Assembly: GCF_022201045.2 (NCBI RefSeq)
Contig: NC_068557.1
Span: forward strand, 12,088,501-12,152,500
Source: Citrus sinensis
Taxonomy: Eukaryota; Streptophyta; Magnoliopsida; Sapindales; Rutaceae
Length of the DNA: 64,000 nt
Direction of reading: 5' to 3'
Part shown: piece after piece, positions 1 to 64,000 of the stretch
How the letters are laid out: each line of letters opens with the position of its first letter
How positions within the stretch are numbered: the stretch's first letter is position 1
Translations under genes and position numbers: made by a program
Notes under the pieces: model-generated
Seen by the model: the letters and a program-made list of their open reading frames with translations, nothing else
Told to the model about the DNA's origin: nothing
The model's database searches: none

Positions 1-737
1 GATAAGCCATGAACGATATTTGACGCTTTTCCGGCATCACATATGCATCAGTGAACTTTGATCGAACCAAAATCATCAAATATCATTTAGTTGGACAATG
101 CAACTGCTAGGCTTGCCTAAAATGACTGACAAATCTACTCTTTCTACGTTGGTACTCACAAGTTGCTACTTGCAATGCTATAGCTTAGCTATGAAAATGC
201 TAGCAAAATTTAAGAACACAAAAACAATTTGAAGATTATCCTCTGTTTATTTCTTTTAATCAACAAAATGATTGACGAGAACTTATGATGCAAAGCAGTC
301 ATAATTGAGCAGCAATATGCATTCAACTATTCCAAAATGGTTTAGCAACAAAATGTCTACAGTTAATGACAGAACCTCCAGAAAATTAAACAGATAAGAA
401 TAGAGATTGCTATTTGCTAATATACTCCCATCTTAGTGAGAAGTGCACAAGCTATTTTGTTAAAATCACATGATCTCGTGTTCTATTCAGATCCTCAACT
501 TTTGACAAACTCCAATCGATCCAAAGACATATCAATGGCTGCATCATTATGCAACACGGAACCATTAAATTAACTTAACTGGAAGTTCAAATTCAAGCAA
601 TCAATTTCATAATGCTCTATCGTGCAAACAACAGTTTAGTGACACATTTCATGTATCTCCACGCAGAAACAAATTTATCCACAATATACAGACATCTCGT
701 CTAATAATTTTCCTCCATCAAAGACAGACCACGAAAT
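1..737. other. 3' flank of the PP2C gene
   Basis: No further coding exon is visible here. The stretch follows the phosphatase stop codon on the minus strand and probably holds its 3' UTR and terminator. No repeat or RNA gene was recognised. Confidence 0.5.
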
Positions 738-3244
738 TTATCGATGGAACTTTACAACTATGCAAGATATGTCATCCTTACTTTTCCTAGAAACTGCGTG
801 TTCTATCAAGTGCTTTGCTGCTGACTTAGCATCTTTTACATGTTTGATACAGTCTACGGCTTCTTGGTTTGTCATCACCTGTTAGAGAAGTCCAGAAAAA
901 ACCAACCAAAACTGTAGCAGACAAATTGGAGGTTGAACAGAATAGACTAGCTTAAAAAATTTGGTTATTCTGATTTTTCCTTAATTACAAATAAGTTTAG
1001 CCTGCCATTTTTGAATTGATTGAAACAACCTGAAGGTGATAATCAATGTAAAAGTTACCTTACCTTCCATATCCCATCACTTGCTAGTATTATGAACTCT
1101 GTATCATCAGTAATCATCTCCACTTTCACATCAGGTTCTGAGCTAAGGTGTATTTTCAAACTCTTGTCACCAAATGCCCTTGCTACAGCCAGTTGCCCAT
1201 CAACACGTGGAACGTCCCCTGCAGTCAATAGACTGGGAACTTCATTCCAGAGACCTATATATAGGTAAACATATATCAAGCTAAAAGAAAGGGTAGATTT
1301 TCCGTTTAGAAGCTGCTACCGGGAATGTTCGATACAAAGCCACCGCGGCTCTCAATCAGTCTCTTTTCCTTGCTTGGTTCGTGGTCAACAGACAGTTGTT
1401 TGGCCACACCATTCTTGGATATAACAGCCCGAGAATCTCCCACATTTGCAACTACTAGTTTCTGACCATTAATAAGAATTGCTGTTACTGCTGTTGATCC
1501 CCCTTTTCCCAGGACAAATGCTTGCTCCAATATCTTAGTGTCTGTCATATGATAAGCTCTCCTGATTGCACTTTCCGTATCAGTCCAAAAGTCAGGCTGC
1601 TTGCAGAAAATAAAGAAAGTATATAGATATATATTCACAATGTTCCTCCTGAAAGAAGTTTAATAGATAGAAAAACAGCGGGACGCAACAAAAGCTCAAG
1701 AGAAGAACTAGAAAAATGAAAAGAAATCTGAAATAGGATGAAACAAAGTACCTCTTTCAAAATATTATCAAACAGGTGAGTTTGCAAGTAATTTGCTACA
1801 TCATGGCCCAAATGGCCATCAAATATGGCAAATAAGCCCAGCTCATTGTCTTTTTCTTGCTTGAATTCTGAAACGAGATAATCTTCCATGGCATGGTTTG
1901 ATTTTCCCTTCACTAGATGATATCCATGCGTGATATGTTTCGACATTTTGCTTTTACCTTTCCCTGTGTCCAATGCAGATGTACAAAACCCAGCCTTAAC
2001 CTAAAATAATCATAAGCAATGACGCCATACGACAGAAGTTAGTGTTTTCCAATAACTAAACAGCAAATCTTAGACTCCTCTCATGAGGAAACGTGATCTT
2101 TTTTTTTTAATCTCTTTTTAATTAAAGCAAGAATCAGATGAGTAGTTCAATTGTAAAGAATCAACTCGAAAGCCATGAAAATGACAACTAGCACATACAT
2201 CTTGTGGCTAAGTTTTGAGACAGGCCCAGTTTTAGCAAGAGTCCCACCAGAATTTAGTCCTTATCTGAGCAAACGTTCAACCATAGCATATCTTTCCTCA
2301 CAAAAATTGATCCTCATAATAAAGGGAGCACAAGCATACAAAATTTCTCAAGTAGTTCTACTGTTCAAATGTTAAATTTCTTAGCTGTCACTGATAGCAA
2401 ATTTCTGAGGATTCCATTAAATTTTCCCACAACATGATGTCGCCAACAACACCTACTTTGTTGTGAAACTACTCTTAAAACTTATTTGTTGTGAAACTCT
2501 AAAGTGAGTTCACCCAAATCAAATGCAATGACATAAGAAGTAGATTCAAATTTCTTTCCTTACAAGCACCAAAACACCTTTCCTCATCCTACTTAAAGGG
2601 TATATAGAGGATCTTTGCGCTTCTACATAACTTTGAAAGCATAACCGTTAAAGTTTTTAGTGAACACTCACTTTTTACTCTGCAACTAATGTTTACTACT
2701 CATCCTTCTACTTATATTTAACAACTAGTGATCGGCCATGGATTCCATCCCGCAGCACGTCAGTCACAAACATGACTCAAAATAAGGTGTTAAGAGCATA
2801 TACATAAATAGTAAACTGCATCTCTACATCATAACATGTAAGCTTTTTTCTCCCAACTAAAATATGCACTGTTGATTTTCTAGATCAAAACATACACACA
2901 AAAACATCTCAATAAAAAGATTAAAAAAAAAAAAAAAAAAGATTATCATATCTTTATCACCACTTCTCCAGATATAACAAAAGTCAAAGACAAAGAGGAA
3001 TTCCCAAATTTACAAATTCAAAAATGGGAAAACAGAAATTAGCTTTAGTTACACAACCTTGACTTCATTTTATCAACAGAATTTTCTTTTTCACATAAAT
3101 TAATAAACAGAAATTGGGAACATTGACAAGAGCATGAATTTGTGTACATAAGAGTGCTTAACTATGTGATTAAAAATAAAAAAATCTAGGAGTTAAAAGT
3201 ACGCAACAGACCTTCATCTTCTGAAGAATTTCTTTGCCATTCAT
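738..3244 (-). CDS. Protein phosphatase 2C, small cytosolic/nuclear plant clade (PIA1/PP2C10-like)
   Basis: This is a Ser/Thr phosphatase of the metal-dependent PPM family. Coding exons on the minus strand are 3212-3244, 1752-2000, 1320-1596, 1064-1218 and 738-878; all junctions are GT-AG and frames join to 284 codons plus stop, the usual length of this short clade. Visible motifs are a KGKSNHAMEDY block (residues about 42-52, normally KGKANHPMEDY), FDGH at 71-74, GDSRAV, ASDG at 232-235 and a terminal KDDISCIVV. Asp51, Asp72, Asp234 and Asp273 are the expected metal-binding acids, so the enzyme should be active. There is no signal peptide or membrane segment. The start ATG is the first in the reading frame and follows an AT-rich leader. 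In Arabidopsis the related PIA1 gene lies, from memory, beside BUB1, which is also in this window. Exact orthology within the clade is not resolved. Confidence 0.93.
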
Positions 3245-3464
3245 TTTGATCTGTTCTGTTCTGCTCTCTGTTATTATTTATGTAAATGGATTTATAATAA
3301 TTAAAGAAGGCTTTGTTTGACTTTAAGGAAACCACATGACTTGCCTCCGGGGGCGGGCGCGTTGCTTTCTCTACAAATTAGCGCGTACTTGCCGACGACT
3401 TTTCATTTTTAACTATTTCTGTTTTATGAATTATTTAATAATTGATAGATATATATGTCATATT

Positions 3465-4279
3465 TAGGGATCGTAAAATGACCCTCAAATCAGTCTAAAT
3501 CTACCGCAGATATCCATTCCCTTAGATAATTTTGCCGATTATGGACGGATTTAGTATTTTAAATTTAAACGCGCAGCGCATTGTGACAAATCTGTTGGAT
3601 AGCTACGCAGTTATCTATTGACCCGCATTTTTTATAATTATTTATGCTTTTAATTTTAATTACCCAACCTTAATCACTCTAGCCACATGTCCTGCTCCTT
3701 CTTGAATTCTACACACACACTATGCTTTAATAAGTAGAAATTTTTATAATTTTCAAGTTTAATATTACTGATATTTTATTAACGGTAATCGTCCATAATT
3801 TACTTCTTAATATTGTTGACGATACTTGTATATTGATTAAAAAATGAAGCAAGACATTGATCTTAGTGATAATGATTCACCTATAACAGATTCATTTTGT
3901 GTCAGATTGATATATTTTGTGTATTTATTTGAATGTTGAAACTTTAGTTTCTTAGTTACATTGATAAAATCTAGAACTGCATATTTTATGTTTTTGGGCT
4001 ACTACTATAAATTTATAGTTTGAATCATTTATTTTAAATTTTTGTGTATTATTAAAAGTATTTTTAAAAATATTTATGATTTTAAATGCAAAACTCATAA
4101 AAAAAAACTTGTTGGCGGTTGTGTATAGGTTTTGTAATTGTTAAAATCCGCAACGGACAAGTTTTTTAAAAAATAAAAATCCGCTATGGGTTGTAGGTGG
4201 GTTATTTATTTAAATTTTTTATAAATACGAGTTTGGTAATGACCAACCTTGCAACGAGTAGTATCCATTGCCATCCCTA
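3465..4279. mobile_element. hAT-like non-autonomous element remnant
   Basis: The left end reads TAGGGATCGTAAAATG and the right end, reversed, reads TAGGGATGGCAATGG, so the termini are imperfect inverted repeats of the same type as the better-supported element at 46686-47645. The interior is AT-rich with short GC-richer pieces and has no ORF. I could not find a matching 8-bp target duplication (gtcatatt on the left, tttatgca on the right), so the pairing of these two ends is tentative. Confidence 0.45.
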
Positions 4280-4560
4280 TTTATGCACAAAGTTTTTGGG
4301 GACAATTTCCTTTTTCTAATTTCCCTTATTTGTCTTTGAGAGAATTATTTGTCTTTCTTTTAATTTTGCTCTATTTGTTAGTAGCATGATGTTAATCAAC
4401 TCTCCTCCCAATTTATGTGAGCCCAATTTGACCTTTGACCCCTTTATCATATGATAAGAGATCTTAAAATTTAACTAATTTACTTTCACGTTTAATTAGC
4501 TAATGTGACATTAATAAATTACTTTCATCGACTCGGTGACATTTATAAATATATGATTTT

Positions 4561-5480
4561 AAAAGGACCTCCTATGTTGCAATAGTTGCACCATACCATA
4601 CTGTTTGTCTTCATTCAGAATTGCCATTTGATGTAAAGTGAGTTCATATAATGGTTGAGATGAATCAGTGGATAAAAAATGTATGCACCGGCAACCGTTG
4701 AAGCCAGTTATATACTCATTTAATTGTTGTTGAGGGAACATTGGTTTGAAAAATTTGCTCAGGAAAAAGAAGAGCTATATTTTATGTATGAGAAAAAAAA
4801 AATAAGGGTTCAACAAACCGTGGTTTAGAAAAAATCTACAAACACTGAAATCAAAAGAAGACGATTGCATTTTTTTAGGGGGAAAAGGTTTTGAGGATTC
4901 ATCTACATTGCAACTTGGGATGTGAGCCGTACGATTTCAATGGTGAGTTTGTTACTACATCGAGTGTTACCGATTTCATTTGACAAATAATCAGGAGACA
5001 CCAAACACAGGAGAGGATGATTGCAATTTCTCTCCTGAAAAAGATTCCAATGATTTGTTTATAAACTAGGGCTCTCATGGGTATGAATTTGATGGTGATT
5101 TTGTAAATGTAGCAGCCAACTGCAACCTATATTTTACTGTGTTGAAAGTTCAGGAATGAGGCATATCTGAAAAGAAAGGGAATATCACATCTATTTGATC
5201 TGTTGATTTGTAGTTCAAAGCGGATGCAAGAGGTAATTCATGAAAAAAAAAAGATTAAATTTGTTTGAAAAATTTAACAGCTATAGTTAGATTAGGAAAA
5301 CCGTTATGTTTATTTATTAGAATGCGAGGAGATGAGATCGGTAACAAGGAGTCAACATTTAATTTCATGGCAACAAGCGGTGAATTGAAGGAGCAAGAGA
5401 TAGTTAATTTCATGGAGAAGAAAATGAAGAACGATCCTACATTTACCTTTAAATAAACTATGCATGTAGATATTACTTTA
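4561..5480 (+). pseudogene. Left arm of inverted duplication: decayed copy of an unidentified gene
   Basis: This arm is homologous, in reverse orientation, to 7695-8450. Three stretches align well by eye: 4561-4710 with the reverse of 8300-8440, 5130-5220 with the reverse of about 7965-8060, and 5245-5475 with the reverse of 7700-7930. The best reading frame on the plus strand is 5265-5456, ending in FMEKKMKNDPTFTFK and a stop. The right arm encodes the related FLAKKMKNDPAFNFEKTV, so both arms carry the same C-terminus. Upstream the frame is broken by stops. I do not recognise the family. Confidence 0.55.
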
Positions 5481-5954
5481 TTTTAGTAAAGATCATTTGT
5501 TTATATAGGTAATTGATGAGGTTTTATTTCTACGACATGTTGTTATATGTTTATTTATTTATTTATTTTGTATTCTCTTCTGGTGACCAATTCAGTAAGG
5601 TGGATATTGGGATTATGAATTTAAATTTAGTTCTATTACTGGACTGCATCTCATTGATGTAAACATAAATTGCTTAGTTATAAAAGCAAGCATATCGATG
5701 GGCTTTAGGGATGAACCCCCTTTAAATGAAATCAATAGTGGGGCAAAATAGCAGAATTTGCTGATAAAAGCAATTAAATTTTGTTTTAGATCTTCATGGG
5801 CCATGAGTCTTTGTTTATGATTGCTTTACATTGCAGGCATCGACATGTTTGTTTTTTATAGACTATTGTATTTGTGGAGTCTTATATTGTTATTCCTCTT
5901 TGACATATAGACTGCAATCTCGGAAATGAATCAGTTATAGAAGAGGAACTTCAG

Positions 5955-7262
5955 GCAATTAAGATTGAAGTATTGAAAATTCTTTTTATTTTATTTCAAT
6001 TGGCTGTTCCAAATATAACATATCTAAATAGGAGATTGCTCAATGACCATTGTTAAATTGAAGGAGTGAAGGTGATGCTAATTGATGGTGTATTGCTATT
6101 TTAATTTATTCCAATTATATGCCATAACTATATCACTTTGTAGAACATTATACAACTCTTGCCATTTGTAGTAGTCCATGCAATATTTAATGGACAGATA
6201 AAATTAATATTATGAAGTGTTAATAAGGGTTTTCCAAGTTTTGTCAGCCTGTGTGACCAATTAATGATTTCATCTTGTAAAGGTTGACATGGTGATGAAG
6301 GAGAATCTGCAATTGAGAATGTTTTCCATTGAGGAGATCGATGAACACTTGATTGCCTGCAATTTCGACCCTGCAATTAGTTGTGCAAGAGGAATTAAAG
6401 GTTTGTGAGGTTAAGGTATTGAAAATTTGCTCTGTTTTTTAACTTCAATTGGTTGCAACAAATGTAAGATGATATGGAGGTTCCCTGTGAATCAACATTA
6501 TTAAATTAATGTAATGAAGGTGTTGTCATTTGATGGCATATCTATTTTTTCAGTTTCTTTTCCAATTATATGTCATGGTTGTATTAGTGTACAGAACATT
6601 AAACATCACTTGCACATATTAATACTTAATGCAATAAGAGAGTAGATACTATTACTGTTTTGAATCCTTGGAAAGAGTATTTCGAATTTTGTTAGGTATG
6701 TGACCGTTTCATGCTTCCTTCATCTTTTACAGGTTATGTGGTGAGGAAAAAGAATCTAGAATTTAGAGTATTGCCCATCGACGAGATGGATGAGCAATTG
6801 GTTGCCTATAATTTCCACCTTAGTATCAGTTCTATAGTAGGAATTTAAGGTTTAGGAGATTGAGGTATTGAATATTCCCCCTCATTCTGGATTTTTTTTT
6901 CTTCATTTGCTTGTTAAAAATGTGATATGGTAAGATGGTGCCCTTTCAGTGAGATTTGTTAAATTGATGGAGTGAAAGTGCCAATTTGAAGGCGTATCTA
7001 TTTCTTTTTAATATTTTCCAATTCTGTGCATGGTTGTATCCTTTTGTAGAAGATTATAGAACTTATGCATAATTTAGTAGTTAATGCTTTAAGATAGCAA
7101 ATAAGATTGATATTATGAAGTCTTGATAAGGGTATACAGAGTTATGATTGTTTGTGTGACCATATCATGCTTCCTTGATCTTTTATAGGTTTCCATGGTG
7201 AGTAAGGAGAACCCACAATTCAAGGTGTTGTCCATTGAGGAGATCGATGAGTAATTGATTGA
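5955..7262 (+). repeat. Three ~450-bp diverged tandem repeats with exon-like cores
   Basis: A block with the core gaggagatcgatga recurs at about 6331, 6780 and 7237, a spacing of 449 and 457 bases. Each unit has the same order: a GTATTGAAAAT-type start, an AT-rich stretch with tccaattatatg, a tgtagaacatta block, a cttgataaggg block and then the core. The cores translate to ENLQLRMFSIEEIDE, KNLEFRVLPIDEMDEQLVA and ENPQFKVLSIEEIDE, so similarity is kept at protein level. Acceptor-like AG sites precede each core. A partial fourth unit start lies near 5960. They look like duplicated exons of a dead gene, family unknown. Confidence 0.55.
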
Positions 7263-7694
7263 TATAACCAAACAAGAATAAGAGCTACTATCATGGGCCA
7301 TCATAAATGATGGATCTGAAAAGCAAAAAAGCATTTTTCCATGTATGATGAATTTATAACTTTAAGTGCATTTGATGATGCACTCGACCATTGCGTCCAA
7401 AGAAGGCAAAAACAACATTGAAAAATAGGTTAATGTTTGTGATAGTGCCAAGCAAGGGGAAAGTGCTTTGTGTTAGTAGTAGCAGGTGATTTTTACTGGG
7501 CTATTTGATTAATGATAATTATTTAGTTGCGTCTTTGATGGTCATTGTTATAATAATAATGAATGCAATTTGAGTAAGGTTGTGCCATGTATGATACATG
7601 CTAAGATGATAAATTATTGTAAGAAATTTAAAATGCCTTGAAGTAACACCTTATGAATTAGCCATATAACCAAATGATCCTAACAAAAACAAAA

Positions 7695-8450
7695 CAATAT
7701 CTACCTACACAGTTTTTTCAAAGTTGAATGCAGGATCATTCTTCATTTTCTTTGCCAAGAAATTGATTGCCTCTTCCTTCTTCAATCTTGTGCTTCTTGC
7801 AATGAAATTAAACAATAAGTACTTGTTACCATTCTCCCATTTTCTAATTCTAACACATAAACATAATGGGCTCTCCTAATCTAATTACCACCATTAAATC
7901 TTTTAAACAAAATTAACAATTTCTTATGAGGAGTTACTAGTTGTATTTGATCAAATGTCTTATCAACAGATCAAACAAACATCTTTCCACTCTTTTTTCA
8001 TATAATGAGATATGCCCAATTCCAAAAGTTTTAGTTTTATCCAATATTTGGTTCAATTGGCTGCCATCACCATATATTCCCTTTCAATTTAGCTGACATC
8101 ATTTCAGATTACTTTCCCCCTAATACGATCACAATTCAATGGCCAAAAGATTTGGATCATTGGAATTTTATATGTGTGGAAAAGATTTCGGCACTTTTTG
8201 GGTTTTGGATAAACTTTTGATGATGGCCTCTCAAAATAGAGTTAATAAAGAACCCCTATTTTGATCTTTATTTGTTTGTTATAGTTTTCTACAGTCTTTT
8301 TTAGCGACTGGCTTCTTTAATTATCTATTGATTCATCTCAACTGTTAGGTAAACTCTCTTTACATCGAAGGACGATTCTAATAAAGACAAAAAGTGTGGT
8401 ATGTTGCAACAGTTGCAACATAGGCAAGTTCTATTTTAAATGGTGTTCAT
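7695..8450 (-). pseudogene. Right arm of inverted duplication: second decayed gene copy
   Basis: Read on the minus strand this is the counterpart of 4561-5480. The C-terminal exon-like part (about 7706-7815) reads RLKKEEAINFLAKKMKNDP and ends at a TAG after KTV, while the upstream part has several stops and frame breaks. The flank at 8315-8440 matches 4561-4710 with an estimated three quarters or more identity by eye. With the left arm it forms a palindrome of about 3.9 kb. Confidence 0.55.
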
Positions 8451-9130
8451 TGATTCAACTCGTAAAAAAATAATATCGCAATAGTAGGCGTATGAACTTG
8501 CACTAATAAATTGTAGTGGTAGGAGTAAGTACAACCAACTGATCAAGATTAAGACCAAAGTGAAACTTTGTCCAACGATTGAGGGATCCTAATCTAATGA
8601 TATACCACAATTAAATGGAAAATGGTTATTTCTCTCTAAAATTTCATTCAATATATAAACAACCAACCTACCATTTTCAAGACATTTATACAAACTAAAA
8701 GCATACACGTAATAGATCCTTTGGGAGTATTCAAAACCGTTCAAGAGAATATTATAGTGCTCTTAGAAATGACTTAATGCACCTTTTGTCTCATTTTCCT
8801 TCATTTTCTCTTAATCAACTGTTTGACTTGCGTATCATAATATCTTTGATAGTTATTCAATTCTTGGACCGGAGCTTGAGGACAAAGAAAGGTAAATTGA
8901 ATATTTTAGGTTTGAAGATCTCCTTATCCTTATGACTATATAAGGGATTTGGTTTACTCATAATTTATACTCGTGTAATTTATTATTATTATTTTTTAAC
9001 CATAATGTGATGATAAGTCAATCCTTCCACACACCTATGTGAGCAAATTTGAAGTCCAAACTTTTTGTATCACCACAAGAAGTTTTACAAGTGAAACTAA
9101 CACACACTCACCTACTCATATTCGCATAAT

Positions 9131-9660
9131 TTAAAGGAAAATGAGCGAAATTCCCCAATTGTTTAACAAAATTAATCGAAATTTTCCTAAAATTTTAGCA
9201 CACATCTAAACCCTCTTTGAGTGTCAACCTTTTTGCTAATCTTACTATTTTACCCTTGGTGGGTTGTTTGATGTTGGAAATATAAATACTTTAATTATTT
9301 ACTTACTGAATATTTCTAATATTAATTAGTTGAAAATAAAATAAAAATTATGGAAAAGGAGTAAGGGAGTTGTCATAATTTTCCAATTAATTCTTAAAAA
9401 ATTTTCAAAATTAATTAAACAACTATGACAATTCTCTTTCTTTTTCCTATAAATTTTCAATTAATTCTGATTAGAAAAAATTGTTCAATTAATTAAATAA
9501 TTATATGCATTCTTATTTCCATTATGAAACGATCACTAGGAGTAAAATAATAAAATTAATAAAAAAGTTGACACTCAAAAAAATTTAGATGCATTCTAAA
9601 ATAATATAGATGTTTCAATTAGTTTTGTCAAATAATATAGGTTCACTCTCACTCCTTTTT
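9131..9660. mobile_element. Small element with long (~130 bp) terminal inverted repeats
   Basis: The left arm (about 9131-9260) matches the reverse complement of the right arm (about 9535-9660). The clearest shared block is TTTGAGTGTCAAC followed by a T run and an AT-rich tract ending TATTTTAC. Long arms with no ORF between them suggest a MULE-type MITE. The exact ends and target duplication are not certain. Confidence 0.5.
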
Positions 9661-9917
9661 CTCCACAATTTAAATATTAAAAAACTAAATAACATTATGC
9701 AACTATTTTTACAGATCAGTTTTTTAGTTTTTGTTTTCTTGTGGATTGAGTCAAAGATGCTCCCTTTCTGTTTGACAAGTGGGCGGCTAGTAGCTACATC
9801 CTATTGGCAAGTAGACGAGGATGAATAATTATTTTTAGCACTACTATTTGTCCCAATTGCCAGTTGGTCCTTTAACTAACAAAAGAGAGGTTGTTCATTA
9901 ATGAGAGTATTAATGCG

Positions 9918-10041
9918 GAGGGAGCCTCTAAATTATAATTATTGTAACTTACACCTCTTATGTAAACCACATAAAATTATAGGATCTATAATTTATGTGG
10001 TTCACATAAGAGATATAATTATAACTTAGCATTTGCCTAAT
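9918..10041. mobile_element. Hairpin MITE
   Basis: A strong inverted repeat of about 26 bases (CTCTTATGTRAACCACATAA type) sits either side of a short GGATC loop near 9985, and weaker pairing extends outward through the ATTATAATTA blocks. The stretch would fold into a nearly perfect hairpin. No coding capacity. Exact ends are approximate. Confidence 0.55.
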
Positions 10042-10261
10042 GCGGATGGATAGATACTTTATAAAAAGATTTGAAACAATTTTAGAAGAGATGTTTTTAA
10101 TTTATATGTATATATATAGTTCCAATTATGTTAGAACTGCTCTAAAGTAGTTTACCGTTTCATAACCATATAATTAAAGTTATAATAATTTTTTTATTAT
10201 TTATCACTTTATGTGTGTGGCTGTGATTCATGCTCTACCTTAAAGTAACTCTAAGATAGGC

Positions 10262-10341
<80 letters not shown>

Positions 10342-12546
10342 AAGTTTATTTTGAAGAGATATTTTTAGACAATAGCCTTATAAATGTGTGTGTACGAATA
10401 GAAGACTTTAGTGTTATTTTTGGACTTAAAAGTAATTTTATCATTAATTTTAAAATAATTTGGTAATATCAAGAAAAACTTAAAAAAAATATCTACTATA
10501 GAATAGCTGTTAGTAAAGTTAAAAATAAGGTAAGGTACAATTAATCATAGGTTAATGTTGTTTTGTTGGCCCTTGTTCACTCTAGCTCAATTGTTTGGCC
10601 AAGATCAATTCAAGGTTTGGTGAACTTTGGTAATTGAATTCATAATTTGCGATTAATAAAAGAATATACACATGACGTGTTTCATTATCGTTTAATTAGA
10701 CTAGTGAAGTTATCTTCTTATCAACAAAATGATAAAAGTTTGATTGGGCTCCATTAAGATGGAAATATAAATTTAATGAAATGTGATAAATGAATATCAC
10801 AATCATAGGATTAGAATTGCGTTTTGTGATTGAGATGCCCTGCTTTCTTTCTTATCAACAATTTTTATTTATAATAAAAGTTCTACCATAGTCTTCTTGT
10901 CCAATCTCCATTATGGGGCATGAATCTTGTTGTGCAGATGATTTATGTGTAAAATTTTCAAACCTTTTGATTTTTTAGAATTTCAATACACAACCAAATT
11001 AACACATTCTACCTTCAAAATTACTCTTCCGTTAGATTTAAAGGTGAAAGTAGAAAAAAGTCAAAAAGATTTTAAATTTTATCCATGAAATGTGTGAATC
11101 ATTGAAAGCTTCTTGCAATTTGCAAAATGCTATTTGGACATTAAATTAAAGAAGAAAAGAAAAGCATGCAGGGTAGGTCAAAGGCACAGGTTAATTTACA
11201 GGTAAGAACATCATTGGGACTGTGAGGATCCATCCAGACACAGCCACCTGGCCTTTCGATGGGGAAAAAAATATTAAATAAAACGATTTACTAGGAACGT
11301 CGTGATCAACTGAATACGTGGCAAAATTTGATAAAATGCATGAACATTATTTTTTATATTGCTTGATTGTGTGGTGAATGATGTAACCAGTTGGGTTGTA
11401 TACGTGTCTCAATTTGAAGGTATATAAATAATAGAAGGTTTCAATTCTAAAACATATTTTTATTATCGTAACTCGCCAGAGCTCAACTCTGATGCGTGAT
11501 TGATGAAGGCATGTGTCGGAGATTGCGGTCACGGATAAAATAAATTGTTTTTATTATACAAATCAAATAAGTTGTTGATTAAAAATATAATTTATTATTT
11601 TATAAATTATGTTGTTGTTGCTGTAATGAATGTGAAAAATAAAGTATGTGTATTTAGTAAATTTTTTTTGTAAAATATAATAATCAAAATAAATTTAAGT
11701 TTAAAATACGTTTTATTTATATATTAGAGTTTATGAAAAAGTAAAATTATAATTGTCTTTTTGTTAAAATATTAAATTATAATAGAAATTTTAAAAAAGT
11801 CTGGTGGTTTATTTAACAAGGTGTGGTTTATAGAAAAATAACCTCTACTTATTTTTATAAGCTTTTGTCGAAATAAAAAAACTAATATAATGAGTGATTT
11901 TTAAAAAATTTACCAAACATAATTTTCGTCAAAAGATATAAAATAGGTTGCCTATAATATTTCAACCACAATCGCAAATTGAGTTTAATTTTTAATTTCT
12001 TCAAATCCCCGTCTGTTGTCACTTTTTTTAATTAATTATCATTAATATTGAATTTGAATTTAGTGCCATTTGCTAAATTGAATTTTTTTTTTTTTTGGCT
12101 AATCTTTTAAAAAGATGTAATTGGCAGCCATTGAATACAAATATAAAATTAATTAAATCTTAATCACATATGACTTTTATGGATGATTAGGAGAAGATTA
12201 TGAAAATGTGAGCATAACTCAACTCAGCCGTTAAATCGAAATATTTAAATAAGGAGGAGAGTGCCAGCCGTTTAATAACTTGGCTTATATTATCATGCAT
12301 GATGACAGGTTCTTTATTACACAATATTAATATTTGTTATCATTAATCGTATATAATCAACTGTAAATTTACCATCACTTTGGAATCGGTCTCATGCATC
12401 TTATTAACTTGTTCCCGCATCGCCTCACATGCATTATGCAATTAATCTGCTCAATCAATTAAACCCTGCAGAAATTAATCAATCAAGAAAAAACATTAGG
12501 TAATTAATCAAGGGGAACATGTACACACACACATATATATTTTAAG
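10042..12546. other. AT-rich intergenic stretch with (AT)n microsatellite
   Basis: No gene is supported. A nearly pure AT dinucleotide run occupies about 10265-10337. The rest is AT-rich unique-looking sequence with only short open frames. Confidence 0.5.
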
Positions 12547-12716
12547 TGCAGGCTCCATTTTTTTTTTCATGTGGATATGTTATTTAGTCATATGATTTAA
12601 TTAAGTTAATGTTCAATCCACTGTAAAATTATATGGCTGAATAGATTGTCTACACTGTCTCTATAAAATAATACGAATCAATAACATATGTGTATAAAAA
12701 AATAAGGGCGCCTGCA
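12547..12716. mobile_element. MITE of the TGCAGGC family, interrupted at its right end by a hAT element
   Basis: The ends are inverted repeats: TGCAGGCTCC with a T run and ATATGTTAT on the left, and the reverse of ATAACATATGTG with a T/A run and GGCGCCTGCA on the right. The internal tract tcatatgatttaattaagttaatg is shared with four other small elements in the window. The CCTGCATG at its right end served as target for the hAT element that follows. Confidence 0.55.
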
Positions 12717-12718
12717 TG

Positions 12719-13266
12719 CAGTGGCGGATCTAGAAAAATAATTTACCGGGGGTTATTAGATAATAGTAAAATATGAAAAACTAAAATTTTGAATACATAA
12801 AATATTTGCTAATACATTTATAATTATTCTCTGCGCATTGTCGTATTTTAAAAATGTTATACAATAGACTCATTATCAATATTATTAAATTTTATTGTTT
12901 CCTATATAAACAACTAAACTATCATTTATCCCATCCGATTCCAAAGATGATTCTTCATAAGTTTTATTATTAAAAACGTTCGCTCTAGTATTATTATAGA
13001 GACTGGAAGAATTAATCCTATTTTTGAGAATATAAAATATTTTGAGTGATGGACTATCATTATTTTTAATTAAAATATAAGTTTTTATAATTCTTAAAAG
13101 TTAAATTTTAAATTTTATGGGAGTTTATAATTTATAATGATTATTTCAATAAATTTTTTATGGGAACTAATTAGAAAACTAAAATATTTTTATTTTTTAA
13201 TTTTAAAATTTTTTTTGGCTAGTGGGGGCTTGAGCCCCCAGTGGTCACATGCTACATCCGCCCCTG
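12719..13266. mobile_element. Non-autonomous hAT element with perfect 8-bp target duplication
   Basis: The element begins CAGTGGCGGATCTAG and ends with the reverse of CAGGGGCGGATGTAG, a 15-base terminal inverted repeat with two mismatches. It is flanked by identical 8-bp copies of CCTGCATG at 12711-12718 and 13267-13274, the length that hAT transposases make. It is 548 bp, AT-rich and without a transposase. It lies 36 bases from the 3' end of the adjacent lipid-transfer-like gene on the minus strand. Confidence 0.88.
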
Positions 13267-13302
13267 CCTGCATGTATATGGACGATGATGAGGATGATGA
13301 TT

Positions 13303-13656
13303 TTACTTGGAGCAATCCATGGCGTTGGAAATGGGAAAGCTTAAGTGAGTACGGCAGTGGATGCGAAGAGACTGAATCCTGGAGGCATCGAATGGAATAT
13401 GCATGACACGAGCAAGATCCTCAATGCACTGGCAAATTTGGGCAGGACCAGCTTCATTTTGGTTGGCCACTTGCTTCAGATTAATGATGCCGGAGCAACA
13501 CCCGCTCGCTGGCTCATTTATAGACAAATCCGATACATATCTTACGCAATGAATAAAATTATTGAATACGTTGTCACAGAAGCTTGATTCACGAGCTTTT
13601 GATACTGAAACTAGCATCAATGCAAATGTTGCCAAGTACAACAGATGGCGGGCCAT
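13303..13656 (-). CDS. Secreted lipid-transfer-protein-like eight-cysteine protein (copy 1)
   Basis: This single-exon ORF of 117 aa starts with a classic signal peptide (residues 1-21, cleavage likely after SKA). The mature part has the eight-cysteine pattern C27-x9-C37-x15-CC-x20-CxC-x23-C101-x13-C115, close to type 1 non-specific lipid transfer proteins (typically x9, x13, CC, x19, x21, x13) but with longer loops. Such proteins bind lipids in an all-helix fold held by four disulfides and act in the apoplast. It ends LSFPISNAMDCSK, nearly the same as the second copy at 15379-15771, so the two are tandem paralogs in the same orientation. The substrate is unknown. Confidence 0.82.
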   Translation of the reverse strand: MARHLLYLATFALMLVSVSKARESSFCDNVFNNFIHCVRYVSDLSINEPASGCCSGIINLKQVANQNEAGPAQICQCIEDLARVMHIPFDASRIQSLRIHCRTHLSFPISNAMDCSK

Positions 13657-14074
13657 TTATATATATCTTTCCAGCTAGTATATATGGTGTAGCACATGTA
13701 TGCTAGCTGATCGTCCCAATGAGGCTTAGCTGATCGTGCCAATGAGGCTATGTATATATAATTAGAACCTAGAATATTTGGTTAATTATTGGCTATTTAA
13801 TTTGTTAACATGCATGTAAATAGAATGGTCCATGAATTAAGTGCCCGTTGTGGCAGCATGCGTGAGCGTGTGTGAGCGATCCTCGGCTGTCCTATAGCAT
13901 GCACAGCCTTTTTGTGATGTGGATACATACGTTATAGTGAGTTTCTGAGTTCATCGCGTAAGTTTTAAAACACCGAGATTTTAGTGCTCTAGCCAGTAAA
14001 CACCAGCTTCTGTAAGAAATTAAAGCACTTTACAGTAGCACTCTTAGATTAGCGATACATAAAAATTCTCAGGT

Positions 14075-14235
14075 GTGGGAGCTCCCTTTTTTCTTTTTTT
14101 TTTTTTTTTTCTTTGTATGGACATGCTATTAAGTATTAAGTTATATGGTTTACTAATGAATTAAATACTGACTCTATTAAATTTATAACTTAATAACAAA
14201 TCCGCATTTAAAACAAAAAAAGAAGCCTGCAATAA
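14075..14235. mobile_element. MITE-like element, same family as 12547-12716
   Basis: A T-rich start, a TATGGACATGCTATTAAG block and a CTTAATAACAAATCCGCAT block in reverse form imperfect inverted ends around an AT-rich centre. It lies between the two lipid-transfer-like genes. Ends are approximate. Confidence 0.4.
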
Positions 14236-14409
14236 GTACAACTCACTTTGACGGAAAAACCTAAATAAGAAGAAAAAAAAAGCAAAAATTAGTAACTAAA
14301 TTACGTAAATTGAAAGTTTCGTCACCTTCGTCTATAATATCATACACTCTCAATTTGTAGTGTTTTTATGGTTGTGGCTCTACTTGATCATTTCAAAGAA
14401 ATATATATA

Positions 14410-14963
14410 TGTGTGTGTGTGTGTGTGTGTCTTTTTTCTAGAAATTACATGTACACAAAAACATTGATATAGTAAACCTGCATCTAGATCAAGTTGAATA
14501 CTTAGAAAACCATTTTTGAAAAAATAATCACAACATACGCGTAAGTAGCAGTTTGAAGCTTCGATTGGTGGTTTTAAATTACAAGACTGAAGTGTTTAAT
14601 AAATACTTATAATTTTACGGTAATTGTCCGAAGCATATTTGACTGATGATTAATGAAGAAGACCAGCTTAAATATTTTCCCACGATTCAAAACAGGCGGC
14701 CTTCTTATAACTCTTGTTGATTGATTCCATGGCATCCTCTTCCTCCAGCTGCATCAATTTGGTTTCAGTATATCGTATATTGCTATAATTACATCGATCA
14801 CATATAAATTAAGTTGATCATGATCATCCAGTTATATATAATTAAAAATTAATTAACCTTCAGATTCATAACTTAAATATATACTATGCCCCATGTATAC
14901 ACTTTCTGTTATTGTATTTTTATGCTGTATAATTTGTGGCGAAACGATAACAACAACAATAAC

Positions 14964-15000
<37 letters not shown>
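14410..15000. repeat. Microsatellites (GT)n and (AAT)n
   Basis: A GT run follows an AT run at about 14401-14430, and an ATA/AAT trinucleotide run covers about 14960-14998. Short open frames across the latter (poly-Ile) are artefacts of the repeat. No gene is seen between the two lipid-transfer-like genes. Confidence 0.7.
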
Positions 15001-15001
<1 letters not shown>

Positions 15002-15378
15002 TGCAGTTTATTCTAATTCTAATTTTTATAATTAAAGTAAATAACTTATTTTCATTATCATTCTCTATTTTAATTATCAATCGATAAATCCACTATTAAA
15101 GTATTAAAACAACAGTCCATAATCAATAATAATAACAATGAATAATAATAAAGTTTATTTAACGTATAATTAAATAAGCGAAATTCAACCCGTTACCCTG
15201 CAATATATATATAAATAGACGTCGGAGAAGTTAAGCTGCTACAAATTTCAACTCGTTACCCTGCAGTTAATTGATTAATTAATGACATATTAGGTAGTTA
15301 GTTCAATTAATTAATTAATTAGTGAGTAGAAAAAAGAGATGAAATTTTAAAAAAAAAAAAGAGAGATGAAAGCTGTTG

Positions 15379-15771
15379 TTACTGGGAGCAATCCATGCTT
15401 GCAGAGATGGGGAAACTGAGAGAAGTGTTGCATGTGATGGGAAGTTGTTGGATACGCGAAGCGAGCAAAGGAGGTTGAGTTCCCCTCACCATGGCCTCGA
15501 TGCAATAGCAGAACCTCTGTGCATTACCCTTTCTGTGCTTTGCTATCATGTTTAGTTTCTTGATGTGGTTGCAGCACTTTCGCGACGGCTTGTAGTACAA
15601 ACCTGTCAGAAACTCCAAGCAATAAGGAAATGCCGTAAACACATACTCACAACCCTGCTTGCTCTCGATGTATTCATCTTCACCCATTATTATTGCTGAT
15701 GATTCTGAAGCTAATAATAAGAGGAAAATGATTATTGTAAACCCAATAAATTGGCGACCGCCACCAGCCAT
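15379..15771 (-). CDS. Secreted lipid-transfer-protein-like eight-cysteine protein (copy 2)
   Basis: From the ATG at 15771 the protein has 130 aa. Residues 1-26 form a signal peptide with a strongly hydrophobic IIIFLLLLA core. The cysteines follow C41-x9-C51-x14-CC-x20-CxC-x23-C114-x13-C128, the same scaffold as copy 1, and the C-terminus (LSFPISASMDCSQ) is nearly identical. The open frame continues upstream to 15882, but that part is an AT microsatellite and the edge of a MITE, so I chose the ATG directly before the hydrophobic core; 15789 is a possible alternative. The mature N-terminus has an acidic insertion (GEDEYIE) that copy 1 lacks. Paralog of 13303-13656; the ligand is unknown. Confidence 0.8.
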   Translation of the reverse strand: MAGGGRQFIGFTIIIFLLLLASESSAIIMGEDEYIESKQGCEYVFTAFPYCLEFLTGLYYKPSRKCCNHIKKLNMIAKHRKGNAQRFCYCIEAMVRGTQPPLLASRIQQLPITCNTSLSFPISASMDCSQ

Positions 15772-15847
15772 TAATTGACGCATCTGCATGTGTGCTTTGT
15801 GATGATGAGTATATATATATATATATATATATATAAAGTGTCCTTTT

Positions 15848-16033
15848 ATGCGGGTGATTTTTTTTTTTTTATACAGACACATTGTTGAATCATGTGATTT
15901 AATAAAATAAATACATTTATATTATTAAATCGTATAGTTTTATAATGAATTGAAAACTGACTCTATTAAAGTACATATTAAATCACGTAATTTAATAGTG
16001 CGTTTGCAATTAAAAAAATAAGAATACCCGCAT
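15848..16033. mobile_element. MITE with ATGCGGGT ends
   Basis: The left end reads ATGCGGGTGATT plus a T run and the right end reversed reads ATGCGGGTATTCTTATT. Inside, both arms carry ATCACGTGATTTAAT-like blocks. It belongs with the elements at 12547, 14075, 30510 and 31015 by the shared TGATTTAATAxAGTTAATG-type tract. It lies upstream of the second lipid-transfer-like gene. Confidence 0.6.
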
Positions 16034-16287
16034 TTGAGAATTTCGTGTTGCAATAAGTTGATGGCAATTGGATTAGGGTACTTGCCATGAGAATTTCATG
16101 CTGCAGCATTTGAGAAGGTTCAGTTAACAAGTTATTACTTGTTTCAATTTCTAAGAGGAAGTATTATGTGCATGTGTGTTGTCGTCACGGTCACATTAAA
16201 GGAGCGTATGAGAAAGTGATTAAACAATATAACCAACCAAAACAAACGACGGCGTTTTGGGGTGGTTAGGACTTCGGACACAGAATA

Positions 16288-16368
16288 TAGCCGTTAGAAA
16301 AACACAGAACAGAAACGAACTGTTTCCGTTGCACTCCCAGCCCAAATTCAAAACTTTTGACCGTTGGA
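16288..16368 (-). promoter_or_regulatory. Two MSA (M-phase activator) elements in the TPX2 promoter
   Basis: On the minus strand 16288-16298 reads TCTAACGGCTA and 16358-16368 reads TCCAACGGTCA. Both fit the plant mitosis-specific activator consensus YCYAACGGYYA exactly. MSA elements bind three-repeat MYB (MYB3R) factors and drive G2/M expression of cyclin B and spindle genes. They lie 138-218 bases before the TPX2 start codon, the expected place for a mitotic promoter. Orientation is reversed relative to the gene, which this element tolerates. Confidence 0.75.
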
Positions 16369-16505
16369 GATCTTAACGTTATACTTCTTTCCGGCCCCCA
16401 ACTCCCCATTCATTTTTTCTTCATATCATCTCTCTCTAAACACGATATCAGATTCCCCCAAGCCTCTCTCTATCTCCAATAAGAGCCTATCGCAATTAAT
16501 CCGCC

Positions 16506-19500
16506 ATGTCGGTTGCAGAGGAACCAGCGGGTACGACAATGACGACGATGGCTATGATCGACGACGCGTACGAGTTCTCGGCGCCGCGGTTTTTTGATTT
16601 CACAAAAGAAGAGTCCGAGGAAGAAATGCAGAAGGCCGAGCTCTGGTTCGAGTCCGCTCTAAGCTACGCGCCGTCTCGTACGTTATTCTTTTTCTTTGAT
16701 TGATTTCTCTTGAAGCATTTAGATCAAGAAAGTAAGGGTTTAGGTTTTCTGTGGATCAGAATCTTGAAACGTATTTCAAGTTAGGGTTTTGTAGTAGTAT
16801 CGGATCTCAACTCAATTGATGTTTCGAATTTTCTTATCATCCAAGCAGAGTTATGGGTTGATTTTGCCTCATGGATTTTTGAACTGATTGGAAGAATTGA
16901 GAAAGGAGTGTTCTAATTAAAGTTCTCTAGATTTTAATGGTACTCAATTTAGGATTAATTACAGTTTGCTTGATTTGTTATTATGCATCCATGCAGCTTT
17001 TATGCCTAGAATTAAAGCAGAAAGATCCTTCAAGGTTGAAAGCTTATGCAATTTTAGTGAGGCAGCCGACCAAATTCAGAAGGTGAAGGTTCTCTTTTAT
17101 CCTCAATTTTTGGGATTTCGATCTTGGATATTCTAATTCTGGTGTGTGTAATTTCTTTCGCTTTATTCTTTTTCAGGCCTCGGAATCATCAGACTCAACA
17201 TCCACTGATTGTTCCAAAGAAATGAAGCATCCATCGGAGCTCGTTTCGGCTGAAACAAGGAAAGTTGAAGTGACACCCAGTGAAGCAACAGAAGAGAAAA
17301 GTGGACACTTGGTAATTTACTTTTTTTTTTTTGGTTCAAAATGCCTTATTGTTCTTGTTTTTGCTATCTTTCTCACAATTCAGTTTCTTTCAGCTTTCTG
17401 CTGATAAGGATACCACCAGTGAAGAACATATAGGGGACAGTAAATGTACTCAAGATAATGGAAGGTTTGTTGCTAATGGTTTATCTATCAAGACTGATTA
17501 TTGCAACTATAAGATAGAAGAGCTGCATAAGTAAATCAAAACTCAGTTCTTTTTCTCTTCCAGTGTGATCATAGAACCAGTTGCTGGTGATAAAGAGAAG
17601 GGTAAAGCCTCTGTCCAAGTAGGAAGTGAAGTATGCACCCCAAAATCAATGATCAATTCTGGTAAAGGAGTAACTGATGCCAAGAAGCAGCAGACGGCCA
17701 AGAAGATAGCGAGTCTGATTAAAAATCCATCGGCACTAAAGCCAAAAAATCAATTGCAGTCATCACAAGCTAAGAGGTTGGGATCTATATTTAGACTTAC
17801 TGCTTAATTCATTTGTGGACTGATTATTGCAAGTATAAGATAGAAGAGCTGCATAAGAAAACCAAAACTTGTTCTTTTTCTCTTTGGTTTTTAAATTCCT
17901 TTTCTATTTGATTGTATGTTATTTTACTTATTTTGTCTCAATTCTCATTTTAGAGATGCTATTATGAAAAAGATTGCTGGAACTCCTACTAACTTTGCTC
18001 TAGAAAACCAAGCCATCAAGAGGCAAAAGCTTGACGGAGGAAGATCTAGACAGGTTTCCCATTACTGTTTTTTGGCATCTCCTTTATTATTATTGTTTCT
18101 GTTGAGCTTTATCTGAACTGTTCTTTTTCCTGTCTGTTTCCCAAAAAAATCTCAGATTCTTAATGTCAAACCCCAAATTTTACCCCACAAGTCCAAACTG
18201 GGTCTTGCTAATAACAGTTCCAGTTTATGCACTTCGACTGCTAAAACTCGCAGAGATGAGAGAAAGGTTTGTTATTTTCCACAACCCTTTTGCATTTTCA
18301 ACTCTCTGGCGTCACACTTCTCACTGAAACTCGCTTATTTTGAAGGTTTATGTTCGAGAACGGGAACCAGCTGCACCATTTGTCTCAATGGCTGAGATGA
18401 TGCAGAAGTTTAATTCTAGTACTAGAGACTTGTCACTGCCACAAAATACTTCACTCTCACATGTAAACAGAAGGAATCTCGTTTTTTCTTAATTGCAGTT
18501 GAAGCCTGTTTTTCCTTGCATTTCTTCTTTCTTCTTGAGTTTTTCACCCCTTTTTTCGCTTCTGGTTTATCCAGGGGAAGCCTAAACTCACATTGACAAG
18601 ACCTAAGGAACCCGAACTGGAAACATCTCAGAGGGTCCGGTCAGTCAGGGTTAAGAGTACAGCGGAACTTGAAGAAGAGATGATGGCAAAGATTCCCAAG
18701 TTCAAAGCTCGCCCACTGAACAAGAAGGTATATTTTCTACTTACATAGTTCCCCCATAAATCTCACCTAAACTGGATTGGTCCTTAACATGTGGCATGTA
18801 CTTCTCTACACAGATTCTTGAAGCTCCAATGTTACCTGCTGTACCCAGAAGTGCACCACAGCCACCTGAATTTCGGGTAAGCTATATTGAGGAATGACCA
18901 ATGATGAAAAATTTGTTGTAATAATAGGGGGTAGTCTCTCATTTGGAGTTTCATTTGATTAATTTTGCAGGAATTTCATTTAGAGACAATGGCAAGGGCT
19001 AATCAACATGCTGAAACATCTTCGGTAGCTTCAACAGAAGTTTCTCGTCAGGTAAGGAATATACTGATGCCATTACAGAACTAATTAACTGATTTAGTTC
19101 ACTCACTGACCCTTTTTTTTCTTCATCTTAACAGGAAAATCAGTGGAAACCATGGTGCCTTACTGAACCTAAAAGCCCTGTACTCCAAACATTATTGAGA
19201 GCCCGTCCACCAAAGGTTAAAAGTTCCGCCGAACTTGAGCAAGAGGAACTTGAAAAAGCCCCTAAATTTAAGGCTAGGCCACTTAATAGAAAGGTGTGTT
19301 TCCACATTTTCAATGAATGGAAAGAAATTCTTTTTGGACCATTGTCCCTCTTCTAAATTCAATTAACAAAAAATTCTTTTGTAGATCTTTGAAAGTAAAG
19401 GGGAACTGGGGATTTCATGTACAGAAAAGAAACATGCGACCAGGCCCCAAGAATTCCATTTCAGTATCAATGAGAGGATTCCATTACCAAGTTCTATCTT

Positions 19501-20865
19501 TGAGTCATTTGAAAAGGTAATTTATCGACTTTACTTTTACCTAGCGCATTAAAAAGTGAGTTTTTGTTGTTATTTTAATTTTTAATTTGTTTTTCTTTTC
19601 CAGCTCTCTTTGAATTCAGAACCTGGACATGAGAAGCCACTTCCAAGAAATACAAAGCCAAATCCATTCCATCTATTTACTGAGGTTTGTTCCACTTGCA
19701 CAATCTTATTATCCCTGACCACATTCTTATTTGCTATTTTAATGACTTGCTGCAGGTAAGAGGAGCAGAGAAAGAGAAGAAATTTGTGATGGAACTTGTG
19801 CAAAAACAGTTGGAAGAGGAAAGAGCCAGACTTCCAAAGGCTAATCCATATCCCTATACGACTGACTTTCCAGTGGTAAAGAAATTTACTTATTTTTCAT
19901 ATCAAATTTAGTTACGAGCATTTTGTGCATGTTAGTGTTATACTTATTACCAATCCTTCTATAAATGCAGATTCCACCAAAGCCAGAGCTGAAGCAATGC
20001 ACGAGACCAGAACCATTTCAATTGGAGAGTCTGGTCAGACATGAGGAGGAAATGCAGAGGGAAATGGAGGAGCGGTGGAGGAAGGAGAAGGAAAAGGCTG
20101 AGATGAGAAAATTCAAGGCACAGCCAGTTATGAAAGAGTAGGTTAAATTGTTGCGTATGATGCACTATGCTGAAGAGAACATAAATCGGTTCCTTATATC
20201 ATATGGCTTTGTCTTGTAGAGACCCAATTCCAGTTCCAGAGAAAGTACGAAAACCCCTGACAGCAGTCAAGGAATTTAACCTTAATCTGGACCACCGAGC
20301 CGAGGAGAGAGCAGAGTTTGATCAGAAGGTAAAAATGAATTATATTTTATAGCTAAAAGATATTCTTGTTCAACGAGTGTTTTGTTTTAAACTTGTACAG
20401 ATTAAAGAAAAGGAAATGATGTACAAAAGGTATAGAGAGGAAAGCGAGGCTGCAAGAATGGTATGTGACATTCTGATACCATTCTGACACATTTTTCAAT
20501 TTACCATTTTTGTTCTGATGATTATATGATGACTTTGATTTGTGTTATACAAAAACATTGTAGATGGAGGAAGAAAAAGCATTGAAACAGTTGAGAAGGA
20601 CGATGGTTCCACATGCTAGGCCTCTCCCCAAATTCGACAATCCCTTTTGCCCACAAAAGTAAAAATTCAGATTTTTGACACATGTTTTAGTAAGCCGTTA
20701 TTCTTCTTTCTTTCTCAGTTTTTTGACTGATGGATGATCTTTGCTCCACATAATAGGTCAACTAGAGAAATCACGAAGGCAAAGTCACCACAGTTGCGTG
20801 TGCTCCAGAGAAAAGAGAGAAGAAAATTTCTGGGTGCAATTTCCAGCGCCACTGCCCATAGGTGA
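16506..20865 (+). CDS. TPX2: TPX2, spindle assembly factor and Aurora kinase activator
   Basis: TPX2 binds microtubules and activates Aurora kinase during spindle formation. Twenty coding exons join in frame to 777 aa: 16506-16677, 16997-17082, 17177-17311, 17394-17464, 17564-17776, 17954-18053, 18156-18266, 18346-18462, 18575-18727, 18814-18876, 18971-19051, 19135-19293, 19385-19516, 19604-19684, 19756-19875, 19971-20137, 20220-20328, 20401-20460, 20564-20658 and 20757-20865. The N-terminal YEFSAPRFFDF (22-32) is the Aurora-binding type motif. Two central repeats share KxKAPKFKARPLN-like blocks (IPKFKARPLNKK and APKFKARPLNRK). The C-terminal half has charged helical stretches with FKAQP and FNLNLDHRAEERAEF, typical of the TPX2 domain, and it ends LQRKERRKFLGAISS plus a short tail. 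Exon 5 is in-frame skippable and flanked by an intronic direct repeat. Length fits plant TPX2. Confidence 0.95.
17491..17885 (+). repeat. ~68-bp direct repeat in TPX2 introns 4 and 5
   Basis: Bases 17491-17559 in intron 4 and 17818-17885 in intron 5 are close copies: both run from actgattattgcaa through aagatagaagagctgcataag to ttctttttctctt. They bracket exon 5 (17564-17776, 213 bases, phase 2-2). Confidence 0.85.
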
Positions 20866-20879
20866 TGAGGTTGATGAAA

Positions 20880-21560
20880 AATTTGGTTGGCTTGTTCAAG
20901 AACTCTTGAACCTCTACAGAGATATAGTGAACTTTAAATGTATTCACAGCACAGCTACTGTATTTGTTTTAGGGATTATGAAATTCTTTTATGTCCATAG
21001 TGGTGATGGGAGGAGAGAGAAGTGAAAAATAACATTGGTTCTTGAACAGTGACTTGCTACGGGAACAGAACATTGGTCCCTTTTTAAATTCCTGCTTTCC
21101 CATGCACATCAGAAGAATTCCATTCACAAATATATTCTCATAGGAGAAAACGGACCAAATAAAGATTTGGTTCGCTTGTTCAAGAACTCTTGAACCTGAA
21201 CTGCTGAGATATAGTGAACTTCAAATGTATTCACAGCACATGGGAGGAGAGAAAAGTGAAAAATTAACAATGGTTGCTTCTTGATGCACAGAACACATAA
21301 CCCACTTCACAAATAAAAATCATGGATGTTTTGCACAATACTTCAAACGGAAGTAACAAGTGTTTGATGGGAGGAGAGAAAAGTGAAAAATTAACAATGG
21401 TTGCTTCTTGATGCACAGAACTTGACTCACTACGGGAACACATATAACACATAAGTCCCTTTTTAAATTCCTGAGATATAGTGAACATCAGAAGAATTCC
21501 AGCCACGTGAAAATTCCATTCACAAATATTCTCATAGGAGAAAACGGAATGAACCATGAA
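20880..21560. repeat. Mosaic of duplicated blocks between the TPX2 and RING1 3' ends
   Basis: Several short blocks recur in shuffled order. TTCAAGAACTCTTGAACCT is at about 20896 and 21179, gagatatagtgaac at about 20920, 21206 and 21474, atgggaggagaga at about 21006, 21240 and 21367, ccctttttaaattcctg at about 21078 and 21457, and acatcagaagaattcca at about 21106 and 21486. A longer block beginning gtgaaaaattaacaatgg is at about 21257 and 21384. No ORF here is convincing. The stretch probably forms the 3' UTRs of both convergent genes. Confidence 0.75.
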
Positions 21561-21626
21561 AGCTCCCACTTCACAAGTAACAAGTGGCATTTTAAGAGCA
21601 ACCACAACTTCTGAAAAATTTTGCTG

Positions 21627-24600
21627 CTACCTACTCTGCTTCTGCCTATATGCTAGTATCTGCAATGAGGTAAGAAAAGATAAAATTAGTTGGTGCACTA
21701 TGAGCCAATAAGAAACTATCATGTAAGGCATTTCTGAGAAAATGAAGTTAAGCACAAAGAATTTGCTTCACAGCAGAATATAAAGTACAGTGGCAACCAA
21801 TCAATTACTTTAAATTTAATAGTGAAGTCAAAATAGTGGAGTTACCGCATTTTAAAACAAGTCCAAATATTTAGTGTGGAGTTTTTCTGAGAAATTAATT
21901 ACAATCAATTCATGCTCACCAAATGATCTGTATTGGAAGTGTGATTGACTCTAAGCCCTGCCAAAGTTTCTTGACCTTCCAAAATTTGCAGCTGATCTGT
22001 TGTAGGAATTGGCGTGGACTGGTTGCCTTTGGCGTCAAGCCGCTCTTTCACCATTAATATTTCAACTTCTTCAGCTTGCAAAGGTGTCTGGAGCGAGACA
22101 TACTACATATATACACTACAAATTTAGATAAAGCACCAAAGAAGACATGAAAAAATCTTAAAATTTCATTATATACAGAGAAAGATAGAGCAGTGTACCA
22201 AGTGCAATATATTGCATAGGTTCAGGTCAGATCATAATTTGGACAAGCTCAAAACTCGTACAAATTCAAAAGACCTGACATGTTACTTCTCTAAAATAGC
22301 ACAGTTAAAAATTATAGTAGGAGAGAAATCTCACTTCGCATAGCTGTTTAACTGACAAACTAGGTTGACAACAAAGGTAAGGTTGCTGCAAACTTGGTGC
22401 ACATTGGGTATCCGCAGAAACAAGCATGAGACGAACATCTAACTGCAAGAAAGGGGAAATGGAGGATTTAATTTGAGAGGATGTGCCCACTGACTGGTGA
22501 AGGAACCAATGAATTAATTAGATCAGGCCATTGCAATGCTTATGAAAGATAAATAAAAGATAGATTTCATTGCATCACCAATTTTTCATCACCTCTTGAA
22601 AGTACTCTTCAGCAACGATAATTCCAATTGTGGTTTGTACGAACCATGATTGACATAATTTTACTCAATAAACAGTCCAACAGCAGCCAATCATACCTCA
22701 TCGTTATTTTCCTGCAAGCTCCGGAGATATTCTACAAGCTTATTTAGGCGAGTGCTGCGCGAGCTCTTAATATTGCAGCCACTAGCACTGCCATGCCGTG
22801 TGTTACTCCTAGTACCACCCCTGCCCCAAGCAAGCATTTCTGGGTTCCAAACAAGCCCAGGAGAAATTCCTCTGCTTTCTCTACCCACTTCTAAATCATT
22901 TTCAATGCATCCGCCATCTGAGTTTGCGGCCGATGAAGAAGGCTGGGATGACCGAATTCCTGACCTTCTTTTACGCCTTCTCGGCCTGACTTCTGCTGAG
23001 CGTTCATCATTAGAAGAGGAATCTTTGCCTCCGTTATCATCATTTTCATCCTCATTGTCTTCAGATCCCTGATGTTCAGTGCCACGGCTGTTTCTTCTCC
23101 TTCTCAAATGAGCAGTACGAGGATTCCGCTGCGGTCTTGTCATAAATGGGCTCACTGTATCTTTACCAGGTGTGCGTCTCTTAACTAGTGCTTCTGATTG
23201 TCGTTGAAATATTTTGGCAATTGATGCTTGAATCTGTTGAATAAATCAGATAAACAACATATAAGAACAAGAAAACCAACATACACCCATTCTCATCAAG
23301 CAAGGTTTTAAGTTAAATCTCCCCTTGGCAGAGCTAGCGAAAATGAAATCTGAATGAAATTCCAACTAGTGACTAACTAAAAATGCTCAGAAATGTATGA
23401 CTCAGGACTTAGGGCCATTAATGAACTGACAAGTAATCAAGTGGATGTGAGTATATTACGCTATTCATGCTTACCTCACAAGCATAAAATTCCACCATTA
23501 CATGCTACCTTCGTCTCATTAACGCACAGTTGTGATGTTCAGTGGTCACCATGGTTGACAAAAGCTCATAGCCAAGCAATTAGTGAATCCTTCAAGCAGG
23601 TCAATAGGCATGGATTGTTTCTCATTGAGCTTGTCAACGAAAGTTGGCTTTATTTCATTGACCTTAAACACTCTTACCCGAATATCTAAGCTTGCTTTCA
23701 GAACCCCCTCCCCCCCCCAAAAAAAAAGAAAAAAGGCAAGCTACGGCCCAGCTGAATTTGAATGGTTGGGATTATTTGCGGCTGTAATAGTAGCAGTGGC
23801 AGTGGCAGTATAACAACAAATTTTGAGAGTTAAGCATCCATGTCACAAGAAAACAGTACAACCAAATTTCGAAATCAAAATTTTCCAGCCTAAAGCAAGC
23901 AGCACAAATGCCAGTGATGATTATCATAAATGCTTTAATGATCTTAAATTAAGGAGCATAATCATGGGGTGATACGACAATATTCACAGGATGTGTGTTA
24001 CTCCAAGCATGTGTCAAAGATCTTCATGAAAAGATATCAAAATCGGTTTTTGATGAATGCTTCCCTGCGTTAGAATTATTTAAACCTAAGTTTGAACATG
24101 AATCATGCATTTAAACAGAGCAACAAAAACATAAATACAGAGATTGGCAAGCACACAGAAATCATTTGTAATTTGTCATCCAACCTGCTTATTCCGAGTC
24201 CTTTCTTCTTCATGAAAAGCCAATTCCTGAGGACAATACTCAGCAAATTAGTTTGCCATATGCAAAAACACCATAAACTAAATCTGAACAAGTAAATAAA
24301 TAATGAAGGAAATTCATACCTCTTCCTCATATTTATCAATGTCTGGATATAGAGCAGAAATTAGGGCATCGTAGTTTGGGTCATCTCTCAAAGAACGTCG
24401 ACTGGCACAGTGTGTGCGGCAAGCAGGACACTCATTGTTCCTGCAGTTGAATGTCAATTTAAGTACAAAAATTCAATTAACAAATAATCTACAGAATCAT
24501 AAATTTTGAGTCACTGATACAATTAGCTGGGACAAAGGCATGAACACAGAATATTTAACAATAATATGGCCAATGTTGTCACATACCCTAGTCGCATTGA

Positions 24601-27600
24601 CTTGTCTATGCATTCCCTGCAAAAGCGGTGCAGGCATTCCATTACAGTTCGTGTTTTTTTTATAATCCCTGTACAGGGAAAAAATGAAAATTATATCCTT
24701 AGCCTGTACAATAAAAGTTAAGACTCCCAAAAGATTCTCAACTTTATCAATGTTCTACTTATATGCTGGCACAATGCTCCTGCCTTTCTCGGGCATCTTT
24801 GTTTTCTGTTTCAATAAAAGCTTTGCTTAAGTTGACACATTTTGAAAATTAAAATAACCCATTAAACTAAGGCAGCACCCTGCATTCCTCCCAGGTAATA
24901 TCACTTTTAACTCAAGATCTCAAATACTACAGCAATGATGATTGAATCAGCCAACATGATAGCATCATAGCATTCAATTCAATTTGTAGAATTATTTTAT
25001 CAAAGTATTTCACTCATATTAAGTTACCTCAATTCAATTATCTGAGGTAGCTATTCCATTGTTCTCCGACAATTCAATTTGGTCAAGGTCATGCTTTTTA
25101 ACTAAAGTTTTCTTTTGCAAGTTTCAAAACCATTATTTAAAAGTTAGAGCCAGTTTCCGAACGTTGAAGGATGCCACTTCACTAGATTAGTAATTTACTA
25201 AATTGACAAACATATCATCATTAGTATAACTGGGAGAACATTGTATTGGACTGAATTGAGCAATCCCAAATAGCCTCTTGAATAGGAATTAATTAGAGCC
25301 GGCTAAGTTTTTTTTTTTTTAATAATAAAAAGAGCATGTTGAAGAATAAGGCCAAAAAGGAAAGGAAGAAAAGTTTCAGATGGTGCAAAGCAGAAAGTAC
25401 CTAGACAAATTGGACATTGTACATCCTTACGAATTTCTGGAAGTTCAACAAAAACAAATCTGCAAAAGAAACCAGAAAACTTAAGTGGAATATTGTACTT
25501 GGCCATTGACAATTCCAATTATAGTAACAATTCAAACAAACTGCTAAATTGATAAATGACGATGTTATCTTGGCTATAGCCATAAAGTACAGAAGCAATC
25601 AACTAGTTATCAATAGATTTAAACTTCATGGTAAGACTTCATTGATAGGAAACACATATTATTGTTCAACAAAAAAATATATATAGATATAGATATAGAT
25701 ATAGATATATAAGGCCAACATTTGTCAGCCACCTAACCCTTCATGCACATTTAAGATCCCAACCTAGATTTCTTAGGTATTTTCCCTCTATTCAGTGTCT
25801 TACTGAAATCTTAATGAGAAACAGTTATCGAAGAGGGCTTATTGTTTTCACCCTTGACATCAGTCAACCCAGCAGCTTAAAGACAATGAGAGCAGTATGT
25901 ATATTATAATCAGCACAAAATTAAGGCCATAACTAGCATAAGAAGCCAATGATCAAACAAAAAAATTCTAAGCAACTACTTGGAATATAAGGAAGTAATA
26001 TTTTATTGAATTAGAATTGATTCTTGCAAGCAGTGACAAACTTTAAGCCATACGAGTTGAATGCTAGTGCCAGCCAAAGATACTACAAGGAATTCAATGA
26101 TCAACTTTCAAGGTGATTCTCCAACATTGTACTTATGCCCAGTTTACAGTGTAAAGAAGAATCTTCTCTGATCCACAATCAGAAAGTAAAACAGCAGGAT
26201 AAAACATCTTCATATATGCATCAGTAATAATTGCCCAGACATTTTTAAGGCTCCTTAAAGGATAAATCAGTGGTTTTCACCAGTATGATAACTTTGCTAA
26301 TATCTTTCTCATTGTTTCTAGAATCAAGGCACCATCATCCTCAACCTCATAGAAAATAATCAAAGCTGACTAGCCTTGACATATTTTCTATTAGCAAAAT
26401 GCTCAGACAAACTTTTGAAACAGAACTGCATACTACTACATAATTCTAACAGATATTCATATCAGCCCTTAAAACATGTTTGCATCCTGACATGGATACT
26501 GGTAGTCAACAGTCTCACCAGATACAAGGCTAAGCAGTTGACATACAAAAACATAATAGGCTCTTAAGAATGCAAGTATCATTATATTTCGTTAACGAAC
26601 AAGCAAGTAGAAAGCAGGGCAGAAGTAGTGTTTTTACATACAAGATTATCAATAAGTATAGCACAAAAACAATATTAGAATACCAGATAGAAGATGGGAA
26701 AGGAGTTCCCCACAGCAGTTTGGCAAATATATATTCAGTTTAATTCAATAAGTGAAATTATAGCTGCCTTAACAGATGTTGTTAGCCTTGCTAGAATAGA
26801 AAAAGACTATTAACACCAGTATTAGAGACATTCAAACTTTTACAATCTTCTTAAGCTAGTTGGTGCATGTGAAATGTTTCTGACAACCAATTAATCCACC
26901 TACTACAATATATCAGTTCATATTATATACAGGTAAAAACGCCTGAAAAGAATAACAACAAATGAGTTTTCATGCATGTAAATAGCCAGTTACTCGACAC
27001 AGATGGCTCCATGCAATAAACTGGCGGGCACTGACCCAAGAAGAGCAAAAACATAAACCCAGACAGTAATCTCTTCACAGAAACAAAAGGAACCCATCAA
27101 GAGCCAATTTGCAAGAAACGTATTTGAACTGCAACCCAGAAGAGAATAAACACTCGTTGAAAGAGCGAAATCTAACAGACCCAGATGCCAAAAACTCATT
27201 GATAAGCTAACAAAATAAGGAAAATGTAAAAAACAAAGAAGCTTTAACAAAAGAGAGAGAGTGTATATACTCGGGTTTTTCTCCTGAAGTGTCAGATGAA
27301 GGTCCCTCAGAATCTGCAAAAAGAAATGCAATCAATTCAATCAATCAAACTTCACATCCCATTTACATACACGTGTAAACAGAAACAAAGGAACGTTACC
27401 ATCTTCATTTTCCTCATCTTCTTCATCCCCTTCACCTTCCACTTCTTCGTCGTCTTTCTGATCTTCTTCAAGCTGCTGCTGTTCATTTTGTTGAAGCTCT
27501 AGCTGTTGTCGTTCATGTCGAGATTGCTTGGCGTGGCTCTGTTGAAAAGAGTCTTGCCGTTGTTGTTCTTCTCCTTGTAGCTGTTCACCGTTGTTGGCGT

Positions 27601-27637
27601 GATGACTTTCTTGCAACGACCGCTTCTGTGCAGGCAT
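21627..27637 (-). CDS. RING1: RING1-type Polycomb (PRC1) E3 ubiquitin ligase
   Basis: Plant RING1 proteins are PRC1 subunits that mono-ubiquitinate histone H2A to keep developmental genes silent. Minus-strand exons are 27400-27637, 27271-27313, 25401-25459, 24587-24668, 24320-24440, 24185-24226, 22697-23233, 22335-22442, 21920-22087 and 21627-21659; they join in frame to 476 aa. The N-terminus is rich in Gln, then acidic ([16 protein letters not shown]). The RING finger is C109-x2-C112-x12-C125-x-H127-x2-C130-x2-C133-x11-C145-x2-C148, a complete C3HC4, with the [12 protein letters not shown] core typical of RING1. A basic low-complexity linker follows (PRRRKRRSG), and a C-terminal RAWUL-like domain starts near residue 375 (LDVRLMLVS). 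The last small exon ([10 protein letters not shown]) is needed; without it the frame would end early at VSMN. The start is the MPAQKRS Met; an upstream in-frame Met exists but reads into the leader. Convergent with TPX2. Confidence 0.93.
25459..27270 (-). other. Large intron 2 of RING1 and its neighbourhood
   Basis: This 1.8-kb gap between the second and third coding exons has no coding exon I can support. It includes a short ATAGAT microsatellite at about 25680-25710. The open frames in it are short and unrelated to any family I know. Confidence 0.6.
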
Positions 27638-28136
27638 TGATATTGGTAATGATGAAAGATTTGCACGAGACAAGACAAAGCCGAAGCACCAAAGCAAGAG
27701 ATGGCAAGAGATTTATGAGCTTTTCTTTTCTTTTCTTTTTTTAATTATTTAATTTAATTAAATAAAAAATTATTTCCTTTTTTTCGTGTGTGTTTTGGTC
27801 TTGGAGTTTGGAGAAAGCAGCAGCAGAATCAGATGTTGCGGCAACTATAAGAAGCACTTGTTGGCTTTGGTGGCCGGCCTTCTGTCTCTCTCTCTCTTCT
27901 TTGGTTACTTTTGTCATTTCCAACCCCCAGTTGTTACAATTTTATTTTTATTACTGATATTATACGTATAATTATTAGGACTATTTTAATTAAATTTTAT
28001 GAAGTACAATCTAGATTTTTTGCCCGCACTTTAAAAGATATTTGTCTCCCTTAAATTATTTTAATTGAAGAAAAAATTTAATTCTATATTTTTTTTTAAA
28101 CTTGAAAATGTGAGAGTAGCAAGCCACCATTTAGCC

Positions 28137-28955
28137 TAAGGGGTGTTCAGAATCCGATCTGATCCGCTCAATCCGTTTGATTCATAAAAATTCAATCTGC
28201 AAGCTTAGGGGTGTTCAGAATCAGATCTGATATGCTCAATCTATCTAATCCGTAAAAATTTGATCCGTAAAAATCTGATCCCGGTTGGATTAGATTGAAA
28301 ATTTGATAATTCGCAATCGGTGGATTGGATATGGATCTACTTCTGTAAATCCGCAGAAATCCACAAGTCCACAAAAAAATAAAAAATATTTATTTAATTA
28401 AAAATTAAAACTTGTAAATATGACATTAGTACTTACAAGTAAATAAATAAGTTAAAATATAGTGACATTAATACTATATTATATCTTATATGATAATAAT
28501 ATAAAATAAAAAATAATTAAGTAAACAAATATAGTTTCCTAAATTATTAATTTCCATATATTGATCTAAACAAATGAGTTTTTTTTTATGTGCTATATTT
28601 TGAAACTTTAAATGTATTATCAAGCTTTATTTAAACAATTAATTTTATTTAAATCTTATTTAATTTTAAATTTGATCGATAGTAAAATTATTTTTATATT
28701 AATTTTTTTATTTAGTTAATTTGTGTATTGGACAGAATTAAAAATTTTCAGTCCGTAAACTAATCCGCAAAATGGTGAATTAGATATGGATTGGGTCAAA
28801 TCCGCATCCGATTCACAGACATGGATTGAATTTGGATTGAATTTCACCGATCTGTGGATTGAATTGAATTGGATTGAAAATTTATAATCCGTAAAATCGT
28901 GGATCGAATATGAATTGATGTCCAATCCGTAAAATCCGATCCACGAACACTCCTA
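28137..28955. mobile_element. hAT-like element with a duplicated left end
   Basis: The ends are TAAGGGGTGTTC on the left and, reversed, TAGGAGTGTTCG on the right. Flanking octamers are ATTTAGCC (28129-28136) and GTTCAGCC (28956-28963), six of eight matching, consistent with an aged 8-bp target duplication. Inside there are many ATCCGTAAAATCCGATC-like words on both strands. The first ~65 bases are repeated at about 28205 (taggggtgttcagaatcagatc), so the left end has been tandemly duplicated. No transposase. Confidence 0.65.
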
Positions 28956-28963
28956 GTTCAGCC

Positions 28964-29764
28964 AAAGGTCGAATGACTAATTTATTTTACTTTTGATTTT
29001 TAAATAGGATATATCTTTAATTTATTATTATAAATTCTCTATATTATTAACATATTGTTATTTATTTATTTTTTTTCATTCAATGCAATTATGCATGCAA
29101 TTCAAATACATATATTGGGAGTTTACCACTAAGGCCATTAGCAAGGTGTAAAATCCTCATTTTTTCCCTACCATAGAGAAAAGTTAATATAGCACACTAT
29201 ATATAGATATTGTCTTTATTTAATGCAAATTAAATATATCTGATAAGTTTTATAATGTGCTAAAATTATAAAAAGTTTGAACTCTTGATGATTCTGATGG
29301 TAATACTAGTATATTATAATAAAAGCATATTAGATTGCTAATAAATTTATTTGCGTACGTAATTGAGAAAATTTTGTGAGGTAATACATTGCAATGAGAT
29401 CATATTCAAAATAAGATGCGGTATTTAATTGAGAGGTTCTCATATATTAGAATATGAATTTAGTAAGAATTTATTTTATCATTTTAAAATTTTGAGAACT
29501 CAAACTTAGGCCTCAGCTCAAATTATTATATTTTTCTCAAATTAGCTTTTTTAATCTAAAAATAGTAAATCAAAACTATTTCTTATCTTTCTCGATTTTT
29601 CGATCATATCTTTGTGACATATTCTTTTACATTATGATGAGATGCCATAATTTTTTTCATTAGTGGGAGATACCACTCCACGCTGAAGTATAAACAATAT
29701 ATATATTTTTAGCAAAGATTACAGGATTTTTTTTTTTTTGGTTTTAAGTTAAATGTATTAAAAA
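28964..29764. other. AT-rich intergenic stretch
   Basis: Nothing beyond AT-rich sequence and short T runs was recognised; no gene or RNA is supported. Confidence 0.5.
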
Positions 29765-29970
29765 AAGAGTAATGGTATAGCTACAAATTTTTATATAATT
29801 TTATTTTGTATAAACTGATGTGGCGTGATAAGATTGTTTGAATTAAATATCACTTAACCCACATGATTTGTTTTTATTATTTTATATTTTTATTCAACTA
29901 ATGAATTAATATTACATCAATTTATATAAAATAAATTTATACAAGAGTTTGTGACTGTATCATCACTCTT
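29765..29970. mobile_element. Palindromic MITE with AAGAGTRATG ends
   Basis: The left end reads AAGAGTAATGGTATAGCTAC and the right end reversed reads AAGAGTGATGATACAGTCAC, and pairing continues for about 60 bases to a GATGTGG/GATGTAA block. It is about 206 bp with no ORF. Both flanks are A-rich, so the target duplication cannot be read safely. Confidence 0.7.
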
Positions 29971-30509
29971 AAAAAAGAAAAAGAGGAATTTTAGAAGGAA
30001 AAAAGAAAAAAGAAAAGGGCAAAAGCAAGATTGAGGAAAGTAATTTTCACTTTTTTGAGGAAATTAATGCAATTAAAATGTTAACGCATCTATCGAGTTG
30101 ATTACAAAAAAACACCGTCTATTTGCTAAAAAATAATATCGAAGGAAACATGCAAGCTGTCAAATGTGGTTCACGTGTACAGTCAATCATGTTCGTCCAG
30201 TGAACCCACATTTTTTTTTTCTTTAAACATTTAAAAGCATTTTGTTAAATGAAGTTTAAGTCAAACAATGGCATCTGGAGATGCGGATAATTATTATATA
30301 TTATAAATTCTAATTAAAGAGTGCATGTTCAGGCATTATCTCTACCGTAAAAGAATTTCATTTTCATCAACTAGCCATTTATTCGTTTCCATCAACTCGT
30401 TGGTCATTTCTTCATTTCTTGCATGCCTGCCAATGAAAAAATAGTTCTGTAAGTCACATCTCTTCTCTATCACAAAACACGCGCGCGCGCACACACACAC
30501 ATGTATATA

Positions 30510-30640
30510 GTGCGGACAACCTCATTTTTTTTTTATCCGGCCACACTATAAAATTTTGTGATTTAATAGAGTTAATGCAAGTACACTATAATAACATATC
30601 CACAATAAATAAAATAAAAGAACCCGTACATATATAATCA
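30510..30640. mobile_element. MITE-like element of the TGATTTAATAGAGTTAATG family
   Basis: A TGCGGACAACCTC start, T run and GTGATTTAATAGAGTTAATGC tract are followed by ATAACATATCCACA and an A-rich right end. This matches the layout of the elements at 12547 and 15848. Ends are approximate. A GC/AC-rich dinucleotide run precedes it at 30480-30500. Confidence 0.45.
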
Positions 30641-31014
30641 TTTTATAGTGAGAATATTCTTATTTTAACAAAATAAGGATGCCATAACAAATAAAAAATA
30701 CAGCTTTTAATACATTAACAAACAAAAAAAATAAAAAATATAGCTTTTAATACATTAACAAACAAAAAAACTTTTTAATATATTGAAATATGTACTTTTT
30801 GTATTTTAATTATGTTCCCACTTTAATAAAGTGAGGATATAGAGCAATGAGAGATCTCTGACCATATTAAAATTAGCAACAAGTTAAAAGATAAAAAAAT
30901 ATATACAGATTTCAATACAATTTATTTTATCCTGTAGTGTATTAAAACTTTTGTTTTTTGTGTTTGAACTTATTCCTAATTTTTCTATAGTCAGGGATCT
31001 CTAATTGAAAACCT

Positions 31015-31175
31015 AGCAGTTGTTCTCATTTTTCTAATATGAATCTGCTGATAAATTATATGATTTAATTGAGTTAATGTAAAAAAAATATAAAGGTGTG
31101 TGGTTTAATAGCATGTCTATATTGACTTAATAGCATGTTCGTATAAAAAAAAAAAAAAAGGACGATCGCATCTGA
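31015..31175. mobile_element. MITE-like element, same family
   Basis: The stretch has a tctcatttttc left end, the ATGATTTAATTGAGTTAATG tract and a right end ttaatagcatgttcgtata followed by an A run and gatcgcatctgaga. It has no coding capacity and its ends are approximate. Confidence 0.45.
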
Positions 31176-32323
31176 GAATTACTATATATATACTTATTTT
31201 GTTCCTATATTTTGAATTAAATGTCTATTTAGTCCATATATTTTTTAAAAAATACTTTATTGCTGCTAAATATATTAAAATCCTACTCTTGTTTTCTTTC
31301 CTTCTACAATAATACCCTTGGAAAAATATTCTTAGGGATATTGATGAAAAGAAAAAAATGATAATTTATCAAAATAACCTTTACAAGTAACATAAAAATT
31401 TACTCAAACTTTTATATCATTATTTTACTTTTAAAATTAACTGGTAAATGAATTTTCCATAAAATAATTATTAGTAAGATTATTGTAAGCACATTAAACA
31501 TTATTTAAAATTGGTTGATATTAGTTTACTTTTAAATAATTATTTTTAAGATTTATTACACAGGTACAAAAATCTTTCTCACCAATATTTATTGATTAGT
31601 TTACTAATAAATAGTTATTAGTTATTTGCTAATTAAATTTTTTATAGATAAATAAATTAATGTCAAGAATATTGTTGGAATATTATTATTGTAAAAGAAA
31701 AATAAATGTAAGGGTAAAAGTGTAACGTATTTAATTGCAAAGGTGTTTTGAAATAATTTTGAAAATATATAAACTAAATGAGTATTTACATCAAATTATA
31801 GAGACTAAACGAGTATTTACTCCATACTTATAGTTTCTTTCTAGTAATGGTTCTCTTACCTTAATATGGTATGGGTCAAGATAAAAGATAACAAAGACAC
31901 ATGTCTCTTACTTTAATAAAGTTAGAGATACCTTATTAAAAAATTACTTTCTAAATATAGAATCATTATCTAAAAAGAGATCCTTCAAGGGTGACGCTGT
32001 TTGGAATTTTGTACTCTAAATATTACTTTGAATGTTTTATTATTTTGCACACTCATACACTAATTATAAAAATTAAGTATTGCTTTGTACACTCCTTAAA
32101 ATTTCAAAAATATCTCGACTTTAATAATTTTACTTAACTTTGATTACTTAAAAGAGAAATAAAACAATTCAGCACACTAATTTTAAGAGATTTAGCATAT
32201 ACTTACTACAATATAACAAACTCAAGTTGTAAATAAATTATTTAACATAATTTTAGTTATTGATTTTTTGTTTATTTATGTTCGGTATTGAATTTTACAC
32301 TCGAAATAACTTGTAATGAGAAC

Positions 32324-32392
<69 letters not shown>

Positions 32393-32958
32393 CCATAAAT
32401 ACTAAAAAAAAAGAAAAAGAAGTAGGAGAAGAAGATAAGAGATGGAGAAGAGGGGCTAAAGCCCAAAAAAAAAAAACTTTACAGTATTTTTGTCTCGTTT
32501 TATTTTTTAAAACTAAAAAGTATCACACCAATTTTGTAGTTAAAAATTTTCTGAAATTAATTTCTTCATCTTTCATCTAAATATTAATTAAGATGTTGGA
32601 AATATATAAAAGTTTTAGTGTTTAAGATATGAGAATTATATGTTCAATAAGGAGTGTGTTATATGGGTGTTCAAAATAATTATATAACATCGACTTATAA
32701 TAAATTGTTCTTAATAGTAATTTTTATGATATATATTTTTATTAAAATTAAATTATTCAGAATAATTTTTAAAGTGTAAATAGTCACATCTTTTAGTTTA
32801 TTAAAGTAAGAGATTAAAAGGATAGTAAAAATACACACACCTCACTATATTGGAGTGTATTTTTTTTTCTTATCTTTTAATTTATCCTATTAAAACATTA
32901 GGTGTTAAATAAATCTCTAATATTTATTAGGGGTACATTTCCAAGCTATATATATATA
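31176..32958. repeat. AT-rich intergenic stretch with (TAA)n microsatellite
   Basis: A TAA/AAT trinucleotide run occupies about 32324-32390. The rest is AT-rich without a supported gene. The poly-Ile open frame over the run is an artefact. Confidence 0.6.
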
Positions 32959-33820
32959 GGTCTCGTTTGTGATTGATGTTGAAACTCAATAAGCTACTTA
33001 TTTTATAATCTGTGACAAAAGTAGTGTTTGGTAAATGTTATAAAAGCTACTTATTTCGTAATTTTCTTCATTTTGAAATTAATTTTTAAAAGCGGGTAAA
33101 TGGTTGTTTTTCATAAGTAGTTTATTAAATAAGCTACCACATTATTATTTTAACAAAAATAATTATGTTATATTTTTCCATATACTCTAATAAATAAGCC
33201 ATTAAATATCATATTACCACAACAACTACTATATATTCTCTCCAATATCAAAATTTTGATCTAGTAAGTTCATATTTTTTATATTATACTTGTATTTTCT
33301 ATTATAAGATAAAAAAATGACTTGCATATAATTATATAATTTTTTTTAATTACGAACAATTTCACATGAAAATTATCCATAACTTTTAAAATCAATTTCA
33401 TAACCACGACTTTTTAACATTCAATCTATTTATATTTTTTTATAGTCTTAGTATTTATTGCAACAAGTTTAATGGTAAAGTAATGCATATCACATTTTTA
33501 TTTATCTGAATTATAAATTAATATGAATTTTTATCATATTTTAAGTTTTTTTTATGTGTTTTAAAAAGAAGAAGGCATGTCTAAACATTATTAAATATAC
33601 TTTAAAAAAAAAATTTAAACTTATATGTATTTTGGTCATCATATGATAAAATAACAAATTTGTAATAAAATTTACCAAACACATGTGCATTGCTTTTCAA
33701 ATTCACAGCAATCGCAACAACACAGTTTACTAAACACCAAGCTACTTTTTTAATCAACTTATTGCATCCACATAATAGAAGCAACTTATTTAACCAGCAA
33801 CTGCAATCCCAAACTGGTCC
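32959..33820. mobile_element. PIF/Harbinger-like non-autonomous element
   Basis: The left end reads GGTCTCGTTTGTGATTG and the right end reversed reads GGACCAGTTTGGGATTG. It is flanked by the trinucleotide ATA on each side (32956-32958 and 33821-33823), fitting a 3-bp target duplication of this superfamily, although TWA is the usual target. The subterminal parts on both sides carry aataagtagctt-like words. No transposase. The left flank is an AT run, so the trinucleotide match is weak evidence. Confidence 0.6.
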
Positions 33821-33823
33821 ATA

Positions 33824-35146
33824 CCCCACGAACGTCGACCTGTGCTAATTGTCTGGATTTAATGTCACAGTATATCCTTAGTTGAAGATCAATAGATTGA
33901 AGCATAATTTTTTTTGAAAAAAAAATCGAAAACAAATTATAAATTGAATGCATCTAACTTGCAATTATTGTATGTTACAAATTACAACCGAAAAAAAAAT
34001 TGTTACCAACTGCAAATTTTCATGACACATCCCAGGTTTTGATCACAAAGAACAAGTTTGTAAATGTAATGGAAACATTTACAAAACGATAGAAAATACA
34101 AAATTTGTAAGGTAGCGTTTACCTTGTGAGATATATAAAACACCATCAAATAAATTTCTGTTTGCACTAACAAGTAACAAGAATGAATGATTATTGGGTG
34201 CGCTTATAAGAATCATGCATCTGGTAGCAAATGCAGAAGATGCAATTTTGAAAATGTCCAATATATACATATATTTACACCTGACATTAATGCTCTATAA
34301 GAGCCATTGCTGGCTTCTTCAGCTTGCTGAACTTAGTGCCAACATGACATTGGATTCGCCATGTCTGTGCTGCGGCCTATGGGATTATAGAATGATCTAT
34401 GGCATGAATTTCGGTGCACGCATTTCTTAGAACCACAACTTACAGACAAAACCAGAATCAGGTTGTCACATGGCAAAAACGAATGTGTAATCTAAAGAAA
34501 AAAATTGAAGAAAGAAAGATGTAAAAGATTGCTTAGCAGTAGAAAGAGCCATGAACATAAGAGTGCCGCTGAGAAAGATAATCAAAACTGAGAGTCACTG
34601 GAGAGTTGTAGATTCCTGTATGCTGAGCAGTTTGAACGTTGCACTTACATTGACATGAAAAAATGAAAGGGAGACATAAGCCATGGAAAATTTACATTTT
34701 GTATAAATTATTGATTTATATAAATGCTTATATGAACGGCTAAAGGCATGAGATGATAGCTAGTGTTAACCAAAACCAGCAAGAATGCTTGAGCATAAGC
34801 TAACCTTTGAGAAGATTCTGTAACACTCACTCGTGCATGCACAGCCTGTTGCTTCCAACACAATAGCCTTTATAAATCAATTCTCATGGGATAACATAGT
34901 GAGTAAAGCACTTAACATGGACGAAGGAAGTACAAGCAATGATATACTATCGTAGCAGCAGAACCGAGTTAAATGACTCAGCTACAGCATGGTAAATACC
35001 TAGGGCTGCAATCAGCTAGAAACCCTAACACTATGAAAATTGATGTTCCACAAATCCTATGGCTCTTGTGTTTCGCTTAAATACTACAAATCTTCAATAA
35101 GAACATGAAATTTAATAGCAGGGCAACGGCTGCTATGTTCCTAGGA
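33824..35146. other. Downstream region of the SPL gene
   Basis: No exon of a known family was found. The part nearest 35146 is probably SPL 3' UTR; the remainder shows nothing recognisable. Confidence 0.45.
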
Positions 35147-35166
35147 TGACAGAAGAGAGAGAGCAT
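35147..35166 (-). promoter_or_regulatory. miR156 target site in the SPL 3' UTR
   Basis: On the minus strand the site reads ATGCTCTCTCTCTTCTGTCA, which matches the conserved miR156/157 target of SPL3, SPL4 and SPL5 in all but its first base. It begins 12 bases after the stop codon, the position known for this subgroup, whereas larger SPL genes carry it in the coding region. It makes the transcript a target of the juvenile-phase microRNA. Confidence 0.92.
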
Positions 35167-35178
35167 GCTTCAGAACAG

Positions 35179-36508
35179 TTATCTGATCTGGAAATGTTTG
35201 CAAGTGGCATTTTCTTGGATAGATATTTTGATTCTTCCCTTGTCGTCAAGCTTCCCGCAGACCAAATCCTTCAACTGCGTACCTGTCCCTGTTCCTTTGC
35301 AGCTCGAACCTTCCCCATTAGATTCAGCCGCATTCTTCCTTCTTCGTTCATTATGTCCAGCCAAACGCCTGCGACAACTTCGTTTGGTTTCATCAAATTC
35401 TGATAGCTCATGGAATCTGCTCCACAACATTCCCAATCATAATAATCAGAGCAACAAATAAAGTTCCACTACTTGTTTCTTGATGGTCCAGGAGAAAGAT
35501 ATCAGAAGCAGCATAACAATGTTAAGCAACAAGCAATGTGCCCTTATACAATGTTTTTTTTTTTCCCTTTTTGGAAAAGATTTAAAAGGTATCTAATAGT
35601 GGAATTATAAAGCTAGCTGCTCAAAATTGGATTGATTCCAATTATACATTATAATAAAAATTTCAACTTGCACAGAAGACACATACACTAAAATCCAAAT
35701 CACACATGACCAGATTAAACAAGATCACGGAATCATCGTGCTGTAAACACTAAAAGACACCATTAAGAATAATTGCATACGGATAGAATCACTCAATTCA
35801 AACATACTATCAAACTCATCAATTTACTAACTAAAGATTAAGTTACTGCTTTCAGTATAAGCTAATCATGTGAGTAGAGAGTTTTTTTTGGGTCTGAAGA
35901 TGTATTAGGAGTATTATCCAAAAATCTTAAGATGCATAAAAGACAGAAAAGATAACAAACGGCAATAACCTAATCTTTAGCAAGCACTTTCCTTGGTTCC
36001 CGAAACTATTATCTCCTACCTCAATCTCTTTCATCTTAAAAATTCACCTCATACACAAAATACAAGTGATAGGAAATTGAAAACAACAACCACTGGAACA
36101 TGAACAATTCTTGCCAATATATATATATATAGTCAAGTGAAAATGACAAGAAACAGAGCATAGGGGTAATTGAAACCTGCTACATTGCTGACAAAACCTC
36201 TGCCTCATTCCACCCATAAGCACAACCTGAGCTTTGGCATGAACCTCACACACTTTATGCCTCCTGTGGTACTGCTTTGCATCACTCAGATCAGCCGCAC
36301 ACTTGTCCACTTGACAACTCCTCAACCCGCTGCCACCACTTGACCCTTTCTTTTTCTTACTACCACTGTTCCTATTATCATCACCTTCTTCTTGCGGGCA
36401 GAGGTCATATTCACCACCATCATCATCATCATCTGAATCCACAAAAGCCGCCGTCGCCTCCTCCTTTTTCAAAACTTTTACCATCTTGTTCTTCCTTTTT
36501 GCATCCAT
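35179..36508 (-). CDS. SPL: SBP-box transcription factor, small SPL3/4/5 type
   Basis: Small SPL proteins promote flowering and the vegetative phase change. Two exons, 36177-36508 and 35179-35416, join within the SBP domain (C-S-R|F-H) and give 189 aa. The N-terminus is basic then acidic (DSDDDDD at 24-30). The SBP domain has the first zinc site C65, C70, C87, H90 and the second C106, C109, H113, C125, followed by the nuclear signal region [17 protein letters not shown]. The intron position inside the SBP box is that of all plant SPLs. I start at ATG 36508 (MDAKRK); an upstream TTG-led extension is unlikely. The short length, lone SBP domain and 3' UTR miR156 site place it in the SPL3/4/5 clade; which member it is cannot be told here. 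Confidence 0.94.
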
Positions 36509-36545
36509 AAGTTTCAAGACTGGTATGAAAAATACTTAACACTAT

Positions 36546-36645
36546 ACACTACTGGTGAAATACAAAAGAGTTCCAGAAAGTGAAAAGAGAGCAATACACT
36601 ACTGGTGAAATACAAAAGAGTCCCAGAAAGTGAAAGAAGAGCAAT
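36546..36645 (-). repeat. 50-bp tandem duplication in the SPL leader
   Basis: The units 36546-36595 and 36596-36645 differ at only three positions. They lie 38 bases upstream of the SPL start codon, so they probably sit in the 5' UTR or core promoter. Confidence 0.85.
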
Positions 36646-37079
36646 GGGTTTGAACTTGAACTAAAAGAAATTGGAATTTGAAAAGAGAGAGAAGAAGAAC
36701 GAGTAATGAATGAGGACCACAACAAAAGCTCCATTCTTTTTTTTTTTTCCTCCCTTTCTTATTTTGGCTGTCTGTCTGTGTGCTGTCCTGTTTTTTTTTT
36801 TTTTTTTGGGTTGTTGTACATGACATGAGATGAGAGGTGAAGAAATTGTTAACATAGATTTTATTTTGTTTTTATTTTATTTTTCTTGAATAAGAGGGAG
36901 GGAACCCGGGCGAGCTTGGGGGTTGGGGCTGCTGGCCATTTTTCTCGTGAATGGTGGGCCTTATGGCCCCTACGCCATTGTTGTTATGTGAACGCGTGTT
37001 CGGTTCTGCGTTTTTGTTCTTTTTTCTTTTTCCTTTTTTTTCTCCCACATAACTTTTCCTTTGTTAAAAAAAAGCCGCC

Positions 37080-37125
37080 CATTAGTACTATATTTTTTTT
37101 TATACTGATTACACATCAATTATTG

Positions 37126-37164
<39 letters not shown>

Positions 37165-37850
37165 ATTGTTATTATAGTAAAAATTAAATTAATATTTATA
37201 ATTAAATATATATAAATAAAATTTATATTATTATATTAAATTTTATAAAGTACAAATAATTCACACAGACAAGAGATTTCTCCACTCCACTCTTATAAAT
37301 ATTTTAACTCCCATAATATTTTTTTGGAGGTTTAAACCTTGTAAGTTGTGAGGTCAGTAGCTCAACCACTCGGCCTTTCTACATTTATTTATATATGCAT
37401 ATGAGCTTGTCTACTACTCTACATTCAACCAATTACCTTTTTTCTGATCCACAATTTTCTTTCTTTGTAAATATAAGGATTAATTTATTTTTAAATTTTT
37501 TGACTTATTCTTCATTTTTATTAAGAAGACAAAAAAAAGATTCAGCAACCCATTACAATTTTTTTATTATCTTTTAATAAATATAAGAGTAATTAAAAAA
37601 ATTTAAAAATAAGAAAAGCGATTAAAAATAATTGATTAATGCAAAAAATAATCTAAAATTTACTGTATCTAATGAATTTCATTTATATTTTAGAAAAAAA
37701 ATTGACATATAGGACCTCAATCGAGATTTGGACTAATAATAATAGACTAATTGATAGATCCATTGTATTGAAAAATTGACTTCCATTCCTCTCCTTTTTT
37801 GTTAATCAATTCATTCTATTTAATTTAATTTAATTTAATCAGTTGCGGAA
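37080..37850. repeat. AT-rich spacer with (AT)n microsatellite
   Basis: A TA dinucleotide run covers about 37130-37160. No gene or RNA is supported in the surrounding AT-rich DNA. Confidence 0.55.
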
Positions 37851-38290
37851 ATTTTAAGCAAAAATCCTTTCGCAACTCTCACGCACGGCAGTCACGTTAT
37901 TTAATTAGCTGTGCCCAGTATGTCGCTTGGTACCCACCGCATTGAATAATTATTGATACTCTGCATGGGGAAGCTATCCAGTGGGTGGGAGCGATACGCG
38001 AAGATAGTGACGTGGTCGGAAGAGACTGGTTAATTTGGATGGCTCGGCCGGATAGTTTGACTTTGATTTGAACTTTGTTGGTTTAAGCTAATGTTAATGC
38101 GAAACGTGGCGACGTTCAGAGAAGTGGATGGTTTAAGAAAACGGGGTCCCCTGTCCCGTCCTAATTACCGGCGTGGGGTCCGCAATTGCTTGACCCCGAT
38201 TGACTTGACTCTCAAGTCTCAGGTCATGATTCGACCCGATTGACGTGTGCCAAAACCGAATTGTGAGAGTTTAATTAGACTTTTTTTTTG
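37850..38290. promoter_or_regulatory. GC-richer block upstream of SPL, possible conserved regulatory region
   Basis: Against AT-rich surroundings this block is clearly richer in G and C and has no long ORF. It holds several TTGAC cores (W-box type) at about 38191-38245, GTGGGGTCCG near 38174 and GACGTGG near 38010. It may be a distal promoter or conserved noncoding block of the SPL gene about 1.4 kb away. This is inference from composition and motifs only. Confidence 0.3.
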
Positions 38291-41200
38291 TGGTAAAATA
38301 ATAGATTTGAAATAAACATTTATTTTTTTTATTATAATCGATTTGAAATATAGATAAATATTTAATATCATCTTTTTAATAATTTATTACAGTAATAAAT
38401 TGATGAAATGAAATCTTACATTTTTACACTAAAGATAAATAAACAACATGAATAAATTAAAATTGAATCAAATCTATGACCTGAGCGTCAAGTCAATCCA
38501 GGTCAATTAACTACCAACCCCACAATAGTTGTTAGGAATCTATCTGATATTCTTATGTTGCCTCTTTCTTATTTATCACCCCACCGTTAACAAATTTTGT
38601 AATGGTAAATTGGTAATGGTCACATCAACACAACCATCGCAACCGAAATTTTGCGGATAGAGACTACTAAAATTTTGAATTTATAAATCCAATGTAAAAG
38701 GACAAAAAAAAAAAAAATTAAAAACTACTTTTATCCACTGTAAAAGGACAAAAAAATACCAACTGAAAAAGGAAAAAAAAAGAAATGAAAAGAGTTCCAC
38801 AAAAAGAATATTTCTTGCGAGTATTTTTCTTAACAAAACATAAATAAGGAGTCATGGACACCATGGTGGCTTGATATGGCATATAAGGGTGAAAGACAAA
38901 AGAAAAACAGTGAGAAGAAAATTTCAAGAAAATTAGATAGATTTGTTTTTTAGAATAGGTGTTCTTTTAACTTAATGACTTAATTTGACTTAATTTCAAT
39001 CAGTTAAATCATAAATTCTATTTACTTTTTCAATTTGATGAAAAATTTTCATCATTAAGTTAATTTTTTTAGCTTTTTATTTAATAAAAAAAAGTCTAAA
39101 TGACATCATTAAAAGATATTTTTAAAACACCCCTATCTAATTAATTTATTTTCATCATTACCAAAATCAAACATTATTATTCATCTCCATAACTTACGAT
39201 AATATAGTAGTAAATTAATATTATTTTTATTTTTTATATTCTTCAAATTAGTATGATTTATCTTTACAATTTTTTATGAGTAGTTCATATTATAAATATA
39301 AACTATAATAAAATTGATTAATATGTTCTAATTTAGAATACTAAATGGTTATATTCATTTAAACATTATTTATATTATGATAAAATATTATCTTATTTAT
39401 ATTCGTTGAGATGTTTATTATTTATTCAACTTTAAAAATTTGTACGGAACAAATTTAAAAGTACTAGTTTTTAGACTTTTTAATTTAAAAAAAGAATAAC
39501 TTAGTAGTTATTATCAAATATTTAAACAACAAAAGTTTTTCAAATTCAAACATTTAACTCTATTTACTATTCAGACTAATTTAAATCCATTCAGGTTTCA
39601 AATAAAAAAAAAAAACTACACCACCTTAATTTGGTTAGAATGAACTTCACATTTTTTTTCCCTAATTGCTTGTTAGAATACACATAATCTCACATTTACA
39701 TATGTTGTAAGTTTTCTTAGGGTCGAAATCAATGCAAAAATGACACATTAGTGAAAATGTGTAGTCAAACATTGATGTCACAATGACTTTGGAAGGATAA
39801 GGTGATATTTAATAGTACGTGGCACGCCATATTATATGGGATTGTTTTAGTTAATGTAATGCAGTCCCATATTTAGTAAATCTTTCTATTCACATAATAC
39901 GAACACTGCCATATTAAAGAAAGACGAAGGGGTTGAGTTTGTGTAATACGACATTGTTCACTTTAATTTTTTAATTCTTTAATTAAATTAATAGAAGTTA
40001 AATAAAAATATATAATATTAATTAAAATTAAAAACTTAAATATGCTACCGCTGGTGTTAATAAACTGCCAACAACAATTTGAGGGGAGCCCAAGGCCGCC
40101 ACATAATATTAGTTTTGCACTAAAATATGGTACTATTAGAATTCTTATTTCCGTTTGCTATTAATTTATGATAAAAATTTGAAAACTAAAATTTTGACTG
40201 TTGATCTGAAGTGAATGAAAATTCCTTTGTTAATAAGAGTTGCACCAACATATAGTCCCGATAATACAAATTTTGATTCTACCAACATATAGTCCAAATG
40301 ATACTATACGACGGCAAGCTGTGGATTGGAATGGCCAATAGTGAAAATTATTTTTTTAATTATTAATTGAATATAAATAGTAATAAAATATAAATGAACC
40401 TTAATTATTGATTTAATATGAATATTAAAATAAAAATATCATTTTATATAATATAATCTATACTACATGAAACATAATATTTCATTATAACTTAATATAA
40501 TATAATAGAATATAATCAAGTGTATCAAACGCATCCTAAGTTCAAAGATTCATTTGTGTTGAACTACTCACAAGTCACAACTATTATAAAATAAAATTAC
40601 CACTTCTCAAGTATAAATAAGTAAATAATTGATCGTTGTTTTTTGACTGTTGTTACTGGTCTTCTAGCCCAATGATGGGCTGAAAAGCCTTCAACAAATT
40701 TTTTTACCCTAGAAGCCTTCAACGACAGTTAATATCGAATCCATCAATTTTTTATTATTTACTTTCAATTTTAATTAAAAACCAGCTTATGTTATCAAAC
40801 AAATATTCATCAATTAGTAAATGACATAAAATTAAACAAAGTTTTCCAAAAAATTAGAATCACATTCGCTGACCATTATTATGATGTTTAGAGGAGAAAA
40901 AAAATCAAATGTGGTAGAAAATAAAATGAATTGGGCTTTTGTACAATAAAAATTATTATTAGCGGAGGTTGTGTTATTGTTGTGGTGGTCCACTTATGAA
41001 TGATTATTACCATTAGAGTGAAAATAAGAATAAAATTCATGGTGATTGGGTTATTACAAGTTACTAAAATGATCTTAATTGATTATTATCATTATTTATC
41101 ATAGTAATTGTGATTATAATAATAATTATTGTTAATAATACAATAAAATTAATAAATTATAGTAAAATTAATGATGATAATAATAAATTTTAATAATAAT

Positions 41201-41440
41201 ATTATTAATATAATAATAATGACATTTATAAATAATAATAATAATGATGATGATCATAATAATAATTATTATATTATTAATAAATAAATAATGAAGGACT
41301 TATTTATAAATATTTTAAAATTCCTGTAGGGACCAAAATGTAATAGTGATAAAATTTAATTGAAGGAAATATGAGATTATGAAAATTTAAGGGGGGCCGT
41401 GAGCATGGGGATTAAAAAAATCTGAAATTTGAAAAACAAG
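38291..41440. other. AT-rich intergenic DNA
   Basis: No gene was recognised. About 41080-41300 is low-complexity AAT/ATT-rich sequence. Stretches near 38940-39610 and 40310-40540 have TE-like ends (tgtatcaaacgcatcctaag) but I could not pair termini. Confidence 0.45.
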
Positions 41441-41504
41441 AATTTGCCGCCTCGCTCCAAATTTAATCAACTGAATTCCTATTTCGCTAAGTGAAGTCGA
41501 GAAC

Positions 41505-44500
41505 ATGGGGACGGCCGTCATTTTGCCCAATCACGATGAAAACGGCGCCGTTCACGACCCCCTCTTGCCTTGGCTCCAGTACGCATACAACCACACACTC
41601 ATACAGTCTCTAATTTCTTTTTCTTTTTTTTTTCAAATAAATATGTTTGTATTTACAGTTGTAGTTATGAATTTGTTTGTAAATGCAGGTCGGCTAAGAA
41701 GGCGCTCGATGAATGGTACTCGGGCAAAGACTCCGGCGCCACAGATCTGTACAAGCTTCTTTCAAATTGTATCAATACTTTCAAGCACCATTCTCAGTAC
41801 AAAAACGACATTCGATTTCTCAAGATTTGGTTTCTCTACGTAATTAATCTCCTGTTTCGTTTCCCAAAATTTGATAGAATAGTATCAATGGTTTAATATT
41901 TGTGTATTTTTTATGTTTTACTTTATTTTGGGATCAATTTTAGTTAATTTAATTGAAGGTTTCACGTGGAGCGGTTATAGGGTCCATTTGATTTATAGTT
42001 TAATTTCAATTATCTGATAGTTTATAACTTTTATTTGTCTTTTGGGATTATGTAGCTGGAAGGTAGTAAAGACTATGAAAAAGTTTTTAGAGAAATGGAA
42101 GAACTTGAGATATGTACTGGGCATTCTTTGTTATATCAATGGTATGCAATTTTTCTTGAACTGAATGGGAAGTGGCGGGATGCACATATGGTTTATCAGA
42201 TTGGCATTTCAAGGTGCCTCTTGCTCTTAATTAATTGTTTATCTTTGTTTGTAGAATGGTTCAAGTTTCATCTCTAATGTTGTTATTTTGGGCTAACAGG
42301 AAAGCTGAGCCACTTGATAAGTTGGAGGAGGCACTTGCCTTATTTATTGATAGATTGTCCGAAAGACTTCAGAAGGTTTGCCTTTGCATGTGTGATTTGG
42401 ATTTGGTTTAGAGAAGAAACGCAAACATTTGATTGAATGTGAAGAATTTTAAGTGGTAATTGTTGTATGAAGTGTAAATACCACTTTAAACGAGATAACT
42501 TTCTTTTTTTCAAAATGTAAAATTCCTTTGAGATTATAACATGTTAAAGCCAATGTAACATAGTGCATTATTTCAAGAAAATTTCTCAGTTCTCTTGTCC
42601 ACCTTTTTGTAGTTCAAATTTTTGTTAATTGAACTTTGCAGATTGATGATGGTGAAATTATTGACTCCATGGAGAATTATATTCACCCATGGTCCAGTTC
42701 CAACATGAACAAATTACTGAAGCAGATAAATTCTCGAATTATGAAGTTTGAGGTACGACAATTTACCTATTTTACTATTGGCGCAATCGCTATTAATTTG
42801 TCTGATAAATATTTATGTTTAACCAAGCTCCTGAATACTTTTGCTATTGTTTCAGGGATACCATCGGAGTAATAAAGTTTACTCAGGAAAAGTGGCTTTA
42901 TCGTCTTTGAATAATTCATCGAGGAATAAGACTATTGAGATAGGTGAATTTCTTTTTTACGCCATTGTTCATTGCTAAATATATTCACATGGAAAGCTTG
43001 AAGTCTACTTGAATAGCTGTTTACCACCTAAATTTTCACATGTTTGCATCATAAAGCATGAGTTTTCAAGTTTAGGAGAGGCTATTTGAAATCGTCTGAA
43101 ATGCTGAGCAAAGCCAAGCGAATATTAGAGGTAAAAGGACTACCAAATTAGGCCAGAGTATGCAGATTTGCCACCCCCCAAGTATGAAGAAAGTAACAGT
43201 TGCCCAACAGAGAAATTTAGAGAGACGATAAACAGAGTATTCTACCATCTGTAATTCTGTATATGTCTCATACAGATAAAAGCTCTTCTAAGATATATGT
43301 AACACTAGTAAATGGTGCATCATAAATGCTTGTCCACTGCAATATTTGTATATTGTATGCAATCAATGTGGGCAAGTATAATTTCTTGTTTACAGACACT
43401 TCACACTGTTTGATTTAGACTGCTAACATCAACCACACATTATATTTTCTTCTAGTTAAACTTGCTTGTCATGTCTTATTGGTTTAGAGAGTAGGGAATT
43501 TTTAGTTTCTAACCTACAGTTCTATAAATCCAGAGGAGATTTAATTGTTTATTACTTTGATTGCTTACATTGTGATACTCAAAGGTGGAAAGAAGTACCA
43601 GATCAAAGGATGTGCAGGTCAGGGTGGTTTTGCTAAAGTATTTAAAGCATATGTCAATGGTGATCCTGAAGATGTTGTAGCATTAAAGGTATCATTATCT
43701 TTCATTCTTTTCTCTAATGCATAGTGAAGAACTTGTCTTACTGGAATTTTTTTTTTTTTTTAATTTCTCAATTCTGACAGATTCAAAAGCCTGCTTTCCC
43801 TTGGGAGTTCTACATGTATCGCCAGCTTGATCAGCGCATCTCTGGCAGGGAAGTATGTATTTTCTTGTTTCCATTATTTATCTATGCATTCTTTGTGATT
43901 CTGAGATACTTACTGGATATTTTATTTCAACAGAGGTCAAGCTTTGGTTTTGCACACAGAATTCATCTCTATTCTGATTATAGCATACTCGTCTGTGACT
44001 ATCTATCTCAAGGGACACTCCAGGTACATTTTTTCTACTTTGTATATGGGAATTCTACATGTATCGGCAGCAGGCAAATCTTTTTTAGTACTTTAGATAA
44101 CACATAAACTTGTGCAGGACGCCATAAATTCTTATGTGGTTATCGGCAAGTCCATGGAAGAGGTCTTATGCATTTACTACACTATAGAGATGCTCTGCAT
44201 TCTGGAATCTCTGCATGATGTTGGCATCATTCATGGTGATTTCAAGCCTGATAATCTCCTTATTCGATATGCTAGGTAAAGCTTTCTCACATTATAGATT
44301 CAACTGTGGAAACTATCCAGAGCTCAAAACTGAATTACTATTTCTTTACGATCTGTATATTATAAAACCTTGCACTCTCACATATAAAGCTAGAAAATCA
44401 CTCTTGGTTTATAATGATCTTGGGGTCACATTAGACATTTGAACCTCACATATGAATTTATGGCATAAAATTTCCTTCCATTGTTTTTGACTTGTATTGT

Positions 44501-46233
44501 TTGGCTTTGGGCTGGGCCAGATCATAGAAAGTTTGACACAGGAATATTGGTTTTCTCTGGTTGCTGCTGTGCTTTTTTGAAATGCATTCGAGGAAGGGGG
44601 CGGGCAGCTTCAAAAAGGAAATGGAAAAATAAAACTTTATTAGGAAGTATTTTGTGTTAGTAGAGTAAATGATTCTCCCATTACAGAACTACTAACAGCA
44701 ATTACTAATTGGTATACTAGTTTCATCATCAATATACTTTCTCAAGTTGATATTTTTGCCCTTGTTTATCTTTCAAGAAGATTATTTGAATTTGAGCTTG
44801 TAGATGAAAAATCTTTTATTGTCAGCACATTCATATTATTGCTTAAGTTAATGTATGGAAGAAGTGGGTAGTCAGTCTCTCTTTATGAAGATTTACTGCA
44901 TCATATGGGAATTCTTCATAATTTATTAGGCCTATATTATCTTGCATGAATCTGGGAATCATACATCATTTGGACTCGTTTTCTTGTAGTTGTCAAAGTT
45001 TAGATTCTACCAACTATCAAGGTAATGCAATTTATAAATCCGTATCTACCTCTTCTGATTTTAATTTCTTTGCTTGGACTAAATTGACGGAAGCTTGTGG
45101 TAGATAAGTAACCTTGCTTTTGTTTTTTTTGGTCTATACATTTCACAGTTGAAAATGGTAGATTTTTGTCCTTTTTTTCCATGTTTATGCCACATATAAA
45201 GGTAAAACACATTGTAAAGTACAATTATACTTGCTTTCTGTAGTCCTGTTTAGGCCCAATTATACATTGCTTTTATATCAAAAGTGAAACATTCTCTTCA
45301 GATAAAATTCTGATTGCAAAGAACATTTTACTGAGCTTGGCAAGTGACATCAATTATCTGACATTTTTGCAGAGATGAACTTACAGTGCTTGATCATGAT
45401 CGAAGTGGCCCTTGGCAAGATCAGGTTAACTCTGGTGGCATAGGGATTTTCATGTTTTTCCCTACATGTTTGTTATTATGCTTAAGAATTTATGTTGCAG
45501 GGACTTTGCCTTGTAGATTGGGGAAGGGGTATAGATCTGCATCTTTTTCCTGACAACACGGAATTTGAGGGTGATTGCAGGACTTCTGGCTTCCGTTGTA
45601 TTGAAATGCAAGAGAAGAAGCCATGGAAATTTCAGGCAAGTCTCAAACATTTCTTACAATGAAACTGCACTGCTCTGTTCACATGACTTACTTAATATTG
45701 GTTCATTTGTGTCATTATCACCAGGTAGACACATATGGCCTGTGTGCTATTGTTCACATGATGCTGCACAGCTCTTATATGGAGGTTGAGAAGAAAGCAT
45801 CACCTGACGGTGGGTTGGTGTATCTACCAAAGTTATCTTTTAAAAGGTATGTCCGAATATTTCTGCATTAGCAGTAAGACAATGTTGATATTGTTGACCT
45901 TTTCCTGTATGTGTGTACTTGGGTGGCTGAAATTTTTTTGCTTTCCTTGAATGAATGAAAAATTTACACGTTGCTGATGTATGGATGATTCTCGGAACTT
46001 TCTCATTTTCACATCCGTCTTTCTTCCTTTTGACAATTTTTATCAGATATTGGAAGCTTGAACTGTGGAAAAGTCTGTTCACAAATCTGCTTAATATGAG
46101 CTCTGGCAATGACAAGGAAGTGTTGCAGAATCTGCGGAAATCCTTCCAGGATTACTTGTGCTCCAATCCTCAGCTTTTGAAGAACCTAAAAGAATTATTG
46201 GCAAAGCAGAGGGCTTCCTTGTGTGGTGCTTAA
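41505..46233 (+). CDS. BUB1: BUB1 spindle-assembly-checkpoint kinase
   Basis: BUB1 acts at kinetochores to delay anaphase and phosphorylates histone H2A. Fourteen exons join to 525 aa: 41505-41578, 41689-41839, 42056-42213, 42300-42375, 42642-42752, 42856-42943, 43585-43688, 43781-43852, 43934-44023, 44118-44275, 45373-45424, 45501-45635, 45725-45846 and 46047-46233. Residues about 20-150 are the Mad3/BUB1 homology (TPR) domain (LSNCINTFKHHSQYKNDIRF, YQWYAIFLELNGKWRDA). The kinase domain has a glycine loop GQGGFAKVF, VALK with Lys254, HGDFKPDN (347-354) in place of HRDxKxxN, and DWG (384-386) in place of DFG, followed by GRGIDLHLFP as in other BUB1 kinases. All introns are GT-AG except intron 12, which begins GC. 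The length is near that of Arabidopsis BUB1. The protein is short compared with animal BUB1, as usual in plants. Confidence 0.94.
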
Positions 46234-46685
46234 TTTACCTCCTAATACTTGTGATTATTTCTGTTGTCGTGAATGAATTTGCTATGTGCACAAACCAACA
46301 CTTAAGAAAGTGAAAATCCCCTGCTTTTCACCCAAAAATATACGTATGTGCATCCTTCAATCCCATGTGGGGAACACTAGTGAGAAACATCAGTGCTATT
46401 GTAAAACTTGATGTAGGCTCATCTGCAGCTCTGAGCGAACGACATAAAATGTTGCGCTCTGATCATGTGTATACCCTCTCGGTCGGCTTTCTTGACTAAA
46501 AATTCTGTTGCTTGCTAAGCAATTGTCCATTTGGCTGCGAAAATGTAATCTTAATTGTTTGCTCTCGGCTTGTATTTTTGAGAAAGTGTTTGTGATTGGT
46601 TGCCAATCAATTTGCCAAGTTCATGACGTGAAAATGGTGATGTGAAAAGCTAGTTGAAAATGTGAAGGGTTTAGTATATGTTGGG

Positions 46686-47645
46686 TAGGGATGGTAGAAA
46701 TTTTCATGGGGACGGGGTCTTTGGGGATTTTTTTTATTTAGGGAGGGTACGAGAATAATTTTATACCTAATTTTTTAATTGGAGAAGGGATAAGAGTGAT
46801 TTTTTACTTAATTATTTATTCGGGAAAGGGACGGAGATGAGGTAGAATCCCCATCCCCTCCTCATTTCCCCATTTTCTTATTTTTATTTTTAATATTTAT
46901 TTTATTTTCTAAAATTATTAGTGAATAGATAATAAATTTTAAATTGTAAAATATTAAATATTGGTGTAAATAACAAATATTAAAATATTTATACAAATAA
47001 TATACATATTACTTAATATAAAATGTTTAATATAATTTAAACTTAACTACAACTAAAAGCACACAATCCTATAAGCTCATAACTCACAAATCAAACTATA
47101 AATTACTCTCTCATGGCAAGTACCCAACTCGTCTTCATTTCATCATAGCCCAATAGCACGTCGCGTTGTCATTGGCAGAGCAACCTAACTCATCGCAATG
47201 CCAACTAGTAGCCAAACATGCGGCTCTATTGCGCTATAATCCGTGATCAACATGTTTCATTACTTATGGACAATTATCATGTCAATATTGTATAAAAATC
47301 ACATTATTTGAAGTTTGTTTTGAAAATTATTATTTGAATATTATATATACTAAAAGTTTGAAGGAGTAGAATGAAATAAGACCCATTCATGACATTCTCA
47401 TTTTATTTTATATATTTTTAGGTTAATTCGTTAATATGATTAAATTAAGTTCGAAAACTAAAAAGATATTAGTTATTCGGGGATCGGGGACTCTCGGGGA
47501 TCCCCTGTTATTTTTTGGGGAGGGGACGGAAATCCCCTCAAGCAATTCTGACGGGGATGGGGAAATGATGAGGATATATGCAGAACATCGGGGATGGGTA
47601 CGGGGATATCGGTCCCCTCCCCTCCCCTCCCCATTGCCATCCCGA
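46686..47645. mobile_element. hAT-type non-autonomous element with perfect 8-bp target duplication
   Basis: The ends are TAGGGATGGTA on the left and, reversed, TCGGGATGGCA on the right. The flanks are identical octamers ATGTTGGG at 46678-46685 and 47646-47653. The subterminal parts are rich in GGGGA and CCCCT words, and the centre is AT-rich with no transposase. The length is 960 bp. It inserted about 450 bases downstream of the BUB1 stop codon. Confidence 0.85.
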
Positions 47646-48220
47646 ATGTTGGGTATGATTTATTTAATGGTCATAATTGTTTACTCAATTTTTATCAAAA
47701 TATTTCTTGTTTAGTTTGTTTTTTTAGTAGAGATTTTGAAAATTAAATGTCTCTATGGGCAAAAATGTAAATTTTGGCTGAATTTTTTTTAATGTTAAAA
47801 TATTAAATTTTTTATTTATTTGATAATTTTATTTTTTTTAATAATATAACTTTAAAAAATTTACATATTAAAATAATTTTATAATATTTAATAAAAGTTG
47901 TCATTGACAACTAAATAGTTAAAATTTTTTAAGTAAAACTTTTATTTACCAACAAAAATTTTTATTTAAATAAACTTTATTTTAAAAAAATATAACAAAA
48001 AAATCTTAGAATAATTTTTGAAATGTAGCGGGCTAATTGAAGTTTGGAATTTATTATCTCTGCATTTTGTCTTTTTAAAATAAAAAAAAAATTCAACAGC
48101 TTTTCGCACCAAAAAAATGGCGATTCAAACGAGTAAAAAACGCGTTTTCTCGTCTGCGTTGTCTTTTACTGCAAGTTAAGATAAAAAAAAACGCGTTTTC
48201 TTAACATCCAGTTAGTGACT

Positions 48221-48230
48221 CTATATATAG
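48221..48230 (+). promoter_or_regulatory. TATA-like box beside the MULE insertion
   Basis: CTATATATAG lies about 15-25 bases before the target duplication at 48245-48253. Its usual initiation point would be about 30 bases downstream, almost exactly where the element inserted. Before insertion it would have pointed into the sequence now at 55046. This is inference from spacing. Confidence 0.4.
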
Positions 48231-48448
48231 CTCTATATCATATAATCTTATAGAGTGATGATGTTTGCCCCGGGTCAAACCCCGAAAAATACAAAACGTC
48301 GTCGTTTTGTTTTTAAATTTTTTTTTTGCTTCGCGGTTTCTTATTTGCGTCGTTTTCTTTATTTTTTTCTTTTTCATTTCTTCCAGGCTTTCTTCATTTC
48401 TTTCGTTTCTTCCATCCTTTCTTCATTTCTTTTTCGTTTCTTCGTCTT

Positions 48449-48800
48449 AAGCTGAACGAGATCCACAGCCCTTGCAACAGCAGCTGAACGAGATCCACAG
48501 CCCTTGCATTTAGTGAAGAACAAGACTAAAGCCCTTGCACAGCCCTTGCTCCATCCTCTTCATCTTAAGCTAAACGAGATCTACAGCCCTTGCATTTAGT
48601 GAAGAACAAGACCAACAACAGCTGAGTTTCGGGTGAGTTTCGGTTGAGTTTCGGCTGCGAGCAAGATTAGTTTCGGCATCTACTAATTAAGCTGAACGAG
48701 ATCCACAGCCCTTGCATTTAGTGAAGAACAAGACCAACAACAGCAAGATTGGTTTCGGCTGAGTTTCGGCAAGATTAGTTTCGGTAGAGGAAGATTAACA
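48449..48800 (+). repeat. Subterminal repeats, left end of the MULE
   Basis: The word gctgaacgagatccacag and the following cccttgca recur at about 48449, 48482, 48567 and 48688, mostly followed by tttagtgaagaacaagac, and GAGTTTCGG repeats several times after about 48620. Subterminal repeat arrays often bind transposase or carry promoter signals. Confidence 0.75.
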
Positions 48801-49520
48801 TTGTGCCTGAAAGCTTGAATTTTGGAAGCTTGAATTTTTTTTTAGGTACTGTCTTCTTTGTAGCATTTTGTTTTTTAATTTAATTTTAAATTTTTCCCTG
48901 TGTTTTTACAACATTGTAACATTGTAACATTGAATTTATTTCTTCAGTTCTCATGTTCTTGAATTTATTTCTTCAGTAACATTGTAACAGTTTCCATACA
49001 TTAGCTGTTAGCATCACTAAGAAAAAAAAATAGAGTTGTTTGAAGCTAAATTGATGGTGATGTTAATCTATTTTTAATGTAGAAATTATGTTGTTTATGA
49101 AATTGGGTTGTAGCTTCGTAGGATTCAAAATCAATTTAAAAAATTGTGAACGAAGGGAGGTAGAGTAATGACTTGGGCTCTGTTTTTTTTATAATTATGT
49201 ATGTAATTAAATTGGGTATAATGGAATTGTTTTGTTAAAGGCAAGAGAATTAATATTATTGTTCTGAAGAAAGGAATTATGATCAGTATCAATCGATTTG
49301 AGTTTCTACATACATGGCTCAATTTATTTCAAGACTAGTTGATCATATTATTGTGTTTCTTCATCTGCAATTAATACAAGGGCTTCAGAAAAAGCAATGT
49401 GAGAAGATGTAATTACCATATGAGTTGTTTCATTTTGCTTTTGAAATTTTGTTTTTAAATTTAATGAATTTGCGATAAATAACTAATAAGATGTTGAATT
49501 ATTTTAATTTGCAGCAGTTA

Positions 49521-52042
49521 ATGGATAATTTTGAACAAGTGGAGGAGGTTGATGAAGTTGGGGAATTGCAGGATTTACAGGGGGCTGATTTGGAAGAAAA
49601 CAATGAGGAATTGGTGGTGGAAAATGTTGTTGAGCCTACGGTTGGGATGTCTTTTGATAGTCCTGATGAAATGTTTGAATATTATAAAACTTATGGCCTA
49701 CAAGAGGGGTTTCCAGTGATGCGGAGATCTTGTAGAAAAGGGGATGATGAGAGTTTGAGATATGTGACGTTTACTTGTGGGAGAAACGGCAAGTCAAAAG
49801 CCAAAGCCACTAATGTTTTGCGGCTTCAACCAAACCAAAAGATTGGATGCAATGCTAAAATTGGAGGACGTTTGTATATTGTTAGTGGAAAATGGGTAAT
49901 TGGAAATTTGATCCTTGAACACAACCATGCCGTGAGTCCGAGCAAGATCGATGCATTCGTTCCATTAGTCATTTTGTTAAAAAGCAGCTTGAAATAAATG
50001 AAGAAGCTAGAATTAAAATGGCTCAAAGTTTTAAGTCGATTGTTGTCGAGGTTGGTGGCTTTGAAAATGTGTCATTTTTAGAAAGAGATGCTAGAAATCA
50101 TGTTGACAAGGTGAGGCGATTAAGACTCGGAGAAGGGGATGCTATTGCAATTCAGAGGTATTTTCAGAAAATGCAAACAGAAAATGATGGGTTTTACTTC
50201 AGTATTGACCTAGATGAGGAGGGTCGGTTAAAAAATGTATTTTGGGCAGATCCAAGGAGCAGGGCAGCCTATAAGGACTTTGGGGATGTTGTCACATTTG
50301 ATACCACATACCTAACAAACAAGTATGACATGCCATTTGCTCTTTTTGTAGGAGTTAATCATCATGGTCAATCAATTTTGTTAGGATGTGGGTTGATTTC
50401 GCATGAGGACACGGAAACATTTACGTAGTTATTTGACACATGGCTATCATGTATGTCTGGGTGTCCTCCCCTTGGAATCATTACAGATCAAGATAAAGCG
50501 ATGAAAAAGGCAATTCAGATTATTTTTCCAGACACTAGGCATCGATGGTGTTTGTGGCATATATTGAAAAAGGTGCCTGAGAAGTTGGGAAGGTATGCAG
50601 AATATCATGCCATTAAAGTTTCATTACTTTCTGTTGTTTATGACTTACATACTCCTGTTGAATTCGAGGAAGCTTGGCATGACATGTTAGTTAGATATGA
50701 TCTGAGAAATAATCAGTGGTTGAATGATTTGTATGAGGAAAGAAATCGTTGGGTTCCAGCATTCGTGAAAACTACTTTTTGGGCTGGAATGTCAACCACT
50801 CAGCGTAGTGAGAGTATGAATGCTTTCTTTGATGGGTATGTTAACTCGAAGACAACTTTGAAGCAATTTGTGGAGAAATATGAGAAAGCAATGGAAAGTA
50901 AAATTGAGAAAGAATGGCAAGCAGATGCACGAAGTTTTAGCCAACGGTTGCCATGTCGTACCAGTTTTGCCATGGAAAAGCAAGTTGAAGAAGTGTACAC
51001 TATTTCCAAGTTTCAGGATTTTCAGCAAGAGCTGGTGAATAAGATATATTGTGAGGTTTTCAGTTGTGGGAGATCAGAATATGAAGTTATTGAAAACGAT
51101 GAAAAGAGTAGAGAAAAGACTTTTAGAGTCATTTTTGAAAAAGATGAAGGTGAAATTCGTTGTGTGTGCTCAATGTTTGAATACAAGGGCATTCTTTGCA
51201 AACACGCTATCGCAGTGTTATCACGTAACCGTGTGCAATTACTGCCTGAAAAGTATATCCTACGAAGATGGAGGAAAGATGTGCGGAGGTTCTCTAGTAA
51301 AGTCAAAGTCATTATGATGCACGGAGTTCGAGCATTGAACATCAGCGATATAGAGAGGAGTGCACTGCTTTTTATGATGTTGCTGAGGTAGCTTCCAAAA
51401 ATGAAGAAAGTCATAAAAACATTATGGGTTGGATTGAGAAAGCTATGAAGGATGTTTCTCTAAATGTTCGATGTGACGACAACGATACAACCATTGATGG
51501 TGGATCCAGTAGTAACATACAAAATCCAGTGGTAAGTCGGCGTAAAGGTCGTCCACCTAGTCAAAGAAAGCAAAAGCAATTTAAGCGGCCAAAACAGAAA
51601 TCGAACATTTCGATAAACACAACTATAGAGGTAATTGTATATACTTTAGATTAATTTAATACTTTAATACATTCATTTTAAATTAATTTAATATATACTT
51701 TAAATGTGTGTTGACTGCACTCCTAGGACGCGGAGATACATGATTTATCTTCTCAGGTGGCCACTACAATCCCAACACAAGAGAGCAATATGGCTATGGT
51801 AATATTGTTTTATTTGCTATTTCCTTTCATTGTCATATGTTTGATAATTTGTGTTTAACTTTTTTTTTTTGGTACAACAACAACCACAACAAGCACCCCC
51901 ACAACATGCATTTTTCCCCCCGTACTATCAGTATTGGATGAATTACGGTCCAACTCATCATGTGCAATTGCAACATGCACCGCAACAAAATTTCGAGGAG
52001 GCCAATCAAGGTGAGTTTTCAACTTATGAACCAAGCATGTAA
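49521..52042 (+). pseudogene. FAR1/FHY3-type MULE transposase, inactivated
   Basis: Starting at ATG 49521, just after an intron-acceptor-like TTTGCAG, this encodes an acidic leader, a FAR1 DNA-binding domain (FDSPDEMFEYYKTYG through LEHNH), a MULE DDE catalytic core (VVTFDTTYLTNKYDMPFALF, then ITDQDKAM, then HRWCLWHIL) and a SWIM zinc finger (CVCSMFEYKGILCKHAIAVL). Three lesions are visible: a frameshift at about 49945-49950, a TAG stop at 50426-50428 where a Trp is usual, and a single-base frameshift near 51307. After the third lesion the frame resumes at about 51310 and runs to a GT at about 51631. A small exon at about 51727-51799 and a Gln-rich tail up to 52042 seem to follow, though the acceptor of the last exon is not clear. 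It sits inside the TIR-bounded element, so it is a transposon gene, not a domesticated FAR1 factor. Confidence 0.88.
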
Positions 52043-52132
52043 TCGAAGTTAGCTTATGCTTATATTTTATGTGTTATTCAACTAATGAACTAATGTAATT
52101 TGGTGTATGTGTATTTCGACATTTTTTAAATT

Positions 52133-52760
52133 ATGGAGTTCATAAGTCTATTTTCAAAATTCTAGAAATGGATTAATTTGGAAAATATTAGAATGATTTG
52201 GGCCATAGTATAATTTTAAGAATAATTTTTGGGGCCAAATTATAATTTCATAATACTATGAATTAATAAGTTTATTTTCAAAAGTTTAGAATTGGATTAA
52301 TTTCGAAAATATTAGAATGATTTGGGCCATAGTATAATTTTGAGAATAATTTTTGGGGCCAAATTATAATTTCATAATACTGTGAATTAATAAGTTTATT
52401 TTCAAAAGTTTAGAATTGGATTAATTTCGAAAATATTAGAATGATTTGGGCCATAGTATAATTTTGAGAATAATTTTTGGGGCCAAATTATAATTTTATA
52501 ATACTATGAATTAATAAGTTTATTTTCAAAAGTTTAGAATTGGATTAATTTCGAAAATATTAGAATGATTTGGGCCATAGTATAATTTTGAGAATAATTT
52601 TTGGGGCCAAATTATAATTTCATAATACTGTGAATTAATAAGTTTATTTTCAAAAGTTTAGAATTGAATTAATTTCGAAAATATTAGAATGATTTGGGCC
52701 ATAGTATAATTTTGAGAATAATTTTTGGGGCCAAATTATAATTTTATAATACTGTGAATT
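52133..52760. repeat. Five-unit 124-bp tandem repeat inside the MULE
   Basis: The word gatttgggccatagtataat starts at 52195, 52319, 52443, 52567 and 52691, an exact 124-base period. Units 2 to 5 are nearly identical; the first is more diverged. No spacers or coding frame. It lies between the 3' ends of the convergent transposase and GRF genes. Confidence 0.93.
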
Positions 52761-52847
52761 AAATCCAGAGAGTTAAACTACTCGGAAACTTATATTTAAC
52801 ATGAAAATGCTATTACATATGTCTACAAGTCTTTAACTTAAAACAAC

Positions 52848-53243
52848 TTAAAAATAATACTTTAAGAGAAAACATAATACAACAATCATCAGTATTTTAA
52901 TAAAATCATATCGTGGTGCCTCTCTCTTTCGAAGTTCGTCGTCCAATAATCGCCTCTGCACTTCACGTTCTCGCATATGCTCAAGTTCTTTATGCAATAA
53001 TTGAAATTTAACCGACAAACACTCGATCTCTAAGCCTAACTTCGTAATTTCATCCCCTAACAAGTCTATTTTCTCTTCGGTAGGTTTATGATCTTCTGCC
53101 CATTGAAAGTTCTTACATCCTCTACAAATCCAAAATTTTCGATTTGGATTTTTTGTTGTGCGTGACGTTAACAACTCCATATGATTACCGCATCTATTAC
53201 ACATTTGCAATGAGCTCCGATTCTCACTTAGCTCGGATGACAT
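52848..53243 (-). CDS. GRF-type zinc-finger protein with membrane tail, carried by the MULE
   Basis: This intact 131-aa ORF has a GRF zinc finger at residues about 14-50: CNRCG, then ELLTSRT, NPNRKFW and CRGCKNFQW. In GRF domains these Cys residues bind zinc and the domain is known to bind single-stranded nucleic acid. A charged, probably coiled-coil stretch follows (about 52-110), and the last ~17 residues are hydrophobic (ILMIVVLCFLL), a likely tail anchor. It reads toward the transposase from the right side of the element. Just upstream is a possible leader intron acceptor (TTTTTGGGCAG at about 53275). Its role in transposition is unknown; by position it is the counterpart of mudrB, but I see no resemblance to MURB. 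Confidence 0.8.
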   Translation of the reverse strand: MSSELSENRSSLQMCNRCGNHMELLTSRTTKNPNRKFWICRGCKNFQWAEDHKPTEEKIDLLGDEITKLGLEIECLSVKFQLLHKELEHMREREVQRRLLDDELRKREAPRYDFIKILMIVVLCFLLKYYF

Positions 53244-53399
53244 TGTTTGTGGTTAATAGTCCCTTGAGAATAAACTGCCCAAAAACGGAAACAATTACAG
53301 TTAATAATGCCAAAGAAATTACCCAAATCAAATTTTAATTGCAATTACAGTTAGTTAGACTTAAAAGAAAAGAAAACTGGAACATATGAACAGCATGAT

Positions 53400-53785
53400 T
53401 ACTGCCTGAACCACCCAGCAACATGCCAGAAAATACCACCCACAACCCAAGCCACATGCCAGTAGCTAATACCAAAATGCCAGAAACCCAGCAGCTAATC
53501 TCCAAACTAGAAGCAACATGCCAGAAAATACCACCCAGAACCCAAGCCACATGCCAGCAGCTAATACCAAAATGCCAAAAACAAACTAGCAGCAACATGC
53601 CAAAAAATACCACCAACAGCCCAAGCCACATGCCAGCAACTAATACCAAAATGCCAGAAACCCAACAACTAATATCCAAACTAGAAGCAACATGCCAGAA
53701 AATACCACCCAGCAACCACCCAGCAGCTATGAAAACTAGAAGCAACATGCCAGAAAGGCTATCAAAGAACCCAAGCCAAAATGCA
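53400..53785. repeat. Subterminal repeats, right side of the MULE
   Basis: The word acatgccagaaaataccacc (with variants) starts at about 53421, 53516, 53595, 53690 and 53745, interleaved with gccacatgccag and ctaataccaaaatgcc. The period alternates between about 95, 79 and 55 bases. The hydrophobic open frame on the minus strand here arises from the repeat and is not counted as a gene. Confidence 0.8.
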
Positions 53786-54389
53786 CACAATCTATACACA
53801 CACAACTGGAGATAAAATACAACCCTCCATCAATAATATTAATCCTCATCACTCGGTTACATTAATTTAAAAAATAACATAAAATACAGAAAGAGAACAG
53901 CTGCAATTGATTCAAATAAGGAATATCTGATTTGGATTTGCCCTACTTAATACTCTCTGTCATGGCTAAGTTTTGCTGTTTCGCTTTACAATTCCCGCTT
54001 CTATCGATTTGTTCCATCACAAACCCTTCTTGTGCTTAACAATTAACCACTGTAATTAGAAAAATTCCCACTAAGACCAACTTATTCCATTGAGTGTACA
54101 CTTTAGCAACAATAATAATTCAAAGAGATTAACTCATAGTTTTGTAATTGTTGTTACAAAAATTAAGTCAGTGGATAAAAAAATGCAAGAGTCATGAATC
54201 CTAGATCAGGGTCATGAAAATCAAATAAGAGACCCTGATGCCATGATTGTGGGTCGGATGCCTAACTAATTAGAACTCAACAAAGCTCCAAATGAGGAAG
54301 ATTCTAAAAGTGTGATCTTCAAAAATTAAATTAAATTAAAGAGGAGCAAAATTTAGCAAATAGAGCTTTCAAGTGGAACAAAATTCAAT

Positions 54390-54620
54390 AATTCAACAGG
54401 GCAATGAAATTAAATCAGAGAGGAACAAAATTTAGTACTTGCTGAGCAATGAAATTAAATTCAACAGGGCAGCCTAACCTAGATCAACCAAATCGTCCCC
54501 ATTTTGCCATAACCTAAAGAGGAAAAAACGAAGCATTACCAGGGCAGCCTAACCTAGATCAACCAAATCATCCTCATTTTGCCATAACCTAAAGAGGAAA
54601 AAACAAAGCATTACCTCGGG
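54390..54620. repeat. 76-bp tandem duplication in the MULE right arm
   Basis: The block from agggcagcctaacctagatc to gaagcattacc starts at 54465 and again at 54541, with few differences. It lies where the leader of the GRF gene could be. Confidence 0.75.
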
Positions 54621-55882
54621 CTGTGAACTTTGCTGCTTCATGAGTTCAATTTCACGAACAAGTTTCGACTACCAGCGTTACCAGCTGAACGATGATCGTG
54701 GCTGTGAGTCGGTCGTCGTGGATCCCGAATGCCTGGACCTCGGGATAGGAAGGAAAGTAAAGAAACGAAGAAATGAAGAAACAAAAAAATGAAAAAACGA
54801 AGAAATGAAGAGATTTACGGTCAAACAGAATAAGACCAAGTTGGGATCTCTGTTGCTCTGTTGCTCTCACAGGTGAAACGAAGAAACAAAAATGAAGAGG
54901 AAGATAGATTTTATTCTTCTCAAAATATCATCAGAAACGTCGTCGTTTTAGAGTTTTCTAAAAGAAAAAAATAATAATCAAAACGACGCCGTTTACATGA
55001 TTTGCGGGGTTTGACCGGGGCAAACATCATTTTCCTATCTTATATACGCGCAATGCCGCTGAGAATGAGAGTTGCTAAAATTTTTGAAGGGCCAATTATC
55101 TCCAATTTGTTATTCGTTCGTTGAAACTCTAAACCTGTGACTACGAGACTACGAGACTACGAGAGCCAAAATTAGGGTTTTCTTGGCTGTTTTTTGTTTT
55201 AGGGTTTCAGTGATCGAAAACGAAATTGGGGTTATCAGGAATAATTTTAAAAAGCCCGGCAAATTGCCGCTGCCCTTGTGTCGGCCAATTGCTAAAAAAT
55301 TTGGCCGTTGTAAAACTAGAACAAACTTTTTTGCTTTTAGATCAATGGTTGGAGTTTTTTTTTTTTTCTCCTTAACATTTTGTTTGATTTTACAAAAATA
55401 TAGTATCTTCGAAGTACGCCTCTTGATGTGAGATTGGCATCGGTGAGGAGTTTTTATTTGTTAATTTTGAATATTTGCTGGGTTAGTTCCTTTCAAATAA
55501 AAGAGACCATTGGTCCGATCATGAAACTGTTTTGGGATTTTTTGCTTACCGAAAAAAATTGGTACTTCATTTTAAAATTTTTTGTTTTTATTATTATTTT
55601 GATTCCATGATGTTGTTCCTCGGCTTGCTTCTTGAACATTGTATTTGACTAAATAAATGTTTGTTGTCACATAGAAAATGTTTTGAAATTGAAATTTTCG
55701 TTTCTTTAATTTTTTTTAATTGATTTATTTAAATTTGTTTGTGGAATACTTGAGAATTTTGGCAAAACAATTACTTTATTTTTTATTTTTGAATGCTTTC
55801 TTATTTTAATATTATTGCAGCTTCAGTTCACTATGTTGAGAATATGTTTTGCTTGCTGCCTTGATAATGACTTATTTTCTGC

Positions 55883-56605
55883 ATAGATGTTAGAACTGGG
55901 GAATAGTTTGCATGTTATTTAAGCTGCCTTGGGAATGCATGTCAAAAAATGTTGAAACTGAAAGTTCGAGTTTTTATTGGCCTTTCAAGGAAATTGCATA
56001 GATGTTAGAACTGGGGAATAGTTTGCATGTTATTTAAGCTGCCAAATGCATGTCAAAAAATGTTGAAACTGAAAGTTCGAGTTTTTATTGGCCTTTCAAA
56101 GAAATCTCCCCTGTTCTTAATGGGAAACTGGCAGCATGAGACTATCAGCTTACTTGTTGGCAACAATGGATTTTTTTGAATTTTTTGGGTTTCAAATCTA
56201 TTTGACTCTCTGAATTGTATTTCAACTTTGATTTGTCTTGCTGCAGAGATGTTGGAAATGCGGATTTTTTGAAATTCAAACATCCGAGGTTTTTTTCTCC
56301 CCTAATATTTTTGTTTGTAAGAAAACATTTGGTGCCTCTATTCATAATGGGAAACTGGCAAAGGTGAGGAGTTGTTACTTCCTTAATCATTAGAAATCTG
56401 TTTGATCAAGTTGGATCTATGGTCTATTACCTTGATAATTTTTTGCTTTAAGTTGCCACTTAGCATTTGTAGAAATCTTTTGTTGTTTGCTTTCACATCT
56501 AATGTTCAGAATGAGGAATAATTTACATACGTTTTCTGATTTCATGATTTCCCCTCAGGTTGCTTGTAATCTCCTCTATTCTTTATGGAAAACTGGCAAT
56601 GATGA
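55883..56605. repeat. Degenerate tandem repeats in the unknown unit
   Basis: A block from gatgttagaactggggaatag to the gcctttcaa region is present twice, at about 55886-55990 and 55999-56100, nearly identical. A later diverged copy occurs near 56498 (aatgttcagaatgaggaata). The word aatgggaaactggca recurs at about 56118, 56346 and, diverged, 56583. Confidence 0.65.
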
Positions 56606-59204
56606 GGAGCTTTTGTTTTGAATTTTTTTTATTAATTTAAAAATTGTTTTACTTTACTCGGAATCATTTTTAAACTCTGGTTGTTCATTGAATGTTAGAT
56701 TGGCCGCCTATAGATTTGTCTTGGATGAAGTCTTTCGATCTCAAAACAGTTACTGTTTATATTTATATGCATGGCTGGGAAAAAGACAATCTCCTACCCC
56801 CAAAATAATTCTCAATGTTCATCTTGTTGTTGGTTTACAGTAAATTTGCTTATCAGCTCATTGGATTCTGACTATGTTCTCTTATTGTGTTATGCTTGTA
56901 CTTGTGTTTCTCTGCTTGTTTAATTGAGAATTCCGTTTGTGACATAGTGTTTGAAGAATTCTGTTCGGTTTTGACTATTTAATTTTCACCCTTTGGTTTC
57001 AGTGATAGCTCTCTTTGTGGCATAGTTTTTGGGAAGTTTCTATTTTTCACTTGTGTTTTCAATTGTCTTGTAGAACTCTTACAGTAGCATGTCAAAAGTA
57101 CTGAAAGGAATGATACTAGGGGCCAACCAAAAAAAAAAAAAAGGGAAAAGTCATTTCCCTTTTCGGTCTTTTTGTTGCCTTGTCCCTGTTTTGAATTGTT
57201 TCTGCTGTGGTGTTCATCTTCAGTATTTGGTCTATGCTTCTGGATAGTAGAGGGACTATGGCCTCTCCTTGATGTAGATATATATAACCACCAGGCACGG
57301 AAGTGCTTTTGTTTTATACATTTTCTGCAAGTAGTTAATTGTTCTGGAAATCTGATACTTCTAATTTGATTTGGTGTTTTTGGAATTGTGTAATTCTGGT
57401 TGCTTCTTTCATTTTTGTTCATTGCTTAATATTCACTCAACTGGGTTTCTGTTAGTTACAGTCCTTATGTGCATGTAAATTTTGTTACATGTAGAAGTGT
57501 CCTCGCAAGTTCTTTTGCTTTAACTTCCTCAAACATGTTCATTGTAACTAGGGAAGAGTGATAATATGATATTGCTGCTGTTGTTTCAGGAATTTTGTTT
57601 ATCGTTACTCTTTATACCTTATGACTTCCATGGCTTATCAACTTAAAGTAGTGAAAGCTTTTGACTGGAGTTAGATGATCCAAGTCCCTAAGAATTGCAA
57701 ATCCGTTTTGTTATCTGTGACATTTTAGTATCATTGTGTCTTATTTTGGAATTGACAAATGTTTGGTGAAATGCCTTGAAGATATCATAACTAGAGCGGT
57801 TTTGGCGTGAGCCAGGGCAGGGTTGGGATCTTCTTTCTTAGATGTTCTTTCGCAGATGCCAATTTTAGTGCAAGGAATACCCTGATTGGCGGGGAGATTG
57901 TGGTAATTGTGAGGCTTGCTTTTTGAAAGCATAAAGGCATCTGCAATTCTCCAGGCAAAACATCCACGGACCTTCTACCTCCATCTTAAGTTGATTTGAT
58001 GCTTGCAAAAGAAGTAAGGTAAGCATGCATGAGTTGAGTTCAAACTAGAAATTCACCCATAAAGCATCAGAACCTAATTAACTGCAGAAATTATTTTCAG
58101 ATTGCAATGGCTTGAGTCTTAGATGAGGCCAGGGTTGGCATTTCTTTACTGTAGGAGATTTGAGGACTTGGGATGCCTGACAGTAACGCTGACAGGAAGA
58201 ATATTTGTTGCAATAATAGTTTAGATTCTTTTTCTCTTTTTTTTTTGGGTAATTGTAATTGTGGCATTTGAAAATGCCTTAAATTTTTGTTTCTTATTTT
58301 ATGGAGGTTATTGTAAAGCCTGGTGGAACCAGAGAGTGGTATATGTTGGTATGTACCATTCTAGATTAGTGTTTGTTATATAGAAAGAGAATCTTGCTTT
58401 TATGAGGTTTAACCCTTCTATTCTATCTAAGGATAGTTTTAGAATATCAAATAAATGGGTGTCGATAGAGGTAGAATGATTTTCAAATATTTTTTAATGG
58501 GGTGCCTTTAGAAATAGTCCCAGTCTTGTCTTACTTTTTCAATTCCAAGGCTCAGGCAAGGCCGGCGTCAAATCGGCTCATGGGCATTGTAGTTTGAACA
58601 ACACATGATTCAATATTGGTTACAATTATCCATCTCTTTAAAACAAAAATTATATCGTATATCAAGATTTAAAGATAATAAATTGATGATTTATGAAGAC
58701 ATTTTATTATTGCAAACGAGTGGTTGGTACTGGGGTTTTATATGTTATCTTGGTTAATATTTTTTTAGGTCATTGGAAACAAATGGGACGCGTATCTTGA
58801 CATTGTCTTGATGAATGGTAGGTTTGCATTTACTTTCAACAAATCTATGTTTCTTTATTATTTATTTTACCATTATTTTTTATGTATTTCTTTTTTTTTT
58901 TTTCAAATAAAAACTCTTTATGGTGTGATACATTGTGACTGTGACATAATGAACAAATAATTCAATCTATATTCGAAGCTTGGTTAAGAAATTTTGTGTA
59001 CAAGTACAGCCAAGTTTTTATGTCTCTTGCAATCTTGCCCTTTTCTTGTTTTGGGTGGTTTCAAAAATTTTATGGGTCTTTTTAGCAGTATACATACTCT
59101 GCTATTTTTGTTTCTTTTATTAGTATATTTGGTATGTGCACTGTAAGTCACATATGATCTCATAAGCAATTATGTATTTGACTTGAATGACCAGCATTTG
59201 ATTA

Positions 59205-59395
59205 TGAATGATGTTCACATTCAAAAATTATACAGATGGTACACACCTTAATTTGATTAGACGTGTAAGATTAGTTTCACATATTTAAGCATGACTTGAA
59301 AATTGAATATGAATGATGTTCATGTTGGAACTTTACACTGATGGCACACAACTTCGATGGGATAGGTATGTAAGATTAGTTTTACATAAAAGCAG
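59205..59395. repeat. Two ~115-bp diverged tandem repeats
   Basis: The units begin gaatgatgttca and end gtaagattagtttcacat (first, about 59206-59280) and gtaagattagttttacat (second, about 59321-59387). They lie in an apparent intron of the unknown unit. Confidence 0.65.
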
Positions 59396-59996
59396 ATTTT
59401 GTTAAGAATATTGACTGGTGAATTGTTCAGTATTCAGAGATGCACTTGATGCCCTGGGATTAATGTGCTATTGTTGTAGGTGAATGCTTATGACTCACGT
59501 TGATCTCATTGCAAAGCTTCTTAACTACATCAGTAATCTTCCTCCCTCCTTAACTACAACAGTAATCTTCTCCCTTTTACCTTGCGTGTTTGTCTGTTAG
59601 TTCTGGTGGATTCCTCTTATGTTTCTTCGATTGATTCTGGACTTATTTTGCAGCTTTGGATAAGTCTGATACCAGCTAGTAAAGCCCGAAGGTTTCCTTG
59701 AAATTTGATTTACTGTATTCCTCCTATTCTCATTTTGCAGTTGCTTCTGTGTTGTAATGTATGTGAGCACTTCTCTGTGTTTACCTAGTTATGTTCAGTA
59801 TGGAGCAATATTAGAAATCAAATACATTTTTAGAGACTTTCCTGGTGCGCGCGAGCACGCACAAACTTGATGATGTCTGCAATGCAAGTGATATATGGGA
59901 TGATCTTGAAGAATTTGTTCTAGATAACCAGAATGGAAGCACGAGTACTGATAACGGTTACTGATTCTTGACTCTTTACATCGTTCGAATTGCAAA

Positions 59997-61068
59997 ATGT
60001 GAGAAAAGATTCGGCGTATTTGTAATTTTAGCTTAATTAAGGTTTTAGATAATTTCTCTTATTTGAGAACGATTATGAATAAATTAGCTACTGGTATAAA
60101 TAGGGTTGTTATATTAATTTATTGTAATACTTGTAACCTTTTCATTAATAATATTTCAGATAATCGGGTATAATTTTGTTGTTAATTCGATGTTTTCCCT
60201 ATTTGAGAGTTATTTTTTCTTGAATTCTAAGAATGCATGCTAAAACGATATCGAATATTACTTCCACACTACGTCAATATGTATTATATTTAGGGAGGAA
60301 CATACTATTATCATCAATGACTAGTTTGATCATGTTAGTAGAGGAGAGTGGGCTTGTGCATGCAATGCATTAGCTACATCTTTGCAAGTAAGCTCCATTG
60401 AGATGGAGGCAGGACTCTGCATATTTTAACATTGAAACCTGTAATGTTGTAATGCCCAGATAGTAGCAAATTGCTTTGGACTTTTATTTGTCTTCTCCGC
60501 CTTAAATGACGGAATGATAGTTTGGAGGATTGAGCTCAATCCCTAATTTTTAAGAGAAAATTCATGAGGTGGTTTTGACCGAGTCTCCTTCGGGTTGGCT
60601 CAGTTTAACTGACTCTTTGTAAAAGTCCTGCTCATTAATTACTTTTTTATTGAGCTGATGTATTTAAGGTCACTGCATATGAGATGAGCATAGTAAAATT
60701 TTGAGAAAAATCTACTTGTGATCGGCGTATTTTATCACCTAAATATAATTCATTGAACCTGCAGCAAATTGCCTTGTCTTTAGCTGCCTTTAGAAAAAAT
60801 ATACTCTTTAGCTGCCTTTAGAAAAAATATACAAGTTAAATGTACGAGGTATCTTGTCATCTTAGTTCATTAACCCAACGTGATGAACTGATAATCAAAG
60901 TCAAGGGGTCAATTAGAAATTAGAAGATTCGGATGCCTGTTTTTGAAATTTTCATCATTATGCGTGAAAATTATATTGACCCACAACAGCAATGTGCGCA
61001 AGCAAATAACAACCGTGAGAGGGTCAAATACGTCATTTGAAAACAAAACAACCTTAAAACTAGTCACT
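59997..61068. other. Intergenic stretch
   Basis: No gene is recognised. A short direct repeat, tagctgcctttagaaaaaata, occurs twice near 60781 and 60808. Confidence 0.5.
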
Positions 61069-62432
61069 TAGGGATGGTGAAATTACCCGCAAACCTGTTT
61101 AAACCCGCCCTCTACGAGTAATTTTGCGGGTTACAGGTAGGTTTGGTATTTTAAAGTTAAATTCACTACAGGTTGCAAGTGAATTTGGTATTGAGAAAAA
61201 ATCTGTTGGGTACCAGTGCAGGTATGCATGGCAAAAAGTCTGACTCGAATTTTGGCTCGATTGACCCGACTCGAATTTTTCAAACTTTGACCCAAATTTA
61301 AGGATTTCGGGTTGGGCTCGAGCCTAAATATAAGGACTCGATTAAAATTCGGGTCAGGGTCGTGCTCTAGCTGGCTCGACGTGACCCGACCCAAAATTCA
61401 AAATTAAAAAATATTATTTTATTTGTATAATTTTATAAGACATAATTTTGGATTACCTTTATTTTATTATTTATACAATTATATGGTTGAGACCTTAAGT
61501 AATTTTGATATTTATGTTAAATTTTAATATATGAGGAATGTTATATCTATTTAAAAAAATTAAATTACTTAAATTTAAAAAAAGTCTTAAATATTATAAA
61601 ATTCGAGCTTGGAAAAAAGCCTGACCCGAATTAAGCCGGGCTTGACCTGACCTGAAACTTAAATGTTTAGGCTTTTTTTTTAGTCAGGCCTTTTATTTCT
61701 ATGATGTTTTTACTAAACGGAATCAGAATGAATTGGAATTAGGAATGCCAACGGGATAGGTGTTATGTGGGGATTGCAAATACTCGTATCTGTACTCGTT
61801 AAAAAGTATAGATACCCATTCTCTTCCCCCATTCCCTATATCTCCTTTTAATTTAATAATATTAAAATAACAGGAAGAAAATTTTCAATATTTATATGGA
61901 GAAATACCTAATGAAATATTGATGATTGATGAATGATGTTAAGAATTTTAGTTGATTTATTTCTCTTAAACTATAAGAATATAGATATCCAAGATGGAGG
62001 TTATTTTATTGATTTTGGAAAGAAATTTGGTCATTCGGTCATTGATATAGATTCATAGTTTTCAGACCATCTTTGGTTATTTTTCTAGTAAATACTGCAA
62101 TGATTAGAATTGGCGTCTTGAATCAAATCTTGTAAAGATAATTATTCTTTAAAACTTTAACTTTTGGTATTCTTAGGGTTTCAAAATAGGTTTCAAAATA
62201 TCCTACAATTGAAAAATTGAAGACTTAAAGCTGCTAACTTTAGTTATTCATGTTTTAGTCTTTTAGGGTTTTTAATAATTAGGTTTAGATGTTAATTAAT
62301 AACTTTAGCTTTTAAAAATTAATAATAAAATAAATAATAAAACAGGCTTACGAGTGGGTGCAGGTTTTAGTGTTTAATATCTATACCCTACCCGTCCAAT
62401 AAATGGATATGAATAATTATACCTGCACCCAA
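61069..62432. mobile_element. Cluster of degraded hAT-like element fragments
   Basis: Several end-like sequences are nested here: tagggatggtgaaattaccc at 61069, a gcatggcaaaaagtctgac start near 61227 with matching gacccgaat/attcgggtc words on both strands up to about 61690, and an aggaatgccaacgggat start near 61741. These resemble the GGGATGG-type ends of the 46686 element. Complete pairs and target duplications could not be assigned. Confidence 0.4.
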
Positions 62433-62470
<38 letters not shown>

Positions 62471-62976
62471 TAAGACTTGAGGAGGTGATGTGACATCACC
62501 ATTTCTCATATTTGTATATTCTCTATTATCTAATAAATAGAGAAATTTTCTTTTAGATTTGATTTTTCATCTTTTCATAATTAATTTGATTGTTATTACA
62601 CAATAATAATTATGTAAAACACAATAATAATTATGTAAAGGTTTTAATGAGACATATTCTTTGTAATGAACATCCAAGGGGGAGTGTTATGAATTTATTA
62701 AAATAAATGTAGATATTCATAACATATATCTTTTAGTCTCCCCAATATCTCACATTAGCAACATTTAGCTTCCCTATAACTCCCACTATCTCACAAGAAA
62801 TTATAATCCATAATTTTTCATTAATTTCATGGAGTGATTATGTAACTATAAAAGGAGAGCTCATCTTTTTGTTTTGTACACACACAATTAGAATGAATAA
62901 AATCACTCTCTAATATATTCTCTCATTTTATTCTTTATCTTGCGTTTCTTCTTTATTTTTGTTGCTGGCTAATAGT

Positions 62977-62977
<1 letters not shown>
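62433..62977 (+). mobile_element. Truncated Helitron copy (first of a head-to-tail pair)
   Basis: It begins TCTATATATAT after an A, followed by aaagttaagacttgaggaggtgatgtgacatcacc in two parts, the typical start of small plant Helitrons. It lacks a 3' hairpin and CTAG end and runs directly into the next copy. It contains the LTR-like block described separately. Confidence 0.7.
62675..62975 (+). repeat. Copia-type polypurine tract and LTR-like sequence in the first Helitron copy
   Basis: CCAAGGGGGAG is followed by TGTTATGAATTTATTA, the usual polypurine tract and LTR start of Ty1/copia elements. A TATAAAAGGAGAGC TATA-box region and a polyadenylation-like AATAAAATC follow at the expected spacing. 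The same block occurs at about 63206-63505 in the second copy. No internal copia gene is present. Confidence 0.6.
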
Positions 62978-63019
<42 letters not shown>

Positions 63020-63646
63020 TGGGACTACAAGAGGTGATGTGGCATCACTATTTCTCATCTTTTTATATTTTCTATTATCTAATAAATATAGATTTTTTTT
63101 TTAGATTTGACGTTTCATCTTCTTATAATTAATTTAATTATTATTACACAATAACAATTATGTAAAGGTTTTAATGAGGCATATTCTTTGTAATGAACAT
63201 CCAAGGGGGAGTGTTATACATTTATTAAAATAAATGTAGATGTTCATAACATATATCTCTTAGTCTCCCCACTATCTCCCATTAGCAACCTTTACATTCC
63301 CTATAACTCCCACTATCTCATAAGGAATTATGATCTATAATTTTTCATTAATTTCATGGAGTGATTGTGTAACTATAAAAGGAGAGCTTATTTTTTTGTT
63401 TTGTACACACACAGTTGGAATGAATAAAATCACTCTATAATATATTCTCTCATTTTATTTTTTATCTTGTGTTATTTCTTTATTTGTATTGCTGGCTAAT
63501 ATCTTTTTTTATTTTTTATAAGGCTGCCTCATCTTTTAAAAAAAATCAATTCATATGTTTTATCAGTTTCATCAAGTGTAAAATAAAAAAAGGATAATAC
63601 TAAATTCTTTTTTCAAAACCGCGTGAAGCACGGTTCTATTTTCTAG
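62978..63646 (+). mobile_element. Helitron, complete ends
   Basis: The 5' end is TCTATATATAT with the ggtgatgtggcatcac block and the 3' end is a hairpin (CCGCGTGAAGCACGG) followed by TTCTATTTTCTAG and then T. This is the standard Helitron form: 5'-TC, 3'-CTAG after a hairpin, insertion between A and T, no terminal inverted repeats and no target duplication. It is non-autonomous (669 bp) and is a close copy of 62433-62977 for its first ~530 bases. Confidence 0.82.
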
Positions 63647-64000
63647 TTTTATTATAAAACAAAAGAAAAATTAGACCCGATACCTGATCCTAACATAACA
63701 ATCTCCATACACACTTATATACGTATACATCGATCAAAGAATGTGGAAACAATGCAATCTTCTGTAGCCCTTACCGAAATTGGGAATTTTTCTCGCTAAT
63801 TTATAAAAAATAAAAAAAGATGAAGAAGTAATTCACAACCAAAAAATTGTGCTTCAATGCCAAAATGGTTAGATCAGTAGTTAACACAATTTAAAAGTGA
63901 TTTTTAACTCCCAAGTGTCTTGTTATATTATAGCTTGGTGAGTTCAAAGTCGATCTACAGAAAAAAAGATTAATTTGTTTATTTTCTTTTATCTAAAAAT
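63647..64000. other. Window end, no feature seen
   Basis: This AT-rich stretch has no supported gene, repeat or RNA. Confidence 0.4.

Follow-up and report, generated by a model that had tools for sequence, protein, structure and literature searches.

Mutator-like elements (MULEs) are among the most active transposons of plants; some of them reinsert and others only excise. The second gene of MuDR of maize, mudrB, is described as needed for insertion (PMC6446971, PMC9168764). Jittery, likewise of maize, is described with one gene (PMC9168764), without a mudrB homologue in the account cited (PMC9569675), and as excising without reinsertion (PMC6446971). The Abermu elements of grasses have a second ORF in the opposite direction, ORFR, with a Ka/Ks of 0.39–0.56; the passages on ORFR name no domain for it, the term 'grf' does not occur, and rice Abermu elements that have no convergent ORF of their own are described as still looking mobile (PMC9168764). 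The CitMule elements of Citrus clementina (CitMule_1 to CitMule_4) were grouped with Jittery by their authors, linked to a clementine bud sport that arose spontaneously, and given one transcript with five exons; the text of that paper does not mention 'grf', a second gene, mudrB, 'antisense' or 'opposite' (PMC4334395).

The window element and its relation to CitMule

The window is the whole 64,000-nucleotide stretch of Citrus sinensis DNA that was analyzed. It contains an element that begins with GAGTGATGATGTTTGCC at 48253 and finishes with GGCAAACATCATTTTCC at 55035 (Table 1). A previous sequence-only reading had recognized this element and set its bounds one base off, at 48254..55036; it had also described clear inverted ends and a 9-bp target duplication. 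The ends are 74% complementary over a 70-nt inverted repeat (48258-48327 / 54961-55030), inside which a core of 20 nt reaches 90%. The duplication is present and is not perfect in this copy (AATCTTATA / TATCTTATA, 8/9); random 9-mers of the window agree at 8/9 or better with a frequency of 0.0004. Nine sister loci were hand-picked from those matching at both ends and their duplications were scored by eye: six had a perfect 9-bp duplication (one within an AAT repeat), one had 7/9, and two had none. With its inverted ends and a duplication in the range of 8–11 bp, the window element is a MULE. The copy number of the 124-bp tandem array differs between sister elements.

Table 1. Features of the window element, in window positions
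Feature	Position	Strand	Remarks
Whole MULE element, FAR1-type transposase	48253..55035	+	6783 bp
Left target-site duplication AATCTTATA	48244..48252	.	8/9 to right copy
Right target-site duplication TATCTTATA	55036..55044	.	8/9 to left copy
Left terminal inverted repeat	48253..48330	+	70 nt, 74%; 41 genome hits
Right terminal inverted repeat	54958..55035	-	complement to left end
Transposase coding region, inactivated in window copy	49479..51651	+	three pieces
FAR1 DNA-binding domain PF03101	49677..49937	+	52.7 bits
SWIM zinc finger PF04434	51128..51223	+	38.6 bits
Tandem array of five 124-bp units, lying between the convergent 3' ends of both genes	52142..52762	.	
Second gene: intact 131-aa GRF zinc-ribbon protein, long helix, hydrophobic C-terminus	52848..53243	-	
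GRF zinc ribbon PF06839, residues 14-51; Cys 15, 18, 40, 43	53091..53204	-	
Hydrophobic C-terminal tail, residues 115-131	52851..52901	-	mean Kyte–Doolittle 2.16

The transposase enters from the left, as had been proposed, with FAR1, MULE and SWIM Pfam domains on the plus strand of a broken copy. By comparison with an intact sister, its coding region falls into pieces at 49479-49946, 49949-51310 and 51313-51651, and an in-frame stop at 50426-50428 ends an ORF (50018-50428) inside it. The MULE transposase domain PF10551 was matched in two pieces (53.0 and 44.8 bits), and by its domain content, an N-terminal FAR1 domain together with the SWIM finger, the transposase fits the FAR1/Jittery clade.

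The GRF ORF enters from the right arm, intact and on the minus strand, and scores 26.2 bits against PF06839, barely above the cut-off of 25.9. It converges on the transposase, so that the MuDR-like layout of the sequence-only reading was borne out; in MuDR the second gene is also opposite in direction, and the transposase belongs to another clade. The GRF finger, coiled coil and hydrophobic tail of that reading fit the predicted model of the protein, which has a single helix at residues 56-130 and ends in its most hydrophobic 17-mer. A hydrophobic 17-mer lay no more than 7 residues from the C-terminus in all seven GRF representatives (mean Kyte–Doolittle 1.85–3.42), and the C-terminus is possibly a tail anchor. 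In a Foldseek comparison of folds no hit reached E 0.001; the top ranks held only zinc ribbons, such as those of RPB9/TFIIS, at E 0.046 and weaker. A search of NCBIfam gave nothing over a cut-off. The GRF protein of another locus, L071, matches the GRF of NEIL3 by sequence (E 0.00034), and a weak likeness to NEIL3 was seen by fold. APE2 and TOP3 are also GRF zinc-ribbon proteins. In these three the ribbon is part of a repair or topoisomerase enzyme, whereas in the MULEs a helix that ends in a hydrophobic stretch is all that accompanies it. We know of no likeness between the GRF protein and MURB.

A family of related elements, with a copy of 6927 bp at C3:6790111-6797037 flanked by the duplication TTGTTGAAA, matches CitMule_1, which was published from chromosome 3 at 6785326 with 6926 bp and the duplication TTGTTGAAA (PMC4334395); the agreement is in chromosome, length and duplication. 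The CitMule-type transposase carries FAR1, MULE and SWIM domains (PF10551, 124.7 bits). Four loci are identical over 3867 bp and a fifth has 11 differences; the duplication is perfect in 4/5 of the full copies, the fifth having a 10-bp match, and the GRF protein is identical at eight loci. The GRF gene is intact in a family of near-identical copies, mostly with perfect target duplications. Whereas a single five-exon gene is in print for CitMule_1, the element found here has a convergent, intact GRF gene, and while Jittery is one-gene by description, the CitMule-type elements of this genome are two-gene. Four CitMule derivatives have a shortened transposase frame (398 codons, FAR1 kept) and an identical GRF protein; three of the four have perfect 9-bp duplications.

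The window transposase is about 61% identical to that of CitMule over the part searched, which falls short of near-identity, and the two GRF proteins are 41–49% identical where alignable; the CitMule GRF scores 13.8 bits against PF06839, under the cut-off. By these alignments, the window element is a relative of CitMule rather than a member. It shares the convergent GRF gene with CitMule_1 and belongs to a separate, broken subfamily.

GRF genes beside MULE transposases

Three transposase queries placed a MULE transposase no more than 8 kb from at least 113 of 247 GRF loci in the C. sinensis genome, and all 113 pairs were convergent. The sequence-only reading had asked whether related MULEs carry the ORF on the right arm, and this result answers it positively. 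Random placement of the loci gave a mean of 3.2 pairs and a maximum of 10 in 300 placements. The orientation counts come from genome searches that are themselves blind to orientation. The GRF loci are six-frame genome hits; one GRF search contributed 150 of at least 152 matches, and another, with 112 rows, had 35 entered, the remaining 77 all lying inside the 247 loci. That GRF ORFs are general neighbors of DNA transposons was ruled out by a hAT control, in which 1/247 GRF loci was paired against 150 sites (the best 150 of 979 candidates).

When hits to FAR1 and MuDR domains were added, 130 GRF loci had a MULE mark within 8 kb, 123 of them convergent. The seven exceptions (five on the same strand as the nearest MULE mark and two divergent) look mostly like one further family, and 123/130 is still far from chance. 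A large family at C4:24.75-24.78, C7:6.74-6.76 and C3:23.77-23.81 Mb may combine a FAR1 gene, a GRF ORF and a MuDR-type transposase in a single element. The other 117 of the 247 loci had no MULE mark within 8 kb; some unpaired loci are to be expected, since each transposase search covered a fraction of its candidates (127 of 543, 94 of 1004 and 86 of 964 were scored). As to the idea that MULEs explain orphan plant GRF genes, 37 of the 58 Pfam-GRF loci of this one genome were paired with a MULE transposase.

Pairing was also scored from the side of the transposase. Among transposon-like FAR1 transposases (at least 55% identity), 52/88 had a GRF partner within 8 kb, and at 70% identity or more the fraction was 26/34. 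FAR1 relatives below 47% identity resemble FRS genes of the host; 1/25 of them was paired, and 0/19 of those without stops. For 36/88 transposon-like transposases, nine of them stop-free, the 8 kb around held no GRF locus; some subfamilies may do without the gene, or it may be too distant or too diverged to be detected. Unpaired intact FAR1 transposases lie, for example, at C5:154942, C5:34096364 and C5:38680726. Around five more FAR1 transposases (L059-L063), a profile search found no GRF in the 1.5 kb of flank that it covered. Next to the intact transposase at C1:1269170, the 3 kb of L110 form a single open frame, which we take to resemble an LTR-element polyprotein. The unpaired transposase at C3:36227771 shares one pair of ends with a GRF locus 20 kb away.

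A convergent GRF ORF built alike, with a ribbon followed by a hydrophobic C-terminus, is also present in MuDR-type MULEs of this genome. Their transposases have the MuDR DNA-binding domain PF03108 instead of FAR1: it was found upstream in the same open frames as the MuDR-type transposases at C3:5697819 and C8:23546118 (L071 and L121). The GRF protein of L071 scored 40.8 bits against PF06839, and elsewhere in the genome those of L128 and L129 scored 33.3 and 27.3 bits, all over the cut-off of 25.9. PF03108 lay within 4 kb in 106 of 177 MuDR-type rows and FAR1 in none, whereas FAR1 was found in 47 of 123 FAR1-type loci and PF03108 in none. On the 3' side of the GRF ORFs, 13/16 loci had a MuDR-type transposase with an E of 2.1e-72 or lower; weak transposase matches came from L124 and L126, and L123 gave none in its 3' flank, the side examined. 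As the L071 and L121 queries were picked because they adjoin a GRF ORF, the pairing rate in the MuDR lineage is not that of MULEs generally. With a MuDR-type partner at L071, confinement of the GRF gene to the FAR1 lineage is ruled out, and the proposal that it is a gene of the element applies more widely than originally put forward, to MuDR-type MULEs as well.

Selection and co-divergence of the GRF gene

Between intact subfamilies, purifying selection acts on the GRF gene, the outcome of the dN/dS comparison that the sequence-only reading had called for. The ratios were 0.39, 0.26 and 0.20, with 95% intervals of 0.18–0.75, 0.16–0.50 and 0.09–0.32 (codon bootstrap, one representative pair per subfamily comparison). 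A codon model gave an omega of 0.45 for eight intact GRF copies and 0.29 for 11; in its alignment the CitMule GRF lacks the start codon, has its stop masked, and is in the correct frame. Clear constraint was seen only in the middle part of the protein, the intervals of the ribbon alone and of the tail alone including 1, and in the youngest subfamily, with few GRF changes, dN/dS was between 0 and 0.8.

The GRF gene and the transposase diverged together. For the same subfamily split, mean GRF dS was 0.26, as compared with a transposase dS of 0.25–0.31, and the distance matrices of the two genes, over 13 pairs, were correlated with r = 0.79, a value reached in none of 5000 permutations.

Possible role and origin of the GRF protein

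The GRF ORF is a resident gene of the element, and its position and direction recur from one subfamily to the next. We read the window element as an old copy, with a dead transposase, of a two-gene FAR1-type MULE whose resident GRF gene would encode an accessory protein of transposition, and give this reading a probability of about 0.8. The protein is most likely an accessory protein that is MURB-like in position. It would take the position held by mudrB in MuDR; the zinc ribbon could bind to nucleic acid or to the transposition complex, the long helix could dimerize the protein, and the tail could anchor it in a membrane, with the nuclear envelope or ER as the simplest candidate, from where it might help a step such as reinsertion. 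By its description, ORFR of Abermu resembles the GRF gene in being a second ORF of opposite direction. Among the matches listed in our search of openly accessible journal papers, none connected GRF zinc fingers to MULEs of plants. In the passages concerned, the two papers containing both 'GRF-type' and 'transposase' name them separately. For Asteraceae, GRF-type fingers appear next to transposon domains in a list of expanded domains (PMC10359422), and GRF-type genes are named in association studies.

A wider reading, which we hold tentatively and at somewhat less than even odds, is that the FAR1/Jittery and MuDR branches share an old, unnamed second gene encoding a tail-anchored GRF ribbon, nearly always convergent and with a MURB-like role in reinsertion. 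It would be the source of most GRF ORFs here, published one-gene MULEs such as CitMule would have been misread, and Jittery may have lost the gene. Independent gain of unrelated GRF genes by FAR1-type and MuDR-type MULEs is a real possibility, which we consider the less probable course: outside the ribbon, the aligned proteins share character and little sequence, and no FAR1-type loci were seen by eye among the matches of the L071 GRF query, but the domain, similar size, hydrophobic C-terminus and convergent position are common to both.

It is unlikely that the element gene serves anti-silencing, like VANC, or sequesters host factors at a membrane instead of helping transposition. The membrane tail suits sequestration as well as DNA work, and the second genes of Hiun/VANDAL elements include one with an anti-silencing function (PMC6446971); against this, the ribbon resembles the nucleic-acid-binding ribbons of RPB9/TFIIS and, at L071, NEIL3, a resemblance that is compatible with anti-silencing too. 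We consider a negative regulator, or a copy-number control of the element, quite improbable: the shortened CitMule derivatives, with identical GRF and mostly perfect duplications, are what a repressor-bearing derivative might look like, but the GRF identity may merely reflect their young age. A captured host gene fragment, carried as a Pack-MULE-style passenger in the window copy and its sisters, is very improbable and largely refuted, because, although MULEs can pick up pieces of host sequence (PMC6446971) and 117 GRF loci lack a MULE mark within 8 kb, the pairs share one place and orientation in two MULE lineages, a transposase stands beside the ORF at 113 loci, and the ORF is whole, intact and selected, with matching dS and correlated distances.

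In our view, mudrB has until now been seen as an oddity of maize. The C. sinensis genome holds a conserved second gene in a kind of MULE so far described as one-gene, and a GRF–transposase pairing that recurs in two branches of the Mutator superfamily. Recurring and selected, and found at one position in both branches, this second gene is a candidate general accessory factor of MULEs; if this is true, plant 'GRF-type' genes would move from host annotation to transposon genes.

The window element and its two genes

The ends of the window element consist of terminal inverted repeats of 70 nt at 74% identity, with a 20-nt core at 90%, and the flanks (AATCTTATA and TATCTTATA) are identical at eight of nine positions. 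The sequence-only reading had described inverted ends and a 9-bp duplication at 48254–55036; the element and its ends were recovered, while the duplication proved imperfect and the exact coordinates had to be corrected (see table). The mismatch would most simply reflect decay. Nine sister loci with matches at both ends were inspected by eye: GAGTG opens eight of the nine left ends, TTTCC closes all nine right ends, and six loci carry perfect 9-bp duplications. These ends and duplications show that the boundaries of the window element are right. One sister locus is 24.5 kb long, presumably owing to nested insertions.

A domain search showed that a transposase with FAR1, MULE and SWIM domains enters from the left and the GRF ORF from the right, as had been read from the sequence. 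The transposase is split into three pieces and contains one in-frame stop, and the GRF ORF is intact (131 aa). The ribbon scored 26.2 bits against the Pfam cut-off of 25.9, and the final 17 residues form the most hydrophobic stretch, in keeping with the zinc finger and hydrophobic tail proposed earlier. In the single-sequence AlphaFold2 model (mean pLDDT 84.7, pTM 0.44), three strands are predicted within residues 21–48 and a single helix at 56–130. Foldseek retrieved RPB9/TFIIS-type zinc ribbons with this model (E 0.046 and weaker), and NEIL3 GRF domains ranked 33.

The tandem array has 2 to 7 copies across five sister elements (L010, L011, L012, L013 and L015), and at the same place a CitMule-type element carries a tandem-repeat region that differs from this array and is longer. 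Pairs of the window element's terminal repeats also lie just 1.0–1.4 kb apart, probably as short non-autonomous elements derived from its family. A 3.7-kb element has a perfect duplication, a broken GRF piece and no transposase among the matches listed.

Features of the window (bare positions) and loci on genome contigs C1–C9
Feature	Position	Detail
Window (whole stretch)	C2:12088501-12152500	
Window element	48253-55035	inverted ends, flanking duplication
GRF ORF	52848-53243	minus strand
Tandem array	52142-52762	124-bp unit x 5, between convergent 3' ends of both genes
Short terminal-repeat pairs	C2:27482078-27483099, C9:10887503-10888615, C1:20328583-20330022, C5:20823200-20824365, C2:32089337-32090479	
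3.7-kb element	C3:18343269-18346989	
FAR1-relative clusters	C6:18815678-18827983, C7:12459360-12640871, C7:29341965-29369956	35-42% identity
Stop-free FAR1-type matches without GRF locus within 8 kb	C5:154942, C5:34096364, C5:38680726, C3:5918609, C4:7772439, C1:7707078, C3:39802927	57-62% identity
Large arrangement	C3:23771508-23806355, C4:24753312-24775468, C7:6740539-6762701	FAR1 frame 508-887 codons
Frame with two FAR1 domains	C2:11000162-11000903	819 codons
CitMule_1-type copy	C3:6790111-6797037	
CitMule derivatives	C5:26.65 (L080/L088), C5:35.28 (L084/L090), C1:21.23 Mb (L086/L091); C5:34.60 (L082/L089)	

Convergent pairing of GRF loci and MULE transposases

Searches of a single genome (300 Mb, 11 contigs) gave at least 152 matches for the GRF protein and at least 130 for the window-type transposase; 150 GRF rows were merged into 109 loci and 130 transposase rows into 123. 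Among the matches listed, a transposase lay no more than 8 kb from 58 of the 109 GRF loci, convergent in all 58, and random placement gave a mean of 0.73 pairs (maximum 5 in 2000). A Pfam GRF search yielded 58 loci, five with a FAR1-type transposase nearby. L071, a GRF locus from that search, faces a transposase that has MULE and SWIM domains and an open frame beginning with the MuDR DNA-binding domain PF03108. When searches with the L071 transposase, a second MuDR-type transposase (L121), the L071 GRF and the CitMule GRF were added, at least 247 GRF loci and at least 232 transposase loci formed at least 113 pairs, and 37 of the 58 Pfam-GRF loci were paired. Because not every candidate was scored in the searches, these counts are minimum values. 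All 113 pairs were convergent (random placement: mean 3.2, maximum 10 of 300), which bears out the expectation that related MULEs share the right-arm GRF ORF; in a hAT control, one of the 247 GRF loci lay within 8 kb of any of the 150 hAT sites scored.

Among the matches listed, MuDR-type transposase rows had PF03108 on the same strand in 106/177 and FAR1 within 4 kb in 0/177; FAR1-type loci had FAR1 in 47/123 and PF03108 in 0/123. Given this split of the transposases, the GRF gene is present in two branches.

Further MULE marks came from FAR1-domain (150 scored of 341 candidates) and PF03108 (150 of 451) searches. Among the matches listed, 130 of the 247 GRF loci then lay within 8 kb of a MULE mark: 123 convergent, five on the same strand and two divergent. 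Because of these seven exceptions, the convergent plan is the rule, not a law. Three of them (C3:23.80, C4:24.76 and C7:6.76 Mb) have a common layout: a 188-codon frame holds the GRF ORF, a MuDR-domain frame follows 6.6 kb downstream on the same strand and, on the other side, a divergent FAR1 frame lies 14.9 kb (C4, C7) or about 28 kb (C3) away; C5:9.22 is apparently similar (4.5 and 14.9 kb). This three-copy arrangement may represent either a nest or a single very large MULE that carries two transposase-like genes. A GRF-like match also lies just upstream, on the same strand, of a frame with two FAR1 domains, perhaps a fused or neighbouring gene.

Pairing by FAR1-type transposase identity was 26/34 at 70% or more, 26/54 at 55–70%, 5/10 at 47–55% and 1/25 below 47%. 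None of the 19 stop-free loci in the lowest class was paired, and we infer that this class resembles host FRS genes. Three clusters of FAR1 relatives, nearly all stop-free and with no GRF partners, are probably tandem host FRS genes. The unpaired loci of the upper two classes, among them eight stop-free ones in the 55–70% band and one at 86%, tell against a strict need for the GRF gene. Seven unpaired stop-free loci at 57–62% could be a subfamily in which the second gene was lost, replaced or much diverged.

Selection and the young CitMule family

The sequence-only reading had proposed computing dN/dS of the GRF ORF across copies. Between intact subfamilies, the values were 0.39, 0.26 and 0.20 (intervals 0.18–0.75, 0.16–0.50 and 0.09–0.32; one representative pair each); in the youngest subfamily, with few changes, they ranged from 0 to 0.8. 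Codon-model omega was 0.45 for eight intact copies and 0.29 for 11 intact copies that included CitMule and a third subfamily; with 18 copies, broken ones among them (stops masked), it was 0.58. For the same subfamily split, mean dS was 0.26 for the GRF gene vs 0.25–0.31 for the transposase (dN/dS 0.22–0.29); thus, the two genes have been together for about equal time. Their distance matrices correlated at 0.79 over 13 pairs, with none of 5000 permutations as high, and at 0.98 with CitMule added. The GRF ORF is a resident, selected second gene, and the probability that it is a gene of the element is put above 0.9.

One copy matches the published clementine MULE CitMule_1 by chromosome 3, length (6926 bp published) and duplication TTGTTGAAA. 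Four such copies show no difference over 3867 bp, and a fifth shows 11; of these five full copies, four have perfect duplications and one a 10-bp match, and the GRF frame is open in all. The CitMule GRF protein is identical at eight loci, four of which have the same right end and no transposase at the expected place. These four contain a convergent 398-codon frame with a FAR1 domain, 1596 bp from the GRF; at C5:26.65, the sole one read, it matches transposase residues 1–342. Perfect 9-bp duplications flank three of the four; in the fourth, no left end was located. A CitMule derivative retaining an intact second gene and a shortened transposase frame has spread. The available text of PMC4334395 describes CitMule as a single five-exon gene that is transcribed, links it to a deletion of 2 Mb in Arrufatina, a bud sport, and contains no mention of a second gene.

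Candidate role of the GRF protein

The ribbon and hydrophobic end are kept in seven of seven GRF representatives from FAR1- and MuDR-type elements, with hardly any sequence likeness outside the ribbon. GRF ribbons of APE2 and NEIL3 bind nucleic acid. The long predicted helix suggests a dimer, and the hydrophobic C-terminus suggests a tail anchor. The chances are roughly even that the protein is an accessory helper of transposition; action in anti-silencing or as a negative regulator is a less likely alternative.

Second ORFs are already known in MULEs (mudrB, vanB/vanC, mutB, PMD and ORFR, in sections of PMC6446971 and PMC9168764), and no GRF zinc-ribbon one was found in the literature searched; therefore, we regard the GRF variant as new. 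By analogy, the nearest functional model would be MURB, which is described as needed for insertion (sections of PMC6446971, PMC9168764). Jittery, the maize relative of CitMule, is described as having one gene (section of PMC9168764) and as excising without reinsertion (section of PMC6446971), and Table 1 of PMC6446971 gives the dicot/monocot Jittery group one ORF. The single gene of Jittery and its excision without reinsertion are suggestive, and would fit the GRF protein as a helper of insertion.
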